Shown: positions 1 through 64,000 of the stretch, piece after piece
How the letters are laid out: every line of letters begins with the position of its first letter
Numbering within the stretch: position 1 is the stretch's first letter
Source: Lactiplantibacillus daoliensis
Lineage (GTDB): Bacteria > Bacillota > Bacilli > Lactobacillales > Lactobacillaceae
Length of the DNA stretch: 64,000 nucleotides
Direction: 5' to 3'
Assembly (NCBI RefSeq): GCF_005405005.1
Contig: NZ_BJDH01000003.1
Coordinates: 1 to 64,000, forward strand
The notes under the pieces: model-generated
Told to the model about the DNA's origin: nothing
Seen by the model: the letters and a program-made list of their open reading frames with translations, nothing else
Database searches by the model: none
Made by a program: the position numbers and the translations under genes

Positions 1-9
1 AGGCATAAT

Positions 10-69
10 AAAATCCCCTTAAGCATTGATAGATGAATTATTGTTTTTCATCTGTCAACCTTAAAGGGA
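10..69 (-). terminator. Stem-loop downstream of the permease gene
   Basis: On the minus strand a nested inverted repeat (outer arms TCCCTTTAAG/CTTAAGGGGA, inner arms GACAGATGAA/TTCATCTATC) is followed by TTTTATT. It lies directly downstream of the permease stop codon and fits an intrinsic terminator, although the U tract is short. Confidence 0.5.
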
Positions 70-99
70 CTATAGCAATTTCACTGGTAAGTGCTGATT

Positions 100-1461
100 C
101 TAGTTGTCAGCTTTAGGCTGACGGTATTTGTGGAAATAAATCACGGTCATAATCACCAGGAAGACCACCCCAACCAAAATTGAATAGCGGGTTTCCGGGT
201 TGATGAACATGAAGACTAACGTTAACGCTAAAAATGCCAACGTTAAATAATTAGAATATGGCGATAATGGCATTTTAAATGGGTGATCAACCATCTTATC
301 GGCATTTTGCTTGCGGAACTCAATCTGACTAATTAGGATAACAACCCACGGTACCATCCCTGGTAACACACTTGAGCTATAAACCATTACGAAAATTTCG
401 CTAGCATCCTTGAAGAACATTGGCAAAATCACATTCAAAACGACACCAATTAGAATTCCGGCCGAAATTGAAATCACCGCGTAGAACGGTACGCCGTGGC
501 GATTTAATAGTGTCATCCGATGCGGCAACTGTTCATTTTCAGCCAAAGTATACGTCATCCGACTAGCACTATAAATACCAGAATTGGTCCCGGACAATGA
601 CGCCGTAATAACGACGAAATTAATAATTGAGGCCGCCGCAGTGATCCCGATTTTAGCAAAAGTTTGGACAAATGGTGATCCGATTTGACTCAACTGATCC
701 CAAGGGTAGATGCTGACAATCACAAAAATGGCGCCAACGTAAAAAATCAATATGCGCGCAACCGTTGACCGAATGGCTTTGACCAAGGTACTCTGTGGAT
801 TTTCAGCTTCACCAGCCGTTACCCCAATGAGTTCGATGCCTTGATAAGAAGCTAACACAATCGACAAGGCGAAGACGAAGCCTTTTACCCCACCGGTAAA
901 GAAGCCGCCATGCGACCATAAATTGCTGATCCCAATGGGTTGACCATGATTCCCAAAGCCAAATAGAATCAGTCCTAATCCGGCAATAATCATCAACACA
1001 ATCGTGACGACTTTAATCAATGAGAACCACGTCTCCAGCGTCCCAAACATTTTAACCGAGATTAGATTGGCCACCGCCAAGAAAACAATGGCAATCAATC
1101 CCGGAATCCAGTCCGGCAAATTCGGCCACCAGTATCGACAATAGCCACCTAAGGCAATCATTTCACTCATCCCAACGACGACGAACTGGAAAATATTGCT
1201 CCAAGCCGTTAAATAACCAAAAACAGGATGTATGTATTCGGAAGCAAACTTAGCAAACGATCCGGTATTAGGATCCACATACAGCATTTCGCCAAGCGCT
1301 CGCATAATCAGATATAGAAATGCACCTGAAACGACGTACGCGATTAAAACTGACGGTCCGGTCCACTTGATGGTCGAGCTAGACCCCATAAAGAGCCCTA
1401 CCCCAATCGTGCCACCCAATGCAATCATCTGCATCTGGCCCGTACTTAATTTTCTCTGCAT
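100..1461 (-). CDS. Amino acid permease (APC superfamily, AAT-like)
   Basis: This is a 453-residue integral membrane transporter expected to import an amino acid by proton symport; the substrate cannot be read from the sequence. The N-terminus carries the family signature IALGGTIGVGLFMGSS in the first membrane segment, and hydrophobicity suggests 12 transmembrane helices. The motif SYQGIELIGVTAGEAENPQ mid-protein is typical of the AAT/LysP/GabP group. I chose the ATG at 1461 because AGAGAGAAAG precedes it; upstream in-frame starts, including a GTG at 1509, lack a ribosome binding site. The gene is divergent from the Nudix gene, and a 20-bp palindrome lies 33 bases upstream of the start. Confidence 0.88.
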   Translation of the reverse strand: MQRKLSTGQMQMIALGGTIGVGLFMGSSSTIKWTGPSVLIAYVVSGAFLYLIMRALGEMLYVDPNTGSFAKFASEYIHPVFGYLTAWSNIFQFVVVGMSEMIALGGYCRYWWPNLPDWIPGLIAIVFLAVANLISVKMFGTLETWFSLIKVVTIVLMIIAGLGLILFGFGNHGQPIGISNLWSHGGFFTGGVKGFVFALSIVLASYQGIELIGVTAGEAENPQSTLVKAIRSTVARILIFYVGAIFVIVSIYPWDQLSQIGSPFVQTFAKIGITAAASIINFVVITASLSGTNSGIYSASRMTYTLAENEQLPHRMTLLNRHGVPFYAVISISAGILIGVVLNVILPMFFKDASEIFVMVYSSSVLPGMVPWVVILISQIEFRKQNADKMVDHPFKMPLSPYSNYLTLAFLALTLVFMFINPETRYSILVGVVFLVIMTVIYFHKYRQPKADN

Positions 1462-1493
1462 AACTTTCTCTCTTTTCATTAATTCAAAGAACA

Positions 1494-1513
1494 ACTTGTG
1501 ACCTGTCACAAGT
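1494..1513. promoter_or_regulatory. Palindromic operator candidate upstream of the permease
   Basis: ACTTGTGACCTGTCACAAGT is a perfect 9-bp inverted repeat around a 2-bp centre. It sits between a possible promoter and the chosen start of the permease, which is a good place for a repressor. The cognate regulator is unknown and none is encoded next to it. Confidence 0.5.
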
Positions 1514-1690
1514 GTTAACTTACATCTTAGCTAAAATTTCACTGTGGTGCAAATGATAGTTTTCTAATAAAGTGTCACTAACACCTATTCTGACTGTGAT
1601 TCTGGTAACTATGTAGAAGTTCATTAACATAGGATTTTGTCGCTGTAACCGTTATACTAGTAAAAATAAGTCAAAGTGAGGTTAAGCATC

Positions 1691-2149
1691 ATGGCGAATT
1701 ACATCAAAGAGTTACGTGAATTGGTCGGGCATAAACCGTTGATCTTAAACACTGCCGCGGGAATTTTAGTCAATGAGCAGCAACAAGTCTTGTTAAATCT
1801 TAGAACGGATACCCATAATTGGAGTCTTCCTGGCGGTTATTTGGAATATGGCGAGACCTATGCTACCGCCTGTGTTCGCGAATATAAGGAAGACAGTGGC
1901 ATCGACGTCAAAATCGTCGCTCCGATCGGGATCTTCGATCAGGGTGAAACCGTCTATCCGAACGGTGATGTGGTCCAAACGATTACTGAATTGTTCTTAG
2001 TTGAAGCAATCGGAGGCCAACCGCTCCAAACTGCCACCGATGAGACTCTTAAACTAGCTTACTTCGACTTTGACAATTTGCCACCCTTACTGAATCAGCA
2101 GACCGCGGACACATTAATTGCCGCAAAAGAATTTCTAAAGCATCATTAA
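1691..2149 (+). CDS. Nudix hydrolase
   Basis: A 152-residue Nudix enzyme, expected to hydrolyse a nucleoside diphosphate linked to another moiety; the exact substrate is unknown. The Nudix box spans residues 49-71 (G-x5-E-x7-RE-x-x-E-D-x-G), with one conservative Glu to Asp change in the metal-binding core. Length and the opening GHKPLILNTAAGILV match small ADP-ribose/NTP pyrophosphatase-like members. The ATG at 1691 is preceded by GTGAGG at good spacing; the upstream GTG at 1676 is itself part of that ribosome binding site. It appears to be a single-gene unit ending in a terminator. Confidence 0.88.
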   Translation: MANYIKELRELVGHKPLILNTAAGILVNEQQQVLLNLRTDTHNWSLPGGYLEYGETYATACVREYKEDSGIDVKIVAPIGIFDQGETVYPNGDVVQTITELFLVEAIGGQPLQTATDETLKLAYFDFDNLPPLLNQQTADTLIAAKEFLKHH

Positions 2150-2182
2150 AAAAGCCGTGGCCTTCACTGGTCACAGCTTTTT
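2148..2182 (+). terminator. Terminator after the Nudix gene
   Basis: A GC-rich stem (GCCGTGGCC/GGTCACAGC, one mismatch, one G-T) flanked by A and T runs. It could work in both directions, serving the convergent gene at 2194 as well. Confidence 0.75.
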
Positions 2183-2193
2183 AATTTGACTAA

Positions 2194-2718
2194 TTAGTCC
2201 ATATCATTCCAACTATTTAAAAACAACGGTAACCAATCCAATTCTTCCGGCGCCATCAGCCGTTGGGGATGTTCTGGATTTTCAATGATTGCAACACTTG
2301 AAATCGCCGTTAACGGGACTTGTTGAACCTCAAAACTCTCGAAATTGTAAAAGGCTAACCAGCCGATTTCCTGCGACTCATGCTCGCCTAAAGTTGCGCT
2401 AAAAATCTGACAAGGATAAACTGGCAAACTGATAATGCCAAGATCTGGCGAGAAGTAACGCAGCGTGCTAATTTCGTGATAGATCGTTGCATGAATAAGC
2501 GTCTGGAGCAGCCCTGCGTCCACGTTGGCCAAACTACCCTCGACTAACTGGACCCGATCTTGATAACTGGCTAAAGCATGATACGCCTGATCGCCCAAAA
2601 CGGAACGTAATTTGGCGACAGTAACCTCACTCACACTTGGCGCCAGCTCTTGGCCGCCTTGAATATTCGGCCGTGGTGAAACCAGCAATGTCGCAAGCTC
2701 CGCACGTGTCAAGCTCAA
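2194..2718 (-). pseudogene. 3' part of the split HIRAN-domain gene
   Basis: This 174-codon open segment continues in the same frame as the upstream HIRAN gene, separated only by one TGA and 11 sense codons (about PYAAQVAEQSQ). Its only start is a TTG at 2718 without a convincing ribosome binding site. I read it as the C-terminal part of one original protein of about 531 codons. The segment itself has no domain I recognise. If it is translated separately it would be a soluble protein of unknown function with an acidic C-terminus. Confidence 0.55.
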
Positions 2719-2751
2719 TTGTGACTGCTCAGCTACTTGGGCTGCGTATGG

Positions 2752-3789
2752 TCACCACGCCGGGATGCTCGGGTAATGTAACGCTTGCTGCATCGTTGTT
2801 TTTACCTGCAAGGCACCAAAAGAGACCCAACTCACGACAAAACCAGCCGCTTGATGCGCGGCAACTTGACCAACTCGATAGAAAGCCTTGGGAACCGTAG
2901 CATCCGTAATAAAGTTATCATTATCAGCAGTATACGTCTTCGCGCTCAGCCCAACCACATAAAAGCTGTCACTATTGGCGAGCACAACTGCCTGTTCCGT
3001 GGCGTTTTGCCAAGTTTCGATCACACTAGTTTCAGCACTCAATTCACAAGTAACCAAACTCTGGTCCGTGACCGACGTCCAGTCCGGCGTCACCAAATAA
3101 CGCCGAGTCACTGCCAATCGATCATCTGGCGTCAGCCAAGGCGTCAACTCGGTTAGTTGATATTTCAACGGACGCTCGTTACTCTTAACGATTAGATTTC
3201 CCAGCGGCGTGTTCAATAACGACTGTGGCAACGCTGCGGGACCAGTCATCGGCATTTGCGCTAAGCGCTGTTGAATTCTAATAGCCGGATTTTCTGCGAT
3301 GCCTGTTACGCGAAATAACGTCACTTTTAATTTTTGTGCTTTCTGATCAAGATGACAGACTTGCCCATATAAATAGGCCCCTTGATCCAACAACGCCGCA
3401 TATGGCGCATTTTGATAGCGAGATAGATAGCCTAAACGCGCATGCGCTAGGTTCCAGACAGAAATTGCCTGATCATCGTATTGGTTATTTGCTTCACGTT
3501 GTAGTAAGACCGTCGTACCATCAACCAGTGTGGCTAAGTTTCGGTCAATATCGTCAATGTATCGTTCACCGACAACGTCAACCATAGCTAATTCTTGATC
3601 TCCAGTTGCTTTTTCTGTCCTCAGGCCTTGTTCAGTTATCTGAACGATATCAGCTGTTGCAATAATATCGACCACTGCATCAGCTTGTAGTTGTTTAGCC
3701 AAGCAGTGTTTTCCCTGATCAATTACAGCCAATATCTGATAACTGACTCCAGTTGACAATAATACTTGCATGCCACTTTGAAGAGACAT
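2752..3789 (-). pseudogene. HIRAN-domain protein, 5' part ending at an in-frame TGA
   Basis: 345 codons end in TGG-TGA, while the reading frame stays open for another 185 codons. Residues about 70-150 resemble a HIRAN domain: a VVGERY start, then QREANNQYDDQAISVW, then LGYLSRYQNAPYAALLDQG. HIRAN domains occur in DNA-repair helicases and in stand-alone bacterial proteins, where DNA binding is proposed. The rest is unrecognised. A TGG to TGA change would explain the break, giving a truncated protein. I cannot exclude that the 345-residue form is functional, or that the stop is a sequencing error. Confidence 0.6.
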
Positions 3790-3867
3790 ACCGCCTCACC
3801 GCCTTTTAATTGTTTTAATTATAGCTTACTTGCAGCCCCTAATGAAAGCCTTCCCATAAAGCAAGTC

Positions 3868-3908
3868 AAAAAAACGTTGATGCCAATGATACTCAGCTTC
3901 AACGTTTT
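3868..3908 (-). terminator. Terminator of the flavoprotein gene
   Basis: AAAACGTTGA pairs with TCAACGTTTT across an 18-base loop immediately downstream of the minus-strand flavoprotein gene. Confidence 0.65.
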
Positions 3909-3914
3909 ATTCAG

Positions 3915-5312
3915 CTAATTTAATGCTGTTAAATATCGATAAACTTGCTGACCTGCTTGACGCCCAAATACCACTGTTTCAGCAATGGAATTACCACCAA
4001 TACGATTGTTACCATGCAGACCGCCAGCGATTTCACCCGCTGCGTATAGCCCTGGAATCACTTGACCAGTTGTTGCAAGCACTTGCGTTGTGGGTTTAAT
4101 CTTGACCCCGCCCATGGTGTAATGCACTGCCGGCGCAATGTGAATCGCATAGAAGGGACCAGTCGCTAGCTTATGACCCATCCCAGTCGTACGACCATAC
4201 TGTTTGTCTGTCTGAGTCGTCACAGCCGTATTCCAGTCTGTCACCGTTGTCATTAACTGTTCAGCCGGAACTTCAATTTTATCTGCAAGTTCTACTAACG
4301 TTGATCCCGTCACGACTAAACCAACTGAGTCATAAAAATTGATTGCTGGCACTCGTTCACGTACGGCTGCATCCAAAATTAAATAAGCATGTTTTGTCGG
4401 TAACTGGTCAATAGCGGCAGTGACGGCCTTGCGGGTGGTCAACTCATTCACAAAACGGTTCCCGTCTTCATTGACTAAGATTGCCCCTTCACCACGAACT
4501 GCCTCTCCAATCAAAAAGGCATGTGCCGTATCTTGTTGAACGGTCGGATGTACCTGAATCTGTGCCATATCCACTAATTCGGCGCCTGCTTTAGTGGCCA
4601 AACTAATCCCATCACCGGTAGCACCCGGTTGATTAGTCGTGCGATAATCCTTTAGATCTGGCCGATATTTGGCAATTAAATCAGGATTGGCCCCAAAGCC
4701 ACCGGTAGCGAGGATAACTGCCGGTGCAGCTAACTGCCGCTGCTGCCCCGTCGGTAACTTAACAGACACACCTGTGACTTTCCCATCAGATTTTGCTAAC
4801 TCGGTTACCGTGACTTCCGTGAATAATGGAATCTCTTCAGCAGCCACTACTTTCAGTAATTGTGTCACCAGAAAGCCACCAATTGGTGCCAAACTGCTAG
4901 GCCGATGCGTTCGTTGCACCCGCATCCCACCAGTAATCGTCAATTCATCTAATTCAATCCCATGAGCGGCCAACCAATCAATGGCAAGCGCGCCATGTGA
5001 TGCAAAATAATCCAACATTGCGGGGTCGTTTTGCTCACCGCCCCCCACCAACGTTTCATGATAGAAATCAGCGTAACTGTCCACCACGTGTTGTTTTAAC
5101 TGAACCAAAGTTTCCGCCGCATTCATCCCCGATGACGCGCGTGTTGTGTTACCACCAATCTTTGGCATTTTTTCTAAAATAACCGGCTTTAGCCCTAACT
5201 CATGCGCCTGAACAGCACTTACTAAACCAGTACTCCCAGAGCCGATAATAATCACATCATATTGATCATGTAAAGCAGCCAACGGTGTTGCTTCAAATTG
5301 AAATTTAGCCAT
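3915..5312 (-). CDS. FAD-dependent flavoprotein, fumarate reductase/flavocytochrome c type
   Basis: A 465-residue soluble FAD enzyme of the fumarate/urocanate reductase family, likely passing electrons to an organic acceptor such as fumarate. Residues 18-30 hold the dinucleotide-binding motif GSGSTG, followed by VILEKMPKIGGNTTRASSGMN. The C-terminus has AGEIAGGLHGNNRIGGNS, which closes the FAD site. There is no N-terminal FMN-binding or haem domain, so it corresponds to the flavoprotein core alone. The ATG at 5312 has GGGGAA upstream; the earlier start at 5348 is less well placed. It is single-gene, with a parS site immediately upstream and a terminator downstream. Confidence 0.88.
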   Translation of the reverse strand: MAKFQFEATPLAALHDQYDVIIIGSGSTGLVSAVQAHELGLKPVILEKMPKIGGNTTRASSGMNAAETLVQLKQHVVDSYADFYHETLVGGGEQNDPAMLDYFASHGALAIDWLAAHGIELDELTITGGMRVQRTHRPSSLAPIGGFLVTQLLKVVAAEEIPLFTEVTVTELAKSDGKVTGVSVKLPTGQQRQLAAPAVILATGGFGANPDLIAKYRPDLKDYRTTNQPGATGDGISLATKAGAELVDMAQIQVHPTVQQDTAHAFLIGEAVRGEGAILVNEDGNRFVNELTTRKAVTAAIDQLPTKHAYLILDAAVRERVPAINFYDSVGLVVTGSTLVELADKIEVPAEQLMTTVTDWNTAVTTQTDKQYGRTTGMGHKLATGPFYAIHIAPAVHYTMGGVKIKPTTQVLATTGQVIPGLYAAGEIAGGLHGNNRIGGNSIAETVVFGRQAGQQVYRYLTALN

Positions 5313-5354
5313 GTACTTCCCCATCCCTTCACCAAATCCGTGTGACATATCGCA

Positions 5355-5370
5355 TGTTTCACGTGAAACA
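5355..5370. other. parS: parS site (chromosome partition)
   Basis: TGTTTCACGTGAAACA is identical to the 16-bp parS consensus bound by ParB/Spo0J in Bacillus and many Firmicutes. parS sites cluster around the origin, and further copies lie at 21674 and 27939. Confidence 0.93.
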
Positions 5371-5424
5371 TTTTTTGTTAAGTTCTATTTTACTGGTTCA
5401 GTCTTAAAATAAACAGTGCAAACT

Positions 5425-5460
5425 CAAAAACGGTTCCGACAAGTTATCAGAACCGTTTTA
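5425..5460 (-). terminator. Terminator of the oppA-like gene
   Basis: AAAACGGTTC and GAACCGTTTT form a 10-bp stem with a 13-base loop, just downstream of the OppA-type gene. Confidence 0.75.
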
Positions 5461-5470
5461 ATAACACTAT

Positions 5471-7102
5471 TTATTTCCAATAAGCGTATCGATACAAAGC
5501 ATCCCGCAACAAAGTGAAATGGACCCCGCCGACTTTATTGCTAATTAAATGGGCCGCTGCTGTTTGATACAACGGTGTAACACCTTGTTGTTCTGCAACC
5601 AACTTAGCCGCCTGTTGCATACTTTGATAACGAGCAGTTTTGGTCTGGTCGCCAGCAGTGATTGTGGCAATCAGCTTTTCATAGCTAGCATCTTGAAATT
5701 TCCCAAAATCAACCGAATTAGTGACCGAAGCTTTATTTAAGAAATCAATTGGATCTTGAAAATCGCTGGACCAAGACAACGTGGCAAAATCAAAATTACC
5801 CTTGCTTAACGTTGAGATTTCATTTGTCAGTGGTACGGATTTGACATTGACTTTAACACCATCTAAATGTTTCTCAATTGCGGCTTGAATATATTCGGCA
5901 ACCGATTTATTCACATCATCATCACTAGTCAGTAGTTGCAGTGCCAGCGTCTTTTTACCCAAGCTCGCCTGTGCCTTTTCCCAATAAGTTTTCGCCTTGG
6001 TTGGACTATACGGATACAGATCTCCCGTGTCCTGATTAAAATCCTGTCCAGTACTTGGATTCTTAGTATTACCCGTCGGCACTAGTGACGTGGCCGCGAG
6101 GGAGCCATCCTTCAAAACGTTCTTGATCAGTGATTGGCGATCTAAAGCGTAGCTCACTGCACGACGCAGATCAACATTTTTCGTCGCCGACCGCCGAGTG
6201 TTCCACGGCATAAAGTAAAGCTGATTGAGTTTCGTCACTGTTAACTCTTTTTTCAAAGCCCCTTGCTTGGCATCCGCCACTTGGGTTCCTGTAACTTGAG
6301 TCACTTGAACTGCTTTGCTTTCAAATAAATTTTGGGCCGTGCTATTCGTCTTAACGGTTTCAACTTTAATGTTGTTAATATGAACATTTTTTTGATCATA
6401 ATAATTAGGATTTTTGACGTATTTCCAAGTATCGCTGGTGCCATCCCAATCTTTGAGCATATATGGCCCATTCGACAACGTTTTGGCTGCCGTCGTCCCA
6501 TATTTATTCCCATACTTTTGCGTAAAAGTTGGATTAAGTGGGTATAGTTCAGTCGCTAACCGATAATTAAAATACGGCGTCTTTTGAGATAAGGTAATTT
6601 GTAACTTATATTTTCCCAGTGCCTTAATCCCTAACGACTTAACTGGCTTCTTTCCAGCCGTGATAGCGGTAGCATTTTGAACTTCCGTTAGATGTCCGAT
6701 TTCTTGTGACTTCGTTGTTGGATCAACTTGTCGCTGGAAAGCATAGACAAAATCTGCCGCCGTCACCTTCTGACCATTGGACCATTTAGCATTATGTCGC
6801 AACGTAAAAGTGTATCGTTTGCCACCATTCGTGGGTTTCACAACCTTTGTCGCGATGGCCGGAATGACTTTCCCCTTGGTATTGGTCGTATATAGTCCTT
6901 CCATAAACTGTGCAATGGCGGCCTCACTGACGACATCATCAGCTTTATTGGGATCAGCCGTTGCAATTGCTTGTGAAGCCGTGACTGTCAATGTTTTGTT
7001 ACTAGCCTTAGACTTTGAATGCGTTTGTGTGCCACAACTAGCTAATACTAAGCCCAATGCCATAATTCCTAGACCACTTAACCACTTTTTTGTTGCTTTC
7101 AT
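5471..7102 (-). CDS. Peptide ABC transporter substrate-binding lipoprotein (OppA type)
   Basis: A 543-residue extracellular solute-binding protein of the SBP_bac_5 family that captures oligopeptides for an ABC importer. The N-terminus is a lipoprotein signal peptide with the lipobox LASC (Cys23), so it should be anchored to the membrane surface. Family blocks visible include NAKWSNGQKVTAADFVYAF and the C-terminal LYRYAYWK. No permease or ATPase genes accompany it, so it probably works with an Opp system encoded elsewhere, as is common for orphan OppA paralogues in lactobacilli. It ends in a terminator and lies 20 bases downstream of the glutamine amidotransferase gene. Confidence 0.9.
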   Translation of the reverse strand: MKATKKWLSGLGIMALGLVLASCGTQTHSKSKASNKTLTVTASQAIATADPNKADDVVSEAAIAQFMEGLYTTNTKGKVIPAIATKVVKPTNGGKRYTFTLRHNAKWSNGQKVTAADFVYAFQRQVDPTTKSQEIGHLTEVQNATAITAGKKPVKSLGIKALGKYKLQITLSQKTPYFNYRLATELYPLNPTFTQKYGNKYGTTAAKTLSNGPYMLKDWDGTSDTWKYVKNPNYYDQKNVHINNIKVETVKTNSTAQNLFESKAVQVTQVTGTQVADAKQGALKKELTVTKLNQLYFMPWNTRRSATKNVDLRRAVSYALDRQSLIKNVLKDGSLAATSLVPTGNTKNPSTGQDFNQDTGDLYPYSPTKAKTYWEKAQASLGKKTLALQLLTSDDDVNKSVAEYIQAAIEKHLDGVKVNVKSVPLTNEISTLSKGNFDFATLSWSSDFQDPIDFLNKASVTNSVDFGKFQDASYEKLIATITAGDQTKTARYQSMQQAAKLVAEQQGVTPLYQTAAAHLISNKVGGVHFTLLRDALYRYAYWK

Positions 7103-7121
7103 ACGCTATTCCCCGTCAATC

Positions 7122-7856
7122 TTAACTGTGACTGGTTGCAATAAATTTGGCAAATAAGCGTGCCATGACTGGATTAACTGCCTGCATTTCTTCTGGATGC
7201 CATTGAACGGCTATCTGTAAGCCGCCAGTGGTCGATTCAATCGCTTCAACGACTTCATCTGGTGCGGTTGCGACAACTTGAAATCCCGGTGCAATTTGGT
7301 GCAACGTTTGATGATGGAATGAATTCACCGCTAACTTAGTTTCACCTAAGAAGTCGGCCAATACTGATTTTTCTGCCACTTGGACGTGGTGCATACCATA
7401 CGCGGGCAATTGTGCTTGTAAATGCTTGATAGTTCCTTGGTTAGCCGGCATATAGGCTAAATCTTGATAAATCGTGCCACCATAACAAGCATTCAGGATT
7501 TGTAACCCACGACAAATACCAAAAATCGGCTTATGCGCGCCATGAACAGCTTTGATTAAAGCAATTTCATAAGCATCTCGTTGCGGATCAATCCCGCCGA
7601 GCTTTTCTAATGGTTCTTCCCCATAAATTAATGGATCCACATCTTGACCACCACAGAGCAATAACCCATCAATCAGGCTCACATAACGCGCGATCGTAGT
7701 AGCATCCGTGGTTACTGGCAAGACTAGTGGTATCCCCCCATTATCAGTAATCGAGCGCAAGTAAACCCGATTGACGTAGTCGCGTTGCCGACCAGGAAAC
7801 ATCTGACTATCAACAGCCAGCGTCCCAGGTGCTACCCCAATAATTGGTTTTGTCAT
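7122..7856 (-). CDS. Class I glutamine amidotransferase-like hydrolase (peptidase C26)
   Basis: A 244-residue enzyme of the PuuD/gamma-glutamyl-GABA hydrolase type, expected to cleave gamma-glutamyl amide bonds in the cytoplasm. The nucleophile elbow GICRG places the catalytic Cys near residue 115, and QWHPEE near the C-terminus supplies the His-Glu pair, so the triad is intact. I prefer the ATG at 7856 over the TTG at 7865 because of the purine-rich AAGAAAG upstream. The gene precedes the oppA-like gene by only 20 bases, so the two may be co-transcribed, which would link peptide uptake to gamma-glutamyl breakdown (inference). Confidence 0.82.
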   Translation of the reverse strand: MTKPIIGVAPGTLAVDSQMFPGRQRDYVNRVYLRSITDNGGIPLVLPVTTDATTIARYVSLIDGLLLCGGQDVDPLIYGEEPLEKLGGIDPQRDAYEIALIKAVHGAHKPIFGICRGLQILNACYGGTIYQDLAYMPANQGTIKHLQAQLPAYGMHHVQVAEKSVLADFLGETKLAVNSFHHQTLHQIAPGFQVVATAPDEVVEAIESTTGGLQIAVQWHPEEMQAVNPVMARLFAKFIATSHS

Positions 7857-7865
7857 CTTCAACAA

Positions 7866-8460
7866 CTTCTTTCTTCGCTATTTATTGCAAAAGTCTCCAT
7901 ACGCATTGCATACAAAAACAATTGATTTCGTACCACCACCCCGATTTTACGGCAATAACTGGCACAGAGCCATATGAATCTATCTGATTAACACTTTCTA
8001 TTCATTACCTTTGATGGTTAATTAGAAAATAATGGCAATTAGATTAATATAAGATTAGGTTTCTTCATACAAAAAGTCAACTGCTAAGTTAGTGAAAAAA
8101 CTATCCACAATTATAGCAGTCTATAATTGATTCATATTAAATGCGATCTGGTTATCATTAGTCTTCAAAGAAAAAAGCTATGGTCACATTTTGATTGTGA
8201 GCACAGCTTTTTAATCTATTTCGTATCGTCTTTTTACAGTTAATGATAAAAAAGTGTTTTAAGATAGTCTTCCAAATCGTTCCGGTGATTTTTCCGATTT
8301 TCAGTTTGTCTCTTTCTTCACAGCAGGTCTGATACTAAAGTATTGGAATGCAACTTTAGTATACGGCCGGTTAATTATTTTACAAGCTGAAAACTAGAAC
8401 AATGTTCAGTCATTTCATGAGTTCACGGCCACTGATTATGTTATTTCCCGGGAAATCATT
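7866..8460. other. Gene-free interval between thiE and the amidotransferase gene
   Basis: No credible gene is visible in these 595 bases. The interval holds a terminator at 8171-8212, a 10-bp inverted repeat at 8332-8362 (ATACTAAAGT/ACTTTAGTAT) and a 14-bp palindrome at 8443-8456 (ATTTCCCGGGAAAT) just past the thiE stop codon. The part at 7870-8160 is AT-rich and probably contains the amidotransferase promoter. Confidence 0.5.
8171..8212 (-). terminator. Terminator downstream of the thi operon
   Basis: AAAAGCT and TGTGA arms pair across ATCAAAA and are followed by TTTTTT on the minus strand. It lies about 250 bases past thiE and is flanked by A runs on the other side, so it may be bidirectional. 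Confidence 0.6.
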
Positions 8461-9111
8461 TTACGCTATCGTCACTGCTAACATCTTTTGTACCGTTGCA
8501 ACCATATTATCGCTCTGCGCTAGTAAAGAAATTACAGCGGAGCCCCGTGCACCTGTTCCGACAACGGCCGCCAATTGTGTCGTCGCGATACCACCGATCG
8601 CCACAACTGGTCGCCGAGAAAGGCTGACTAACGTTGCTAACCCCCGCAAGCCGATGACTGGATCAGCATCCGACTTAGACGTCGTTGGGAAAACTGGCCC
8701 GCTGCCTAAGTAAGCAATCCCAGCTAACTGATTGGCCGCTTCAACTTCGGCTGGTGTCGAGCAAGACAGTCCAACAAACATTTTCCCTCGCACCTGGTCT
8801 AAAACCTGCTGAATTTGTTGGTCACTCTGGCCAACGTGAATCCCATCTGCATGCAAGGCTAATGCTAACGCAACATCATCATCAACAATAAATGGCACAC
8901 GATAGGCTGCACATAACTGGTGTAATCTTTGACCCAATTGTCGTCGTTCTAAACCAGTTAACCGACTGCTCCCTTTGTCTCGAAATTGAAAGGCGGTAAT
9001 GCCAGCTTGCAACGCGGATTCGACAACAGCTACTAAGTCACGGTCACCAACATCTTGGGACCCGCAAACAAAATATGCACGTAATTGCGTTGGTGAGAAA
9101 TCAAGCGTCAT
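8461..9111 (-). CDS. thiE: Thiamine phosphate synthase ThiE
   Basis: A 216-residue TIM-barrel enzyme that joins HMP-pyrophosphate and thiazole phosphate into thiamine phosphate. Recognisable blocks are QFRDKGSS near residue 42, the FIVDDDVALALALHADGIHVGQSD segment at about 75-97, and the phosphate-binding IGGIATTQ near the C-terminus. GAGGTGA precedes the ATG. It overlaps the 3' end of thiD by 11 bases and is the last gene of the minus-strand thiM-thiD-thiE operon. Confidence 0.95.
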   Translation of the reverse strand: MTLDFSPTQLRAYFVCGSQDVGDRDLVAVVESALQAGITAFQFRDKGSSRLTGLERRQLGQRLHQLCAAYRVPFIVDDDVALALALHADGIHVGQSDQQIQQVLDQVRGKMFVGLSCSTPAEVEAANQLAGIAYLGSGPVFPTTSKSDADPVIGLRGLATLVSLSRRPVVAIGGIATTQLAAVVGTGARGSAVISLLAQSDNMVATVQKMLAVTIA

Positions 9112-9925
9112 AGCGACTCACCTCGTCATTTGGATTGACCCAATGATTTAGTGGGCCATGCCCATGACCAACTTGAATCGTATTTTTGATTGCCGCGGTC
9201 ACATAAGCCTTAGCTGTTTGAATCGCAGTAGCCATCGAAACTCCCTTGGCTAATTCAGCGGTTAAACAAGCGGACAGCGTATCGCCGGTCCCGTGAGTCC
9301 GAACTGTCTCTATCCAAGGCGCAGACAACCAGAATGCCGAGCCATCTGCCAGGATCACATAATCAGCCGCAGTAGTCTGATTATGCCCATGCCCACCTTT
9401 AATGATGACATTTTTAGCTCCTAATGCCTGCATCGCTTGCCCAGCGGCAACCATATCATCAGTGGTCGTGATTCCCAACCCAGTTAACCGTTCTGCTTCT
9501 GGCAAATTAGGTGTCACCACCGTTGCTAGTGGCAATAATTCGTCACGAACGGTCTGAATCGCATCATCCGCTAACAAGGGTGCGCCACCCTTAGCAATCA
9601 TTACTGGATCAACCGTCAACGGGCCAAAATCATATTTCTTTAACGCTTCAACAACCACATGAACATGTTCCGCATCGGCCAACATGCCAGTCTTGCAAGC
9701 ACGAATACTAAAGTCAGCCGCCAATGACGCAAATTGTTCATTAATCAGCTTCTCTGGCAATGCCATAAAGTCTTGAACCCCTAATGTGTTTTGAGCCGTT
9801 ACCGCGACGACCACTGCCGTGCCAAATACATGGCGCATCTGCATCGTTTTCAGATCTGCCATAATGCCGGCACCACCGACGCTATCCGTGCCAGCAATCG
9901 TTAAAACTTGTGGATAATCAACCAT
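9101..9925 (-). CDS. thiD: Hydroxymethylpyrimidine (phosphate) kinase ThiD
   Basis: A 274-residue ribokinase-fold kinase that phosphorylates HMP and HMP-P in the pyrimidine branch of thiamine synthesis and salvage. It opens with LTIAGTDSVGGAGIMADLKT, which holds substrate-binding residues, and near the C-terminus has RTHGTGDTLSACL, where the Asp of GTGD is the catalytic base. AGAAGG lies 9 bases before the ATG at 9925, which I prefer over the upstream in-frame TTG. It is the middle gene of the operon. Confidence 0.95.
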   Translation of the reverse strand: MVDYPQVLTIAGTDSVGGAGIMADLKTMQMRHVFGTAVVVAVTAQNTLGVQDFMALPEKLINEQFASLAADFSIRACKTGMLADAEHVHVVVEALKKYDFGPLTVDPVMIAKGGAPLLADDAIQTVRDELLPLATVVTPNLPEAERLTGLGITTTDDMVAAGQAMQALGAKNVIIKGGHGHNQTTAADYVILADGSAFWLSAPWIETVRTHGTGDTLSACLTAELAKGVSMATAIQTAKAYVTAAIKNTIQVGHGHGPLNHWVNPNDEVSRYDA

Positions 9926-9942
9926 TTGTGTCAACCTTCTTT

Positions 9943-10734
9943 TCAACGAACTGAGGCGATTTTATTAATTTCCTTAACCGTAATTAAATGTAATTTGTCT
10001 TGTAAGTCAATCCCAAAGGTCCCAGGACGATCAGCTGTCATTTGTTTGGCCACCAATTGACCAGTCGCCGCTAAGACCAAGCATGCCGTTTGAGCAGCTT
10101 CAAAATAGTCATCTGGCGCGACTGCCGTAAATGCCGCAACTAAACTAGAGAGCAGATCTCCCGAACCAACATGTAATTGGAACAACTGGGTCCCATTGTT
10201 AACTTGACCCATGCGCTGCCCATCGGTAATCAAGTCAGTCGGCCCCGAAAGCACCACGATACAGTGATACTTCACAGCGCAGGCTTGCGCGATACTGACT
10301 AGATCACCCGTGCCAGTTCCGGCGTCAATTCCCTTGGCTTGCCAAGCACTACCAACAAGTGCGGCAATTTCACCAGCATTCCCTCGAATAACCGCAACCT
10401 GAAAGCCAGTCAATAATGCTTCCGCCACACTCTGACGATATGAACTGGCGCCAACTGCGACTGGATCGAAAACAATCGGCTTTTTCTGCTCATTAGCTAG
10501 TTGACCGACAACTTTCATCTGTTCAATTTGTAGCGCCGTTAAAGTCCCTAGATTCAGACAAACTGCACTCGAAATCTTAACCATATCCGATGCTTCTTGA
10601 ATTTCCGCAGACATAATCGGCAACGCACCAATCGCGTTTAAGCCGTTAGCAACATCCTGTGCGGTGACAAAATTAGCAATATTGAACACGATTGGATTTT
10701 CTGACCGTAACTGTTTTAACAAGTCTAGCTTCAT
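9943..10734 (-). CDS. thiM: Hydroxyethylthiazole kinase ThiM
   Basis: A 263-residue kinase that phosphorylates 4-methyl-5-hydroxyethylthiazole in the salvage branch of thiamine synthesis. The family block ENPIVFNIANFVTAQDVANG is at the N-terminus, with LNLGTL and VFDPVAVGAS following and HVGSGDLLSSL holding the catalytic region. The sequence has S in GSGDLLSS where many members have GTGC. The ATG at 10734 has GGGGGTG upstream, directly after the riboswitch terminator. It is the first gene of the operon; with no thiazole or HMP synthesis genes here, the operon supports salvage. Confidence 0.93.
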   Translation of the reverse strand: MKLDLLKQLRSENPIVFNIANFVTAQDVANGLNAIGALPIMSAEIQEASDMVKISSAVCLNLGTLTALQIEQMKVVGQLANEQKKPIVFDPVAVGASSYRQSVAEALLTGFQVAVIRGNAGEIAALVGSAWQAKGIDAGTGTGDLVSIAQACAVKYHCIVVLSGPTDLITDGQRMGQVNNGTQLFQLHVGSGDLLSSLVAAFTAVAPDDYFEAAQTACLVLAATGQLVAKQMTADRPGTFGIDLQDKLHLITVKEINKIASVR

Positions 10735-10755
10735 TACAAACACCCCCAAAAAGGA

Positions 10756-10790
10756 CAAAAAAAGACCGACTCAACTTTCATTGAACCGGT
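10756..10790 (-). terminator. Riboswitch-controlled terminator in the thi leader
   Basis: On the minus strand ACCGGTTCAA pairs with TTGAGTCGGT (two G-U pairs) around TGAAAG and is followed by TTTTTTT. It ends about 22 bases before the thiM start, so it can abort transcription when the aptamer binds TPP. Confidence 0.85.
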
Positions 10791-10814
10791 GGTCGCCAAT
10801 TTGACTCAGCTTCG

Positions 10815-10903
10815 ACACTTTCCCTACGCGAGTCTGAACTCACAGGTTCAAAGGGATTAGTAAGTACATTACCATCTCAGCCCATCTATGGACACCCCTA
10901 GTG
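10815..10903 (-). promoter_or_regulatory. TPP riboswitch (THI element)
   Basis: Read on the minus strand, the conserved TPP aptamer blocks appear in order: CTAGGGGTG, GGGCTGAGA, ATCCCTTTGAACCTG and CGTAGGGAA. It sits in the leader of thiM-thiD-thiE ahead of an intrinsic terminator, so control is probably by transcription termination upon binding thiamine pyrophosphate. Confidence 0.95.
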
Positions 10904-10921
10904 TTTATTTTAATTACTCTA

Positions 10922-10950
10922 AGTGTAATAGTTGAAAGCGCTACCGTCAA
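10922..10950 (-). promoter_or_regulatory. thi operon promoter with a cre-like site in the spacer
   Basis: On the minus strand TTGACG (10950-10945) and TACACT (10927-10922) are 17 bp apart. The plus-strand sequence TGAAAGCGCTACCG at 10933-10946 fits the CcpA cre consensus except at its end and fills the spacer. Promoter placement fits a start just before the riboswitch. Confidence 0.6.
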
Positions 10951-10983
10951 CTAACCGTTGCAATAATCTAATAAGACTTGTCA

Positions 10984-11013
10984 TTGATTATTCTAACCAA
11001 ACTTTGCTATGAT
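10984..11013 (+). promoter_or_regulatory. Possible promoter of the small gene at 11137
   Basis: TTGATT and TATGAT separated by 18 bp. The resulting leader would be about 115 bases. Confidence 0.4.
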
Positions 11014-11136
11014 TAAGTGTGAGCTTAATTTGGTTAATTCTGTTGCTCCTTTTATTAGAATTAGCTAACACTGTCCATCAAGGTGACATTACTTATGATA
11101 ATGCAATTGATGACTTCAAAGTGAGGAGTGAAGAAT

Positions 11137-11370
11137 TTGATTAATCCAAATGGTGCTGTTCATCGTGGTTGGAATCGTCGAGTCGTTACTGGTAAGACTT
11201 TGGCTGAATGTGACGAACGTCTTGTCACTTATTTAAATGATCAAGACTACGGTTCTGGTGAATTTGTCGTTTTACATGAAAACGATGGTTCTAACCAAAA
11301 TACTGGTTATGATTTACCTGATGGCGATAACTGCTATATTAGTTTCTTAATTTATAATAGCCGTCTATAA
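11137..11370 (+). CDS. Small conserved-looking protein of unknown function
   Basis: A 77-residue soluble protein starting at a TTG, 8 bases after GAGGAG. The GTG at 11128 is also in frame but lies on top of that ribosome binding site. I do not recognise a family. It has no signal peptide or membrane segment, is acidic in the second half (HENDGSNQNTGYDLPDGDN) and ends FLIYNSRL. A clear terminator follows and a promoter-like sequence precedes it, which supports a real single-gene unit. Confidence 0.65.
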   Translation: MINPNGAVHRGWNRRVVTGKTLAECDERLVTYLNDQDYGSGEFVVLHENDGSNQNTGYDLPDGDNCYISFLIYNSRL

Positions 11371-11374
11371 TCAT

Positions 11375-11420
11375 GAAAAGACCCAACTGAGCTGTCTAAC
11401 TCGGTTGGGTCTTTCTTTTT
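11375..11420 (+). terminator. Terminator after the small gene
   Basis: AAAGACCCAACTGAG and CTCGGTTGGGTCTTT form a strong stem with an 8-base loop, followed by CTTTTT. Confidence 0.9.
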
Positions 11421-11457
11421 CAAAAAAGCACGATATTACTGGATCAAGCCAATTCGT

Positions 11458-11889
11458 TTAAAAATGCAAGGTTCCTTTTTCCTGACCAAGACCTGGATCA
11501 ACATATAATGTTTTAGGCTTTAGTTCAAAAACGACTAACTTCGGGCCAATCAAATCCCAGACTTTTTGGTAATTTGGCACGGTTTCTAAGTACCGTGGCA
11601 ATAAATCAGCCATCGTTTTATCAGAACGCACCAATTGCACATGTTGCGCTCGAATATAAGGATTACCCACTGCGCCATCACTAGGAACAGAGATAAAGGC
11701 AACATCGGGTTGCTGAGCATACGTCGTCAAGGCTGCACTATCCTTAACAGACGAGAAAAATAACGTCTCCGGTGATTCTGGAAACCAAACGAAGTTAACA
11801 ATCTTCACATCTGCCTGGCTATCTAAGGCCGTCCCCAGGGCAATTTTATTAGATGTTGCGATCACTTGTTGCAGTGTTTCAAGATTCAT
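11458..11889 (-). CDS. Pyridoxamine 5'-phosphate oxidase-family protein
   Basis: A 143-residue split-barrel protein of the flavin-binding PNPOx-like group. The pattern IALGTALDSQADVKIVNFVWFPESPETLFFSS followed by DVAFISVP is typical of these small FMN-binding reductase-like proteins; the substrate is unknown. The ATG at 11889 follows GAGGGTG. It lies downstream of and in the same direction as the LysR gene, and the two could be linked functionally, but no direct evidence is visible. Confidence 0.75.
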   Translation of the reverse strand: MNLETLQQVIATSNKIALGTALDSQADVKIVNFVWFPESPETLFFSSVKDSAALTTYAQQPDVAFISVPSDGAVGNPYIRAQHVQLVRSDKTMADLLPRYLETVPNYQKVWDLIGPKLVVFELKPKTLYVDPGLGQEKGTLHF

Positions 11890-11940
11890 TTTCCGCACCC
11901 TCTTGCTAATTGATAGCCCTAATTATACGCTACTTCACCG

Positions 11941-12837
11941 TTAAATCAAACGTACGTTCGGTTTAATTTCGATTTTTTGTGCCTGAATCAATTCAACAAA
12001 GTTTCGCGCAGCTAACGATAGCTTCTCAGTTTGCCAAATAACAGCTGTCGGTCGGGTCAATTCCGGTGCGGCTAAGATTTGAACCTGACGTTGCCGAGAC
12101 TGAACTAAATCCAGCCAATCCTGTGGAATTAAGGCCGTTCCTAGCCCCTGATTAGCCAATCTTAAAAGTGTCAGTGGATCGTCAACCTGCGCTAAAAAGT
12201 TAGGCTCAAACCCAGCCGCGTGACAGAGCTTCGCAATCAAATTAGCATGGTAGCGATGCACTAATAAAGGTTGACCTTTTAGGACAATGATTGGCACCCC
12301 TTTATCTTCAGCAGTTGTTGCTAATTGATGCCCGACCATCACAATTGGCACGCTAGGTAACTTCAACATTTGAAAGCCTGCGATGGGACCAGTTGCCCGA
12401 ATAATCCCTAAATCAATACGCTGTTGTGCTAACATTGCCGGCATCTCACTACCAGACTGTTCCTCAATAATAAATTGTACTTTAGGATACTGTTGATAAT
12501 ACTGTGCCAGCCACGCGGGAACTAGCCCATTGTTAATTGAGGCCGTGACCCCAATCTTCAAGGTACCTAGTTGACCATCCGCAACCGCTGTCAATTCTTG
12601 TAGTGATTGTTGTCGTAACTCGAGTAACTCTTGTGCCCGTTGTTGTAGTACCCGACCGGCCGCAGTTAGTTGCATTTCACGGGTCGTCCGTTTCAAAAGA
12701 GTGACTCCTAAGTCATCCTCTAGTTGTTTTAACTGGCGACTCAGGTAAGGCTGGGCAACATGCAACTCGGCCGCCGCTTTAGTCATACTTTTTAATTTCG
12801 CAATCATTAAATAATATTCCATCTGTTTGAAGTCCAC
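11941..12837 (-). CDS. LysR-family transcriptional regulator
   Basis: A 298-residue regulator with an N-terminal winged helix-turn-helix (AKLKSMTKAAAELHVAQPYLSRQLKQLEDDLG, residues about 8-41), followed by a periplasmic-binding-protein-like effector domain. I chose the GTG at 12837 because AAGGGGG lies at correct spacing and the protein then begins MDFKQMEYYL, the usual LysR opening. LysR regulators usually control a divergent neighbour, but here the upstream genes face the same way, so the target is unclear; the PNPOx-like gene downstream is one candidate. Confidence 0.92.
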   Translation of the reverse strand: MDFKQMEYYLMIAKLKSMTKAAAELHVAQPYLSRQLKQLEDDLGVTLLKRTTREMQLTAAGRVLQQRAQELLELRQQSLQELTAVADGQLGTLKIGVTASINNGLVPAWLAQYYQQYPKVQFIIEEQSGSEMPAMLAQQRIDLGIIRATGPIAGFQMLKLPSVPIVMVGHQLATTAEDKGVPIIVLKGQPLLVHRYHANLIAKLCHAAGFEPNFLAQVDDPLTLLRLANQGLGTALIPQDWLDLVQSRQRQVQILAAPELTRPTAVIWQTEKLSLAARNFVELIQAQKIEIKPNVRLI

Positions 12838-12955
12838 GATGTTAACCCCCTTCATAAACGATATTCGATTAGTTAACACATAATACCGTATTTTCATTGC
12901 GATAACATCAAATCCGCTCAAGCGTTTTCATTGACGAATTGACCTAGTTCTGGCT

Positions 12956-12971
12956 CATTTCACGTGAAACA
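12956..12971. other. parS: Near-consensus parS site
   Basis: CATTTCACGTGAAACA matches the 16-bp parS consensus at 14 positions, differing only in the first two bases. It lies between the LysR gene and the tagG terminator. Confidence 0.65.
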
Positions 12972-12983
12972 TCTCTAATATAT

Positions 12984-13020
12984 GAAAAAAGCAGCCCTCT
13001 TTTTAAAAGAAGACTGCCAG
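12984..13020 (-). terminator. Terminator of tagH-tagG
   Basis: On the minus strand GCAGTCTTCTTTT pairs imperfectly with AAAGAGGGCTGC and TTTTTT follows, a few bases after the tagG stop. Confidence 0.8.
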
Positions 13021-13024
13021 TAAT

Positions 13025-13843
13025 TTAAATATAGTCAACAAAGCGACTACGGAATTTCAAATGAATATGACTCCCAAAGATCAATAACATTAGTGTGATC
13101 GACCAGAAGATAACAAAACTCTTAATATCGTGGAAGAACCAACCGGTACCCAAGAAAGCCTCCCGCATCCCCGCAATAATATAATAGAACGGATTAATCT
13201 GAATGATATGAATAATCATCGGATGTTGTTCAATGATTGCGTTGGCGCTAAAGTTAAAGATGGCACCACTCACCCAGAACATCAACTGCATGGCACTGTT
13301 CAATAACGTATGGAAGTCACGAACAACAACGGTAATCGTTGAAGTAACAAGCCCCAGCGCATATAAAAAGGCAATCATACAGAAAAAGTAGTAGAAGAAC
13401 TGAAGCCAATAGAGCGATGGTCTGACACCATACATAAACATGATGACCATACTGATTCCCAGCATCCACCAATAATTAATCAGCTGACTAGCCAGCGTCA
13501 TACTTGGAATGGTTGAAACTGGAAATTGCATTTTGCTGACCATCTGCACCCGGCTGACCATACTACGACTAGCGCCCAAAATTTCTGCGCGCATAAATTG
13601 CCAAGCGATAAACCCAGGAAGTAACCAGGCAATGTATGAGTAACCATCCATTGGTTTATTGCCATACAAGACCATCCCGAAGACGAACCAATATATCGCA
13701 ATATTAATCGCTGGATCCAAGATTTGCCAAACATTACCTAACATATGGGCTTGGAAAGTCGACTTTTCTTCGTACTTTGCAAGTCGATGAATCACGTTTA
13801 GATTTTTAAATTGTTCGAGTAAAACTAACCAAGTTTCTTTCAT
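13025..13843 (-). CDS. tagG: Wall teichoic acid ABC exporter, permease TagG
   Basis: A 272-residue ABC-2 type permease with about six hydrophobic segments, starting MKETWLVLLEQFKNLNVIHRLAKYE and containing QILDPAINIAIYWFVFG, a typical block of polysaccharide and teichoic acid exporters. With TagH it moves undecaprenyl-linked teichoic acid chains across the membrane. Its start codon abuts the tagH stop, which indicates tight translational coupling. The gene ends directly at a terminator. Confidence 0.92.
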   Translation of the reverse strand: MKETWLVLLEQFKNLNVIHRLAKYEEKSTFQAHMLGNVWQILDPAINIAIYWFVFGMVLYGNKPMDGYSYIAWLLPGFIAWQFMRAEILGASRSMVSRVQMVSKMQFPVSTIPSMTLASQLINYWWMLGISMVIMFMYGVRPSLYWLQFFYYFFCMIAFLYALGLVTSTITVVVRDFHTLLNSAMQLMFWVSGAIFNFSANAIIEQHPMIIHIIQINPFYYIIAGMREAFLGTGWFFHDIKSFVIFWSITLMLLIFGSHIHLKFRSRFVDYI

Positions 13844-14931
13844 TAGTCGAGTACATGCCTTTCCTTACGATGCCGCGTTAAAATTCCGATGCCAGCAATT
13901 ACCACAATGACTGCAACAATCACAAGCAACCAGCTTGCCGGTATGATATAGAGCGGGTGCAAGACTGCCGTCCGCAATGGCACTTCCTTCAAGGTCGCGA
14001 CAATCGTAAAAATTAGCAACAAGGTCAAAAATCCAAGAACACCTTGAGTCGGCCAACTAAATGGCTTGTCATATAGTTTTTTCTGGAAATAACTAATTGG
14101 ATCGTCAGGATGTTCTTCATGTAGTTCTTCCAAACTGAAATTTTGGCCGGAATCACGCGTGATTTTAGCTCTTTCAGCTTTAGACTTCTTATTATAGGTA
14201 CGCTGAAACTCTTCGAACTGTGGTAAAACTTCAGCCGCAGTCCCTTCCATCACAACCCGACCATGATCAATCCAAACAACCTTATCACAAAGTGTTTTGA
14301 CCTGACTCAGGCTATGACTGACAAACATGATCGTTTTGCCTTGCTCTTTAAAGGCTTTCATGCGAGCAACACCCTTTTCAAAGAATGGGGCATCCCCAAC
14401 ACTAAGCGCTTCGTCAATAATCAAGATATCAGGATCTTGATGAACTAGCACACTGAATCCCAGACGACTCTTCATCCCGCTTGAATACGTCTTAACTGGT
14501 TGATCAATCTTTTTAATCACTTGGTCGCCGGCAAAATTGATAATGTCGTCCATTTTTTCATCAATTTCTGCCGGACTCATCCCAAGCATTTCACATTTCA
14601 TAATAATATTTTCACGGCCTGAAAGTTTACCGTTTAAACCGGCGCCAACCGAAATAATGTTGGTCGTCCCATTAACTTCCAGTTCACCGGAAGTCGGCGG
14701 AATAATCTGCGACACAATATTGAGCAAGGTGGATTTACCCCCACCATTTAGCCCAACAATGCCGACACTATCGCCTTCATAAATATCAAAGCTAACGCCC
14801 TTCAAGGCCCAGAATTTTTCGATATTAGTATTCCCAAAAGGCATCAGTGACTTTAACTTGTCGCTTTTGGTTTTCATCATATCGTATTCTTTAGTCAGAT
14901 AACGCGCACGAATTTTGAGCTTCTTATCCAA
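13843..14931 (-). CDS. tagH: Wall teichoic acid ABC exporter, ATP-binding protein TagH
   Basis: A 362-residue ATPase with Walker A GLNGGGKST at residues 60-68, signature YSSGMKSRLGF and Walker B ILIIDEALSVGD. After the ATPase domain, two hydrophobic segments near residues 295-315 and 333-352 suggest a C-terminal membrane anchor, an addition seen in TagH proteins but short compared with the larger B. subtilis extension. The only suitable start is a TTG at 14931 behind GGAAGGAG with a rather long spacing of 11 bases. It is the first gene of the tagHG pair. Confidence 0.92.
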   Translation of the reverse strand: MDKKLKIRARYLTKEYDMMKTKSDKLKSLMPFGNTNIEKFWALKGVSFDIYEGDSVGIVGLNGGGKSTLLNIVSQIIPPTSGELEVNGTTNIISVGAGLNGKLSGRENIIMKCEMLGMSPAEIDEKMDDIINFAGDQVIKKIDQPVKTYSSGMKSRLGFSVLVHQDPDILIIDEALSVGDAPFFEKGVARMKAFKEQGKTIMFVSHSLSQVKTLCDKVVWIDHGRVVMEGTAAEVLPQFEEFQRTYNKKSKAERAKITRDSGQNFSLEELHEEHPDDPISYFQKKLYDKPFSWPTQGVLGFLTLLLIFTIVATLKEVPLRTAVLHPLYIIPASWLLVIVAVIVVIAGIGILTRHRKERHVLD

Positions 14932-15069
14932 TCTGTTAGCAGCTCCTTCCTAGTACAGTAGTTATAATCGAGCTTTTTATATTATACTCATTCCCGATTA
15001 GGTTGTCCTTTGTCAGTGGTCAACTTAAACGTAAGTTAACGACTTATTCATAAAAATTTCACTTAAACA

Positions 15070-15102
15070 AATATTGGCTACAACCACTTGGATTGTAGCC
15101 AA
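15070..15102 (-). terminator. Terminator of tagD
   Basis: TTGGCTACAA and TTGTAGCCAA form a 10-bp perfect stem with a 9-base loop, followed on the minus strand by TATTTGTTT. Confidence 0.75.
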
Positions 15103-15107
15103 TCGAT

Positions 15108-15503
15108 TTACATCTTCAAATCTTTTTTAATCTTAGTCGTTGAAATTTCTGGCGTCCGTGGCAGATAGATGACATCAGCATCAGTCTGTTCGCCAACAAA
15201 GTCAAATTGACCTTTCCAGTCATCACCCATGACAAAGGTATTAATTTCGTATCGTTTAATATCACGAACTTTTTGATCCCAAGATTCTTCAGGAATAACT
15301 AAGTCAACATAGCGGATGGCTTCAAGGAGGGCCTTACGTTTCTCATATGAGAAGTAAGCCTTCTTCTGTTTACTATCCCAATTAAATTCATCAGTAGACA
15401 GAGCCACAACTAAATAGTCGCCCAAAGCCTTAGCCCGTCTCAATAATTCAATATGTCCATAGTGCAAAAGATCAAATGTCCCATACGTGATTACACGTTT
15501 CAT
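15108..15503 (-). CDS. tagD: Glycerol-3-phosphate cytidylyltransferase TagD
   Basis: A 131-residue nucleotidyltransferase making CDP-glycerol from CTP and glycerol-3-phosphate, the building block of poly(glycerol phosphate) wall teichoic acid. The HxGH motif (HYGH, residues 14-17) and the C-terminal RTPEISTTKIKKDL (R-T-x-x-I-S-T-T, nucleotide binding) are both present. Length equals the usual 129-132 residues. It lies between the tagF-like gene and tagH and ends in its own terminator. Confidence 0.96.
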   Translation of the reverse strand: MKRVITYGTFDLLHYGHIELLRRAKALGDYLVVALSTDEFNWDSKQKKAYFSYEKRKALLEAIRYVDLVIPEESWDQKVRDIKRYEINTFVMGDDWKGQFDFVGEQTDADVIYLPRTPEISTTKIKKDLKM

Positions 15504-15654
15504 GTGTACATCCTCCTGAATATAAGTACCGGATTCGCGGTGTTCAATAATAGCCCCAATTATAGCACGTCATTACGGTGTTTACCAAATACGGCCAAAA
15601 ACTAGCTGTCGGAGGATATCATTAAAAAATAATACACCTAGATAATACTTTTTA

Positions 15655-15708
15655 ATAAAAAAATCTGTCATTAATTATCAATATAAGCGTTGACAATTAA
15701 TGGCAGAT
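15655..15708 (-). terminator. Terminator of the tagF-like gene
   Basis: Arms TTGTCAATTAATGGCAGA and its near-complement at 15664-15681 form an 18-bp stem with two mismatches; TTTTTTTATT follows on the minus strand. Confidence 0.8.
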
Positions 15709-15721
15709 TCATAAAAAACAA

Positions 15722-18082
15722 TTAATCAGATCCTGACATGATAATCTTAAGTGATTCGTCAGTGGAACCAACATGTTCATTGGTCAAGAGTCGTTCCTTG
15801 ATCAATTTTGAAGCCGTAGTCGTATCTGGCGCTTTTAGAATTGCCTGAACTAAACCATTCGTGTCATAATTTTCGGCATGCAGACCAACTTTGTCTTCAA
15901 TATTAAAGTACCAGCCAATACTTTGGGCATATTCTGCTTCATCCTCTTGCATAACCACAATCGGCTTATTCAACAGTGAATAGTCAAAGATCGCTGAAGA
16001 ATAGTCAGAAATCAGTAGATCAGACAAGATATACAGTTCTTGAATATCCACTAATTCATTGTAGAAACAGAAGATTCGTGGATTCAAATCAGCATATTGT
16101 TGCCGCAAGTGACTTTCCAACGGATGTAACTTCACAATCATCAGATAGTCTTCCGGTAACGCCTGCATAACAGCCTGCAGATCAAGATCAGACACGTCCT
16201 TACGCTTCCCTTTACGCCAAGTCGGGCAAAATAGCACGATTTTCTTGCTTGCGTCATAAGGCCGGTTAAAGTACTTTTCAAATATTCGCTGTTTTTCAGC
16301 CGTATTAGTACTGTTTTTCAATAAATATTCATTCTTAGGCGTCCCATTATCAAAGACTTTCAAGTTAGGGTTATCATCCAAACGAAAGGCCGACTTTAGC
16401 AAATCAACATTATAAGCCGAAGAAGTCGTTAAATAGTCCCACTTTTGCATCCGTGGGGCGAAAGCTTCTGATTCCTTCTTCCGTTGATCGGCATCCGCCA
16501 AATCATTGACCATTTGCTTCATTGGAAAACCATGCCAAGTTTGGATGAATACTTGACCTTCTCGTTTGCCAGCCTTATCAAGGCTATTACCATTAATAAA
16601 GATATATTTACACTCTTGGAATTTTTCAAGATATCGCAAACTCCCCACTCGAATCGGTGTGAAACCATAAGATAGGATTTCCATATCCACGAGCTGATTT
16701 CTGGAGCTAACAAAAATTTCAGCGTCCGGATTTTGCTGCTTCATTTCTAATGCAAAATATTTAGGGTCACCAGAGAAATTTATTCCGTGAAATGATTCAA
16801 TAAATACTTTATTCTCGTCAATTGGCTCATTCGAAGTATAGTCCGGAGTCTTCCCAACGATTTTACTTAATAACTTCATAGCAGGAATACGAATCCAGTC
16901 TTGCTGCACAATAGCCCCAACTGCTGGCACTTTGCGAACTTTGTAATAGACTCGGCGGAAGCGCCGCATGCCATCAAACTTGGTTCGTTTTTGAACATCT
17001 TCCCACATCTGATCATAAGTAACCTTTTCATTATCAATACGACCTATGTTTTCCTTAAACTTGGCAGTCGATGACTCAAAAATAGCAACATAGTGACCTT
17101 TTTTCTTGGCAATTTGTGCTAGATTGTATCGATAATCCTTTTCCGTTCGTGGTTGCTTGATAAAATCTATGATTTTTGGTGCATCAATCTCTGGATCCTT
17201 CTTGATCCAAAGAACATCTTTAAAATCGTCAAAATTTTCTCGTGTTACATTATCATCACCTGGATAGGCGATAACTGGGTGCCCACCAGCAAACTCCTCA
17301 ATAATTGAATAACCAAGCGTTTCATAAAACGCCGTTGAAACATAAATATGCCGATTCGGAATCGTTCTACTATTGAAGAAAATATAATTTTCAAGCCCGT
17401 AATAACTAACCAAATTATGATACATCGTCCCACTAGGTCCATAACCAGTAATATATAAACGAAACTCATTGTGCTGAAGATAGTGAACCATATAGTCTAA
17501 CAACTTGATAGTTGCAGGAATATCTTTTTGATGGTCAAATCGTGAACGGACGATCAAATTAACATTGCCATTTTCATCAATAATTTCAGGATCAAATTTT
17601 GCTTGTTCGTTCGCAATATGTTCCAGACTTACCGTTTGAACGTAGACCCGATCATAATGAAAACGACGCATAATCTCAGCTTTGATTGACTCCGTAGCGA
17701 CCCGTACACAACTGAAATATTGTAAGTAATCAGTTAAGTCGGTCTCTTCAATCAACGCCAACGGGGTATGGATTTCACCAACAATAATCGCATTACTGTT
17801 GGCACGAATATATGGCGCCACACAGAAAAAGCTCTCTCGAGTAATAAAAAAGTAGTCAAAATCAATATGCGTTTCTAAATCTGCGACATACAAAAACTCA
17901 ACATTATTAACGGTAGGGTTTTCTTTTTTTAATTTGCGCAAATCCCGGCGTGTAAACTGTCTAAAATTAAAAAAGGTAATTTGATAGCCAGCTCGACCAA
18001 ATTCTTCCAATAAATTAATATTGCTGCGGGAAGTCCCCCCGGGAGCAAAAACATTAAATCCTAAAATAGCAATTTTTTTCAT
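15722..18082 (-). CDS. Two-domain CDP-glycerol glycerophosphotransferase (TagF-like)
   Basis: A 786-residue enzyme. The C-terminal half (about residues 430-780) is a glycerophosphotransferase domain, seen in FIQTWHGFPMKQM, ILFCPTWRKGKRK-like text and LLISDYSSAIFDYSLLNKP, and should polymerise or prime glycerol phosphate units from CDP-glycerol. The N-terminal part (about 1-330) resembles a GT4-type glycosyltransferase, with IVRSRFDHQKD and the GYSIIEEFAGGHPVIAY active-site region, so the protein may both glycosylate and add glycerol phosphate. It acts at the inner membrane face on lipid-linked substrate. It is next to tagD, supplier of its donor. Confidence 0.85.
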   Translation of the reverse strand: MKKIAILGFNVFAPGGTSRSNINLLEEFGRAGYQITFFNFRQFTRRDLRKLKKENPTVNNVEFLYVADLETHIDFDYFFITRESFFCVAPYIRANSNAIIVGEIHTPLALIEETDLTDYLQYFSCVRVATESIKAEIMRRFHYDRVYVQTVSLEHIANEQAKFDPEIIDENGNVNLIVRSRFDHQKDIPATIKLLDYMVHYLQHNEFRLYITGYGPSGTMYHNLVSYYGLENYIFFNSRTIPNRHIYVSTAFYETLGYSIIEEFAGGHPVIAYPGDDNVTRENFDDFKDVLWIKKDPEIDAPKIIDFIKQPRTEKDYRYNLAQIAKKKGHYVAIFESSTAKFKENIGRIDNEKVTYDQMWEDVQKRTKFDGMRRFRRVYYKVRKVPAVGAIVQQDWIRIPAMKLLSKIVGKTPDYTSNEPIDENKVFIESFHGINFSGDPKYFALEMKQQNPDAEIFVSSRNQLVDMEILSYGFTPIRVGSLRYLEKFQECKYIFINGNSLDKAGKREGQVFIQTWHGFPMKQMVNDLADADQRKKESEAFAPRMQKWDYLTTSSAYNVDLLKSAFRLDDNPNLKVFDNGTPKNEYLLKNSTNTAEKQRIFEKYFNRPYDASKKIVLFCPTWRKGKRKDVSDLDLQAVMQALPEDYLMIVKLHPLESHLRQQYADLNPRIFCFYNELVDIQELYILSDLLISDYSSAIFDYSLLNKPIVVMQEDEAEYAQSIGWYFNIEDKVGLHAENYDTNGLVQAILKAPDTTTASKLIKERLLTNEHVGSTDESLKIIMSGSD

Positions 18083-18555
18083 TTATAAACAATCCTCTAC
18101 TTGATGTTATCATTCTTTTAATTTTTGACTCATCCGACAAAATTACTCATCATTGAGTTACCAAGCCAACTTGCTATAGACACCATTATACACTCGCGGT
18201 CATTGGCTCACTATCCAAATAAACAGCGCGTTAGGACAAGCCTTTCACATAATTAATGACAATCGAAGCCATAAAGCCGCCTTAATGACTATTACAATAA
18301 GGTTTCTTGCTGTTTCTTAGATAATATCACTACTTACTATGACCAACAACTTTATACTAACCTATCGACACTGACCATGACTGCAAAAACAGTCACATCA
18401 GCCATACGGTCGTCAACATTACCATCAAGACTATTACCCGGGAAATAGTCTCTCTCAAAAAAAGCCCAGTTTAATTACTCCGATTGAAGGTCACATTTGC
18501 CAAATTACGACACTGTCTGCCGCGCCTCAAAGGACGTGTGCCATCAAGTTTTCAA
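18083..18555. other. Gene-free interval upstream of the tagF-like gene
   Basis: I see no gene. The AT-rich part next to 18083 should hold the promoter of the tagF-like gene. A near-perfect 24-bp inverted repeat centred on CCCGGG lies at 18428-18451 (arms AGACTATTA and AAATAGTCT); it has no U tract and its role is unknown. Confidence 0.45.
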
Positions 18556-18584
18556 TTGACGACACCGACACATCATGCGATAAT
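18556..18584 (+). promoter_or_regulatory. Strong promoter of the candidate small RNA
   Basis: TTGACG (18556-18561) and GATAAT (18579-18584) are exactly 17 bp apart, each one base from consensus. Transcription would start near 18591. Confidence 0.75.
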
Positions 18585-18590
18585 ACTCTC

Positions 18591-18697
18591 GGTGCCAAAC
18601 CATGATGAGGGTACGTGATCGGCGCGCAAGCGTTCAGAAGGTCGCCGCACCTCATCAAGAAGACCGCCTGACGTAACTGCGTCGGGCGGTCTTTTTT
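18591..18697 (+). ncRNA. Candidate small RNA of about 107 nt
   Basis: A strong promoter lies just upstream and a strong intrinsic terminator closes the unit, with no plausible start codon plus ribosome binding site between them. The RNA would fold into a long hairpin whose base pairs TGATGAGG (18603-18610) with CCTCATCA (18650-18657) and whose upper part pairs GGCG with CGCC, followed by the terminator stem. GC content is visibly above the flanks. It lacks the SRP RNA loop signature (GGAAGNAGC) and is too short for 6S or tmRNA, so I cannot name it. Confidence 0.6.
18658..18697 (+). terminator. Terminator of the candidate small RNA
   Basis: AGACCGCCTGACG pairs with CGTCGGGCGGTCT (one mismatch) and TTTTTT follows. 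The minus-strand side lacks a clean T run, so the orientation is plus. Confidence 0.9.
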
Positions 18698-18733
18698 ATC
18701 ATCATTTTTCATTTGATAACACTGAGTTCAGTA

Positions 18734-19624
18734 TTATGCTTCATCCTGTTGTATTAGCCAAGTTGTCAGCCGTTTGAAATAAGCGGGCGTTTCATCGATA
18801 AAGGCCATATGTCGACTGTGCGCAAATAACGTCCAATCAGCCTCCGGTAAATGATCGACCATTGTTTTTGCAATCAACGGTGTACACAAATCGTTCACAC
18901 CACTAGTCACCAAGGTAGGGCAACTTATGCGAGCTAACTTTTCCGTATAGTCATAATCGTGTAACGTCCCAGTTGGACAATACTCATTAGGACCCCAAGC
19001 TGTCTCATAAGCAACTATCCCGGTGTTTTTAGGTCGACGCAAGAATTCTGGTGATGTCGGTGTAATTGGACCAGCGGCATGTAGTGTCATAAAATGCTTA
19101 TTAGCTGCCAAATAATCTGGCCTGGTAAAATCACCAGTGGCTTCCGCTTGCGCAATGGCTGACCGTTCGGCGAGCGGCATAAATTTAATCAGTCGATGCT
19201 GTTCTTGTGCCCACAGTTTCGCCGACGACAACGTGCTTGCTAAAATCAGGCTTTGAATACCTTCTGGCTGATAATCACATAAATAGCGAATTGCCAGCAT
19301 ACCACCCCAAGATTGACCAAGCAGATGAAGTTTGTCTAAGTGTAAATAATCGCGCAACGCTTGCAATTCCGCCAACCAAGTTCCTGCTCGCCACAAGCTT
19401 GGCTCATCTGGTATTGACGACAAGCCACAACCAATTTGATCATACATTACGACAGGGCGCCCTGTTTGCGCGACAAATTGATCGAAGACTTCAAAATAGT
19501 TATGCGTTGACCCAGGGCCGCCATGTAACAACAATAATGGCGTGAGCGAACTATTTAAATCACCCACAATGCGATAGGCCGTTTGATAGCCTCGAAGCGG
19601 CATCTTTCCCGTCTGAATTTTCAT
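18734..19624 (-). CDS. pepI: Proline iminopeptidase-type alpha/beta hydrolase
   Basis: A 296-residue cytoplasmic peptidase expected to release N-terminal proline from short peptides. It shows HGGPG at residues 34-38 (oxyanion hole), the nucleophile elbow GQSWGG with Ser105, the Asp in SGVNDLCTP and the His in HSRHMAF, so the catalytic triad is complete. Length matches PepI of lactobacilli. GGGGTGA precedes the ATG. It is a single gene divergent from yaaA. Confidence 0.92.
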   Translation of the reverse strand: MKIQTGKMPLRGYQTAYRIVGDLNSSLTPLLLLHGGPGSTHNYFEVFDQFVAQTGRPVVMYDQIGCGLSSIPDEPSLWRAGTWLAELQALRDYLHLDKLHLLGQSWGGMLAIRYLCDYQPEGIQSLILASTLSSAKLWAQEQHRLIKFMPLAERSAIAQAEATGDFTRPDYLAANKHFMTLHAAGPITPTSPEFLRRPKNTGIVAYETAWGPNEYCPTGTLHDYDYTEKLARISCPTLVTSGVNDLCTPLIAKTMVDHLPEADWTLFAHSRHMAFIDETPAYFKRLTTWLIQQDEA

Positions 19625-19725
19625 GCATTCACCCCTTGAATCCTTTCATTTAAATCTACTTTATTACAATTAGCGATAATATGCTAAGCTAAGCATAATA
19701 ATTTCCAATGAAAGGAGTTGTTCGC

Positions 19726-20472
19726 ATGAAAATTATTATCGCTCCAGCTAAAAAGATGATCGTCGACACCGATACATTTGCGATTCAAGGCCACCCACAA
19801 TATCTCGCTAAAACTAAACAGCTTCTAACACGGCTACGTCAACTATCCTATACCGATGCCAAAAAATTGTGGCATTGTAGTGATAAAATTGCCCAACCTA
19901 ACTACGCATGGCTTCAACAGTTAGATTTAAGCCACAATTTAACGCCGGCGATTTTAAGCTATAGCGGTATTCAATACCAATACATGGCACCAGATCTCTT
20001 GACTGACGCTGGACTTGATTATATTCAACACAACTTACGTCTTTTATCCGGCTTCTACGGTATCCTGCGTCCCTTTGACGGTATCGTTCCTTATCGTCTA
20101 GAAATGCAAGCTAAGCTCCAAATCGAAACCAGTCAAAATTTGTACGACTTTTGGGGTGACAGTCTTTACCACGCCTTAACGCCACAATCAGAACCAATTA
20201 TCAATTTGGCATCTCAAGAATACGCCAAATGCATCATACCCTATTTAAAACCAGGCCAACCATTTGTCACCATTGTTTTCGCTAGCCTAGTTGACGGTAA
20301 ATTTAAAACTAAGGCCACGCTTGCAAAAATGGCTCGCGGTGCCATGGTGCGCTTTTTGGCTGAAAATCAGGTAACTGAATTATCTCAGATTGAGCAATTC
20401 GATCATCCACACTATCAGTTTGACGCAGAACGTTCAACAACGACAAAATTAGTCTTCATTCACATCGACTAA
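19726..20472 (+). CDS. yaaA: Peroxide stress protein YaaA
   Basis: A 248-residue member of the YaaA/UPF0246 family (DUF328), which in E. coli limits free iron and oxidative DNA damage under peroxide stress. It begins MKIIIAPAKKMIVDTDTF and contains SYSGIQYQYMAPDLL and FYGILRPFDGIVPYRLEM, both conserved blocks. AAAGGAG precedes the ATG at 19726; an in-frame GTG at 19708 lies upstream of that site. A terminator follows. Confidence 0.95.
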   Translation: MKIIIAPAKKMIVDTDTFAIQGHPQYLAKTKQLLTRLRQLSYTDAKKLWHCSDKIAQPNYAWLQQLDLSHNLTPAILSYSGIQYQYMAPDLLTDAGLDYIQHNLRLLSGFYGILRPFDGIVPYRLEMQAKLQIETSQNLYDFWGDSLYHALTPQSEPIINLASQEYAKCIIPYLKPGQPFVTIVFASLVDGKFKTKATLAKMARGAMVRFLAENQVTELSQIEQFDHPHYQFDAERSTTTKLVFIHID

Positions 20473-20500
20473 AAAAGGCTAGCACTAAGCCAGCCTTTTT
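20472..20500 (+). terminator. Terminator after yaaA
   Basis: AAAAAGGCTAGC and GCCAGCCTTTTT form a stem with a short loop; it probably also serves the convergent dehydrogenase gene. Confidence 0.8.
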
Positions 20501-20502
20501 AA

Positions 20503-21543
20503 CTACTCACTAATGACTAAAAGTGACTTAATTGCACGACGCTGACCCATCGCTTCATAGGCAGCTTGAATCTCGTCTAATTCAAAACGTTGCGTAAAGA
20601 CTTTACCAGGATGAATCTCACCTTTTAGGACGGCATCCAATAGCACTTGACGGTCATCCGTCGTCACGGAAGCAATCCCACCACGTAAGCCAATGTTACG
20701 CCAGAATAAGTTATTGGTATTCATTTCGGTCTTCTGAGGAACCCCGACACGACCCACAACTGCTCCCGGACGGCCAACTTTAATGGCCGTATCTACTGAT
20801 AATTCCGTGCCAACACACTCTAAGACTGCATCGGCACCTGCACCAGCCGTGAGTTCTCCTACTTTTTGAACCGCTTCATCACCGCGTTCAGCAATAATAT
20901 CAGTCGCACCAAATTCTTTGGCTAAAGCTTGGCGGTCAGCGTGGCGGCTCATCGCAATAATCCGAGTTGCCCCTAATAGTTTCGCCGCAATCACACCACA
21001 AAGCCCAACAGCCCCGTCACCCATGACCACAACCGTATCGCCAGCTTTGACTTCGGCACTCGTAGCAGCGTGGTAACCCGTGGCCATCACGTCTGACAAG
21101 GTTAATAAATCATTTAACTGGGCATCGGTATAATCAGCTGGTTGACCAGGAATTTTGACTAAGGCCCAGTTGGCATTCTTGAAACGTAAATATTCGCCTT
21201 GATAGCCCACGATTTCATCATCGGTTTTGTTCATGCAATCACCGTCAAAACCAGCTAAGCAAGCCGCACAATGCCCGCAACCATGCGTAAATGGTGCAAT
21301 GACAAAATCACCAGGTTTAACATTAGTAACAGCGGAACCGACCGATTCGACAATTCCAATTGCTTCATGACCAACGGGACTATTTGCTTGGCGTTTCGAA
21401 ATTCCACGATACCACCACAGATCTGAACCACAGACACAGGCGCGAACAATCTTCAAAACGGCATCTGTTGGCTGCTTAACTTGTGCTTTTGGCAAGTCCT
21501 GCACACTCATTTTCCCGGGTTCAATAAATACTGCTGTTTTCAT
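20503..21543 (-). CDS. Zinc-dependent alcohol dehydrogenase (MDR family)
   Basis: A 346-residue medium-chain dehydrogenase. Catalytic zinc ligands are suggested by CVCGSD near residue 38 and GHE near residue 58, and the structural zinc site by HGCGHCAACLAGFDGDC. The Rossmann motif is VVVMGDGAVGLCG. The WWYRG segment after the first Cys resembles a group annotated as threonine dehydrogenase-like or general alcohol dehydrogenases; the substrate is unknown. The ATG at 21543 lies 9 bases after GGAG. A perfect parS site is located about 130 bases upstream. Confidence 0.88.
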   Translation of the reverse strand: MKTAVFIEPGKMSVQDLPKAQVKQPTDAVLKIVRACVCGSDLWWYRGISKRQANSPVGHEAIGIVESVGSAVTNVKPGDFVIAPFTHGCGHCAACLAGFDGDCMNKTDDEIVGYQGEYLRFKNANWALVKIPGQPADYTDAQLNDLLTLSDVMATGYHAATSAEVKAGDTVVVMGDGAVGLCGVIAAKLLGATRIIAMSRHADRQALAKEFGATDIIAERGDEAVQKVGELTAGAGADAVLECVGTELSVDTAIKVGRPGAVVGRVGVPQKTEMNTNNLFWRNIGLRGGIASVTTDDRQVLLDAVLKGEIHPGKVFTQRFELDEIQAAYEAMGQRRAIKSLLVISE

Positions 21544-21673
21544 CAATACCATCTCCATGTTTAATTAAATTAATTGTAACGAGTTAGTGATCACTCGTCG
21601 AGAATTGCAACTTTATTTACTATCACCAGTCTATCCCTTAAAGTCCACTTCAAGGCAAGACCAAATCCCATGT

Positions 21674-21689
21674 TGTTTCACGTGAAACA
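21674..21689. other. parS: parS site (chromosome partition)
   Basis: TGTTTCACGTGAAACA, an exact match to the ParB-binding consensus, in the intergenic gap between the dehydrogenase and ASCH genes. Confidence 0.93.
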
Positions 21690-21727
21690 TTTTGCCGTAT
21701 ACTTAAATCATGATTGGAGGACCCAAG

Positions 21728-22129
21728 ATGACTCCCGAAAACTTCTTTGAACAAGCAAAAGCAACCCTCAAGTTACCTGCCGATACGCATCTACAAAGCG
21801 CTTATCAGTTTGGCGTTGCTGCTAATAGTTTGGCACAGTTGGTCTTAACTGGTACTAAAACCGCCACAACTAGTGCTTATGATGTTATTTTAGATACAAG
21901 TAATAATCCAATCTGTGTCACTAAGACTGATAGTGTGGTAATCACCCCATACAGAGAAATCGGGGCGGATCACGCCTACCATGAAGGTGAAGGCGACCGC
22001 AGTTATGCCTATTGGCGAAAAGCACATGATGCCTTCTTCACTCAAGAATACGCAACGGTGGGAAAACAATTTGAGCCGGACCAAGCTAAAATGGTGCTTG
22101 AAAGATTTCACGTCGTTTATCCACTATAA
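21728..22129 (+). CDS. ASCH-domain protein
   Basis: A 133-residue protein of the ASCH fold, thought to bind RNA or nucleobases. Diagnostic text is LVLTGTKTATTSAYD and HEGEGDRSYAYWRKAHDAFF, followed by MVLERFHVVYPL. Compared with the usual 145-155 residues it appears short: the stretch that normally lies between the KTAT helix and the VILD strand seems to be missing. GGAGGA precedes the ATG at 21728. Confidence 0.85.
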   Translation: MTPENFFEQAKATLKLPADTHLQSAYQFGVAANSLAQLVLTGTKTATTSAYDVILDTSNNPICVTKTDSVVITPYREIGADHAYHEGEGDRSYAYWRKAHDAFFTQEYATVGKQFEPDQAKMVLERFHVVYPL

Positions 22130-22167
22130 AAAATCAGGCCAACTTTTAAAAGCTGACCTGATTTTTT
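22128..22167. terminator. Bidirectional terminator between convergent genes
   Basis: AAAAAATCAGG and CCTGATTTTTT flank an additional CTTTTAAAAG core. T runs occur on both strands, fitting use by the ASCH gene and the Tet(M)-like gene. Confidence 0.85.
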
Positions 22168-24127
22168 AGGTTGTTAAATTTTTTAGCTGCGTCCCATTAT
22201 AAACATACGGAAAGTGGGCCATCGCTGGAACCTGATCCCACGGCACTGGATAGCCCGCGCCGTGCGCACAAAATACCGAATCCGGCGTATTTTCCAGATC
22301 ACCAACTGGATCATAAGACTGGTTGGCTAAAACAGCATCCTGATTGTGGCACGGCCGATACCCATCAATCAAACAATCCAATTGACCTTGCCCATGGGTA
22401 TAGGCCCGCACTTCCTGCGCGTAAGCCTGCATTTCCGAAACTGGTGCAGTCCCCATCAACGTTGTGACTCCCGCGGCATCTGTCACTGGTGGTTCAAATT
22501 GACCATGCATCCGCTGAATATCCGTCATTGCACGACCAATCTGTTCCTGACCCACCGTCAAACGGAACTGATACCAAGGTTCTAACAACTGGCAGCCATT
22601 AGTTTGCTTGAGCATCATCAGCCCTTGACGAACGGCCCGCCAAGTTGCCTCACGAAAGTCGCCACCAACCGAGTGAACGTTACTGGAACGACCACCAACT
22701 AGGGTAATTTTGACATCCGTCAATGGTGACCCGGTCAGCACCCCTAATTGTGTCTTAGCCTGCAAATTTGACAAGACTTGATGTTGCCAATTTTTGCCTA
22801 ACACCTCCAACGAACAGTCTGTTGCAAACGTTAATCCACTGCCGCGCGGTGCCGGCTGCAGCAATAAATGGACCTCAGAGTAGTGGCGTAAGGGTTCAAA
22901 ATGTCCAACGCCTTCAACATCCTGCGTAATCGTCTCCCGATACAGGATACTTCCCTCAATAAACTTGACGTCTAATTGGAAACGATCGTGTAACAGTTGT
23001 TGCAAGACCTCTAATTGAATCGTTCCCATAATCTGCACACGAAGTTCTTGTAACTGGCTAGACCAAGTCACTCGTAATTGTGGGTCTTCATCCTCTAATT
23101 GGCGCATCGCAGCTAAACAAGCATGCAGCTCTTCACCATTCGGATCTAGCCGATAAGTCAACACTGGTTGCATCACTGGCCGTTGTCCATCGGCTAAAAT
23201 TCCTAAACCTTGTCCTGGATACGTGTCGGTTAGTCCTGGAATGGCACACACCTCACCGGCTTGAATCGTCGGACGAATTTCAAATTTCTCACCATTATAA
23301 ACTCGGATTTGATTAACCTTTTGTTCACCTAAGATGACCGTTTTATTGGCCAATTGACCACCCGTCAGCCGCAACCAAGTTAAGCGTTCACCGGTCATAT
23401 CGTACGAAATTTTGAATACCCGTGCCCCAAATTCAGTGGCATAAGATGGCACGGCTGTCCAACGCTCAAGCCCAGCAATTAAGCCGTCAACGCCATTGAC
23501 TTTCAACGCTGAACCAAAATAACATGGAAAAACCTGCCGTTGTTGGATCAACTGTTGCACGGTCGAATCTGCTAACTTTCCGTTGGCTAAAAAGTCATCT
23601 AATAGCGAATCATCTTGCAAAGCCATCGCTTCGTAAGTTTCCGCGGACAGCTCACCTTCATCAAAAGCGACACACTGATCTGAAAGGCTGGTTTGTAGTT
23701 CAGATAAAACTTGTTCAGCAGCTGTTCCGGGAACATCCATTTTGTTCACAAAGATGAACACGGGTACTTGATAACGTGCTAATAATCGCCAAAGTGTCCG
23801 CGTGTAGCCCTGAATACCATCGGTCGCTGACACCACCAAAATCGCATAATCGAGCACGCTCAAGACTTGTTCCGTTTGGCTGGCAAAATCCACATGTCCT
23901 GGCGTATCTAATAGCGTCATTGTCAGTGACGGCGTTTTAAAGCTCGCCTGGTGTGAGAAAATCGTGATGCCACGTTGCTTTTCCAAATCATCTGGATCTA
24001 AGAAAGCATCACCATTATCAACTCGCCCTAGCTGACGCAAGGCACCCGTTCGGTAAAGCAACGCCTCTGAAAGCGTTGTTTTCCCAGCATCAACGTGTGC
24101 AATCACACCAGCAACTAATGATTTCAT
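22166..24127 (-). CDS. Ribosomal protection-type GTPase (Tet(M)/EF-G paralogue)
   Basis: A 653-residue translational GTPase related to Tet(M), Tet(O) and Tet(W), which bind the ribosome like EF-G and remove tetracycline. G motifs are AHVDAGKTT (G1), DTPGHVDF (G3), NKMD (G4) and GSA (G5), and the C-terminal domain ends near VFCAHGAGYPVPWDQV. Length agrees with the 639-655 residues of the family. The sequence seems divergent and chromosomal, so whether it gives resistance or has another ribosome role is open. It follows the 515-residue unknown gene by 14 bases and is the last gene of a three-gene operon. Confidence 0.85.
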   Translation of the reverse strand: MKSLVAGVIAHVDAGKTTLSEALLYRTGALRQLGRVDNGDAFLDPDDLEKQRGITIFSHQASFKTPSLTMTLLDTPGHVDFASQTEQVLSVLDYAILVVSATDGIQGYTRTLWRLLARYQVPVFIFVNKMDVPGTAAEQVLSELQTSLSDQCVAFDEGELSAETYEAMALQDDSLLDDFLANGKLADSTVQQLIQQRQVFPCYFGSALKVNGVDGLIAGLERWTAVPSYATEFGARVFKISYDMTGERLTWLRLTGGQLANKTVILGEQKVNQIRVYNGEKFEIRPTIQAGEVCAIPGLTDTYPGQGLGILADGQRPVMQPVLTYRLDPNGEELHACLAAMRQLEDEDPQLRVTWSSQLQELRVQIMGTIQLEVLQQLLHDRFQLDVKFIEGSILYRETITQDVEGVGHFEPLRHYSEVHLLLQPAPRGSGLTFATDCSLEVLGKNWQHQVLSNLQAKTQLGVLTGSPLTDVKITLVGGRSSNVHSVGGDFREATWRAVRQGLMMLKQTNGCQLLEPWYQFRLTVGQEQIGRAMTDIQRMHGQFEPPVTDAAGVTTLMGTAPVSEMQAYAQEVRAYTHGQGQLDCLIDGYRPCHNQDAVLANQSYDPVGDLENTPDSVFCAHGAGYPVPWDQVPAMAHFPYVYNGTQLKNLTT

Positions 24128-24141
24128 GTTAGTGCTCCTTT

Positions 24142-25689
24142 CTAACGGCGTCTCTTGTTTTTAAGTAACTTACGCGCTTGTTTCATTGAGATGACTTTAC
24201 CCTTAACCTTTTTCGGTGTTTCGACTATTGGAATTGCTTCCCCGGCAAAAGCGGCTGGTAGTTGCCCAGCTTGCTTCTTGCTTAAAATGCCATCGTTATA
24301 CATGCTATCCACCAAATTTTTGACAAATTTTTTCATCTCATCGTATTCAGCTACTTCATAACTCTGAAACCATGCACCCATTTCACGGAGAACAGCAACG
24401 GTCCATTCTGCCGGTGTGACCAAGCTTTGCGCATATAACACATCAATAAAGTTCATTGTATTTGACATAACATCTGACAACTCTGAACCAGCTGGAAAGT
24501 GATAACTGTCGCGATTCAGCCATAGTCTCAAACCAGTCTGCACCGCTAACTCATGGACTTTAACAGCCGTTTTCCGTTGCCAGCCAACTTCTTTTGATTG
24601 ATGACTAGCCATTAAATAATCAGCTTGTGGATCTGGATCATAAGCCCTTGCCACTTGAGCAAACTTAGTTGGGTCAGCCATAATTTTCTTGAGTTCATCC
24701 ACGTCTGCGCTCTGATCGTCATTCTCATCAGACAGGTCGTCTTCATCATATAGACTATCGACACCACCGTCGGCATTAATTTGTTGAATAAAATCGTCGA
24801 CCGCTGCACGATCCGACAAATCAATCCCACTCGCCTGTAGCTTCTCGCCAATCAACTTTGCTGGGCCGAAATTTTGTCTATCTTGCGATAATGCAATCAT
24901 TTCAGGTGCGGCCGCGTTGATGAATCGTTGATAATCACTGACTCGTTTCGCATTCAACCAACCATTTTGACCAACAAATGCTAGGAATTCCGTCACTGCT
25001 GGTGCTAAAGCTTGATAATCGGTAGCTATCAAATTGACATTGCGGATTAGTCGGCCAGTCATCACACCAGTAATTGCCTTTTTCGTCCAGCTTTTTGGCG
25101 TTTTTCGATACTCGTCATAAGCCGTTCTGACCAGCGTTTCAATAATCATTTCCAAGGTTCCTTGATCAATGTCACTGGTAGCATTTTGCCAAGTCGGTGT
25201 TTCAAAATAGGCTCGTAACCACTCCTGAGAATAGGCCATAATATCGTTGGCAACATACTCGCGCCATTCTGGTAAATCGGCTTGGTACGAGCGCTCCCCA
25301 GGATCTGAGAATAGCGTATCTGCAGGTAAAACCGGGCCTTGTAGGTCTTCCTTTTCTTCAAAATCAATTAACACAGTCTCTAGATCATCGAATGATACCC
25401 TGATTTTTCCTTCTTCAGCTAAATACCGTAAATAGGCTGCCGTAATATCATAAGTGATGATCAGACCTTCATTATCCTCATCAGACGTTGCATCTGCCAA
25501 AGCCGTTAACCCGGCATTGATTTCTTTGGCACCCCAACGCTTGATTGGTTTGGTCGTGACACTAGTCATCACTAGCTCAAAACAGTCCAATGCCTCAGTT
25601 AAGATTTGTTCAGGATAGCCCGTAAAATCGGCATATTCAGGATAATTTTTGAAATCTGTCCAATACTTCGTCAATTTTTCTTTCGTCAT
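24142..25689 (-). CDS. Uncharacterised 515-residue cytoplasmic protein
   Basis: I do not recognise a family. The protein is soluble and strongly acidic through most of its length, including an Asp/Glu-rich stretch near residues 310-330 (YDEDDLSDENDDQSADVDE), and has a very basic tail (MKQARKLLKNKRRR) that could contact RNA or DNA. Many aromatic and Ala-rich helices suggest an all-alpha repeat-like fold. GGAGCGGG precedes its ATG, which overlaps the stop of the UDG-like gene by 3-4 bases, and it precedes the Tet(M)-like gene by 14 bases, so the three are probably co-translated. Confidence 0.8.
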   Translation of the reverse strand: MTKEKLTKYWTDFKNYPEYADFTGYPEQILTEALDCFELVMTSVTTKPIKRWGAKEINAGLTALADATSDEDNEGLIITYDITAAYLRYLAEEGKIRVSFDDLETVLIDFEEKEDLQGPVLPADTLFSDPGERSYQADLPEWREYVANDIMAYSQEWLRAYFETPTWQNATSDIDQGTLEMIIETLVRTAYDEYRKTPKSWTKKAITGVMTGRLIRNVNLIATDYQALAPAVTEFLAFVGQNGWLNAKRVSDYQRFINAAAPEMIALSQDRQNFGPAKLIGEKLQASGIDLSDRAAVDDFIQQINADGGVDSLYDEDDLSDENDDQSADVDELKKIMADPTKFAQVARAYDPDPQADYLMASHQSKEVGWQRKTAVKVHELAVQTGLRLWLNRDSYHFPAGSELSDVMSNTMNFIDVLYAQSLVTPAEWTVAVLREMGAWFQSYEVAEYDEMKKFVKNLVDSMYNDGILSKKQAGQLPAAFAGEAIPIVETPKKVKGKVISMKQARKLLKNKRRR

Positions 25690-26288
25690 GTAGTCCCGCT
25701 CCTATCGTTATTGTCTATAATTGTCGCAACTCGCCGTTGTAGTACCGGAACAACAGCCGTCATAAACCACGGATGTTGTTTCAACCAACCGTAATTCAGT
25801 GGTGACGGATGGACTAGTGGAAAATAGTCCGGTAAATAATCGGCGTAATGTGCAACCGCTGCCGTTAAAGTTTTAGGCCGAGTCGACAAGTATGCTTTTT
25901 GTGCGTATGCACCAATCAGCACTGTTAATTGAATCTTCGGCATTAACTTAAGTAGTGCCGGATGCCATTTATCGGCGACCCCTTTGCGTGGCGGAAGATC
26001 CCCACCATGAAGTTGTTTACCGGGATAATAGAAATCCAATGGCAGGACAGCGATTTTACCAGAATGATAAAACTGATCTTTAGTCACACCCATCCAATCT
26101 CGCAGTCGATCCCCACTAGCATCATCCCAAAAGGTCATCGTCGCCTGTGCCTGTCGACTAGGTGCCTGACTGATCAACAAAATCTCTGCGTCAGGGTCAA
26201 CATGATATAACGGCTGAATACCTTGTAACGTGAATTTTTGATTTTGTGGATCTGCTTGAATTGCTTGATAAATTTCATCAGCCGTCAT
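25686..26288 (-). CDS. Uracil-DNA glycosylase-family protein
   Basis: A 200-residue member of the UDG superfamily, which excise uracil or related bases from DNA. The motif region ILLISQAPSRQAQ holds the residues after strand 1, and FPLVHPSPLNYGWL is the C-terminal HPSPLN motif. The middle region LPLDFYYPGKQLHGGDLPPRKG resembles the unusual UDG-like group often annotated in lactobacilli rather than classical Ung. GGAGG lies 8 bases before the ATG. It is the first gene of the operon with the unknown and Tet(M)-like genes. Confidence 0.82.
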   Translation of the reverse strand: MTADEIYQAIQADPQNQKFTLQGIQPLYHVDPDAEILLISQAPSRQAQATMTFWDDASGDRLRDWMGVTKDQFYHSGKIAVLPLDFYYPGKQLHGGDLPPRKGVADKWHPALLKLMPKIQLTVLIGAYAQKAYLSTRPKTLTAAVAHYADYLPDYFPLVHPSPLNYGWLKQHPWFMTAVVPVLQRRVATIIDNNDRSGTT

Positions 26289-26419
26289 TCATGGTACCTC
26301 CGCAGTTAGCTCAATTTCAGCTCGTAACTAGCGTACCATAACTTCCCCTTCCAACCGTGAAATTACACAGGTTTCAACGAAAAAACAATTATTTTCATCG
26401 TTTATGTCTACCGGTGATT

Positions 26420-26433
26420 AGAAAGCGCTTTAT
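26420..26433 (+). promoter_or_regulatory. Possible cre (CcpA) site upstream of the HpaB-type gene
   Basis: AGAAAGCGCTTTAT has the palindromic cre core AAAGCGCTTT but deviates at three flanking positions. It lies about 40 bases before the start codon, in the likely promoter. Confidence 0.45.
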
Positions 26434-26472
26434 TTGATATGCTAGAACTAAGTCTCAAGAGGGGGAACACGC

Positions 26473-27888
26473 ATGCATACGATTGAAGAACTCGATGACG
26501 GTCGCACCGTCTTTTTGAATGGTCAACAGATTAAGGTTTCAGATATTCCAATTTTCCGCAAGACACTGGCATTGAATAATCAGTACTACAACTTACAAAA
26601 GGAACATCCTGATGTGCACACCTATGTCGAAAACGGTCATCGCTACGACATCGCCTATAAAGTCCCACGTAATGTCGACGATTTACGTCAAAAACACCAA
26701 GCCTATCAAGAAATTGCCCAAACGAACAATGGGATGCTTGGCCGCACACCTGACTTTTTAGCCACAGGGATGGCAGTTTTAGCAGAACGTAGTGCCTTTT
26801 TAGGTCACAATCAATATACCGACTTTGGTGAGAATGCCAAACACTACGCTGAATGGGTCAAGACAAATGATATCTTCATTAGCCACGCACTTCAAAACCC
26901 ACAACTTGACCGAAGTAAACCGATTAACGCCATTCCAAGCGGTTATGCCGGCGTCCATACGATTGAGCGCCGTTCCGATGGGATCGTTGTGTCTGGCGCC
27001 AAAATGGTGAACACGATGGCTCCCATTGCAGATGATTTATTGATCTTTAATCCACCTGAACTGTTACTTGAAAAAGGTGATACGAGTTACGGAGTAGCCT
27101 TCGCCACACCACTGAATACTCCCGGTGTGAAAATCATCTGCCGTAAATTACTCGATCATCCTGGCTATACCGAAGACGATTACCCACTCAGCAACGCACT
27201 AGACGAAATCGATGCCTATATTGTCTTCGACCACGCCTTCATTCCGTGGGAAAAGGTCTTCGTAGAAAACGACTATGAAATGAGTAATCGTTTCTTTATT
27301 GAAACTGGGATTTTCGGCCACACGTCACATCAAGATGAAGTCCGCGGCATTACTAAATTAGAGTTTGCCACTAGCTTAGCGATTCGGGTCGCACATACAC
27401 TTGGACTGGACCATTTCTTAGGTGTTCAAGAAAAATTAGGCCACTTAACCGCTAATCTAGAACTAATCAAAGGCACTATTACCCGTTCTGAAGATAATGG
27501 TAAACTGGACAAATTTGGTATTTATACGCCCAACCTACAAGCATTGCTAGCCGTTCGCGCCACCTTACCAGGATTATTCGAGGAAGCAATGCAAGTCACG
27601 CAACGTTTAGCAGCCGGTTCAATGGTAGGTGTCCCTGGATTTGCAGAATTTGACGGTGAAAACGGCAAGATTTTAAACCAAGCCTTGTCGACCTCTCTCG
27701 CAACTGCCAAAGATCGTTCAAAATTATTGAATTTAGCGTTCGACTTATCCAGTTCCGGATTTGGTCAGCGTCAGTTGATGTATGAATACTATCATGGTGG
27801 CGATCCAATGCGGATTCGGTCAAAACATTACCTAGATGAGGATTTGAGTGCTGGGAATGCAATGTTGGACAAATTACTAGGAAAATAA
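26473..27888 (+). CDS. 4-hydroxyphenylacetate 3-monooxygenase-type FADH2 enzyme (HpaB family)
   Basis: A 471-residue oxygenase of the HpaB/PheA family, which uses reduced FAD supplied by a partner reductase to hydroxylate phenolic rings. GRTPDFLATGM is the family's conserved N-terminal block and GAKMVNTMAPIADDL and the ENDYEMSNRFF region also fit. No flavin reductase (HpaC) gene is adjacent, so it must use one from elsewhere. In lactobacilli such genes are annotated broadly, and the true substrate is uncertain. GAGGGGG precedes the ATG, and a terminator follows. Confidence 0.88.
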   Translation: MHTIEELDDGRTVFLNGQQIKVSDIPIFRKTLALNNQYYNLQKEHPDVHTYVENGHRYDIAYKVPRNVDDLRQKHQAYQEIAQTNNGMLGRTPDFLATGMAVLAERSAFLGHNQYTDFGENAKHYAEWVKTNDIFISHALQNPQLDRSKPINAIPSGYAGVHTIERRSDGIVVSGAKMVNTMAPIADDLLIFNPPELLLEKGDTSYGVAFATPLNTPGVKIICRKLLDHPGYTEDDYPLSNALDEIDAYIVFDHAFIPWEKVFVENDYEMSNRFFIETGIFGHTSHQDEVRGITKLEFATSLAIRVAHTLGLDHFLGVQEKLGHLTANLELIKGTITRSEDNGKLDKFGIYTPNLQALLAVRATLPGLFEEAMQVTQRLAAGSMVGVPGFAEFDGENGKILNQALSTSLATAKDRSKLLNLAFDLSSSGFGQRQLMYEYYHGGDPMRIRSKHYLDEDLSAGNAMLDKLLGK

Positions 27889-27892
27889 TGAT

Positions 27893-27931
27893 AAAAATGA
27901 CGAAGCTGATTAACTGGCCTCGTCATTTTTT
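27893..27931 (+). terminator. Terminator after the HpaB-type gene
   Basis: AAAAATGACGA and TCGTCATTTTTT pair with a central bulge; T tract present. Confidence 0.85.
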
Positions 27932-27938
27932 AGTTGTA

Positions 27939-27954
27939 TGTTTCACGTGAAACA
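27939..27954. other. parS: parS site (chromosome partition)
   Basis: TGTTTCACGTGAAACA, an exact parS consensus, positioned between the HpaB terminator and the promoter of the FusB-type gene. Confidence 0.93.
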
Positions 27955-27979
27955 ATCTAACTTGTGATTAGCTAGGTAG

Positions 27980-28008
27980 TTGATAATCCAGTTAATCTTT
28001 TGTATACT
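27980..28008 (+). promoter_or_regulatory. Promoter of the fusB-type leader and gene
   Basis: TTGATA (27980-27985) and TATACT (28003-28008) are 17 bp apart, each one base from consensus. Start expected near 28015. Confidence 0.8.
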
Positions 28009-28053
28009 ACTATCACTTCAGTGTTTTTGGCTGAAATAAGGAGATGATTGACG

Positions 28054-28095
28054 ATGATGGCGTCATTATTAGTACGGAAAAGTGCTGCTTGTTAG
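28054..28095 (+). CDS. Leader peptide of the fusB-type attenuator
   Basis: A 13-codon open frame encodes MMASLLVRKSAAC and stops at TAG. AAGGAG (28038-28043) lies 10 bases upstream, an acceptable spacing. Its 3' half covers segment A of the attenuator described at 28076-28149, as expected for a peptide on which a stalled ribosome would remodel the RNA. The peptide has no known homologue that I can name. Confidence 0.75.
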   Translation: MMASLLVRKSAAC

Positions 28096-28149
28096 CGACA
28101 CTTTTCTGCAACACCTTTCAGAGAAGTGTCTGGTTTGAATCTGAAAGGA
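28076..28149 (+). promoter_or_regulatory. Translational attenuator ahead of the fusB-type gene
   Basis: Four segments allow two mutually exclusive folds. Fold 1: GAAAAGTG (28077-28084) pairs with CACTTTTC (28099-28106), and CCTTTCAGA (28114-28122) pairs perfectly with TCTGAAAGG (28140-28148), which hides the gene's ribosome binding site AAAGGA. Fold 2: GACACTTTTCT (28097-28107) pairs with AGAGAAGTGTC (28120-28130), freeing it. A ribosome stalled on the leader peptide covers the first segment and favours fold 2. This is the erm/cat logic, and staphylococcal fusB is reported to be regulated in the same way. Confidence 0.85.
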
Positions 28150-28158
28150 AATTTATTT

Positions 28159-28818
28159 ATGAAACAAACAATTACCACCTATCAATATAATTTTATCACC
28201 CAACAAGTTAATGATTTGACGAGTGCCTACTTGTCCGTCAATGACCTTCAAGTTCGTTTAGCCATTCGCGCTAAAGTTTTAGAGCAAGTTACACCTCTGC
28301 TACCAAGTGATGAGCCGAATACGCAACTCTTTTTAACGGGTCTTGAAACTGACCGCTTATCGCGAAAGTCTGCTGCACAGTTGCTTGAATTACTCGTCCC
28401 AATGGTCGAACCGTTCCCATTACTTTCAGCAAAACAACTATCGAAATTATTTCGGAAAGTAAAAAAGTTGAAACAACCAGAATGGTATGGCCTGAAACGG
28501 TATGAATTAACTTACTTGGGCTGGAATGATGGTGGCAATCAGAAGAAATATCTCGTGGCACCCTATGAGGACCGGTTAATCGGTATTCAAGGTGAACTCG
28601 CACCCGAAACTGTGAAAGGCGTTTGTGCAATCTGCCAAACAATTGGAAATGTTGCGCTCTTTCTATCAACAACTAAGTCATCTGGATTGGGTACCTATAC
28701 CAAGAAAGGTAATTATATTTGTCGTGATAGTAATCAGTGCAACCGACAATTGACTGATCCACAAGCCTTGGCAGACTTTTTGACTATCGTGCAGCCACAG
28801 CGTAAAAATCGAAAATAA
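28159..28818 (+). CDS. FusB/FusC-family EF-G-binding protein
   Basis: A 219-residue protein that by family should bind EF-G and release it from fusidic acid-stalled ribosomes. Blocks shared with FusC include KLFRKVKKLK, YLGWND, and GTYTKKGNYIC with a treble-clef-like zinc site: Cys156, Cys159, Cys188, Cys194. The N-terminal helical part is more variable. The ATG at 28159 lies 9 bases after AAAGGA, which the attenuator sequesters; an in-frame GTG at 28126 lies inside the attenuator stem and is not a plausible start. A strong terminator follows. Whether it gives fusidic acid tolerance is inference. Confidence 0.92.
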   Translation: MKQTITTYQYNFITQQVNDLTSAYLSVNDLQVRLAIRAKVLEQVTPLLPSDEPNTQLFLTGLETDRLSRKSAAQLLELLVPMVEPFPLLSAKQLSKLFRKVKKLKQPEWYGLKRYELTYLGWNDGGNQKKYLVAPYEDRLIGIQGELAPETVKGVCAICQTIGNVALFLSTTKSSGLGTYTKKGNYICRDSNQCNRQLTDPQALADFLTIVQPQRKNRK

Positions 28819-28829
28819 TTAAAAAATTA

Positions 28830-28879
28830 GAATAGCATACCGAATATTCTTAACAGAAAACTCAGTATGCTATTTTTTT
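28830..28879 (+). terminator. Terminator after the fusB-type gene
   Basis: AATAGCATAC and GTATGCTATT form a stem with TTTTTTT following. Confidence 0.85.
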
Positions 28880-29007
28880 ACGTTCCTAATATGTCAACAT
28901 CCCTCTCCGTTAGAACAACACACGAAAGCTGGACAGAAATTACTTCACAGAACATAACATACGTTGTAGATACTATGAATTTTTTGCAAATCTCGATTAC
29001 CTATAAA

Positions 29008-29889
29008 GGATCATCCCCATATATGTGGGGAATACATCGATTTCCATTGCCATTTGTTACGTCATACCGGATCACCCCTACATACATGGGGAATACGGTC
29101 CATTAAAGATTCAACCATATGACCAAACGGAATCATCCCTACATACGTGGGGAATACTAGAAGCTATCCGAGTGATTGGGTGGCTTCTTAGGATCATCCC
29201 TACATACGTGGGGAATACCGATACTCTCTCATGAGCTATGACCTTAGCTTGGGATCATCCCTACATACGTGGGGAATACGTATTTACGGTGTGACGCTTA
29301 AATTTTCTTCAAGGATCATCCCTACATACGTGGGGAATACGACTAGCGCGAACCCTGAAGAACAAGAAAAAGGGGATCATCCCTACATACGTGGGGAATA
29401 CACGTTTACCCAACAATATGGAACAATGGCTATAGGATCATCCCTACATACGTGGGGAATACGACTTGCCGACACCCAATGCTAGGGTGTAGTTAGGATC
29501 ATCCCTACATACGTGGGGAATACTTAAGCGTCACGCCGTAAATGCCATGCGCAATAGGATCATCCCTACATACGGGGGGAATACCTGAAAATGCGCTCGG
29601 AAGCAATTATCAGCAAGGGATCATCCCTACATACGTGGGGAATACACCAAGATTTGGCAAAGGTTGATCAAATGTCGGGGATCATCCCTACATACGTGGG
29701 GAATACCAGGGTGATCTTCGGTAGCTAAAGCGCCACCCAGGATCATCCCTACATACGTGGGGAATACGGTGAATGACCTGTAAGCATTGATAGAATGTAA
29801 GGATCATCCCTACATACGTGGGGAATACATATTTCTAGTTTTGATTCATTTACTGGTAATGGGATCATCCCTACATACGTGGGGAATAC
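29008..29889 (-). CRISPR. CRISPR array 1, type I-E, 15 repeats
   Basis: Fifteen 28-bp repeats at a constant 61-bp period give 14 spacers of 33 bp. On the coding (minus) strand the repeat starts GTATTCCCCACG and ends GGGATGATCC, the usual I-E form. The three repeats at the low-coordinate end (29008, 29069, 29130) carry substitutions and one at 29557 has a single change, whereas the repeats near 29889 are identical. Degeneracy therefore marks the trailer, and the leader lies at the high-coordinate end beside cas2. New spacers should enter at about 29890. Confidence 0.97.
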
Positions 29890-29918
29890 ACTAAAAAAGT
29901 GTTGTTATACCGCGGTTC

Positions 29919-29930
<12 letters not shown>
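29890..29930 (-). promoter_or_regulatory. Leader of CRISPR array 1, overlapping the cas2 stop
   Basis: The minus-strand sequence runs TTGAAAATTTAA, then CCGCGGTATAAC, then TTTTTTAGT directly against the first repeat. The same pattern stands before array 2. TTGAAAATTTAA also encodes the last residues and stop of Cas2 (L-K-I-stop), so leader and gene overlap by 12 bases. Confidence 0.75.
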
Positions 29931-32441
<2,511 letters not shown>

Positions 32442-32455
32442 ACACTTGTTCCTTT

Positions 32456-33157
32456 CTATAGATATTTCATCGGATCATGCTGTGTTTCAGGTTCGTTTAC
32501 CTGCATATCCAGCTTGTCGCGATCAACTCTGATCTTAGTAATAGCGCGTAAACGATGACTACGATGACGTTGGTCAAATGAACCAACCTGATCTTTCACC
32601 ATGGCACTAGCAGCCGTTGGTATTAAATTCGCATCAGCAACAATCTCAAGTGATTGACTATGACAATTTTTTTGATACCGCTTAGTCGCTTGCCAAGTTA
32701 ATTTTTGAAGAACTGTAACTGGCGTTTCATCCGAAAAATCACGAATATCTAGTACGCCAGCAGGTGCATTGGAACGCCGGCCTAAAAACAGTGGAAAATA
32801 CGGATGCTTTAGGGCAAACTTGATATCATCGATTAATTGATCATCTTGACTTCCTAGTGCCACTACAAAGACTGCATCTTGAAGATAGTCTCGATACGTT
32901 ATTTTTCGTGTATTTTTCTTCCATTCGACCGTTTGATAATCCGTCAGATTTTTCCCAACTTGATCGATTCTGACCGCAAAATCTAAGTCATTCAGGTCTA
33001 AAATTCGTTCATCAGTGCGACGATAGCCTAACGCGGCCGCGGCCATCCCAATCATGGCACTTTTGGTTGGGTAGTCATTCGTTGTCCGGCGTTCAAAAGT
33101 CGCCTCATTACCATATGACTGCAATGGCGCTGTTAATTTAATCGTTAATGTTTTCAT
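32456..33157 (-). CDS. cas5e: Cascade subunit Cas5e (CasD)
   Basis: A 233-residue Cas5 that caps the 5' handle of the crRNA in Cascade. The N-terminus MKTLTIKLTAPLQSYG and the blocks YPTKSAMIGMAAAALG and PYFPLFLGRRSNAP match the family. It overlaps the end of cas7 by 20 bases, which suggests coupled translation. Confidence 0.94.
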   Translation of the reverse strand: MKTLTIKLTAPLQSYGNEATFERRTTNDYPTKSAMIGMAAAALGYRRTDERILDLNDLDFAVRIDQVGKNLTDYQTVEWKKNTRKITYRDYLQDAVFVVALGSQDDQLIDDIKFALKHPYFPLFLGRRSNAPAGVLDIRDFSDETPVTVLQKLTWQATKRYQKNCHSQSLEIVADANLIPTAASAMVKDQVGSFDQRHRSHRLRAITKIRVDRDKLDMQVNEPETQHDPMKYL

Positions 33158-34211
33158 CCTGAACCGCCTTCGTTAAAGCCGCCGTGACTTTCTCTAAAAG
33201 TTCAGTGACATTGGCAACTCTTTCACCAACTTTTGAGTCATCCTTGCTTAATACGAGATTTAAAATTGGTTGGTCGACATATTGTAAAGTGTTTTTATAT
33301 TCCTCTTCGAGCCGCTTAATCGAAGGTTCAACGTACCCATTTCTCGACGTAACCGGTTCTTCAAATGCCGACACTAAGTTGACAGGGGTATCCGTCCGAA
33401 TTGTAATCATGACATAGCTTGGTAATGTTTTATTGGCAAACGTATTCTGCTTACCATTTGGCATGGATAACAAGAAATCCTTAATAAAGGCGCTCGCACC
33501 TTGAATCGCATCCTTTTCATCCAAGTTATGCACCAGTTCAACCATATTTAAATTAGCGTAACGATATAATGTTGCCGAGTTAAAGTTAATGGTTCCTAGC
33601 ATTGCCGCACCAGTTGAATCATCTGATTGTTCATCATCCAAAGCCGTAAAGTAATCATATTCGGGAACTACTTCATGCGTTGAAACGGCATGTGCCACTT
33701 GTGCGGAAGCATCAACATTCAATTCGGGATTATCCGCGACCATCCGACCAAATAAAGCTAAATCAACTGATTGATCACCGTTTAAAACTGCTTTGACTTC
33801 TTTTTTATCCAAAGTTTCATTGTCAATGGCATATTGCGCTAACTTCGAAATTTGGCCGGGACTGATTAGCAATAATGCCCCCGTCTCATTATCTTTATTC
33901 AACTTAATCCCAGCGGCTTTAAAGAGTTCACTAGTTTTATCCGCAGCAACATCTTCAGTCATCGCTGGATCAAGTTCTTTTAACTTAGCCGTCACTAATT
34001 TGGCCGCTTCCTTGGTGCGTTTTCCGACAGAAACATTATCATCCTTGAAAGCTAATCGCACGGCCCTTTTCCAACTTTGTGAAGAAACACGTGCTCGTGT
34101 CACGCCACCGTATAACGCCGTTTTGGGTGCACCAGCATCGTCACGATTAATATTTGATGATGGTACTGTTTGTAAGACACTTAAGTCAACATACAAATTT
34201 TTTTTAGTCAT
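33138..34211 (-). CDS. cas7e: Cascade backbone subunit Cas7e (CasC)
   Basis: A 357-residue Cas7, present in six copies along the crRNA in Cascade. Conserved text includes LYVDLSVLQTVPSSNINRDDAGAPKTALYGGVTRARVSSQSWKR at the N-terminus (shown here only as a family block covering residues 5-48). The start ATG overlaps the cse2 stop by one base (TAATG). Confidence 0.94.
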   Translation of the reverse strand: MTKKNLYVDLSVLQTVPSSNINRDDAGAPKTALYGGVTRARVSSQSWKRAVRLAFKDDNVSVGKRTKEAAKLVTAKLKELDPAMTEDVAADKTSELFKAAGIKLNKDNETGALLLISPGQISKLAQYAIDNETLDKKEVKAVLNGDQSVDLALFGRMVADNPELNVDASAQVAHAVSTHEVVPEYDYFTALDDEQSDDSTGAAMLGTINFNSATLYRYANLNMVELVHNLDEKDAIQGASAFIKDFLLSMPNGKQNTFANKTLPSYVMITIRTDTPVNLVSAFEEPVTSRNGYVEPSIKRLEEEYKNTLQYVDQPILNLVLSKDDSKVGERVANVTELLEKVTAALTKAVQDENIND

Positions 34212-34813
34212 TAGTTTTCTACCCCTTCAGTTTTGGTTGTTGGTTTCATACTAAAATATTGTTGTCCCCAAAGTAATCGCACTTGTGTTGCTTGTTCGTA
34301 ACTGGCTTGTAACCGATATAAATCTTGTGCGAGCCAAGCAAAGTCTATTTTTTGTGTCCTGTTACGTCCCTTTAGCAGACTGTTTAAATGTGAAAGACCG
34401 TTAATCACACTAGCTGCATTAGTCGTTGCTAGGATACTTTGAACACGGCTATCCAATGCTTTACGTGTCTCTTCTTTTTGACGTAAAATCGCTAACGCCG
34501 TGAAAAACTTAACGCCATCTGGTTGGTCACCGCTAGCTTTAGCGTAAACAAATTGTTCCTGACCTTGCTGATAAATCGCATAAAAGCGAATTGCCGTATA
34601 GACCGCAATTTCACCTCGGGTTGGCACACCATTATGACTAAGCTGAGTTTCGTCTAGATTGGCCAGCAAGATGGGCCAAACCGCCTGTGCACGCTGACTT
34701 GTAATTGTCGGCGCATTAATTAGGCTACTCAAAGTTGCTTTGTCGCGGTTACTACCATCCCGATTTAACAACTTAATGATTCGATTGGTTGTTGCTTCAA
34801 TTTCATAAGTCAT
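34211..34813 (-). CDS. cse2: Cascade small subunit Cse2 (CasB)
   Basis: A 200-residue helical protein, a dimer at the belly of Cascade that stabilises the R-loop. Typical elements are the central VYTAIRFYAIYQQG segment and the later LNSLLKGRNRTQKIDFAWLAQDLYRL motif. GAAAGGGTGA precedes the ATG. It lies between cse1 and cas7 as in all I-E operons. Confidence 0.92.
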   Translation of the reverse strand: MTYEIEATTNRIIKLLNRDGSNRDKATLSSLINAPTITSQRAQAVWPILLANLDETQLSHNGVPTRGEIAVYTAIRFYAIYQQGQEQFVYAKASGDQPDGVKFFTALAILRQKEETRKALDSRVQSILATTNAASVINGLSHLNSLLKGRNRTQKIDFAWLAQDLYRLQASYEQATQVRLLWGQQYFSMKPTTKTEGVEN

Positions 34814-34822
34814 TACTTTTCA

Positions 34823-36523
34823 TCACCCTTTCTCTGGATCAAGATGCGTCCGTAAATTAAACATTAAGCGGTTTTTAGCCGTAAAAATGTTTAACAGTCC
34901 TTTTTCACCTGAAATCCCCTTAATATCGCGTGGTGAAGGCGATTGCATCACATCCGCCACTGCTTGGGTCGTGATTTCCTTAAGTTGGTCTTTCCACAAA
35001 TTGATCTTTTCGTCTCGATCATCCTCACCAGTCAAGCCTGCCAACCATTGCTTAAAAGGTTCATTTAAGCGATCATAAAACTTAGCACTCAGGGCACTCG
35101 CAAATGGTCGTGTTTCAACGTTGCGAATCGTTGCAATGTCACTGGCAAAATGATAATAATCTTTACCGACCGTTTGTGTCTGCTCAATAACGCCCTCAAT
35201 TCGTGTTGGCCAATAGTCCGCAATTTCTGGATCAAATAGGACATCTGCTTGCAATTGCATATCATCGATCAATTCAACTGCTGGTGACTGCGAAGTGGCG
35301 TTACCATCACTAATCAAGGCAATCGAATTTAAAATCAATGGGGCATTCCGCGCAATTAAGTGCTCTTTTTTAAGTTTACGTAGCCAAATCACCATTCCTG
35401 GCTCATGAATATCATCCGCTTGCTTAACCTTGACATACTGTCCAAAGTTGCGCCACATCGAAATTTCGGCTGATTGTAGACCTTTAAGTGCTGGCCGATA
35501 TTCATTGGTTTTCTTATCCAGCCGCCAAGTGGTCATCGGTTCAATCAACGCACTATCCGCCGCAAACATTGGGATGCCCGCACTGAATATTGTAGGGTGG
35601 CCACTGTCACGCCACTCGATATGCAAGAGCCGTGACCAAGCAGTGTATAACTCGGCTAAATTATCTGGTAAAATCTGCTTTTTACGCATTTCAACATAGT
35701 CGTGGACTGTTGGATACTCCCAAACCGGCTTCTGAAACACATATTCAGCATCACTTTTTCGAGTATTAATTAAGACCAGATTTAACATCAGGGTTTCGAA
35801 TAATGATTCTCCTTTGACAAAAACTGGATTAAGCCGGTAAAGCCACCCGGCCGGATTAGAAAACTTCTCAGCCGTAACCACTTTAGTTTTATCAGTCACA
35901 CCGGTAAAATTCTGATAAGTAATGACCCAGCGCACGAGTTCATCTAACTGAATCTCATTTTTAGCTTTTCCTGATTTGGGAGCGAAAATAGCTGGCGTAT
36001 TCGCACTTTCAGAAACCTGTCGATTAATTTGTTTAATCGATACTTGGCCTTTACCCGCCGCAACCCGCTTATTTTCAGGCACTAAAGCATCATAATCTTC
36101 AGTCGTGGCTTGATAAAAAGGTTGCTCACCAAAGAAATCAAACCGCTCCTGATGCTGCTCCAAATATTGCACAACGACCTCAGAAAAATGACCGGCTTGA
36201 TGTAAACTTTTCCAAGTCGCTAGCAAGTCATGTTGACCATTGTCGTCGTACATTTCCTGATCAACCCTTAACTCGTTGGTTTCCTTCTCTAGCCATGAAT
36301 AAAGCTCACCATTTGCGTCAAATCGCGTATAAACCGTAGTTAAAATGGCCAATAGCAACCGTAGAAGCGCTAAATCCTGACTATGCATCTCACCGGCAAG
36401 CTGCCGATAATTTTGACTATTTTCAAATAACTCTGTAAGTGAAACTGTGCGTTCCTGATTAGACTGTATTTCAATCACTTTTAGCCACGGATCAGTAACC
36501 AAGTTAAACCTTTTATTGTCCAT
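34823..36523 (-). CDS. cse1: Cascade large subunit Cse1 (CasA)
   Basis: A 566-residue protein that recognises the PAM and recruits Cas3. The start FNLVTDPWLKVIE and the later LNLVLINTRK and FGEQPFYQ segments fit the family. AAGGAGG is 6 bases before the ATG at 36523; the ATG at 36529 directly abuts that site and is less likely. It overlaps the 3' end of cas3 by 11 bases. Confidence 0.94.
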   Translation of the reverse strand: MDNKRFNLVTDPWLKVIEIQSNQERTVSLTELFENSQNYRQLAGEMHSQDLALLRLLLAILTTVYTRFDANGELYSWLEKETNELRVDQEMYDDNGQHDLLATWKSLHQAGHFSEVVVQYLEQHQERFDFFGEQPFYQATTEDYDALVPENKRVAAGKGQVSIKQINRQVSESANTPAIFAPKSGKAKNEIQLDELVRWVITYQNFTGVTDKTKVVTAEKFSNPAGWLYRLNPVFVKGESLFETLMLNLVLINTRKSDAEYVFQKPVWEYPTVHDYVEMRKKQILPDNLAELYTAWSRLLHIEWRDSGHPTIFSAGIPMFAADSALIEPMTTWRLDKKTNEYRPALKGLQSAEISMWRNFGQYVKVKQADDIHEPGMVIWLRKLKKEHLIARNAPLILNSIALISDGNATSQSPAVELIDDMQLQADVLFDPEIADYWPTRIEGVIEQTQTVGKDYYHFASDIATIRNVETRPFASALSAKFYDRLNEPFKQWLAGLTGEDDRDEKINLWKDQLKEITTQAVADVMQSPSPRDIKGISGEKGLLNIFTAKNRLMFNLRTHLDPEKG

Positions 36524-39278
36524 AATCATCCTCCTTTACATAACTAAGTCCCAACCGCGATGAATAAGTTAGCCGCCAGCCTTCAAAACTCATTGAAAGA
36601 TCCTGATCTAACGGTAAAGCTAAGGCACCCTTTAGCCACATATTACTTTGCCAACCAGCAAAGTAACGACTAGTCAATTTTTCCAAGTCATTGATGGCTT
36701 GCTCAATTTTATCTGGTCCTGGTGTCACAACAAAGGGAATTCTGACCAGTTGTTGTGCAATCTCTTGCGGTTGAACGCCTGTCAAGTTACGACCGTCGAG
36801 CAAGAAATTGCCCTCATTGGTGCGTTGCACAAGAATCACTTCCAACGTTTCTTGGATATCACGAACTGCCGCACTCGCCTTCTGTTCATCCTTATCAACG
36901 TTGCCGAGACTACGCCCTAGCCAATCATGAATTGTCTCGCCAAACCTAAGATCTGGATCATCAATTTGAAAGACAGCCGCTCTGTCTGTTTTTTGAGTTT
37001 TCTTATCATCAAACTCAGCTCGTACCGCAGCAATACCGGCAATTTCAGAGTCCGTTTTCGACTCATAGACTCGCTGTACAAGTGGCGAAATATCATCGGG
37101 TAACGTAATTGTATTTCCTAAAAAGTGATCCGTTTTCGCCAGTAAATAGTTGCCGTAAACTGCTTTGTTACCAGACCCATAATCATTTGGACCTTGAATT
37201 CCCATAATGAAAAGCTGGGGCTGTTGTAAGTCTTTTGGCCGCGCAATCTGATGTCGGTGCAAGCGACCGGCTCGTTGCAGAATCAAATCCATCGGTGCAA
37301 TGTCTGTGTAGAGTACATCAAAATCAATATCTAACGATTGTTCCAAAACCTGCGTCCCGATGACAATCATTTTATCGGGACGTTCACCATTTTTTCCTAT
37401 TGCCGCCTGTAAAGCTGTTTCCTGAGCAGTCCGGTCAGTAGCCAAAAACGCAGAGTGTAACACCATGAGTTTGATGTCAGACGGAACCAATTTCGCCAAT
37501 GTCTGCGCACGTTTAACCGTATTAACAATAATGCCGGCAATACCACCATCACTAATCTTTGCGACAACCGCAGAGATCAACTCATCGTCAGGTTCATTCA
37601 ATCGTTGAACATGTAATGTCTGGGGCTGCTGGTCACTCAGGCCTGGGAAATCTTTAACTTGCTTAAGCTGGTGACCATCTAGAATACTGAGTAATGGATA
37701 GGCCTCAGTCTCTCCCCAATCGGCTGGCGCGATTAATTTTTTCTCATAGAATTTGCCATATTTTCCTTTTAAATAAGCTCGTAATAAGATATTCCGCTTA
37801 TCCTTAGGCAGAGTCGCTGACAAGATAATAATCGGCACATGATAAGTGCCTAACCATTCGATTGCTTTGCACAGATAAGCATCCATGTAACAATCGTACG
37901 CATGGACTTCATCGATGATGACAACCTTGCCACTAAAGCCTAAATGCCGTAAGAAGAGATGTTTCTGCTTCAATCCCATTAACAGGAGATTATCTATCGT
38001 CCCCACCGTAAACTTCGTTAAAATTGATTTTTTACCGGAAAACCACGTATTTAGGACGACCGAACCAGATTCTCCTTCGTCAGCATAAACATTTACCGCA
38101 TTAGGCAAGGCTAAATATTTCCGATTAAACATTTTTTTACCATGCATCAGATTAATCTGGAAATTTTCGTCTTGCGATTTAGCCAAAATTTCCACCCAAG
38201 CTTCAACTCGATCAAACATTGCATTGGTTGTTGCTTGGGTTGGTAGCCCCATAAAAATACCATCTCGACCAGTTTTATAGGCTAGCTGTTCGGCCGTAAT
38301 CAATGCAATTTCAGTTTTACCTAGTCCCATTGGTGCTTCTACAATCACCATGCCAGGGTCGGTGGTTGCTTCGATTGCTTGCGTCATCTTTGCTTGCACG
38401 GGACGCTCGTCAAATCCCCATCGCGCTTTATAAGGATCATCCAGACTAACCTTTTGTGGTTCCCATTCTCCACCTAAGTCCCAGGCTGCCATCGCATCAC
38501 GAAAACGTTCAGTCATATTAATGTCTTGCCAAGTTTGATCAAGTTCAATCAGTGGAAATAACGGAATACTCTGATCCTGAGTTAAGTATTCACTGGACGC
38601 TACCCAATCGGCCATGATAAGCAACCCTTCTAAGATCACTGCTTGTGGTTGCTTGATATCAGGTACATCACTAGCAACCTGATATCCCGAAGTAACCAGT
38701 CCATAATTAAATAATTCCTTTTGAACATGTTTCCACGGTGCCTGGAGCGCCGGCTTATTGTCGCTTTGAAAGTAATTCGCTGTATAGTCATCTAACTGAT
38801 CGTACGGGCTTTCAAATTCTGGCTTACCATGGTGTCCGCCGATAATCGCCCCAATTGATTCTGGAATTTCAAAATTCTCAACAATGGCTTCACCAGCTAG
38901 TGCATGTGGCGACTTGTTGGCTGAAGCTAAGCGTAACTCATCAAAATCAAGGAAACCGCCACGGGCTAATTGCGATTTCAATTGTTCATCTAGTGAATCA
39001 TCACGATCATACGCTGGTTTCGCTTGAAAAGCGGGCGTTGCCTTCCCGATATCATGGATGAAGCCAACGAACTTAACTAGTTTTTGCGTCTCCTCTTCCG
39101 ATAAAGTTCCCTGTAATATTTGCCGCTGACCGTCACACAACCACTGGTTAAAGAGCCAATTAATTGTCTTTTGGGCATCCGTCAAATGCACAATTAGTGG
39201 CAACCAATATTGTCGACCATCTTCAGATCGTTTTTTCGCCCATAAAACAGATGCTTGTTCAGATAATTTTATGTCCAT
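36513..39278 (-). CDS. cas3: CRISPR effector nuclease-helicase Cas3 (type I-E)
   Basis: A 921-residue single-chain Cas3. The N-terminal HD nuclease shows FIHDIGKATPAFQ (His75-Asp76) and GGHHGKP near 148-153. The helicase part has Walker A in VEAPMGLGKTE (residues 313-323), DEVH at 456-459, SATLPK (motif III) and QRAGRLHRH (motif VI). No key residue seems missing. It is expected to unwind and degrade DNA targeted by Cascade. GGGTAGGG precedes the ATG. It is the first gene of the operon and its leader is long, about 280 bases. Confidence 0.96.
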   Translation of the reverse strand: MDIKLSEQASVLWAKKRSEDGRQYWLPLIVHLTDAQKTINWLFNQWLCDGQRQILQGTLSEEETQKLVKFVGFIHDIGKATPAFQAKPAYDRDDSLDEQLKSQLARGGFLDFDELRLASANKSPHALAGEAIVENFEIPESIGAIIGGHHGKPEFESPYDQLDDYTANYFQSDNKPALQAPWKHVQKELFNYGLVTSGYQVASDVPDIKQPQAVILEGLLIMADWVASSEYLTQDQSIPLFPLIELDQTWQDINMTERFRDAMAAWDLGGEWEPQKVSLDDPYKARWGFDERPVQAKMTQAIEATTDPGMVIVEAPMGLGKTEIALITAEQLAYKTGRDGIFMGLPTQATTNAMFDRVEAWVEILAKSQDENFQINLMHGKKMFNRKYLALPNAVNVYADEGESGSVVLNTWFSGKKSILTKFTVGTIDNLLLMGLKQKHLFLRHLGFSGKVVIIDEVHAYDCYMDAYLCKAIEWLGTYHVPIIILSATLPKDKRNILLRAYLKGKYGKFYEKKLIAPADWGETEAYPLLSILDGHQLKQVKDFPGLSDQQPQTLHVQRLNEPDDELISAVVAKISDGGIAGIIVNTVKRAQTLAKLVPSDIKLMVLHSAFLATDRTAQETALQAAIGKNGERPDKMIVIGTQVLEQSLDIDFDVLYTDIAPMDLILQRAGRLHRHQIARPKDLQQPQLFIMGIQGPNDYGSGNKAVYGNYLLAKTDHFLGNTITLPDDISPLVQRVYESKTDSEIAGIAAVRAEFDDKKTQKTDRAAVFQIDDPDLRFGETIHDWLGRSLGNVDKDEQKASAAVRDIQETLEVILVQRTNEGNFLLDGRNLTGVQPQEIAQQLVRIPFVVTPGPDKIEQAINDLEKLTSRYFAGWQSNMWLKGALALPLDQDLSMSFEGWRLTYSSRLGLSYVKEDDYGQ

Positions 39279-39542
39279 AAGTATTTCCCTACCCTTCGTA
39301 ACTGTTTGCTATGTTTATTTAGTAATTCTAAAACATGAAGATGTTCCATTGCTATACAAATACGAAAACTGCTGAAAAAATTTTTACTGGTACTTTGAGT
39401 AAGATTACAATACCGTTTACTTACTTCACTTTTTGTAAGCGAATACATTTTATGGTGAACTTATCACTTCCTGACATACAAGTTTAGCCATCACTGGCAT
39501 GTTTTCGTAGCACATTCCCCTTTAAGACTATCCTAATCATAA

Positions 39543-39556
39543 TGCAAGCGTTTCCA
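39543..39556 (-). promoter_or_regulatory. cre (CcpA-binding) site at the start of the cas transcript
   Basis: On the minus strand TGGAAACGCTTGCA matches the cre consensus TGNAANCGNTNNCA at every fixed position. It lies about 3-16 bases downstream of the predicted start, a location where CcpA represses. Confidence 0.7.
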
Positions 39557-39565
39557 AAACAACTC

Positions 39566-39571
39566 ATTATA
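39566..39571 (-). promoter_or_regulatory. Minus 10 box of the presumed cas operon promoter
   Basis: A perfect TATAAT on the minus strand, with start expected near 39559. The -35 region is weak (TAAACT at 17 bp), so the promoter may need activation or may be intrinsically low. Confidence 0.5.
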
Positions 39572-39711
39572 CAACTTTAGTAATTCAAAGTTTAGGTCTG
39601 TCCTATCCCAATGATGTACTGACTTATTTTTCATCACTAACGCTTGCTATTTTTTGGTCGCCATTTCCAGATTTACCTTGACCACATTTATCACAATTTT
39701 ATTATTTAACA

Positions 39712-41754
39712 AAATCAACCCCACACTGTGTGGGGAACACATAACACGCAACTCAAATGGCAACGTGGCATGGGGATCATCCCTACGTATGTGGGGAGCA
39801 CTGATAGGTCATACTGTTGTCACTAACTACCTCAGGGATCATCCCTACGTATGTGGGGAGCACGAAATGGTACGGTTCAGTGCCGCCAAGGATATAGGAT
39901 CATCCCTACGTATGTGGGGAGCACTTTCATTCTTTAAAGCCTGAAAATTTTTATCAGGGATCATCCCTACGTATGTGGGGAGCACAAAGCTATAACGAAA
40001 CAACCGGTGGCCTAACCGGGATCATCCCTACGTATGTGGAGAGCACTGATCACATCGGTAAGAGTCCGCCAATCAGTCAGGATCATCCCTACGTATGTGG
40101 GGAGCACAATTAGTTTTCAATCCAGATAAGACACGAAAAAGGATCATCCCTACGTATGTGGGGAGCACTCTTTCTTTCGAATTTTAAAATCAATTTAGCC
40201 AGGATCATCCCTACGTATGTGGGGAGCACTTGAACTTTTTCTAATTTGGGTAGTTGTTGATAGGATCATCCCTACGTATGTGGGGAGCACAAATCGTCAG
40301 TGTGCGCATTGTTATCGTATTGAGGATCATCCCTACGTATGTGGGGAGCACGCGCTGCCAAGAGCTGTTTCCAAAATAACATCGGGATCATCCCTACGTA
40401 TGTGGGGAGCACGATAAAACGTCTTGCATGGGTTGATGGTCTGAGGGATCATCCCTACGTATGTGGGGAGCACTTCGGCAAAGTTTGAAAATGCCTCTGT
40501 ATTAAAGGATCATCCCTACGTATGTGGGGAGCACAAATTACTTTTAGCTCACTAGTTAAAAATGCTGGGATCATCCCTACGTATGTGGGGAGCACTCCGG
40601 AAGCTTAGCCACCTTAGACACGCCGTTAGGATCATCCCTACGTATGTGGGGAGCACGTTTCTGGTGAACGTGCCAATGACTTTGTAGCAGGATCATCCCT
40701 ACGTATGTGGGGAGCACCATAGGCCGAAAGTGTCTTCTTGGCGGCCTCCAGGATCATCCCTACGTATGTGGGGAGCACGATTCAAGTTGCGTCATGACAG
40801 GTTTATTGCCAGGATCATCCCTACGTATGTGGGGAGCACAAGTATTGCAATGGTGTGTGCTTAATCGAATTGGGATCATCCCTACGTATGTGGGGAGCAC
40901 AGCTACTAGCGCACAAAGCCAAGCAACCAATGAGGATCATCCCTACGTATGTGGGGAGCACGTCAGGTGGCTTAGATTATGTTGAAAGTGACGAGGATCA
41001 TCCCTACGTATGTGGGGAGCACAATCTTTAACGCCGTCGATGGTGTGATTGCGTGGGATCATCCCTACGTATGTGGGGAGCACACAACAGCAATTCTTGT
41101 GTTATTTGTTGTCTTAGGATCATCCCTACGTATGTGGGGAGCACGCTAATGCCTGATAAAGAGCCAGTTGACGTATAGGATCATCCCTACGTATGTGGGG
41201 AGCACGTAAAGATTTTTATCGTTTACAAGCTATTTTAAGGATCATCCCTACGTATGTGGGGAGCACAGAAATGCTTTAGATCATGATAATGAAAAAACAG
41301 GATCATCCCTACGTATGTGGGGAGCACTTATCATTATTCATAATTTCAAGCCCTAATTTAGGATCATCCCTACGTATGTGGGGAGCACTAAAAACTCGAT
41401 ATTAACTCAACTTTACCATAAGGATCATCCCTACGTATGTGGGGAGCACAATTGTTTGCATTTCTGAAAATTTAGAAGCATAGGATCATCCCTACGTATG
41501 TGGGGAGCACTTTACCTCTGGTTAAAAAAATGCTTGGTGGGTAGGATCATCCCTACGTATGTGGGGAGCACTGGTAATGATCGCACGATCACAGGTCGCA
41601 TTAAGGATCATCCCTACGTATGTGAGGAGCACTTATTATTGATTGTCGTTAGTTGGTCGCCTTGAGGATCATCCCTACGTATGTGGGGAGCACACACTTA
41701 TTAAATATGAAAACGCGCCCGACACAGGATCATCCCTACGTATGTGGGGAGCAC
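39712..41754 (-). CRISPR. CRISPR array 2, type I-E, 34 repeats
   Basis: Thirty-four repeats (33 near-identical plus a degenerate one at 39712-39740) and 33 spacers. All spacers are 33 bp except one of 34 bp at 39802-39835. The minus-strand repeat starts GTGCTCCCCACA and ends GGGATGATCC; it differs from array 1 in two bases near the start and in two loop bases. The low-coordinate end is degenerate, with an extra base in the last repeat, and single changes occur at 40019 and 41605, so the leader is at the high-coordinate end. This array is upstream of cas3 and is read in the same direction. Confidence 0.97.
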
Positions 41755-41794
41755 ACTAAAAATTCATTGATATAACGGCATTTTAAATTTTCAA
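41755..41794 (-). promoter_or_regulatory. Leader of CRISPR array 2
   Basis: The minus strand reads TTGAAAATTTAA, then GCCGTTATATC, then TTTTTAGT against the first repeat, closely matching the leader of array 1. Confidence 0.75.
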
Positions 41795-42230
41795 TATCAA
41801 CAATTTACATTAACTTGCATCCTGACTTTCAAATCACATTTCAAGCATACAGTAGCAATTAGACTTTAACAATACACAAATCTAACAACACATCAGATTG
41901 TCGTACAAGATACCGATAAAATAGCAAAATTCTAATTCCTATACTCATATTAAAAACCTTTCTAACTTAACAGAAAATACAACTAAAAAAGGCAACCCGT
42001 GATGACAATTATCTCTGGAGACCTGACTGTACCAGTCAGTAATAAGTTTATAACCGAAGACAGCTTAACAGGTGTCCCTCAGAAAACAGCTATCCATATA
42101 AAATTGGCGTTTAACACCACACATCAAATATGGCTACACACCCAAATCGGAAAACAACTCGATCATAATAACCACCCGTCAAACGAGTGATTTGCTCCAG
42201 ACCTATAAACCAAATGTACTGACCAACATT
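41795..42230. other. Gene-free interval beyond the array 2 leader
   Basis: AT-rich sequence with no convincing gene; a 63-codon plus-strand frame at 41999 lacks a ribosome binding site. A small perfect inverted repeat (CTGACTG/CAGTCAG) lies at 42020-42036. The distal leader and array promoter probably lie in its first part. Confidence 0.45.
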
Positions 42231-42527
42231 TCAGGGCGCTGACTTTTGTGGGCCAAACATCATTAAGACACTCTTTCCCTCCAGATATCTCGTAAAGCTT
42301 AAAACACTCAATTTTAGTGGGATACTGACCAGCAAATGAACATGATCTGGCATCATATGTCCCTCAATTATTTTGACACCTTTGTACTGACATAACATTC
42401 TAATATCCGTTTGCAAGTCACGACGATATTGATTATAAATTATTTTTCTCCTATACTTTGGAGTGAATACAATATGGTATTTGCACAGCCATTTGGTATG
42501 TGCAAGACTGTTTAGCTTATTCGCCAT
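42231..42527 (-). pseudogene. Truncated IS200/IS605-type TnpA transposase
   Basis: 98 codons resemble the N-terminal two-thirds of a Y1 transposase: LAHTKWLCKYHIVFTPKYRRK and the HUH motif in GHMMPDHVHLLVSIP. Intact TnpA is about 150 residues; here the frame leaves the family after RYLEGKSVLMMF and ends in GPQKSAP, so the segment with the catalytic Tyr is gone. GGGG precedes the ATG at 42527. It is probably inactive. Confidence 0.82.
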
Positions 42528-42640
42528 TTCAAGCGTCCCCTTTCGATTTAGCAATGTTGGCTTCGACACCTACATTCTAAGTCAATCGGAGGCGCTTTGG
42601 TTTAACCACTTTGCCATCCGCCCGCATAGCGGGTGGTTTT
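42231..42640 (-). mobile_element. Remnant of an IS200-type element
   Basis: The tnpA fragment is preceded by a sequence rich in secondary structure, including a hairpin CCGCCCGC/GCGGGTGG at 42618-42636 of the type that TnpA binds at the left end. The right end and the tnpA 3' end are missing. No tnpB is present. Confidence 0.7.
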
Positions 42641-42692
42641 TTGTTTCGCACGCTTTAGCGCGCTCAACTCGGCCTAAAGGCATAATCAAAAT

Positions 42693-42730
42693 AGCGCATT
42701 AAATTTTCACAAAAGAAAATTCAATGCGCT
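42693..42730 (-). terminator. Terminator of the small membrane-peptide gene
   Basis: AGCGCATTGAATTTTC and GAAAATTTAATGCGCT form a 16-bp stem with one mismatch and a 6-base loop; ATTTTGATT follows on the minus strand. Confidence 0.65.
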
Positions 42731-42770
42731 TGTTCGTTATATGCTCAATGTACCAGAGGGCACAACAAAT

Positions 42771-42878
42771 TTATATCTGACCTAAGACACTAATAAGTGC
42801 TCCTATCAAAACAATGCAAACCGGTATCATTATAAGTAACTTACAAATGAGTGAAAATAAATTATCGTCATCATTCAT
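42771..42878 (-). CDS. 35-residue membrane peptide of unknown function
   Basis: A short gene coding for an acidic start (MNDDDN), then a single hydrophobic helix (about residues 7-33, LFSLICKLLIMIPVCIV and onward). GGGGGG lies 6 bases before the ATG. A promoter (TTGTTA, 17 bp, TATGAT) sits about 45-75 bases upstream and a terminator-like hairpin follows, so this is a complete, tight transcription unit. Small single-helix peptides include type I toxins and regulators of membrane enzymes; I cannot say which, and homology is unknown. Confidence 0.6.
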   Translation of the reverse strand: MNDDDNLFSLICKLLIMIPVCIVLIGALISVLGQI

Positions 42879-42925
42879 ATTTGTCCCCCCACTCAAAGGA
42901 TTATGAAAAATGTTGATCACCAATA

Positions 42926-42954
42926 ATCATAGCCCATCAATAATTCTTTAACAA
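42926..42954 (-). promoter_or_regulatory. Promoter of the membrane-peptide gene
   Basis: TTGTTA (42954-42949) and TATGAT (42931-42926) with a 17-bp spacer on the minus strand. Confidence 0.65.
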
Positions 42955-43548
42955 TAACTATCAGGATATTAGGCCGCTCCCTACCTCTATAGTAAAATAC
43001 TCAGTCTACTCCCCACACAAGCTTAATCTCCTAAAACTATGTAAAACTCAATTGCAACAATCTAAGAAATGAACGCGTCATGTTCTTTCATAAGGAACAG
43101 AAGTATCGGCACTCTGACGCGATAGCTAAGATGGTTCTAACAAATCTACAAAGATAATCAAACTAAGTCATTCCCGACCAATCATCTAAGATGAATTAGC
43201 GAGTTTTATTAAAGCAGAGTTCAGATCAATTTTACAAACCAGGATACTTGGCATCGAATTAACCAGCACTACGCATAAAAGAAGACTTAGTCGAAAAACT
43301 AAGTCCCCTTTCATATATTCTAAACCGAAATTATTTTCCAGGAATTAAAGCTACACAAATAGTCGGATAATCAATTTCTAGGTTTCGAGTATCATCTGAC
43401 ATAAAAAAAAGTAATCTCCTCGTAAACAACTACGTTGAGATTACTTTCATTTTGGTCTGAAGTTGTTAAGATACCTTGTCTAAAATATTGATTTTCCCTT
43501 CTAGAGACGACTTTATCTTCTCAGTTTGTCTTACTTGATATAAGCAGG
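42955..43548. other. Gene-poor interval upstream of the SDR gene's 3' end
   Basis: Apart from hairpins, nothing resembling a gene is seen. A 7-bp stem (GACTTAG/CTAAGTC, 43284-43305) could be a second terminator in the minus direction, and the SDR terminator is at 43402-43446. Confidence 0.5.
43402..43446 (-). terminator. Terminator of the SDR gene
   Basis: GTAATCTC and GAGATTAC arms at 43411 and 43437 with TTTTTTTT following on the minus strand. Confidence 0.75.
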
Positions 43549-44262
43549 TTACCAAGGAACAATACCATCAATATCTGAAAACGTACCAGAATCAGTTAAC
43601 ACATCAGAAGTGGCCAATTCCACGGTCCGCGCCACACCCACTTGCACGGTCCGATTACCACCGCCACCACCAAAACTGGTGTCTACCCAGCCAGGATTGA
43701 CGGCATTTACCGTGACAGGCGTTCCTTCAAGTTCTGCGGCGAGTTTAACGGTGAACATATTGACCGCCGACTTAGAAGCCTGATAGCCTGATGCTTGTAG
43801 CTTGTGAATGCTGGTACTGGCATCGCTGGCCAAAGTCAATGATCCCACCGCACTGGAGATATTGATAATCCGGCCAGCCGGCGCTGCCTTCAAAAGTGGT
43901 AAGAAGACCTGCGTGACGTCGATCAAGCCGAAATAATTTACGTTAAAATCTTGCCGAATTGCGTCTAGTGACAGTTCTGATGGCTTAGTCTCATGATCAA
44001 CGGCAATACCAGCATTATTGATTAGAATATCTAAATTATCAGTGATATTCGCTTTCGCGGCAACAATCGACTCATGATCGGTCACATCTAACTGTACTGC
44101 CTGAGCTTGAACACCAACAGCCTCGAGCCGAGCAACCGCAGCCTGTCCACGGGCTAAATTTCTAGAACCAACATAGATGTACTGGCCTTTCAAACCAAGT
44201 TCTAGGGCTAATTCGTAACCCATCCCGCGATCAGCACCAGTAATTAATGTCTTGATAGTCAT
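43549..44262 (-). CDS. Short-chain dehydrogenase/reductase
   Basis: A 237-residue SDR with the NAD(P)-binding motif TGADRGMG at the N-terminus, NNAG mid-protein, and the catalytic S-Y-K set in ISSAVGS and YQASKSA. The GSR after the second strand suggests NADPH use (inference). The substrate is unknown. The ATG at 44262 is 8 bases after GGAAG; a second ATG at 44268 is closer and less likely. It is divergent from a MerR-family gene, which probably regulates it. Confidence 0.9.
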   Translation of the reverse strand: MTIKTLITGADRGMGYELALELGLKGQYIYVGSRNLARGQAAVARLEAVGVQAQAVQLDVTDHESIVAAKANITDNLDILINNAGIAVDHETKPSELSLDAIRQDFNVNYFGLIDVTQVFLPLLKAAPAGRIINISSAVGSLTLASDASTSIHKLQASGYQASKSAVNMFTVKLAAELEGTPVTVNAVNPGWVDTSFGGGGGNRTVQVGVARTVELATSDVLTDSGTFSDIDGIVPW

Positions 44263-44268
44263 ATCCAT

Positions 44269-44332
44269 AGCTTCCTTTTCTGTTATGATGAATATACTAT
44301 ATCAGCCTAACGTAACGAGAGGTCAAGCCGAA
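44269..44332. promoter_or_regulatory. Shared control region of the SDR and MerR genes
   Basis: A 64-bp divergent gap with a TATAGTATATTC-type -10 region on the minus strand. A CCT/AGG dyad around CGTTACG (near 44309-44325) could be the MerR operator. Confidence 0.45.
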
Positions 44333-44713
44333 ATGGATAACAATAAATTGATGCGAATCGGTGAGTTTGCTAAAGCCGCTAATGTCACTATTCGAACAGT
44401 CAGATATTACTTAGAGTGTGGCTTATTACCACCAGAAAAGCGCAACGAAAATAATCAACGGATCTTTAATGATGAAGACCTACACTGGATAACTAATTTA
44501 CATTATTTGAGAGAAGCTGGCATGTCGATTGCCGAATTGCAACACTACACCACCTTAGTACGTGAAGGCGATAGCAGCTTACCTCAACGAATTGAATTAA
44601 TGCGCAAACAGCGTAAGCAAGTCATCGCTTCAATTGCTGATAAGCAGGAACAGCTGAAAGTAATTGATCATAAACTTGAGCGGTATTTGGCTGGAGACAG
44701 TGCGGTGATGTGA
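44333..44713 (+). CDS. MerR-family transcriptional regulator
   Basis: A 126-residue regulator with the winged helix MRIGEFAKAANVTIRTVRYYLECGLL, followed by a helical dimerisation region (ELMRKQRKQVIASIADKQEQLKVIDHKLERYL). No Cys-based metal site is seen, so it is closer to organic-ligand or redox-sensing members such as those next to SDR genes. The ATG at 44333 has GAGAGG upstream. A very strong hairpin follows the stop. Confidence 0.9.
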   Translation: MDNNKLMRIGEFAKAANVTIRTVRYYLECGLLPPEKRNENNQRIFNDEDLHWITNLHYLREAGMSIAELQHYTTLVREGDSSLPQRIELMRKQRKQVIASIADKQEQLKVIDHKLERYLAGDSAVM

Positions 44714-44766
44714 GCAACATAAACAAACAGGCCTCGAAATCGCCGAGGCCTGTTTGTTTATGTTGC
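44714..44766. terminator. Long bidirectional terminator hairpin
   Basis: A perfect 23-bp stem (arms 44714-44736 and 44744-44766) with a 7-base loop lies just after the MerR gene and before the 3' end of rlmH. Perfect stems of this length are uncommon. Confidence 0.8.
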
Positions 44767-44826
44767 TTATGGTGTAGGCTTCCGTAACTATACCCCACTT
44801 AACGGTCAATCCTAAGAAAAATCGTC

Positions 44827-45306
44827 TCACTTGTGATACGGAGACCCAATATTAATCATAAACGCCCGATAAACCTGTTCCGTCAGTACCAACCGCATCA
44901 ACTGATGAGGCAGTGTGAAGCGGCCAAACGAAATCTGCGTATCAGCACGTTTTAATACTTCCGGCGCTAATCCCAACGAGCCACCAATCACAAAATCAAT
45001 ATCACTGTGCCCATAAGTCGTCAGCTTATCAATTTCGGCCGCGAATTCTTCACTCGACCGCTCTTCCCCTAAAATCGCTAACGCATACACGTAATCGCGA
45101 TCCTTGATCTTATCCAGGATACGAGCACCTTCTTTTTCCATGACGTTAGCCATCTCTGCGTTACTTAATGACTCTGGCGCCTTTTCATCTGGAACCTCGA
45201 CAATTTGGAATTTTGCAAATTTACTCATCCGTTTCGCATATTCCGCAATCCCCTGTTTGAAGTATTTTTCCTTTAATTTTCCGACACAGATAATTTTGAT
45301 GTTCAT
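44827..45306 (-). CDS. rlmH: 23S rRNA pseudouridine1915 N3-methyltransferase RlmH
   Basis: A 159-residue SPOUT methyltransferase acting on pseudouridine 1915 of 23S rRNA in assembled ribosomes. It begins [16 protein letters not shown] and ends with the SAM-binding knot region FVIGGSLGL and [19 protein letters not shown]. Length equals the family's 155-159. It lies downstream of htrA with the DnaA-box region between. Confidence 0.97.
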
Positions 45307-45797
45307 AATTTACCACCTTTACACAAGTTATCAACAAAGTTATCCACAGGTGCATAACTCAATTTTCTATATGTTGTGTTGAACGTATGTTTGCCACAAC
45401 ATTTATTTAGACCCTTTTTGTCAAGTTCATCCGGACTTATCCACAGTTTTCCACAGCAACATTTGTTCGTAGTCTCCGGTTGTAAATCCTATTATATCAA
45501 CAATCGTTCTTGATTAAAATATATTTTAAAAATTTAGTCCACAGGTAAAAGGTCGCCCTGTGTATAACTTCTGAACAAGCCCAATTGCCGCTCTGACGCT
45601 TGTTAATAAATTACCACAACCAAGCACAAAAGTTATCCCCGAAGTTATGCACAATTATGCACAGATCCCTTGGCTGGTAAAAAATGGTCAGTCGTGCTTG
45701 CAACTGCTTCGTTCGGATTTTATTAGCCTTAGTCCCGTGAGATCGTCACAACCGCAACTTTTGAAAAAACTAGTCTTCGGTTTTTCATGATTCAACG
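45307..45797. other. DnaA-box-rich interval between rlmH and htrA
   Basis: No gene is present in about 490 bases. Five exact DnaA boxes (TTATNCACA) lie at 45340, 45437, 45559 (reverse), 45645 and 45655, with further one-mismatch copies at 45328 (TTATCAACA), 45349 (reverse) and 45447 (TTTTCCACA). An AT-rich tract runs through 45488-45537. The arrangement resembles an origin or a DnaA-binding cluster. dnaA and dnaN are not in the window, so its role is open. Confidence 0.8.
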
Positions 45798-45838
45798 CAA
45801 AAAGCGCGCTAGGACACGATTGCATCCTAGCACGCTTA
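45798..45838 (-). terminator. Terminator of htrA
   Basis: AAGCGTGCTAGGA pairs with TCCTAGCGCGCTT (one mismatch) on the minus strand, followed by TTTTGC. Confidence 0.8.
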
Positions 45839-45853
45839 TGAAAGCTTCATTTT

Positions 45854-47116
45854 TTAATTCGACTGTTTGGTTAACGTTTTGGTCGTTTCCGTTAGTTTCA
45901 TGTTGGCGGTCTTCAACGACCCTTCATGATAGTACTTCACCGTTACCGTATCGTTAACTTTGTGGTCATACAATGCCGTCCGCAAATTAGCTAAACTGGT
46001 AATCTTCTTACCACCTAATTCCGTAATCACATCGTATTTGGACAATCCCGCTGCCTTGGCCGGTGAACCAGCGTAAGTCTTCATAATGACGACCCCTTTA
46101 GTCACACTAGTTGGGAGCTTCAAGACAGATTTACGATCACTCGCTGAGATACTTGAAAGGTTATACGTCGCAACGCCCAAGGCTGGTCGAACAACTTCAC
46201 CATTTTCAACTAACTCATTGATAATCTTCACAACTTCATTACTTGGAATGGCAAAGCCCATCCCTTCAACACTCGTCCCAGAGCTATCGGAAGATAATTT
46301 CATTGAGTTAATCCCGATCACTTGGCCAGCTAAGTTAAAGAGTGGCCCACCGGAGTTCCCAGGGTTAATCGCAGCATCGGTTTGAATGACTGTCGCATAC
46401 CCCGTCTGTTGACCAGACGTGTTGGTCGTGGCAACCGTCCGTTTCTTAGCGGAAACGATCCCTTCAGTTAAAGTCGTGGCGTAGTTCGAACCCAGTGGCG
46501 ACCCAATCGCCAACGCGTTTTCACCAACTTCAATGTTATCAGAATTACCGAAGCTAGCGGTCTTCGTCACTTTAGCAGAATTAATCTTTAATACCGCCAA
46601 ATCGGTAACGGCATCCGTACCGACTAATTTAGCAGACAACTTCGTCCCATTACTCATAATGACCTGAATGGCATTAGAACCGCTCACCACGTGATTATTC
46701 GTCACAATATAGGCTGCGTTGCCACTCGTCTTATAAATAAGCCCAGAGCCTTCGCTGTACTCTTGTAACTTACTATTGCTAGAAGAACTGGAATTAGAGC
46801 TATCATCGTCCGAACCATCGGCACCACCCAGAATTCCGCTCCAGCCACTAGTCGTACTTTGCTTCTGTAAGTTGATAACGGAGACCACGGCAGCCTTATT
46901 GTCCTTAAAGACTTTCGTGGCTTGGGAACTGACATTAACTTTCACATTGGCCGTGGAAGTTGAGCCGGACTTATTGGACCCAGTTGGTACACTGGTCGAA
47001 GATGTTGTGACATTATTATTGCTTAGATAATTGATACCACCATAAGCGATCCCGCCACCTAACAAGCCGGCAACAAGAGCGGTTACAGCGACTTTGACTA
47101 ATGAGTTATTTGCCAT
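45854..47116 (-). CDS. htrA: Serine protease HtrA (DegP/DegQ type)
   Basis: A 420-residue surface protease. A membrane anchor spans residues about 7-30, then a Ser/Thr-rich linker, a trypsin-like domain with His142 (TNNHVV), Asp172 (TDLAVL) and Ser255 (GNSGGP), and a C-terminal PDZ domain (about residues 310-405). It degrades misfolded exported proteins. The ribosome binding site GGAGGG is 21 bases before the ATG, with a small hairpin (TCGCG/CGCGA) between. It follows walJ and probably continues that unit. Confidence 0.95.
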   Translation of the reverse strand: MANNSLVKVAVTALVAGLLGGGIAYGGINYLSNNNVTTSSTSVPTGSNKSGSTSTANVKVNVSSQATKVFKDNKAAVVSVINLQKQSTTSGWSGILGGADGSDDDSSNSSSSSNSKLQEYSEGSGLIYKTSGNAAYIVTNNHVVSGSNAIQVIMSNGTKLSAKLVGTDAVTDLAVLKINSAKVTKTASFGNSDNIEVGENALAIGSPLGSNYATTLTEGIVSAKKRTVATTNTSGQQTGYATVIQTDAAINPGNSGGPLFNLAGQVIGINSMKLSSDSSGTSVEGMGFAIPSNEVVKIINELVENGEVVRPALGVATYNLSSISASDRKSVLKLPTSVTKGVVIMKTYAGSPAKAAGLSKYDVITELGGKKITSLANLRTALYDHKVNDTVTVKYYHEGSLKTANMKLTETTKTLTKQSN

Positions 47117-47231
47117 AATTTCGCGTCGAAACGCGATCCCTCCCTACATAGAACTAAGTTTTAACTTCATTTTAGCTAAAAAATATGATTTTTCTATGAC
47201 TGAACGATTGTGTAACTGTAAAAATCGTTAT

Positions 47232-48047
47232 TTAGAGCGTCACTAACTTTGTCGCGGTTTCTGGATCGGTATCATAGAGTTGAAAATCATGTTCAACCCC
47301 GAAGTCATGCTCTTTCATCATCGAAGCAACCGTCAAATGAGCCAAAGTCTTCATATTGTTATCTTGACTCCGATGGCCTAAATAGATGCGCTTCGTGTGC
47401 TGACCAATAACATCCATCAACGCATTGGCACTATCTTCATTTGACAAATGCCCCTCGTCGCCGAGAATCCGCTGTTTTAAAGGCCAAGGATAACGGCCCA
47501 TCCGCAACATTTCCAAATCGTGATTACATTCAAATAAATAACCATCGGCATCGCTGATCACGCCTTCAACATGTTCCGAAACATAGCCCGTATCGGTGAT
47601 AATCACGAAGGATTTCCCCGCGTGGTGCAGTTCATAAAATTGTGGTTCCGCGGCATCATGTGAGACGCTAAAGGATTCCACATCCAAATCACCCAAGCCT
47701 AAAGTCGTATCGGGATCAAAAACGTGTTTCAATTCAGTTGGAACCTCGCCAATTCGATGAGCCATGGCATCCCAAGTCCCCTGATTGGCATACACGTCTA
47801 GGCCGTATTTCCGGGCCAAGATGCCGGCCGAATGACAGTGATCGGTATGTTCATGTGTGATGAAAAGACTGTCCACTTCATTAATATCGCGTCCAATCGA
47901 AGTCATCAGATTCGCAATTTTTTTACCACTCAAGCCCGCATCAACCAAGACTTTGTGTTCAGGTGTTTCAATATAAGTCACGTTGCCGGTACTCCCGGAA
48001 GCCAACACACTAACTTGCATTTGATCTGTTGCTAATTTTAATACCAT
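47232..48047 (-). CDS. walJ: WalJ/YycJ metallo-beta-lactamase-fold hydrolase
   Basis: A 271-residue metal-dependent hydrolase of the YycJ family, accompanying WalRK and proposed to be a nuclease-like enzyme that affects DNA replication or cell wall. The metal motif THEHTDHCHSAG is intact. The opening MQVSVLASGSTGN is preceded by nine extra residues; I kept the ATG at 48047 because GGGAAG lies upstream, while the internal ATG has no such site. It is separated from yycI by a terminator. Confidence 0.9.
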   Translation of the reverse strand: MVLKLATDQMQVSVLASGSTGNVTYIETPEHKVLVDAGLSGKKIANLMTSIGRDINEVDSLFITHEHTDHCHSAGILARKYGLDVYANQGTWDAMAHRIGEVPTELKHVFDPDTTLGLGDLDVESFSVSHDAAEPQFYELHHAGKSFVIITDTGYVSEHVEGVISDADGYLFECNHDLEMLRMGRYPWPLKQRILGDEGHLSNEDSANALMDVIGQHTKRIYLGHRSQDNNMKTLAHLTVASMMKEHDFGVEHDFQLYDTDPETATKLVTL

Positions 48048-48163
48048 TATTTAGGTTCTTCCCATCTCTGAAATTCAGCTACTACCGTTGTTATGATACA
48101 CGCTTTTAGGGCCGGAGTGCAACTGACGGTGTCCAGCGTATCAGACCTGACACGTTACGATGA

Positions 48164-48199
48164 TAAAAAAAACGTCTGGAACCAAAATTCCAGACGTTA
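48164..48199 (-). terminator. Terminator between yycI and walJ
   Basis: AACGTCTGGAA and TTCCAGACGTT form a perfect 11-bp stem with a 6-base loop; eight Ts follow on the minus strand. It splits the wal cluster into two parts. Confidence 0.85.
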
Positions 48200-48210
48200 T
48201 CTCATCATTG

Positions 48211-49077
48211 TTATTCAACATGCCAGATCATTCCGGCGGTACTGCTCTCGCTACTTGCAGCATCCGTAGCGTTTTCCGTACTACCGTTCTTCATCGCAGC
48301 TCCCGTAAAAGCATTGATGCGATGCAAACTATAGTTGGAACTGTTCTTACTCTTAACCGCAAACAACCACGTTGGCACGTACACACTACTATCTTTCAAC
48401 TTCAGCAACCGGGTATAGCCAAGCTTTCCCCACACAATTCGTGAGTTATTAGAAACTTGATTGTATTGGTATAACGCGACTAACGCTTTCTTTTCACTGA
48501 TCGTGACGGCTTTTTCACGTAACGTTTTAACATTGCCGACATACGATTGTGTATAGCTGATTAACTGCCGATTCTTATTGACCATCAAATGTAATTGACC
48601 AGTACCCGTCAGAATCTCACCATCAGCCACTTTTTGAATATACACATAGTCACTTGAAGACGATAATGCCGCAGAATAAACATATTGATCGCCATGAATC
48701 ACATTCGCTGCTTGTTTTACAAAATGATCCAAGTCGGCCTGTGGGTGATTCTTATCTACCGCAACCGTCGTGTGTAACAAACTCGTTAATTTGCTACTCG
48801 TCATTAATCGCGCCGTCTGTTCAGTTAACTGACCCAAATGTTGTTTCAAGCCACTGTCGTTATTGCCGGCAATATAGTAGCCAGTCCCTTCATTGCTACT
48901 AGGATTACTGAAACTAATATTGTCATCTCGCATTTCACGAATCACGGTCGTCGCCGTATCGCTCGACGATTTTGTACTCGTATCACTCGAACTGGTCTGG
49001 ACAAACATGTAGACCAGAAAGATATCGAGGACCACGAACGCCGTCACGAAAATCCATTCAATTCTTCGAAAATTCAC
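48211..49077 (-). CDS. yycI: WalK regulatory membrane protein YycI
   Basis: A 288-residue protein with one N-terminal membrane helix (FVTAFVVLDIFLVYMFV) and an extracellular domain. With YycH it modulates WalK signalling in Firmicutes. It starts at a GTG with GGGGGCGG upstream and lies 13 bases after yycH. Confidence 0.88.
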   Translation of the reverse strand: MNFRRIEWIFVTAFVVLDIFLVYMFVQTSSSDTSTKSSSDTATTVIREMRDDNISFSNPSSNEGTGYYIAGNNDSGLKQHLGQLTEQTARLMTSSKLTSLLHTTVAVDKNHPQADLDHFVKQAANVIHGDQYVYSAALSSSSDYVYIQKVADGEILTGTGQLHLMVNKNRQLISYTQSYVGNVKTLREKAVTISEKKALVALYQYNQVSNNSRIVWGKLGYTRLLKLKDSSVYVPTWLFAVKSKNSSNYSLHRINAFTGAAMKNGSTENATDAASSESSTAGMIWHVE

Positions 49078-49090
49078 TGCGTCCGCCCCC

Positions 49091-50416
49091 TTATGATTCG
49101 TTCAGCATCGACGTATACGTCCGCCAAGTACCATTATAGTAGACGTAATAAGTCGGCGTTAAGTCGATCACGAGTTTGGATGACTTATTTTGCGACCACT
49201 GATAGCCGAGTTCAATGCTACCAATTTTATTATTTTTATAACCAGCCCCGACCAATTGTTTCAAGACTGCCGTGGAACTCGGCAGCGTCACCGCCGTCTG
49301 TTTCCCAGTAGTTGGCACCGGAACTTGCAAACTATCGAGTGAGAAGTAATAGCGATCCAGGCCATTAGAGGTCATCTGAATCCGCACATCCCCATTTTCC
49401 GTTTGATTGAAAATCGGGAACCCTTCCACGTAACTCCGATAAATGACACTACTACTCGTGGTGTCGTAACCATAATAACGAATATTATCCATTGGAACGC
49501 CGAGACTAACTAAGTGACTATAGCTTTTCTGCAACTGCGTCGTAAATGAAATCTGACGCGTATCGCCTGAATCACTATAATCCTCAAAATAAACCGTGCC
49601 GAGCTTATTATTCACGGTCATCCGCTTAAATGCCCCGGTCGTATAAATCTGTTCACCATTATGCGTCCGCACTGAGACTGACGAATTACCATCGGAATCT
49701 AACAACCGGTTGGCTAACTGGCTAGCCGACTGTTCATTCATCAGATAGCTATAATGTTGCATCGTCACCGGCTGCGTGTAATCTAAATACGTATTATTAG
49801 CTTCATAGGTCATCTTCACCGCAATCGCAGTTACCTTGTTGGCCTGTAAGACTTTCCGCATCATTTTTAAGGATTTCTTTTTTAAGCGCACACTGTAAAT
49901 CTGATGTTTACTATCATTCAGCAAATACAAATGATCGGTATCATTAACCGGAATCACAATGCGACTAAATTCAGATGAGCGATAGTTCTTCAAATTCTGA
50001 TTAAAAATCGTGTTAAACATGGCAACCGTCACACTGTCCGGAAAGTTTAGCACATAAGAATCCTGGCCATTTAGCAAGGCTTCATAACTCTTAGCGGACG
50101 TGATCCGAGCCTTAACAATACTCGTCGCATCCCACTTACTAATCTGCGCTTTAAATTGAGTGACCAAACTGACATTTTTATTGATCAACAAGGTCTGTTT
50201 TCCGGCTGAATCAGTATGCACGAGCTGCGTCGGCAAATAAATATCATCAATCGTTCGAGTCGCTAAGGTTGAGTTTGAAGAGGCGGTGCTAACCTTATTT
50301 TCACGTTCATAGCGCGACGGATTGGTCCAAATATAGATGGACAGTCCCACACTAAGAATAATCAAAACTGCTAAAGTGATGGGTAAAATGAGGCGTCTAA
50401 GCTTGCGAGTCGTCAT
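49091..50416 (-). CDS. yycH: WalK regulatory membrane protein YycH
   Basis: A 441-residue protein with a single N-terminal membrane helix (LILPITLAVLIILSVGLSIYIW) and a large extracellular part. It is known to affect WalK activity in other Firmicutes. The ATG at 50416 follows GAGGAGG and overlaps the 3' end of walK by 20 bases. Longer in-frame extensions run inside walK and are not used. Confidence 0.9.
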   Translation of the reverse strand: MTTRKLRRLILPITLAVLIILSVGLSIYIWTNPSRYERENKVSTASSNSTLATRTIDDIYLPTQLVHTDSAGKQTLLINKNVSLVTQFKAQISKWDATSIVKARITSAKSYEALLNGQDSYVLNFPDSVTVAMFNTIFNQNLKNYRSSEFSRIVIPVNDTDHLYLLNDSKHQIYSVRLKKKSLKMMRKVLQANKVTAIAVKMTYEANNTYLDYTQPVTMQHYSYLMNEQSASQLANRLLDSDGNSSVSVRTHNGEQIYTTGAFKRMTVNNKLGTVYFEDYSDSGDTRQISFTTQLQKSYSHLVSLGVPMDNIRYYGYDTTSSSVIYRSYVEGFPIFNQTENGDVRIQMTSNGLDRYYFSLDSLQVPVPTTGKQTAVTLPSSTAVLKQLVGAGYKNNKIGSIELGYQWSQNKSSKLVIDLTPTYYVYYNGTWRTYTSMLNES

Positions 50417-52271
50417 CCCAAAGATCCTCCTCTTCATAAGGTTCATATGGCAATGAGATATAGAAGGTCGAACCTTGACCTTCGACACTATCGACCCAGA
50501 TCCGGCCACCGAGCAATTGCACGACTTCTTTCGAAATAGCCAATCCCAGGCCAGTCCCACCTTGTGCCCGCGACCGCGCCTTATCTACCCGGAAGAATCG
50601 GTCAAAGACGTGATTCAAATCGGCCCGTGGAATTCCAAGACCCTGGTCACTAATACTGATAATGACCTGATTATGGGTCTCGAGTAAACGACAGGTCACC
50701 ACCCCACCATCGGGCGAGTATTTGATGGCGTTATTCATAATATTATCGAGCACTTGGGTAAATTTATCGGTATCAATTTCTACCCAGAGGTCACGCTTCG
50801 TAAATTCCCGTTTGATCGTATAGTATTTGGCGGGATTATCATCCTTTTTCAAAATCATATCAAAACGATTCAACACATAGTTGAACATTTCATTGATATT
50901 AACGAGTTCCATATCGACACGTGTCGTCCCAGAATCCATTCGTGACAAGCTTAACAGCTCATTAATCATCCGAATCATGCGATCCGTTTCTTCCTGAGTT
51001 ACCTTTAAGAAACCAGGCGCAACCTCTGGATCTTTCCAAGCGCCGTCACTCAAAGCCTCAATATAACTCCGTAGACTCGTCAAAGGTGTCCGTAATTCAT
51101 GCGACACATTTGAAACGAACTGCTTCCGATCATTATCGATCTTCTGCTGTTCCGTAACATCGTGCAAAACACAGACTAACCCACTGATAAACCCAGATTC
51201 TCGTTGAATCAATGAGAAGTAAGCATTCAAAATTAAATCACGTTCATTTGACGAAAAGTCCAACGTCAATTCATCTTGATTTTCAATCAAATCACGCAAC
51301 GAATAGTCATCACGAATCTGTAACATATCCAAAATGGAATTACCAATTGCTTTTTCAGCCGTAACATCGACAAAATCGGAGGCTGTTTCATTAATAATCG
51401 TGATATTTCCACGTCGATCGGTCGCGATAACCCCATCGCTCATATGTGCGAGGACACTATCCAATCGCCGCCGTTCCGCTTCGGTCGATTCTTGCGATTC
51501 TTCGACCCGAATCGACAAATTATTGATGGCACCAGCAAGCTGTCCCAATTCATCATCACTGTAAACGCGAACTTGTCCCGCATAATCCCCACGAGAAATC
51601 CGTTGGGTCTGCCGTTTCATTTCTTCGATTGGTCGCGTTATTGCCCGGGCAATGATGATCGCAATGCCTAAGCCTAGGGCCATCGCCACGAGTGACGCGA
51701 CCGCAAAAATCTGCATAATTGAATTAATCGTATTATAGACAGACTTCATATTCGCCCGCACATACAGGACACCAACTAACTGGCTATTATTGCCAGTCGT
51801 ATTTGAACTGTATAACGGCACTATCGAGATGTAGTACTGACTATTATTCGAAGTATCATAGGTATTTTTAGTATACGAACGATTATTATAGATGGCATTC
51901 TTAACATTTCTGTCCGTGGTCTTTTGCCCAACGATAGCCTGATCATTCACATCATTCGTCCCGCGAATGGTCCCTTTGCTATCAATGACGCGAACTTCAT
52001 CAATATTAGAATTGTTAATATCTGACAAAATCGTTTTCAGCTGCGTATTGGCTTTCGTCGTATTACTGGACGACAACTGCTCTGCCAACGAGTTGTCAAC
52101 ATACGTTGGAATCTGCACCTGGGTCTTAAATTGTTCCAAGTTTTTCGTTTCCAATTGACGCACAAAAATTGCCCCAACAATCTCCAGCGTAATGAGTAAC
52201 AACAATGCGAAGACGAGCGCAATTTTAAAATTAATCGACTTAAAAAAGTTCTTCCGCTTAAGTTTAAACAC
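50397..52271 (-). CDS. walK: Cell-wall sensor histidine kinase WalK
   Basis: A 624-residue kinase: membrane helix at about 15-37, extracellular sensor region to about 180, second helix about 185-209, HAMP (ITRPIEEM), PAS domain about 265-375, then the dimerisation domain with the phosphoacceptor His391 (SNVSHELRTPL) and the ATPase domain (NNAIKYSPDGG, DQGLGIP, GTGLGLAIS). It controls cell-wall turnover genes together with WalR and is normally essential. It starts 13 bases after walR. Confidence 0.97.
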   Translation of the reverse strand: MFKLKRKNFFKSINFKIALVFALLLLITLEIVGAIFVRQLETKNLEQFKTQVQIPTYVDNSLAEQLSSSNTTKANTQLKTILSDINNSNIDEVRVIDSKGTIRGTNDVNDQAIVGQKTTDRNVKNAIYNNRSYTKNTYDTSNNSQYYISIVPLYSSNTTGNNSQLVGVLYVRANMKSVYNTINSIMQIFAVASLVAMALGLGIAIIIARAITRPIEEMKRQTQRISRGDYAGQVRVYSDDELGQLAGAINNLSIRVEESQESTEAERRRLDSVLAHMSDGVIATDRRGNITIINETASDFVDVTAEKAIGNSILDMLQIRDDYSLRDLIENQDELTLDFSSNERDLILNAYFSLIQRESGFISGLVCVLHDVTEQQKIDNDRKQFVSNVSHELRTPLTSLRSYIEALSDGAWKDPEVAPGFLKVTQEETDRMIRMINELLSLSRMDSGTTRVDMELVNINEMFNYVLNRFDMILKKDDNPAKYYTIKREFTKRDLWVEIDTDKFTQVLDNIMNNAIKYSPDGGVVTCRLLETHNQVIISISDQGLGIPRADLNHVFDRFFRVDKARSRAQGGTGLGLAISKEVVQLLGGRIWVDSVEGQGSTFYISLPYEPYEEEDLWDDDSQA

Positions 52272-52284
52272 GGTTTAACGACCT

Positions 52285-52992
52285 CTACTCATTTTCAGGA
52301 TTGCGGAGATAGTATCCGACACCACGCCGCGTCACTAACCACTTTGGATGACTAGGATTATCTTCGACCTTTTCACGCAAACGCCGCACAGTGACATCAA
52401 CTGTCCGCACATCGCCAAAGTAATCGTAGCCCCAAACTGTTTGCAGTAAATGTTCACGCGTCATCACTTGACCGATATGTTGCGCCAGATAATGGAGTAA
52501 TTCAAATTCACGGTGGGTCAATTCAATATTGTCCCCACGCTTTGAAACCATGTAAGCATCTGGATGGATCACTAAATCGCCAATTTCAATATCGGAGTTT
52601 GTTTCTTCTTCAGCCGGTTGCGCTGCTGGCGTACCTTGACGCCGCAAGTTCGCTTTTACCCGGGCAACTAGTTCACGATTTGAGAATGGCTTAGTGACAT
52701 AATCATCCGCACCCAGCTCAAGACCCAAGACTTTATCCAATTCAGAATCCTTGGCCGTAACCATGATAATTGGCATGTCATAATTCTTCCGCACTTGACG
52801 AGCAACTTCCAAGCCGTCCATTTTTGGCAACATTAGGTCTAAGAGGATTAAATCTGGATGGACTTCCTCCACTTTTTGTAAAGCTTCTTCACCATCGGCC
52901 GCGACATGGACTTCGTAACCTTCCTTGGTCAAATTAAACTTCATAATATCTGAGATTGGTTTCTCATCATCAACAACTAAGATTTTTTTCAT
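52285..52992 (-). CDS. walR: Response regulator WalR
   Basis: A 235-residue OmpR-type regulator. The receiver domain has acidic D8-D9-type residues (VVDDEKP) and the phosphorylation site Asp52 (ILLDLMLP); the DNA-binding winged helix is C-terminal ([30 protein letters not shown]). AAGGAGG precedes the ATG. First gene of the walR-walK-yycH-yycI operon. Confidence 0.97.
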
Positions 52993-53265
52993 AACGCTAC
53001 TTCCTCCTTAGGGGAATACAGGTTCAAGTCAAATTTTAAATAATTTCGATTAATACAGGCCTAATCAACCATGACCTGCGTCTGGACTGCTGAAAAACAC
53101 TTTTCAGCGCTATTTTTAGTATATCACAAATAACTATGGCTTTCTTCGTTTGCCAATCCGCATGATACCGCGATTTGTTACAACATTATCGCGGTTTAAA
53201 AATGGTTATGGGAGACAAATTTTACAGAAAAAGTCACTTTTTTTGAAAAAAAAGCGAAAATAGTG
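52993..53265. other. Divergent interval between walR and tRNA-Lys
   Basis: Contains a likely walR promoter (extended -10 TGATATACT, minus strand, 53118-53126), a leader hairpin (GCTGAAAA/TTTTCAGC, 53091-53109) and an 8-bp inverted repeat ACCGCGAT/ATCGCGGT at 53167-53195. No gene is seen. Confidence 0.55.
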
Positions 53266-53294
53266 TTGTCAGCGTCCCCGATTCATGATATTAT
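53266..53294 (+). promoter_or_regulatory. Promoter of tRNA-Lys
   Basis: TTGTCA (53266-53271) and TATTAT (53289-53294) separated by 17 bp, just upstream of the tRNA. Confidence 0.75.
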
Positions 53295-53311
53295 ATTTTT
53301 TGTTGAGTTAT

Positions 53312-53384
53312 GGGCAGTTAGCTCAGCTGGCAGAGCAACGGACTCTTAATCCGTGGGTCCAGGGTTCGATCCCCTGACTGCCCA
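53312..53384 (+). tRNA. tRNA-Lys (anticodon CTT)
   Basis: A complete cloverleaf of 73 bases: acceptor GGGCAGT/ACTGCCC, anticodon stem ACGGA/TCCGT with loop CTCTTAA (anticodon CTT at 53345-53347), TTCGA in the T loop, discriminator A. The 3' CCA is not encoded. It decodes AAG lysine. Confidence 0.97.
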
Positions 53385-53396
53385 TCCATAACCACT

Positions 53397-53443
53397 AATC
53401 AGTTTTCACGCCGTGATAATCCACCGTGGAGGCTGATTTTTTT
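53397..53443 (+). terminator. Terminator of tRNA-Lys
   Basis: AATCAGTTTTCACG and CGTGGAGGCTGATT pair along 14 positions (three G-U pairs), followed by seven Ts. Confidence 0.8.
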
Positions 53444-53531
53444 GTGTCCTAAAATAAGTCATTTTTGAGCAGAACACATGACAACACCGGTCCATTTCCG
53501 GCATACTAAAGGGACAAAGAAGGTGGAACAC

Positions 53532-53963
53532 ATGCAACATACCACGCGTCAGGCGGCGCAAAAAATGATTCAAGCCACAGCGGTGTTCACCGTTGCCACA
53601 ATTGATGAGAATGGCTTCCCGACGACCGTCGCGCTAAGTCCCTTACCCTCAGACCGCCACATAGAACAACTTTTCTTCTATACTAGTCGGCAAACAACCA
53701 CGGTTAAAAATATCCAGCGTTGCAACCGTGCAACGCTGTTTTGCTATAACCTAACTGACTATTCTTCATTAATGTTGAAGGGCCACTTAACGCTCGCGGG
53801 TCACGAAGCCTTTACCACCGATTGGCGTAACGAACTGACACCATTTCAGAAACGATTGGCTTATCATGACCCAGTTATTCTGAAATTTCAAACAAATAGT
53901 ATTAAGATTCGTCAAATGATGGCCATGGATCACTTAGAATTACTGCCAAAATTAGATGACTAA
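53532..53963 (+). CDS. Pyridoxamine 5'-phosphate oxidase-like protein
   Basis: A 143-residue split-barrel protein of the flavin-reductase/PNPOx-like group. Features are AVFTVATIDENGFPTTVALSPL near the start and the FFYTSRQTTTVKNIQRCNRATLFCYN segment that forms the barrel. It probably binds FMN, F420 being absent from such bacteria; the reaction is unknown. GAAGGTGG precedes the ATG at 53532. It is distantly related in fold to the protein encoded at 11458. Confidence 0.8.
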   Translation: MQHTTRQAAQKMIQATAVFTVATIDENGFPTTVALSPLPSDRHIEQLFFYTSRQTTTVKNIQRCNRATLFCYNLTDYSSLMLKGHLTLAGHEAFTTDWRNELTPFQKRLAYHDPVILKFQTNSIKIRQMMAMDHLELLPKLDD

Positions 53964-54038
53964 GAAATTACACCACTTCATCAGACGACAGACTCATTCC
54001 GCGGTGAAATCTGGCCTAGAATAAGTATCTAACATAGC

Positions 54039-54079
54039 ACACTAAAAGCATCTGGTTTTTCCAGGTGCTTTTAGTGTGT
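54039..54079. terminator. Terminator after the PNPOx-like gene
   Basis: CACACTAAAAGCATCTGG and CCAGGTGCTTTTAGTGTG form an almost perfect stem with a TTTTT loop. Confidence 0.75.
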
Positions 54080-54446
54080 CTACTTTATTACCCTACACTC
54101 CTGAAATCACTGTCCTCTAAAGGTCATAAGTAAAAAATTGCGGGCCTGCGATCACTACACCAATAATTAGGCAATGAAAATTTAGTCGACTACTGCCGCT
54201 TCCGGTGGTTGCCGATAACATGCGAACGAGGGACCGGTCCAAGCCTTAGGAACGTCTTGAACCTCGCCCGGAAGCTTTGCCAAGACCGCAAATCTCCCGA
54301 ACCGTCCGTGGTGTAAGTTCGGCAAAAAGCGCCGATCAAACGCCACTTGCACGTTCGATGCTATCGCCAACAGCCTCCAGCTAATCAGTGGTTCTATTTT
54401 ATAGAGCTGTTATTTACACTTAGCTGAGTCAGGTGAAAGTGGAATG

Positions 54447-54500
54447 CAGTGTCGGCAAGATTAGTTGGCGTTTTTAGCTGACTAATCTTGCGGGGCACTG
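54447..54500. repeat. Long imperfect hairpin
   Basis: The arms share CAGTG at the base and the perfect 11-bp core GCAAGATTAGT/ACTAATCTTGC, with a short internal loop and the loop GTTTTTA. No T run follows, so it is not a simple terminator. Confidence 0.55.
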
Positions 54501-54524
54501 AATTTGGGCAAGTCTACTTTAAAC

Positions 54525-54534
54525 GTAACGTTAC
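54525..54534. promoter_or_regulatory. Palindrome GTAACGTTAC upstream of the maltose phosphorylase gene
   Basis: A perfect 10-bp palindrome of the kind bound by LacI/GalR-family regulators such as MalR. It lies about 250 bases before the gene, with the promoter not clearly visible. Confidence 0.35.
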
Positions 54535-54786
54535 TAGCACTGCTAAAGTACTAATATTTTTAATTCTTTCAAACATTAGCTGTCCTGAAAAACACCTCTG
54601 AAAGCAAGTAAAGACACTAGTTTATTCAACTTAATTATTAATTTCATTTTTCTACCAGAGTGGCTGTGCTTACGGCGACAATATTTGAAACACCTAAAAA
54701 TCTGGTCTAGGCTTGAAAGTGGGATAGAACTTTTTTGAAATATTTATGACGTTTTTTCAGTCAATTAACTAAGGAGTGGTTATTCG

Positions 54787-57510
54787 ATGCAACTGATTAA
54801 ATTACGAATTGAAAATGATGCCATGGACATTGCTTACTACCCAACCGCAAACGAGCCAGCAACAACTCGCTATGCGATTGCCTACAATCCTGACCAATCA
54901 ATCAACGATAACTTAGAAAACATCAAAGTTAGACTAGCGGGGCTTAAATTTGATGCCGCCATTCTTGAAAACGGCTTAGATTACTCATTTTCCGACACAA
55001 TTGTGGGGGTCAATTATGATCGGATCGACGTTGGGTTAGCGTTAACTAATCTGCTAAACATTCCAGTTGTAAGTCGGGCGGCCGTCGACCGTGATGGCTT
55101 AATTGCTGCTGTGAAAGCGAAGAAAACCTATTTAAAATGGCATCTCGACTACTATGGCAAATACGAAGGTGTCCGCAATAACGGCCAAGAAGCGATGTTA
55201 ACCGTCGGCAACGGTTACTTCGGTCTACGTGGCGCTTACGTTGAATCTCGTGCCGATAAGAATAATTACCCAGGGACCTACGTTGCCGGTATTTTCGATC
55301 AGGAAACGACGAAAATCAAAGATCACGATGTCGTCAACGAAGACTTAGTCAACCTTCCGAACGCGCAATACATGACGTTTAGTGTCGACAACCAAGAACC
55401 TTTCACCATTAACGATCGTGACATTCAAGATGTCTATCGCAGCCTTGACTTGAAGACCGGCATCTTGACCACGACCATGCTAGTCCAGTTACAATCTGGA
55501 CATCGATTACAGATTCAATCACAAAAACTCGCAAATATGCAGGCTTGGCATCGATTCAGCATTCGTTATCAGGTCACACCACTGAACTTCTCTGGTAGCT
55601 TACAAATCATCTCCGAAATTGATGGAAGCGTTGTCAATAGCAACGTTAGCCGGTATAATGTTTTTGACCAGCATCATTTGCAATTATTAGGACTGGAATC
55701 TTGTGCTAACACCATGTTTCTCGCCGGCCAAACAAAAACGTCAAAGATCAACTATACTTTTGGCGCTAAATTGACGAGTCCGGATTGCAACACCAGCGAC
55801 CTGATTGAGCTTAAACACCAACCGCAAGGCATTCAACAAGTCTTGTCACTCGCTGTGCAAGCCAACCAGACGTATACGTTTGATAAAGATGTCGTCATTG
55901 CTACCAGTAACGTGGCTAACGACGCCTCGCTGACACAGATGACGACAGCGCTGGCACAAACCAGTTTCGATGATACGGTTAAAACGAGTCGCGATTACTG
56001 GGATCAAACTTGGCAAGATGCGGACATTAAAATCCGTGGTGACTTGACCAGTCAACGGTTGACACGAGTGAATATTTATCACAGTTTTGTCTCCACCGCT
56101 GCGCTAGAAAGCGGTCAATTAGACGCTTCTGCGGGTGCTCGAGGATTACATGGTGAAGCTTATCGTGGGCACGTTTTTTGGGATGAGATGTTCATGTTAC
56201 CCTTCTTCACGCTGCACCGGCCAGAATTAGCCAAACAACTCCTGTTGTATCGCTATCGTCGGTTACCAGCAGCCCGTGAAAATGCTAAAGCAGCGGGGTT
56301 TGCCGGCGCAATGTATCCTTGGCAATCCGCGCAAAAGGGTGACGAGCAATCCCAATTCACTCATTTAAACCCAATTACGCAAGCTTGGGATCCCGACAAC
56401 AGTCGGTTACAGCGTCACGTCTCCTTAGATATTGCCTATGATGTCTGGACTTACTACCATACCACGCTGGATCGTGATTTTCTCGCCAAATATGGGATGG
56501 AAATGCTGCTATCAGTCGCCGAATTTTGGATTAGCAAAGCCACTTACGACGACACAACCGGCCGTTACAGTATTGCTGGTGTCATGGGTCCTGATGAATT
56601 CCACGAAAATTATCCTAATCACCAAACGCCTGGTTTGAAGAATAACGCTTATACCAATATTATGGTGGCGTGGTTATTTGATACCATCGCACAATTGCGA
56701 GATCAATTGGACAATGCAACTTATCAAAAAGCCGCCGCGGCAGCCAACTTCAATACCGATTTGGCAAATAAAATGGCTGACATTAGCCACAAGTTAACGT
56801 TGGAAATCAACAATAGCGGTATCATTGCGCAATTTGAAGGCTATTTCAACTTACCAACGCTCGACTTTCAAGCTTATCGCCAAAAATTTGGTAATATTTC
56901 GCGGATGGACCGGATTCTTAAAGCGGAAGGCAAAACGCCTGACGCCTATCAAGTTGCTAAACAGGCTGATGCGCTAATGGCTTTCTACAACTTCGACGTG
57001 CCGACCGTGCAAAAGCTGATTAAACAGCTTGGGTATACGTTGCCTAAAGAATATTTGACACATAATATTCAATATTATTTGGAACGGACGACCCACGGCT
57101 CCACCTTGTCACGGATCGTGTATGCCGTTTTAAATCAACTGGATGAAAACTACGACCAAGCTTGGTCACTGTTCTCAGAGGCACTTTTCTCGGACTACTA
57201 CGATATTCAAGGTGGGACGACGGCCGAAGGAATTCATTTAGGCGTCATGTGTGCCACCTTGCTCCTTGAGACTCGGAACTTTGGGGGCGTTAGCGTCTTA
57301 TCCCAGCAGCTTCAGGTCAATCCACAATTACCAGAACATTGGCAATCATTGAAATTCAAGCACACGTTCCGTGGAACTCACTATACATTTGTGATTAATC
57401 ACGAAAAAATCACGGTCACCGCTGACCAGAAACAACCAATCACCATTGCTGGTAAGAATTATCAATTACAAGCTAAAAAGCCGCTCACTGTGGCGTACGA
57501 CCATAATTAG
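54787..57510 (+). CDS. mapA: Glycoside hydrolase family 65 phosphorylase (maltose phosphorylase type)
   Basis: A 907-residue enzyme expected to split maltose with phosphate into glucose and beta-glucose-1-phosphate. The catalytic Glu604 lies in GVMGPDEFHE, and RGLHGEAYRGHVFWDEMFMLPFF is the family's substrate block (positions about 455-478). Compared with the usual 750-760 residues, about 115-130 residues are added at the N-terminus, before KWHLDYYGKYEGVRN. Kojibiose or trehalose phosphorylase cannot be excluded. AAGGAGTGG precedes the ATG. It is followed 13 bases later by pgmB. Confidence 0.9.
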   Translation: MQLIKLRIENDAMDIAYYPTANEPATTRYAIAYNPDQSINDNLENIKVRLAGLKFDAAILENGLDYSFSDTIVGVNYDRIDVGLALTNLLNIPVVSRAAVDRDGLIAAVKAKKTYLKWHLDYYGKYEGVRNNGQEAMLTVGNGYFGLRGAYVESRADKNNYPGTYVAGIFDQETTKIKDHDVVNEDLVNLPNAQYMTFSVDNQEPFTINDRDIQDVYRSLDLKTGILTTTMLVQLQSGHRLQIQSQKLANMQAWHRFSIRYQVTPLNFSGSLQIISEIDGSVVNSNVSRYNVFDQHHLQLLGLESCANTMFLAGQTKTSKINYTFGAKLTSPDCNTSDLIELKHQPQGIQQVLSLAVQANQTYTFDKDVVIATSNVANDASLTQMTTALAQTSFDDTVKTSRDYWDQTWQDADIKIRGDLTSQRLTRVNIYHSFVSTAALESGQLDASAGARGLHGEAYRGHVFWDEMFMLPFFTLHRPELAKQLLLYRYRRLPAARENAKAAGFAGAMYPWQSAQKGDEQSQFTHLNPITQAWDPDNSRLQRHVSLDIAYDVWTYYHTTLDRDFLAKYGMEMLLSVAEFWISKATYDDTTGRYSIAGVMGPDEFHENYPNHQTPGLKNNAYTNIMVAWLFDTIAQLRDQLDNATYQKAAAAANFNTDLANKMADISHKLTLEINNSGIIAQFEGYFNLPTLDFQAYRQKFGNISRMDRILKAEGKTPDAYQVAKQADALMAFYNFDVPTVQKLIKQLGYTLPKEYLTHNIQYYLERTTHGSTLSRIVYAVLNQLDENYDQAWSLFSEALFSDYYDIQGGTTAEGIHLGVMCATLLLETRNFGGVSVLSQQLQVNPQLPEHWQSLKFKHTFRGTHYTFVINHEKITVTADQKQPITIAGKNYQLQAKKPLTVAYDHN

Positions 57511-57523
57511 GAGGATGTTACAA

Positions 57524-58195
57524 ATGGCAAAATTTGCTGAGATTAAAGGATTTGTTTTTGATTTAGATGGGGTTATTACGGATACATCAATTTTTCACAG
57601 TCAGGCTTGGCATCAAGTCGCTGACAAAGTTGGTGTTAAATGGGATGACAGCTTAGCTGATGCGTTAAAGGGTATTAGCCGGATGGATTCACTAAACTTA
57701 ATTTTGGCACGTGATCATAAAGAAGCTGATTTCACGGATGCCGAAAAAGAAGCGTTAGCGACTGAAAAGAACGACAACTATTTGAAGTTAGTTGCCCAAA
57801 TGACACCAGCCAACATTTTACCTGGGATTCAGGATTTCTTAGATGATTTAAAAGCTAAGGGCTACTTACTTTCATTGGCCTCAGCTTCTAAAAACTCACC
57901 ATTGGTGCTCAAGCACTTAGGCTTAAGCGACTACTTCACTAAGTCCGTTGATCCAGCCAGCTTGAAGCACGGCAAGCCAGACCCAGAAATCTTCCGTCGG
58001 GGCGCTGAAATTCTCGACTTAGATCCAGCCCAATGTATCGGGGTTGAAGATGCTGCAGCCGGCGTTCAATCAATCAATGGCGCGGGCGAAACGTCAGTTG
58101 GGATTGGCAATCTAAAAGTCTTAGCTGCCGCCGACGTCAACTTCACCGAAACCAGCCAATTAACTTTAGCCAATATTGAAAAAGCCATGGCTTAA
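57524..58195 (+). CDS. pgmB: Beta-phosphoglucomutase PgmB
   Basis: A 223-residue HAD-type mutase converting beta-glucose-1-P to glucose-6-P, so it processes the product of the upstream phosphorylase. FDLDGVITDT (the two catalytic Asp), LASASKN (motif II) and GKPDPEIF plus GVEDAAAGVQS (motifs III and IV) are all intact. GGAGGATG lies before the ATG at 57524. The gene is 13 bases after mapA and shares its operon, ending in a strong terminator. Confidence 0.96.
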   Translation: MAKFAEIKGFVFDLDGVITDTSIFHSQAWHQVADKVGVKWDDSLADALKGISRMDSLNLILARDHKEADFTDAEKEALATEKNDNYLKLVAQMTPANILPGIQDFLDDLKAKGYLLSLASASKNSPLVLKHLGLSDYFTKSVDPASLKHGKPDPEIFRRGAEILDLDPAQCIGVEDAAAGVQSINGAGETSVGIGNLKVLAAADVNFTETSQLTLANIEKAMA

Positions 58196-58242
58196 TGCTA
58201 AAAATAACCCATAATGACTGCTTAATTGCATCATTTTAGATA

Positions 58243-58295
58243 GAAAACAGGAAGAAGATTCTCATAAATCGAGAATTTTCTTCCTGTTTTATTTT
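58243..58295 (+). terminator. Terminator of mapA-pgmB
   Basis: AACAGGAAGAAGATTCTC and GAGAATTTTCTTCCTGTT pair over 18 positions with one mismatch; T tract follows. Confidence 0.9.
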
Positions 58296-58446
58296 GTCTG
58301 GAACTAGTGACTAAGTCTACCTGGCGGAGTATCGCTATTAAAGTAAACTAGTCTTTTCAACACGCTATTTAAATAATAAGCCTATGTTCAAGACTTGAAT
58401 TGCTGTATTTTTGCACTAGTTCTAATAGTAGTTGTTCACTAGCGTA

Positions 58447-58579
58447 GGTCGAGCCGGCTGATACTCAGTGGTGAAATTTCACTTGGTCGGCATCCTTTGC
58501 CAGTCTAGTGAAAGCTGGCTTGTGAGACCGCCCTTTGGCTCACAAACGGTACCACATTCCAGCGTCAGCCAGGTCGACC
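58447..58579. repeat. 133-bp structured block with imperfect terminal inverted repeats
   Basis: The ends GGTCGAGCCGGCTGA and TCAGCCAGGTCGACC are inverted repeats with 13 of 15 positions matching. Inside are GTGAAATTTCAC (58471-58482), CCAG/CTGG and TTGTGAG/CTCACAA hairpins. It could be a small non-autonomous repeat element or a structured RNA. No gene or T run is associated. The rest of 58296-58637 shows nothing else. Confidence 0.45.
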
Positions 58580-58637
58580 GAAGCGGCAAACTCAGCTATC
58601 CAGCATATTAACAGGACAAGATAGCCATTTTTCACGC

Positions 58638-59405
58638 TTAAATCAGGCCAAAATGAGCCAAACCATTTTTAATCCCATCGTGCATATTATCAGTCGTAAT
58701 ATAGGCAGCCAAGCTTTTGACATTGGCTAGGCCATTGCCCATAGCGATTGGTTTATCAACTAATTGAAACATCTCGATATCGTTGGCAGCATCCCCAAAG
58801 GCATACGTTGGGACACCGCTGAGTCCAGCTTTGACCAAAATATCACGAATCCCAGTGGCTTTGGAAACGCCCCAAGCCATCGTATCGAGTGCGCGCGGGT
58901 TATTGCGCACAAACGTTAAATGACCACGGTAACGCCACTGATACTTCTCCGCACTAATCGGATCAAATGTTAGTAAGAAATTAATATGATGCCGGCGATA
59001 AAAATCCGGTTGTACTAAAGCCTTTTGTCCCAAACTTCGATAATTCGCCACCGTCAATGCATCACGATGGCTCAACGCAAAACTGGCGTCATTATAATAA
59101 GCCAATGCATCTTGGTGGCGGTTGGCATAATGCGTAATATCTTGAAGTAAGTCCTTGTCTAGCTCATGAGCCGCCAAAAATTGGCCCTCATATTGCACAT
59201 AGCTTCCATTGGCACTAACGATCGAATCAATGCCTGTCTGCCGCATTAAATCAGCGACCTCAAATACATTGCGTCCCGTTGCAATGACTGGCAACACGTG
59301 ATTAGCTTTCAACTGATGAAGCGCGGCCACACTACTGGCTGCCACCGTTTTATCGTCTTGCATCAAAGTGCCATCCAGGTCGAAAAATACTACTGCTTGG
59401 TACAC
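58638..59405 (-). CDS. HAD-superfamily sugar phosphatase, Cof type
   Basis: A 255-residue HAD phosphatase with FFDLDGTL (residues about 7-14), ATGRN, and FGDAANDIEMF for magnesium binding, plus the C2-type cap of Cof proteins. It probably hydrolyses a sugar or nucleotide phosphate; the substrate is unknown. It lies between the maltose and glycogen genes but has its own promoter region. Confidence 0.9.
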   Translation of the reverse strand: MYQAVVFFDLDGTLMQDDKTVAASSVAALHQLKANHVLPVIATGRNVFEVADLMRQTGIDSIVSANGSYVQYEGQFLAAHELDKDLLQDITHYANRHQDALAYYNDASFALSHRDALTVANYRSLGQKALVQPDFYRRHHINFLLTFDPISAEKYQWRYRGHLTFVRNNPRALDTMAWGVSKATGIRDILVKAGLSGVPTYAFGDAANDIEMFQLVDKPIAMGNGLANVKSLAAYITTDNMHDGIKNGLAHFGLI

Positions 59406-59605
59406 ACAATTACCTCCTAGTGAAACAATTGAAAACTAGTTTCGCCTAATTTTCACTAGGACTATTATACCGCGGAACTCACTCCGCTATGAAAATCAGG
59501 TTTACTGATTTCAAACGCGTTTTTCGTAAAAATTTGCACCAAAAAAGCCACGACCAATCAAGGTAAGTCATGACTTCTTTGTCGTCTCTTAAGGATCGAC
59601 GGGGA

Positions 59606-59647
59606 TACTTCTTAATGACATAATCGCGGGGTGCTGATTAAGAAGTA
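59606..59647. repeat. Inverted repeat between apu and the HAD gene
   Basis: TACTTCTTAAT and ATTAAGAAGTA are a perfect 11-bp pair around 20 bases. It is downstream of apu but has no T run on that strand; it may be a weak terminator or an operator of the HAD gene. The rest of 59406-59700 shows no gene. Confidence 0.5.
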
Positions 59648-59700
59648 CTCTTATAATATAACCATCAGTCTCGTTTTAAACTATCGCATTCATGTAAACT

Positions 59701-61524
59701 TCAAGTAAAGTTTTCAATAAGTCGTAACTCATTCCCACTCAAAGTCTGCCCGACCAAGCGCTGCTTAATGGCCGTTGCCAGTGATTCGGGGACAACCGAC
59801 AGCTTGCAAGCGGCTGGGGTAATTTCGTGCGTCATCGTTGTGACGTTGATGACCACCAACACTTGCTGTCCATCTTGCCAATAGACGTAACCGATCCCGT
59901 AATCGGCTAAATATAGTGGTGCAAAATTGGCGGTATTAAGCCAAGCATGATTTTGACGCCAATGAGTCCACTGCTCAACGACCCGAATTTCGGCTAAGTC
60001 AGCATTGGCCCACGGATAGAAGGCTCGATTATCTGGATCTTTACCACCCGTCATCTTAGCTTCGTCCCCATAATACAGGCATGGCACCCCAGGCAACGTC
60101 AACAACATCCCTACCGCTAAACGTAAGCGCGCCATATCTTCTTGTAGCATCGTCAAAATACGTGGCGTATCATGACTACCGATGTTGTTAAAGTTAAATT
60201 GGAACGTCGTTTGCGGATAGTTTTCTTTTAATGTCATCAAGTCACGCCACCAATCCGCTGGTGACATGGTTCCCGTTAAAACATGAATAATTAGGCGACG
60301 CAACGGATAATTCATCACCGCTTGTAGCCCGCCACCTTCCAAATAGTGCCGACGTTGGCCGTAAGCGAGTTTATGCGAGGCATCTTCCCAGACTTCACCA
60401 ATCAGCACTTTATCGGGATAACGATCCAATGCTTTTCGAATGCCGGCAATAAAATCATCTGGTAACTCATCCGCAACATCTAGTCGCCAACCATCCACGC
60501 CCCGTGACGTCCAGTAATCAATGACCGAGTCATCTGACCCAAAAATAAAGTCCCGATAGGCTTTGTTTTCTTTGTCGACGGTCGGTAAGTCCGTAATCCC
60601 CCACCAACTGTCGTATTCTGTTGGATAATTAATGAAGGTAAACCAAGGATAATAGGGACTCGTCCGTGCTTGCGCAGCCCCGACCGTATCATAATGCCCA
60701 CTCCGATTGAAATAGCGGGAGTCAACGCCCACGTGGTTGAAAACCCCGTCCAAAATCACGCGCATCCCGGCGCGGTGCAATGCGCTGACTAAATGGTCAA
60801 AATCAGCTAAATCACCTAACACTGGGTCAATTTTCAAATAATCACCCGTATCATACCGATGGTTACTCGTCGCTTGAAAAATCGGCGTGAGATACAAGAT
60901 TGTGACCCCTAATTTTTTCAAATACGGAATCTTTGCTTCGATACCACGCAAATTGCCGCCAAAGAAATCCCAGCGCAAAATATCCTGTCCAGGACCGCGC
61001 ACGTACATCGGTCGATCACTCGCACGCCCATAAATAAAACTGTTCGGTTTCGGCGCATTAACGTGCCCATCCGGATTGCCATTATAGAACCGATCGACAA
61101 AGATTTGATAAGCAACGCCCTCGCGATACCATTTCGGTAACGTTTCAACTGCCGCTAAAGTGGTCAATTGATACATTTGGACTTGTTCGCGGCGCGCATA
61201 TTGCACACCGAGGCCGCCATAACCCCCGTCAATACAACCGTAAAAGACCGTTTCATTACTCGTGCTGACTTGAAAATAGTAAAAATAGAGTCCCGCTTGG
61301 GTGGGGGTGAAGCTGACCTGATAGCCCGTCGGCGTCTTCGCCGTCATTGGTAGATCTTTCTCCGCATCCCACTGACCATCGCGCACAATACATAAGGTAA
61401 CCTGTCCGATAGTATCGCTCGTTTTAACATTGATCGTAAACTGGATTGGCGTCTGCTGTGGAACCGCGCCAAAGGGGGTCTTAAATTGGGGCTGAAACGA
61501 ATCATACTCAAGTTGGATCATCAT
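59701..61524 (-). CDS. apu: Glycoside hydrolase family 13, amylopullulanase/neopullulanase-like
   Basis: A 607-residue cytoplasmic enzyme without a signal peptide, expected to cut alpha-glucan chains and branch points of glycogen. An N-terminal beta domain (residues about 1-115) precedes the TIM barrel with VILDGVFNHVG (region I), GWRLDVADEL (nucleophile Asp), LIGEVWED (acid-base Glu) and GSHDTPR (transition-state Asp). GGAGGTG precedes the ATG. It follows glgP by 15 bases and is the last gene of the glycogen operon. Confidence 0.9.
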   Translation of the reverse strand: MMIQLEYDSFQPQFKTPFGAVPQQTPIQFTINVKTSDTIGQVTLCIVRDGQWDAEKDLPMTAKTPTGYQVSFTPTQAGLYFYYFQVSTSNETVFYGCIDGGYGGLGVQYARREQVQMYQLTTLAAVETLPKWYREGVAYQIFVDRFYNGNPDGHVNAPKPNSFIYGRASDRPMYVRGPGQDILRWDFFGGNLRGIEAKIPYLKKLGVTILYLTPIFQATSNHRYDTGDYLKIDPVLGDLADFDHLVSALHRAGMRVILDGVFNHVGVDSRYFNRSGHYDTVGAAQARTSPYYPWFTFINYPTEYDSWWGITDLPTVDKENKAYRDFIFGSDDSVIDYWTSRGVDGWRLDVADELPDDFIAGIRKALDRYPDKVLIGEVWEDASHKLAYGQRRHYLEGGGLQAVMNYPLRRLIIHVLTGTMSPADWWRDLMTLKENYPQTTFQFNFNNIGSHDTPRILTMLQEDMARLRLAVGMLLTLPGVPCLYYGDEAKMTGGKDPDNRAFYPWANADLAEIRVVEQWTHWRQNHAWLNTANFAPLYLADYGIGYVYWQDGQQVLVVINVTTMTHEITPAACKLSVVPESLATAIKQRLVGQTLSGNELRLIENFT

Positions 61525-61539
61525 CCCCGCACCTCCTTT

Positions 61540-63945
61540 TTAATTGAGTAATTTGGTATGCGGCACTTGCCAAATATCATCACTATACCGAGCCACCGCT
61601 AAATCAGCCGAGAAAACGCCCGACGCAGCAATATTCGCCAAGGCCTTTTGTTGCCATAACTTTTGATTTTGAAAATCATGACTGATTTGTTTTTGCTGCT
61701 GAACGTAACTTTCATAATCTGCCAAGACGAAAAATTCATCGTTATAACGTAACAACGAGTCATAGATTTCTTGGCCTTCCGTACTAATGCCCGGAATGGT
61801 CCCATCAATCAACGTATCGAGGACGCGTTTTAATTCTGGATTAGACTTGTAAAAGTCAGCGGCATGGTAATCGCCACGTTCGTAATAACCGTAAACAGCC
61901 TTCGCCGTCAGTCCAAACGAATACTCATTGACTTCGCCAGCCGCTTCGATAATATCGATATTGGCGCCATCCAAAGTCGCCAAGGAAACGGCGCCATTGG
62001 CCATCAGCTTCATATTACTAGTCCCAGAGGCTTCCTTCGAGGCCGTTGAAATCTGTTCACTGACATCCGCTGCCGGAATAATTAGCTCACCCAAGGACAC
62101 CCCGTAATTTGGAATGAACGCCACTTTTAGTCGATCCCCAATCGCAGGATCATGGTTCACTAAGTCGGCCAATGCATTGATCAGTTTAATGATCGACTTC
62201 GCATAATGATAACTTGGCGCCGCCTTCGCACCAAAAATATGCACACGTGGCGGCGTGACTGTTTTGGGCTCATCCTTGATTGCTAAATACTCCCGAATAA
62301 TCTCAAAAACGTGTAGTAACTGGCGCTTATAGGCATGTAGTCGCTTAATCTGAACATCGAAAATGGCATCCGTCCGTACTGTAATTCCTAATTCCGACTT
62401 GATATAGGCCCCCAACGCGGCCTTATTGGTTGTTTTGACCGCTGTCAGTTGTTTTAAAAACTTAGCATCACTTTGGTAAGCTGTCAGTGTCTTCAATTGG
62501 TTCGGTTGGCGGCGCCAAGTTGGCCCGATCTTTGAATCAATCAAGCTGGATAACGGCTCATTGGCCAATTGCTGCCAACGACGCGTTGCAATCCCGTTCG
62601 TCTTATTATTAAAGCGCTCTGGGTAAACTTGATATAAGTCGCGCAGCACGTCTTCCTTCAGAAGTTGCGTGTGCAATGGTGCGACGCCGTTGACACTGTG
62701 ACTCCCAATGACCGCTAAAAAGGCCATCCGAACTTGCCCGTTGCCCAGTGGTGCCGTGCGATTAACTAGGTCTTCGCCAAAGATCGGTGTTTGGGCCTCA
62801 CGATAGCGTCGATCAATTTCAACGACAATTTGATAGATTCGTGGCAATAAGCCTTTGAACATATCGATTGGCCACGTCTCCAAAGCTTCTTGCATGATCG
62901 TGTGATTGGTATAACTCATCACCTGCGTTGTAAGAGCCCAGGCGACTTCCCAAGAACAATGATGTTCATCCATCAAAAGTCGCATTAATTCTGGAATCAC
63001 CAGTGTCGGATGGGTGTCATTAATGTGAATCGCCACCTTTTTAGCCAAGGCTTTGACGCCTTGATGTCGCAAGCCATAATGGCGGACGATACTCTGCACC
63101 CCAGCGGATGAAAAGAAGTATTCTTGCCGTAAGCGAAGTGCTTGACCAGCCGAATTAGAATCATCCGGATATAGGACCTGCGTAATTTCATCGATTCGAT
63201 CCCGCCTTGCCTGTGAGAAGCCCGTTTTATCGGCACTGGGCGGCAATTCCGCCGACCAAAGTCGTAACGTATTGGTCACGTCATTACGATAGCCTACTAA
63301 CCCAGTATCGTAGGGCACGGCCCAAACATCGTCCGTATTCTCATACATCGCCTTTAGACTGCCGTCTGGTTGTGGCGCCATCCAGACATTACCACCAAAG
63401 CGAACCAGACAAGCCTTATTTTCCCGCCGAATCTCCCAGACGTTGCCGTTTCGCAGCCAGTCATCCGGTAGTTCAACTTGGTAACCATCCATGAACACCT
63501 GCTTGAAAAGGCCATAGCGATAACGAATCCCATTCCCGTTACCCGCGATACCTAAACTGGCCATGGAATCCATGTAACAAGCCGCTAGTCGGCCTAAACC
63601 ACCATTTCCTAAACCAGGATCGGGCTCAGCCGTACTAATCTCGTCAAAGTCCAAGCCAAGGTCTTTTAGCCCCTGCCGAACCGTGTCCAGTAGGCCTAAA
63701 TTCAGTAAGTTGGATTTTAATAACCGCCCCGGCAAGAACTCAATCGAAAAATAATACACTTGCTTGCGATCTTGTTCGCGATACTGGTCAGACGTATGCG
63801 TCCAATTTGGCCCATCGTAACGCCGAACCAAGTGGCCTAACGCCAGAAACTGACCAAACTTCGACGTGTCACTCAAATCAGTCGCGTACAACGTTTTGAT
63901 TTCTGCTAAAAAGTCTTGTTTAAATTGTGCCTGTGTTAACTTCAA
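61540..63945 (-). CDS. glgP: Glycogen phosphorylase GlgP
   Basis: An 801-residue enzyme releasing alpha-glucose-1-phosphate from glycogen ends. The pyridoxal phosphate Lys is in EASGTSNMKLMANG, and NGGLGRLAACYMDS and IHINDTHPTLVIPELMR are conserved blocks. Start is a TTG at 63945, 8 bases after GAGGGGG; a GTG nine bases earlier abuts that site. Length matches GlgP of lactobacilli. It is preceded by glgA and followed by apu. Confidence 0.96.
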   Translation of the reverse strand: MKLTQAQFKQDFLAEIKTLYATDLSDTSKFGQFLALGHLVRRYDGPNWTHTSDQYREQDRKQVYYFSIEFLPGRLLKSNLLNLGLLDTVRQGLKDLGLDFDEISTAEPDPGLGNGGLGRLAACYMDSMASLGIAGNGNGIRYRYGLFKQVFMDGYQVELPDDWLRNGNVWEIRRENKACLVRFGGNVWMAPQPDGSLKAMYENTDDVWAVPYDTGLVGYRNDVTNTLRLWSAELPPSADKTGFSQARRDRIDEITQVLYPDDSNSAGQALRLRQEYFFSSAGVQSIVRHYGLRHQGVKALAKKVAIHINDTHPTLVIPELMRLLMDEHHCSWEVAWALTTQVMSYTNHTIMQEALETWPIDMFKGLLPRIYQIVVEIDRRYREAQTPIFGEDLVNRTAPLGNGQVRMAFLAVIGSHSVNGVAPLHTQLLKEDVLRDLYQVYPERFNNKTNGIATRRWQQLANEPLSSLIDSKIGPTWRRQPNQLKTLTAYQSDAKFLKQLTAVKTTNKAALGAYIKSELGITVRTDAIFDVQIKRLHAYKRQLLHVFEIIREYLAIKDEPKTVTPPRVHIFGAKAAPSYHYAKSIIKLINALADLVNHDPAIGDRLKVAFIPNYGVSLGELIIPAADVSEQISTASKEASGTSNMKLMANGAVSLATLDGANIDIIEAAGEVNEYSFGLTAKAVYGYYERGDYHAADFYKSNPELKRVLDTLIDGTIPGISTEGQEIYDSLLRYNDEFFVLADYESYVQQQKQISHDFQNQKLWQQKALANIAASGVFSADLAVARYSDDIWQVPHTKLLN

Positions 63946-63964
63946 AAACCGCACCCCCTCAGTC

Positions 63965-64000
63965 CTAACTCGTAATCATCTGATAAATATGTTGATACTT
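63965..64000 (-). CDS. 3' end of an upstream glycogen gene, probably glgA
   Basis: The window's last 36 bases, read on the minus strand, are in frame up to a TAG: KYQHIYQMITS. Glycogen synthase usually precedes glgP in lactobacilli, and this tail fits its C-terminus, but the segment is too short for certainty. Confidence 0.45.
   Translation of the reverse strand, partial: KYQHIYQMITS

Follow-up and report, generated by a model that had tools for sequence, protein, structure and literature searches.

How is the translation of a chromosomal FusB-type gene controlled in a food lactobacillus? The question arose from a first-pass annotation of a 64,000-nucleotide stretch of Lactiplantibacillus daoliensis DNA (contig NZ_BJDH01000003.1, positions 1 to 64,000; hereafter the window), which proposed a translational attenuator at positions 28015-28161, upstream of such a gene. 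Attenuation of fusB from the Staphylococcus aureus plasmid pUB101 was reportedly studied by O'Neill and Chopra in 2006, in work that later papers cite. The annotation invoked this staphylococcal precedent, and it is indeed stated in the available parts of three papers that pUB101 fusB is subject to translational attenuation, fusidic acid stalling ribosomes on the leader (PMC12008383, PMC3352095, PMC12493156). A staphylococcal "leader peptide-fusB" unit serves for typing (available part of PMC12561750), and the regulation of fusB homologues is stated as unknown in the accessible portion of a 2025 review. The annotation was not aware of such a system in lactobacilli; likewise, no description of a leader of this kind in lactobacilli, enterococci or Listeria was found in the accessible portions of the open-access literature.

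The product of the gene was examined by domain search. It contains PF07299 (N-terminal domain, 82.9 bits for a cut-off of 27.1) and PF16571 (C-terminal zinc-finger domain, 35.8 bits for a cut-off of 27.2). Among the NCBIfam models fusF scores highest (144.6 bits for a cut-off of 435), and none of the FusB, FusC, FusD and FusF cut-offs is reached. As all four scores are far below their cut-offs, the protein belongs to the FusB family but is none of the named resistance proteins, so that its placement in the FusB/FusC family by the annotation was correct. The nearest relatives of solved structure are staphylococcal FusC (E 1.1e-39) and FusB (E 1.5e-37). In the phmmer alignments, the four zinc-ligand cysteines (CxxC, YIC, QC) line up with those of FusC and FusB, and the lysine-rich loop reads RKVKKLK, compared with KKVKKIK in FusB, the arginine being common to FusC. 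By analogy with the FusB family, the product would bind EF-G and rescue stuck EF-G complexes. The closest named protein, from L. nangangensis, is 88% identical, and an L. plantarum homologue is listed in the available part of PMC3352095 among proteins with experimental resistance evidence or from inherently resistant species. The genome itself contains one FusB-like match. Of 20 further genomes in the genus, 12 have such a match, and the gene occurs in 19 of the 201 Lactobacillaceae genomes sampled, so the distribution is patchy.

The surroundings of the gene include other features. About 4 kb away, a ribosomal-protection-like translation GTPase (22166-24127, minus strand; best NCBIfam model tet_protect, 398.4 against 775 bits) forms one run with a UDG-family gene and a 515-residue gene. 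Downstream of the FusB-like gene, after about 190 nt, comes the first visible repeat of a type I-E CRISPR array (29008-33157 and beyond); the region holds Cas1e, genes of the Cas5 and PF08798 families and, at 29919-30815, a fusion of Cas2 with a DnaQ-like exonuclease. A TPP riboswitch is present at 10803-10909 (minus strand, 68.8 bits).

Table 1. Elements of the FusB-type locus and of its upstream region in the window
Feature	Coordinates	Strand	Evidence or remarks
Promoter-like TTGATA-17 nt-TATACT	27980-28008	+	10/12 matches; -10 kept in relatives
5' hairpin between -10 and leader ribosome-binding site	28017-28035	+	Folding; close relatives
Leader ribosome-binding site AAGGAG	28038-28043	+	Sequence; kept in alignment of close relatives
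Hairpin H0 over leader start codon	28049-28065	+	Folding; double change in relatives
Leader ORF MMASLLVRKSAAC plus stop, 13 codons, ATG 28054, TAG 28095	28054-28095	+	
Segment 1, inside leader from codon 8	28075-28084	+	10 bp with segment 2
Segment 2	28097-28108	+	10 bp with segment 1 (from 28099) or 12 bp with segment 3
Segment 3	28114-28130	+	28114-28122 pairs with 4; 28119-28130 with 2
Segment 4, holds most of the gene's Shine-Dalgarno (28144-28150)	28140-28148	+	9-bp stem with segment 3
FusB-type EF-G-binding protein gene	28159-28818	+	219 aa; domain and phmmer evidence

The region between the promoter-like sequence and the gene was folded (Table 1). The 13-codon leader with its own ribosome-binding site and the four RNA segments with two exclusive folds are present as announced: stems 1:2 (28075-84/28099-108, 10 bp) and 3:4 (28114-22/28140-48, 9 bp) on the one hand and stem 2:3 (28097-108/28119-130) on the other are mutually exclusive. 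Two details of the annotation had to be amended. The perfect 9-bp stem is Watson-Crick throughout but does not enclose the whole start region, as it covers the Shine-Dalgarno and leaves the ATG at 28159 outside. The freeing stem exists but consists of 12 bp including one G.U, not of 11 bp. The promoter called strong is, as a pattern alone, at chance level, with 3 such sites in the region where 3.2 are expected, but 34 of 37 close relatives retain five or all six positions of its -10 element, the stretch examined cutting the element in the remaining three. Two further conserved hairpins, absent from the annotation, lie over the leader start codon (H0) and, 5' of it, where the transcript would begin. 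No Rfam family matched near the leader region at gathering score, nor within 27960-28200 at E up to 1.

The minimum free energy is -41.2 kcal/mol (z -2.5), and 3 of 200 shuffles were as low. When the energy is evaluated from these named helices only, it is -32.0 kcal/mol for the off fold (1:2 and 3:4) and -26.1 kcal/mol for the on fold (2:3). The probability of stem 3:4 is 0.89 in the free RNA. A translating ribosome was then modelled, under equilibrium folding only, as covering a stretch that begins with the P-site codon and reaches 16 nt past the first base of that codon, an assumed footprint. With the P-site at codons 1-3, the probability of 3:4 is 0.85-0.99; at codons 4-10 it falls to 0.00 while that of 2:3 rises to 0.98-1.00; at codons 11-14 the probability of 3:4 is again 0.69-0.99. 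As codons 4-10 alone have this effect, only an arrest in the middle of the leader opens the gene in the model, and a ribosome that finishes the leader closes it.

Positions 28015-28161 very probably constitute a translational attenuator for the FusB-like gene. In the uninduced state, stems 1:2 and 3:4 would pair and shut the Shine-Dalgarno of the gene, and 3:4 would stay shut behind a ribosome running to the end of the leader. A ribosome arrested with its P-site on codons 4-10 is predicted to cover segment 1, upon which 2:3 would form and the Shine-Dalgarno would open. It is presumed that elongation does arrest on the leader, and that the trigger is most likely a slow or locked EF-G, of which fusidic acid is the chemical example from S. 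aureus fusB. The strength of the switch was scored over a fixed Shine-Dalgarno region, from -17 to -8, since an earlier definition picked the wrong leader ORF at some loci. The switch of the window is 1.6 kcal/mol, a value attained 35 times in 400 when the leader-to-Shine-Dalgarno spacer is dinucleotide-shuffled, and was only 0.74 kcal/mol under the first, looser Shine-Dalgarno definition; the window alone is thus suggestive, not decisive.

The same score was calculated for 86 leader-bearing loci, drawn from 93 upstream regions; the other seven (six from Bacillaceae and the second gene copy L024) have no such leader, and L017, L019-L023 and L107, where no leader was seen or genes are partial, are outside the 93. 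Averaged over the 86 loci, one of which (L076) was kept despite a misassigned gene start, the switch is 3.22 kcal/mol, compared with 0.40 kcal/mol in shuffles that preserve the leader and randomise the spacer only. It is at least 2.0 kcal/mol in 66 loci, and in 63 it was attained by at most 1 of 19 shuffles, where 8.6 loci are expected. How well the free RNA buries the Shine-Dalgarno is less striking, exceeding the shuffles at only 30 of the 86 loci. The relatives settle the switch as more than chance, the window alone being weak in this respect. High switch values were also seen in two of 92 control genes, L083, which is a family member, and L094, a different gene of Rossellomorea.

Codon-by-codon profiles were calculated for 65 loci of our own selection; in this set as in the 86, the leader ORF of each locus was chosen by eye after the motifs had been seen. 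At 55 of the 65, occupancy of some leader codon opens the Shine-Dalgarno by at least 1.5 kcal/mol, often over a run of codons beginning at codon 4-6, and at ten no codon does so. The THVSxSK-like leaders with a Shine-Dalgarno (L138, L139, L147, L150, L153, L165) are conserved ORFs at which the model finds no switch; perhaps the gene start is misplaced or the layout is different. At L167 and L175, the leader-like ORFs MQIFALCLGRSADCI and MQIFALCLRGKVFV begin only 74 nt before the gene, which leaves little room for four segments.

Conservation was examined in an alignment of 37 upstream regions from Lactiplantibacillus, Levilactobacillus and Secundilactobacillus oryzae. Pairing and leader frame being kept in relatives was the test that the annotation had set for itself, and the outcome is favourable. 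All nine 3:4 pairs are formed in 36 or 37 of the 37 sequences; so are the 12 pairs of 2:3 except for the outer two, which are formed in 35 and 28. The start, Shine-Dalgarno, frame and stop of the leader are all conserved; the leader has 13 codons in 32 of the 37, and in the remaining five its length departs from this by whole codons, as in MPQLGSLLVRKSAVC and MAPLFAQKRVVR. The 5' hairpin folds with at least 5 pairs in 36 of the 37, in 30 distinct sequences. A hairpin over the leader start codon is found in this class and in the three other leader classes tested.

The comparison for paired changes that the annotation had also suggested gave a divided result. Over H0, 1:2 and 3:4, pairing is kept in 95.2% of the alignment cells, compared with 40-57% when the partners are slid by 1-3 columns, but only 4 of the 960 cells, each within H0, carry a double change, among relatives that vary little within the class. 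One is the change from C-G to U-A, in 3 of the 37. The observed values were matched in 11 of 500 shuffles for the covariation score, 6 of 500 for double-change cells and 84 of 500 for double-change pairs, so that only the first two are remarkable. The eight sequences of the MIRxVSS class yielded two double-change pairs (2 of 152 cells), a result matched by 7 of 500 shuffles. As variation within a class is too small for a proof by covariation, more weight is given to the layout that the classes share.

A covariance model of the leader matched 12 of the 201 Lactobacillaceae genomes, once each, and every match runs up to the start codon side of the FusB-like gene and stops there. No other gene was found under the same leader in the 201 genomes with this model, at strict filters that may lose weak matches and with 17 candidates scored per genome. 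Seven other genomes carry the gene: five have other leaders (L071, L085, L084, L092, L102) and two have none visible (G032, G377). Dissimilar leader ORFs precede the Enterococcus homologues (VSYLKE, SSCIVRSK and MIRxVSS), and MIRxVSS leaders are also found in Weissella, Ligilactobacillus, Paucilactobacillus and Tetragenococcus. Vagococcus leaders contain SSL or TSL, one Lysinibacillus leader contains SSLS, and that of a Listeria record reads MQTKLHCSRLSNNGFRIV. At one locus of 371 nt (L186), the region upstream of a FusB homologue is like that of the SSCIVRSK class, but the leader there lacks a start codon in the usual position and has an early stop; it looks like a decaying attenuator.

The frequency of leaders was counted in an order-wide sample. 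By a strict criterion, a leader ORF with a Shine-Dalgarno of 5 or more, a leader stands at 75 of 104 family places, compared with 1 of 92 control genes, among which L083 is actually a family member, and 73 of 3220 shuffles. A looser criterion gives 81 of the 104 places and 10 of the 92 controls, and leaves 23 places without a leader; one weak place (G355:C12) was left out of the count. Eight further places lie outside the 104, where a leader was seen by eye in L052, L015, L016 and L018 and none in L019, L020, L021 and L024. Two of these, L018 with a leader and L024 without, are the two FusB-like genes of a single genome (G053).

A class-wide sample extended the count. Its family f17, presumably Staphylococcaceae judging from FusD, includes one gene, on a 2.5-Mb contig (G629), that exceeds the FusD cut-off (502 compared with 450 bits). 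A leader such as MLHKNATLLIQSVRLT is present in 7 of the 12 f17 places read, with a Shine-Dalgarno of only 4 bases; these 12 are part of 15, G679, G743 and G845 being left out with the same score as the leaderless G669. Among the seven staphylococcal-type leaders, occupancy in the middle of the leader opens the Shine-Dalgarno by at least 1.5 kcal/mol in five, and in two it does not. No leader of the kind was seen by eye at the Bacillus, Cytobacillus and Rossellomorea loci (L094-L101) or at a Priestia plasmid locus (L107). None was seen by eye at eight loci of other families (L271-L278) or at the 29 best hits of the class sample, yet L275 and L249 hold an ORF that passes the strict formal test.

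In a tree of 141 proteins, 105 have a leader and 36 have none. The leader state requires 3 changes, compared with a mean of 32.3 for shuffled states, none of 500 shuffles being as low, on a quick tree that has some long branches and in which near-copies favour clustering. The labels were assigned manually: among L229-L258, the class-wide loci with a start, 29 in number, were judged leaderless by eye, although L254, L255 and L256 hold ORFs that pass the looser test, and L249 the strict one. The tree has no loci of 371 bases, which were not long enough and of which some have no leader. The novelty lies in the breadth: a single layout with many leader sequences, mainly following one part of the FusB tree and extending far beyond a resistance trait of staphylococci.

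The diversity of the leaders bears on the nature of the trigger. An attenuator of the same build could respond to another ribosome drug acting through the nascent peptide, the leader being a true stalling peptide, as for macrolides, and not a sensor of slow EF-G. In favour of such a peptide, S-x-x-V-R is common to this leader class and to that of Enterococcus avium, although the two use different synonymous codons for the Arg, and the R-S-K of the latter resembles the Arg/Lys-X-Arg/Lys macrolide-arrest motif given in the available part of PMC10314930. This trigger is nevertheless unlikely: the same layout accompanies dissimilar peptides in other classes (MIRxVSS, VSYLKE, KLHCS, NATxLIQ), codon 8 encodes Gln in 7 of the 32 relatives with 13-codon leaders, and a macrolide trigger would make little sense for a product that, by family, should bind EF-G.

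Leader-peptide genes such as msrD use transcription attenuation, according to the available part of PMC10314930, and the leader described here could likewise choose between a terminator and read-through. The sequence offers little to such a choice. No U-run follows 1:2 or 3:4, which makes control of translation more likely, and no intrinsic terminator with a U-run is visible between leader and gene. The sole terminator-like site in 27850-28900, where 0.7 are expected, lies at the leader start (28049-28065), and the Shine-Dalgarno sits within stem 3:4; transcription attenuation is thus very improbable.

That the region is a conserved 5' untranslated region that stabilises the mRNA or fixes a constant translation, its leader ORF being incidental, is hardly credible, for although the widely kept 5' hairpin is like those known to stabilise mRNAs and the switch of the window is modest, the leader is conserved in its signals, varies in length by whole codons and has its opening position in the middle across many dissimilar peptides.

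The translational attenuator favoured here resembles known systems. In those of the ermC and cat type, a leader ORF is followed by pairing segments, four in all, and a stalled ribosome frees the Shine-Dalgarno. The locus in the window shares with them the leader ORF and the alternation of 1:2 and 3:4 with 2:3, and differs from them in its product and presumed trigger (EF-G rescue) and in the additional hairpin over its leader start codon. Among these systems ermC is named in the available part of PMC10314930, where the msrD/mefA leaders are alike in placing an antibiotic-responsive leader peptide before a gene of the ribosome-protection type; these act on transcription, whereas the locus described here shows no terminator with a U-run between leader and gene.

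The closest likeness is to pUB101 fusB, which has a leader ORF, a fold sequestering the Shine-Dalgarno and a FusB-type product. The same calculation applied to its leader, MLKDITYLKLLDLEYKMLCS, gave an opening of 1.5-2.5 kcal/mol at codons 7-10, and inspection of its sequence by eye suggested a hairpin at the start codon of the leader. It differs in leader peptide and RNA sequence, and the proteins are 35% identical. It is a plasmid gene in a pathogen, whereas the gene of the window is chromosomal in a food lactobacillus. Induction by fusidic acid is reported for pUB101 fusB and is a prediction for the locus in the window.

A wider reading of these likenesses is put forward tentatively, as a possibility that is rather doubtful at present. 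The attenuator may be ancestral to a large FusB clade (Lactobacillales, Listeria, Staphylococcus), in which it would control a housekeeping gene for EF-G rescue. The leader would then be a generic elongation clock, sensing with any peptide the ribosomes that are held at the EF-G step in mid-leader; the hairpin over the start codon would limit the loading of the sensor, and the clinical fusB would be a captured copy. If this is true, clinical fusB is a captured stress circuit and not a resistance gene that evolved a switch of its own.

The predicted control of translation by a leader provides a testable answer to the question of regulation for a large part of the FusB family. The prediction spans food lactobacilli, enterococci, Listeria and chromosomal fusD, and does not extend to most of the Bacillus-type homologues examined. 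At least six different leader sequences are available for asking whether arrest depends on the peptide, and the native role of chromosomal fusB-like genes becomes directly testable in lactobacilli, which are harmless.
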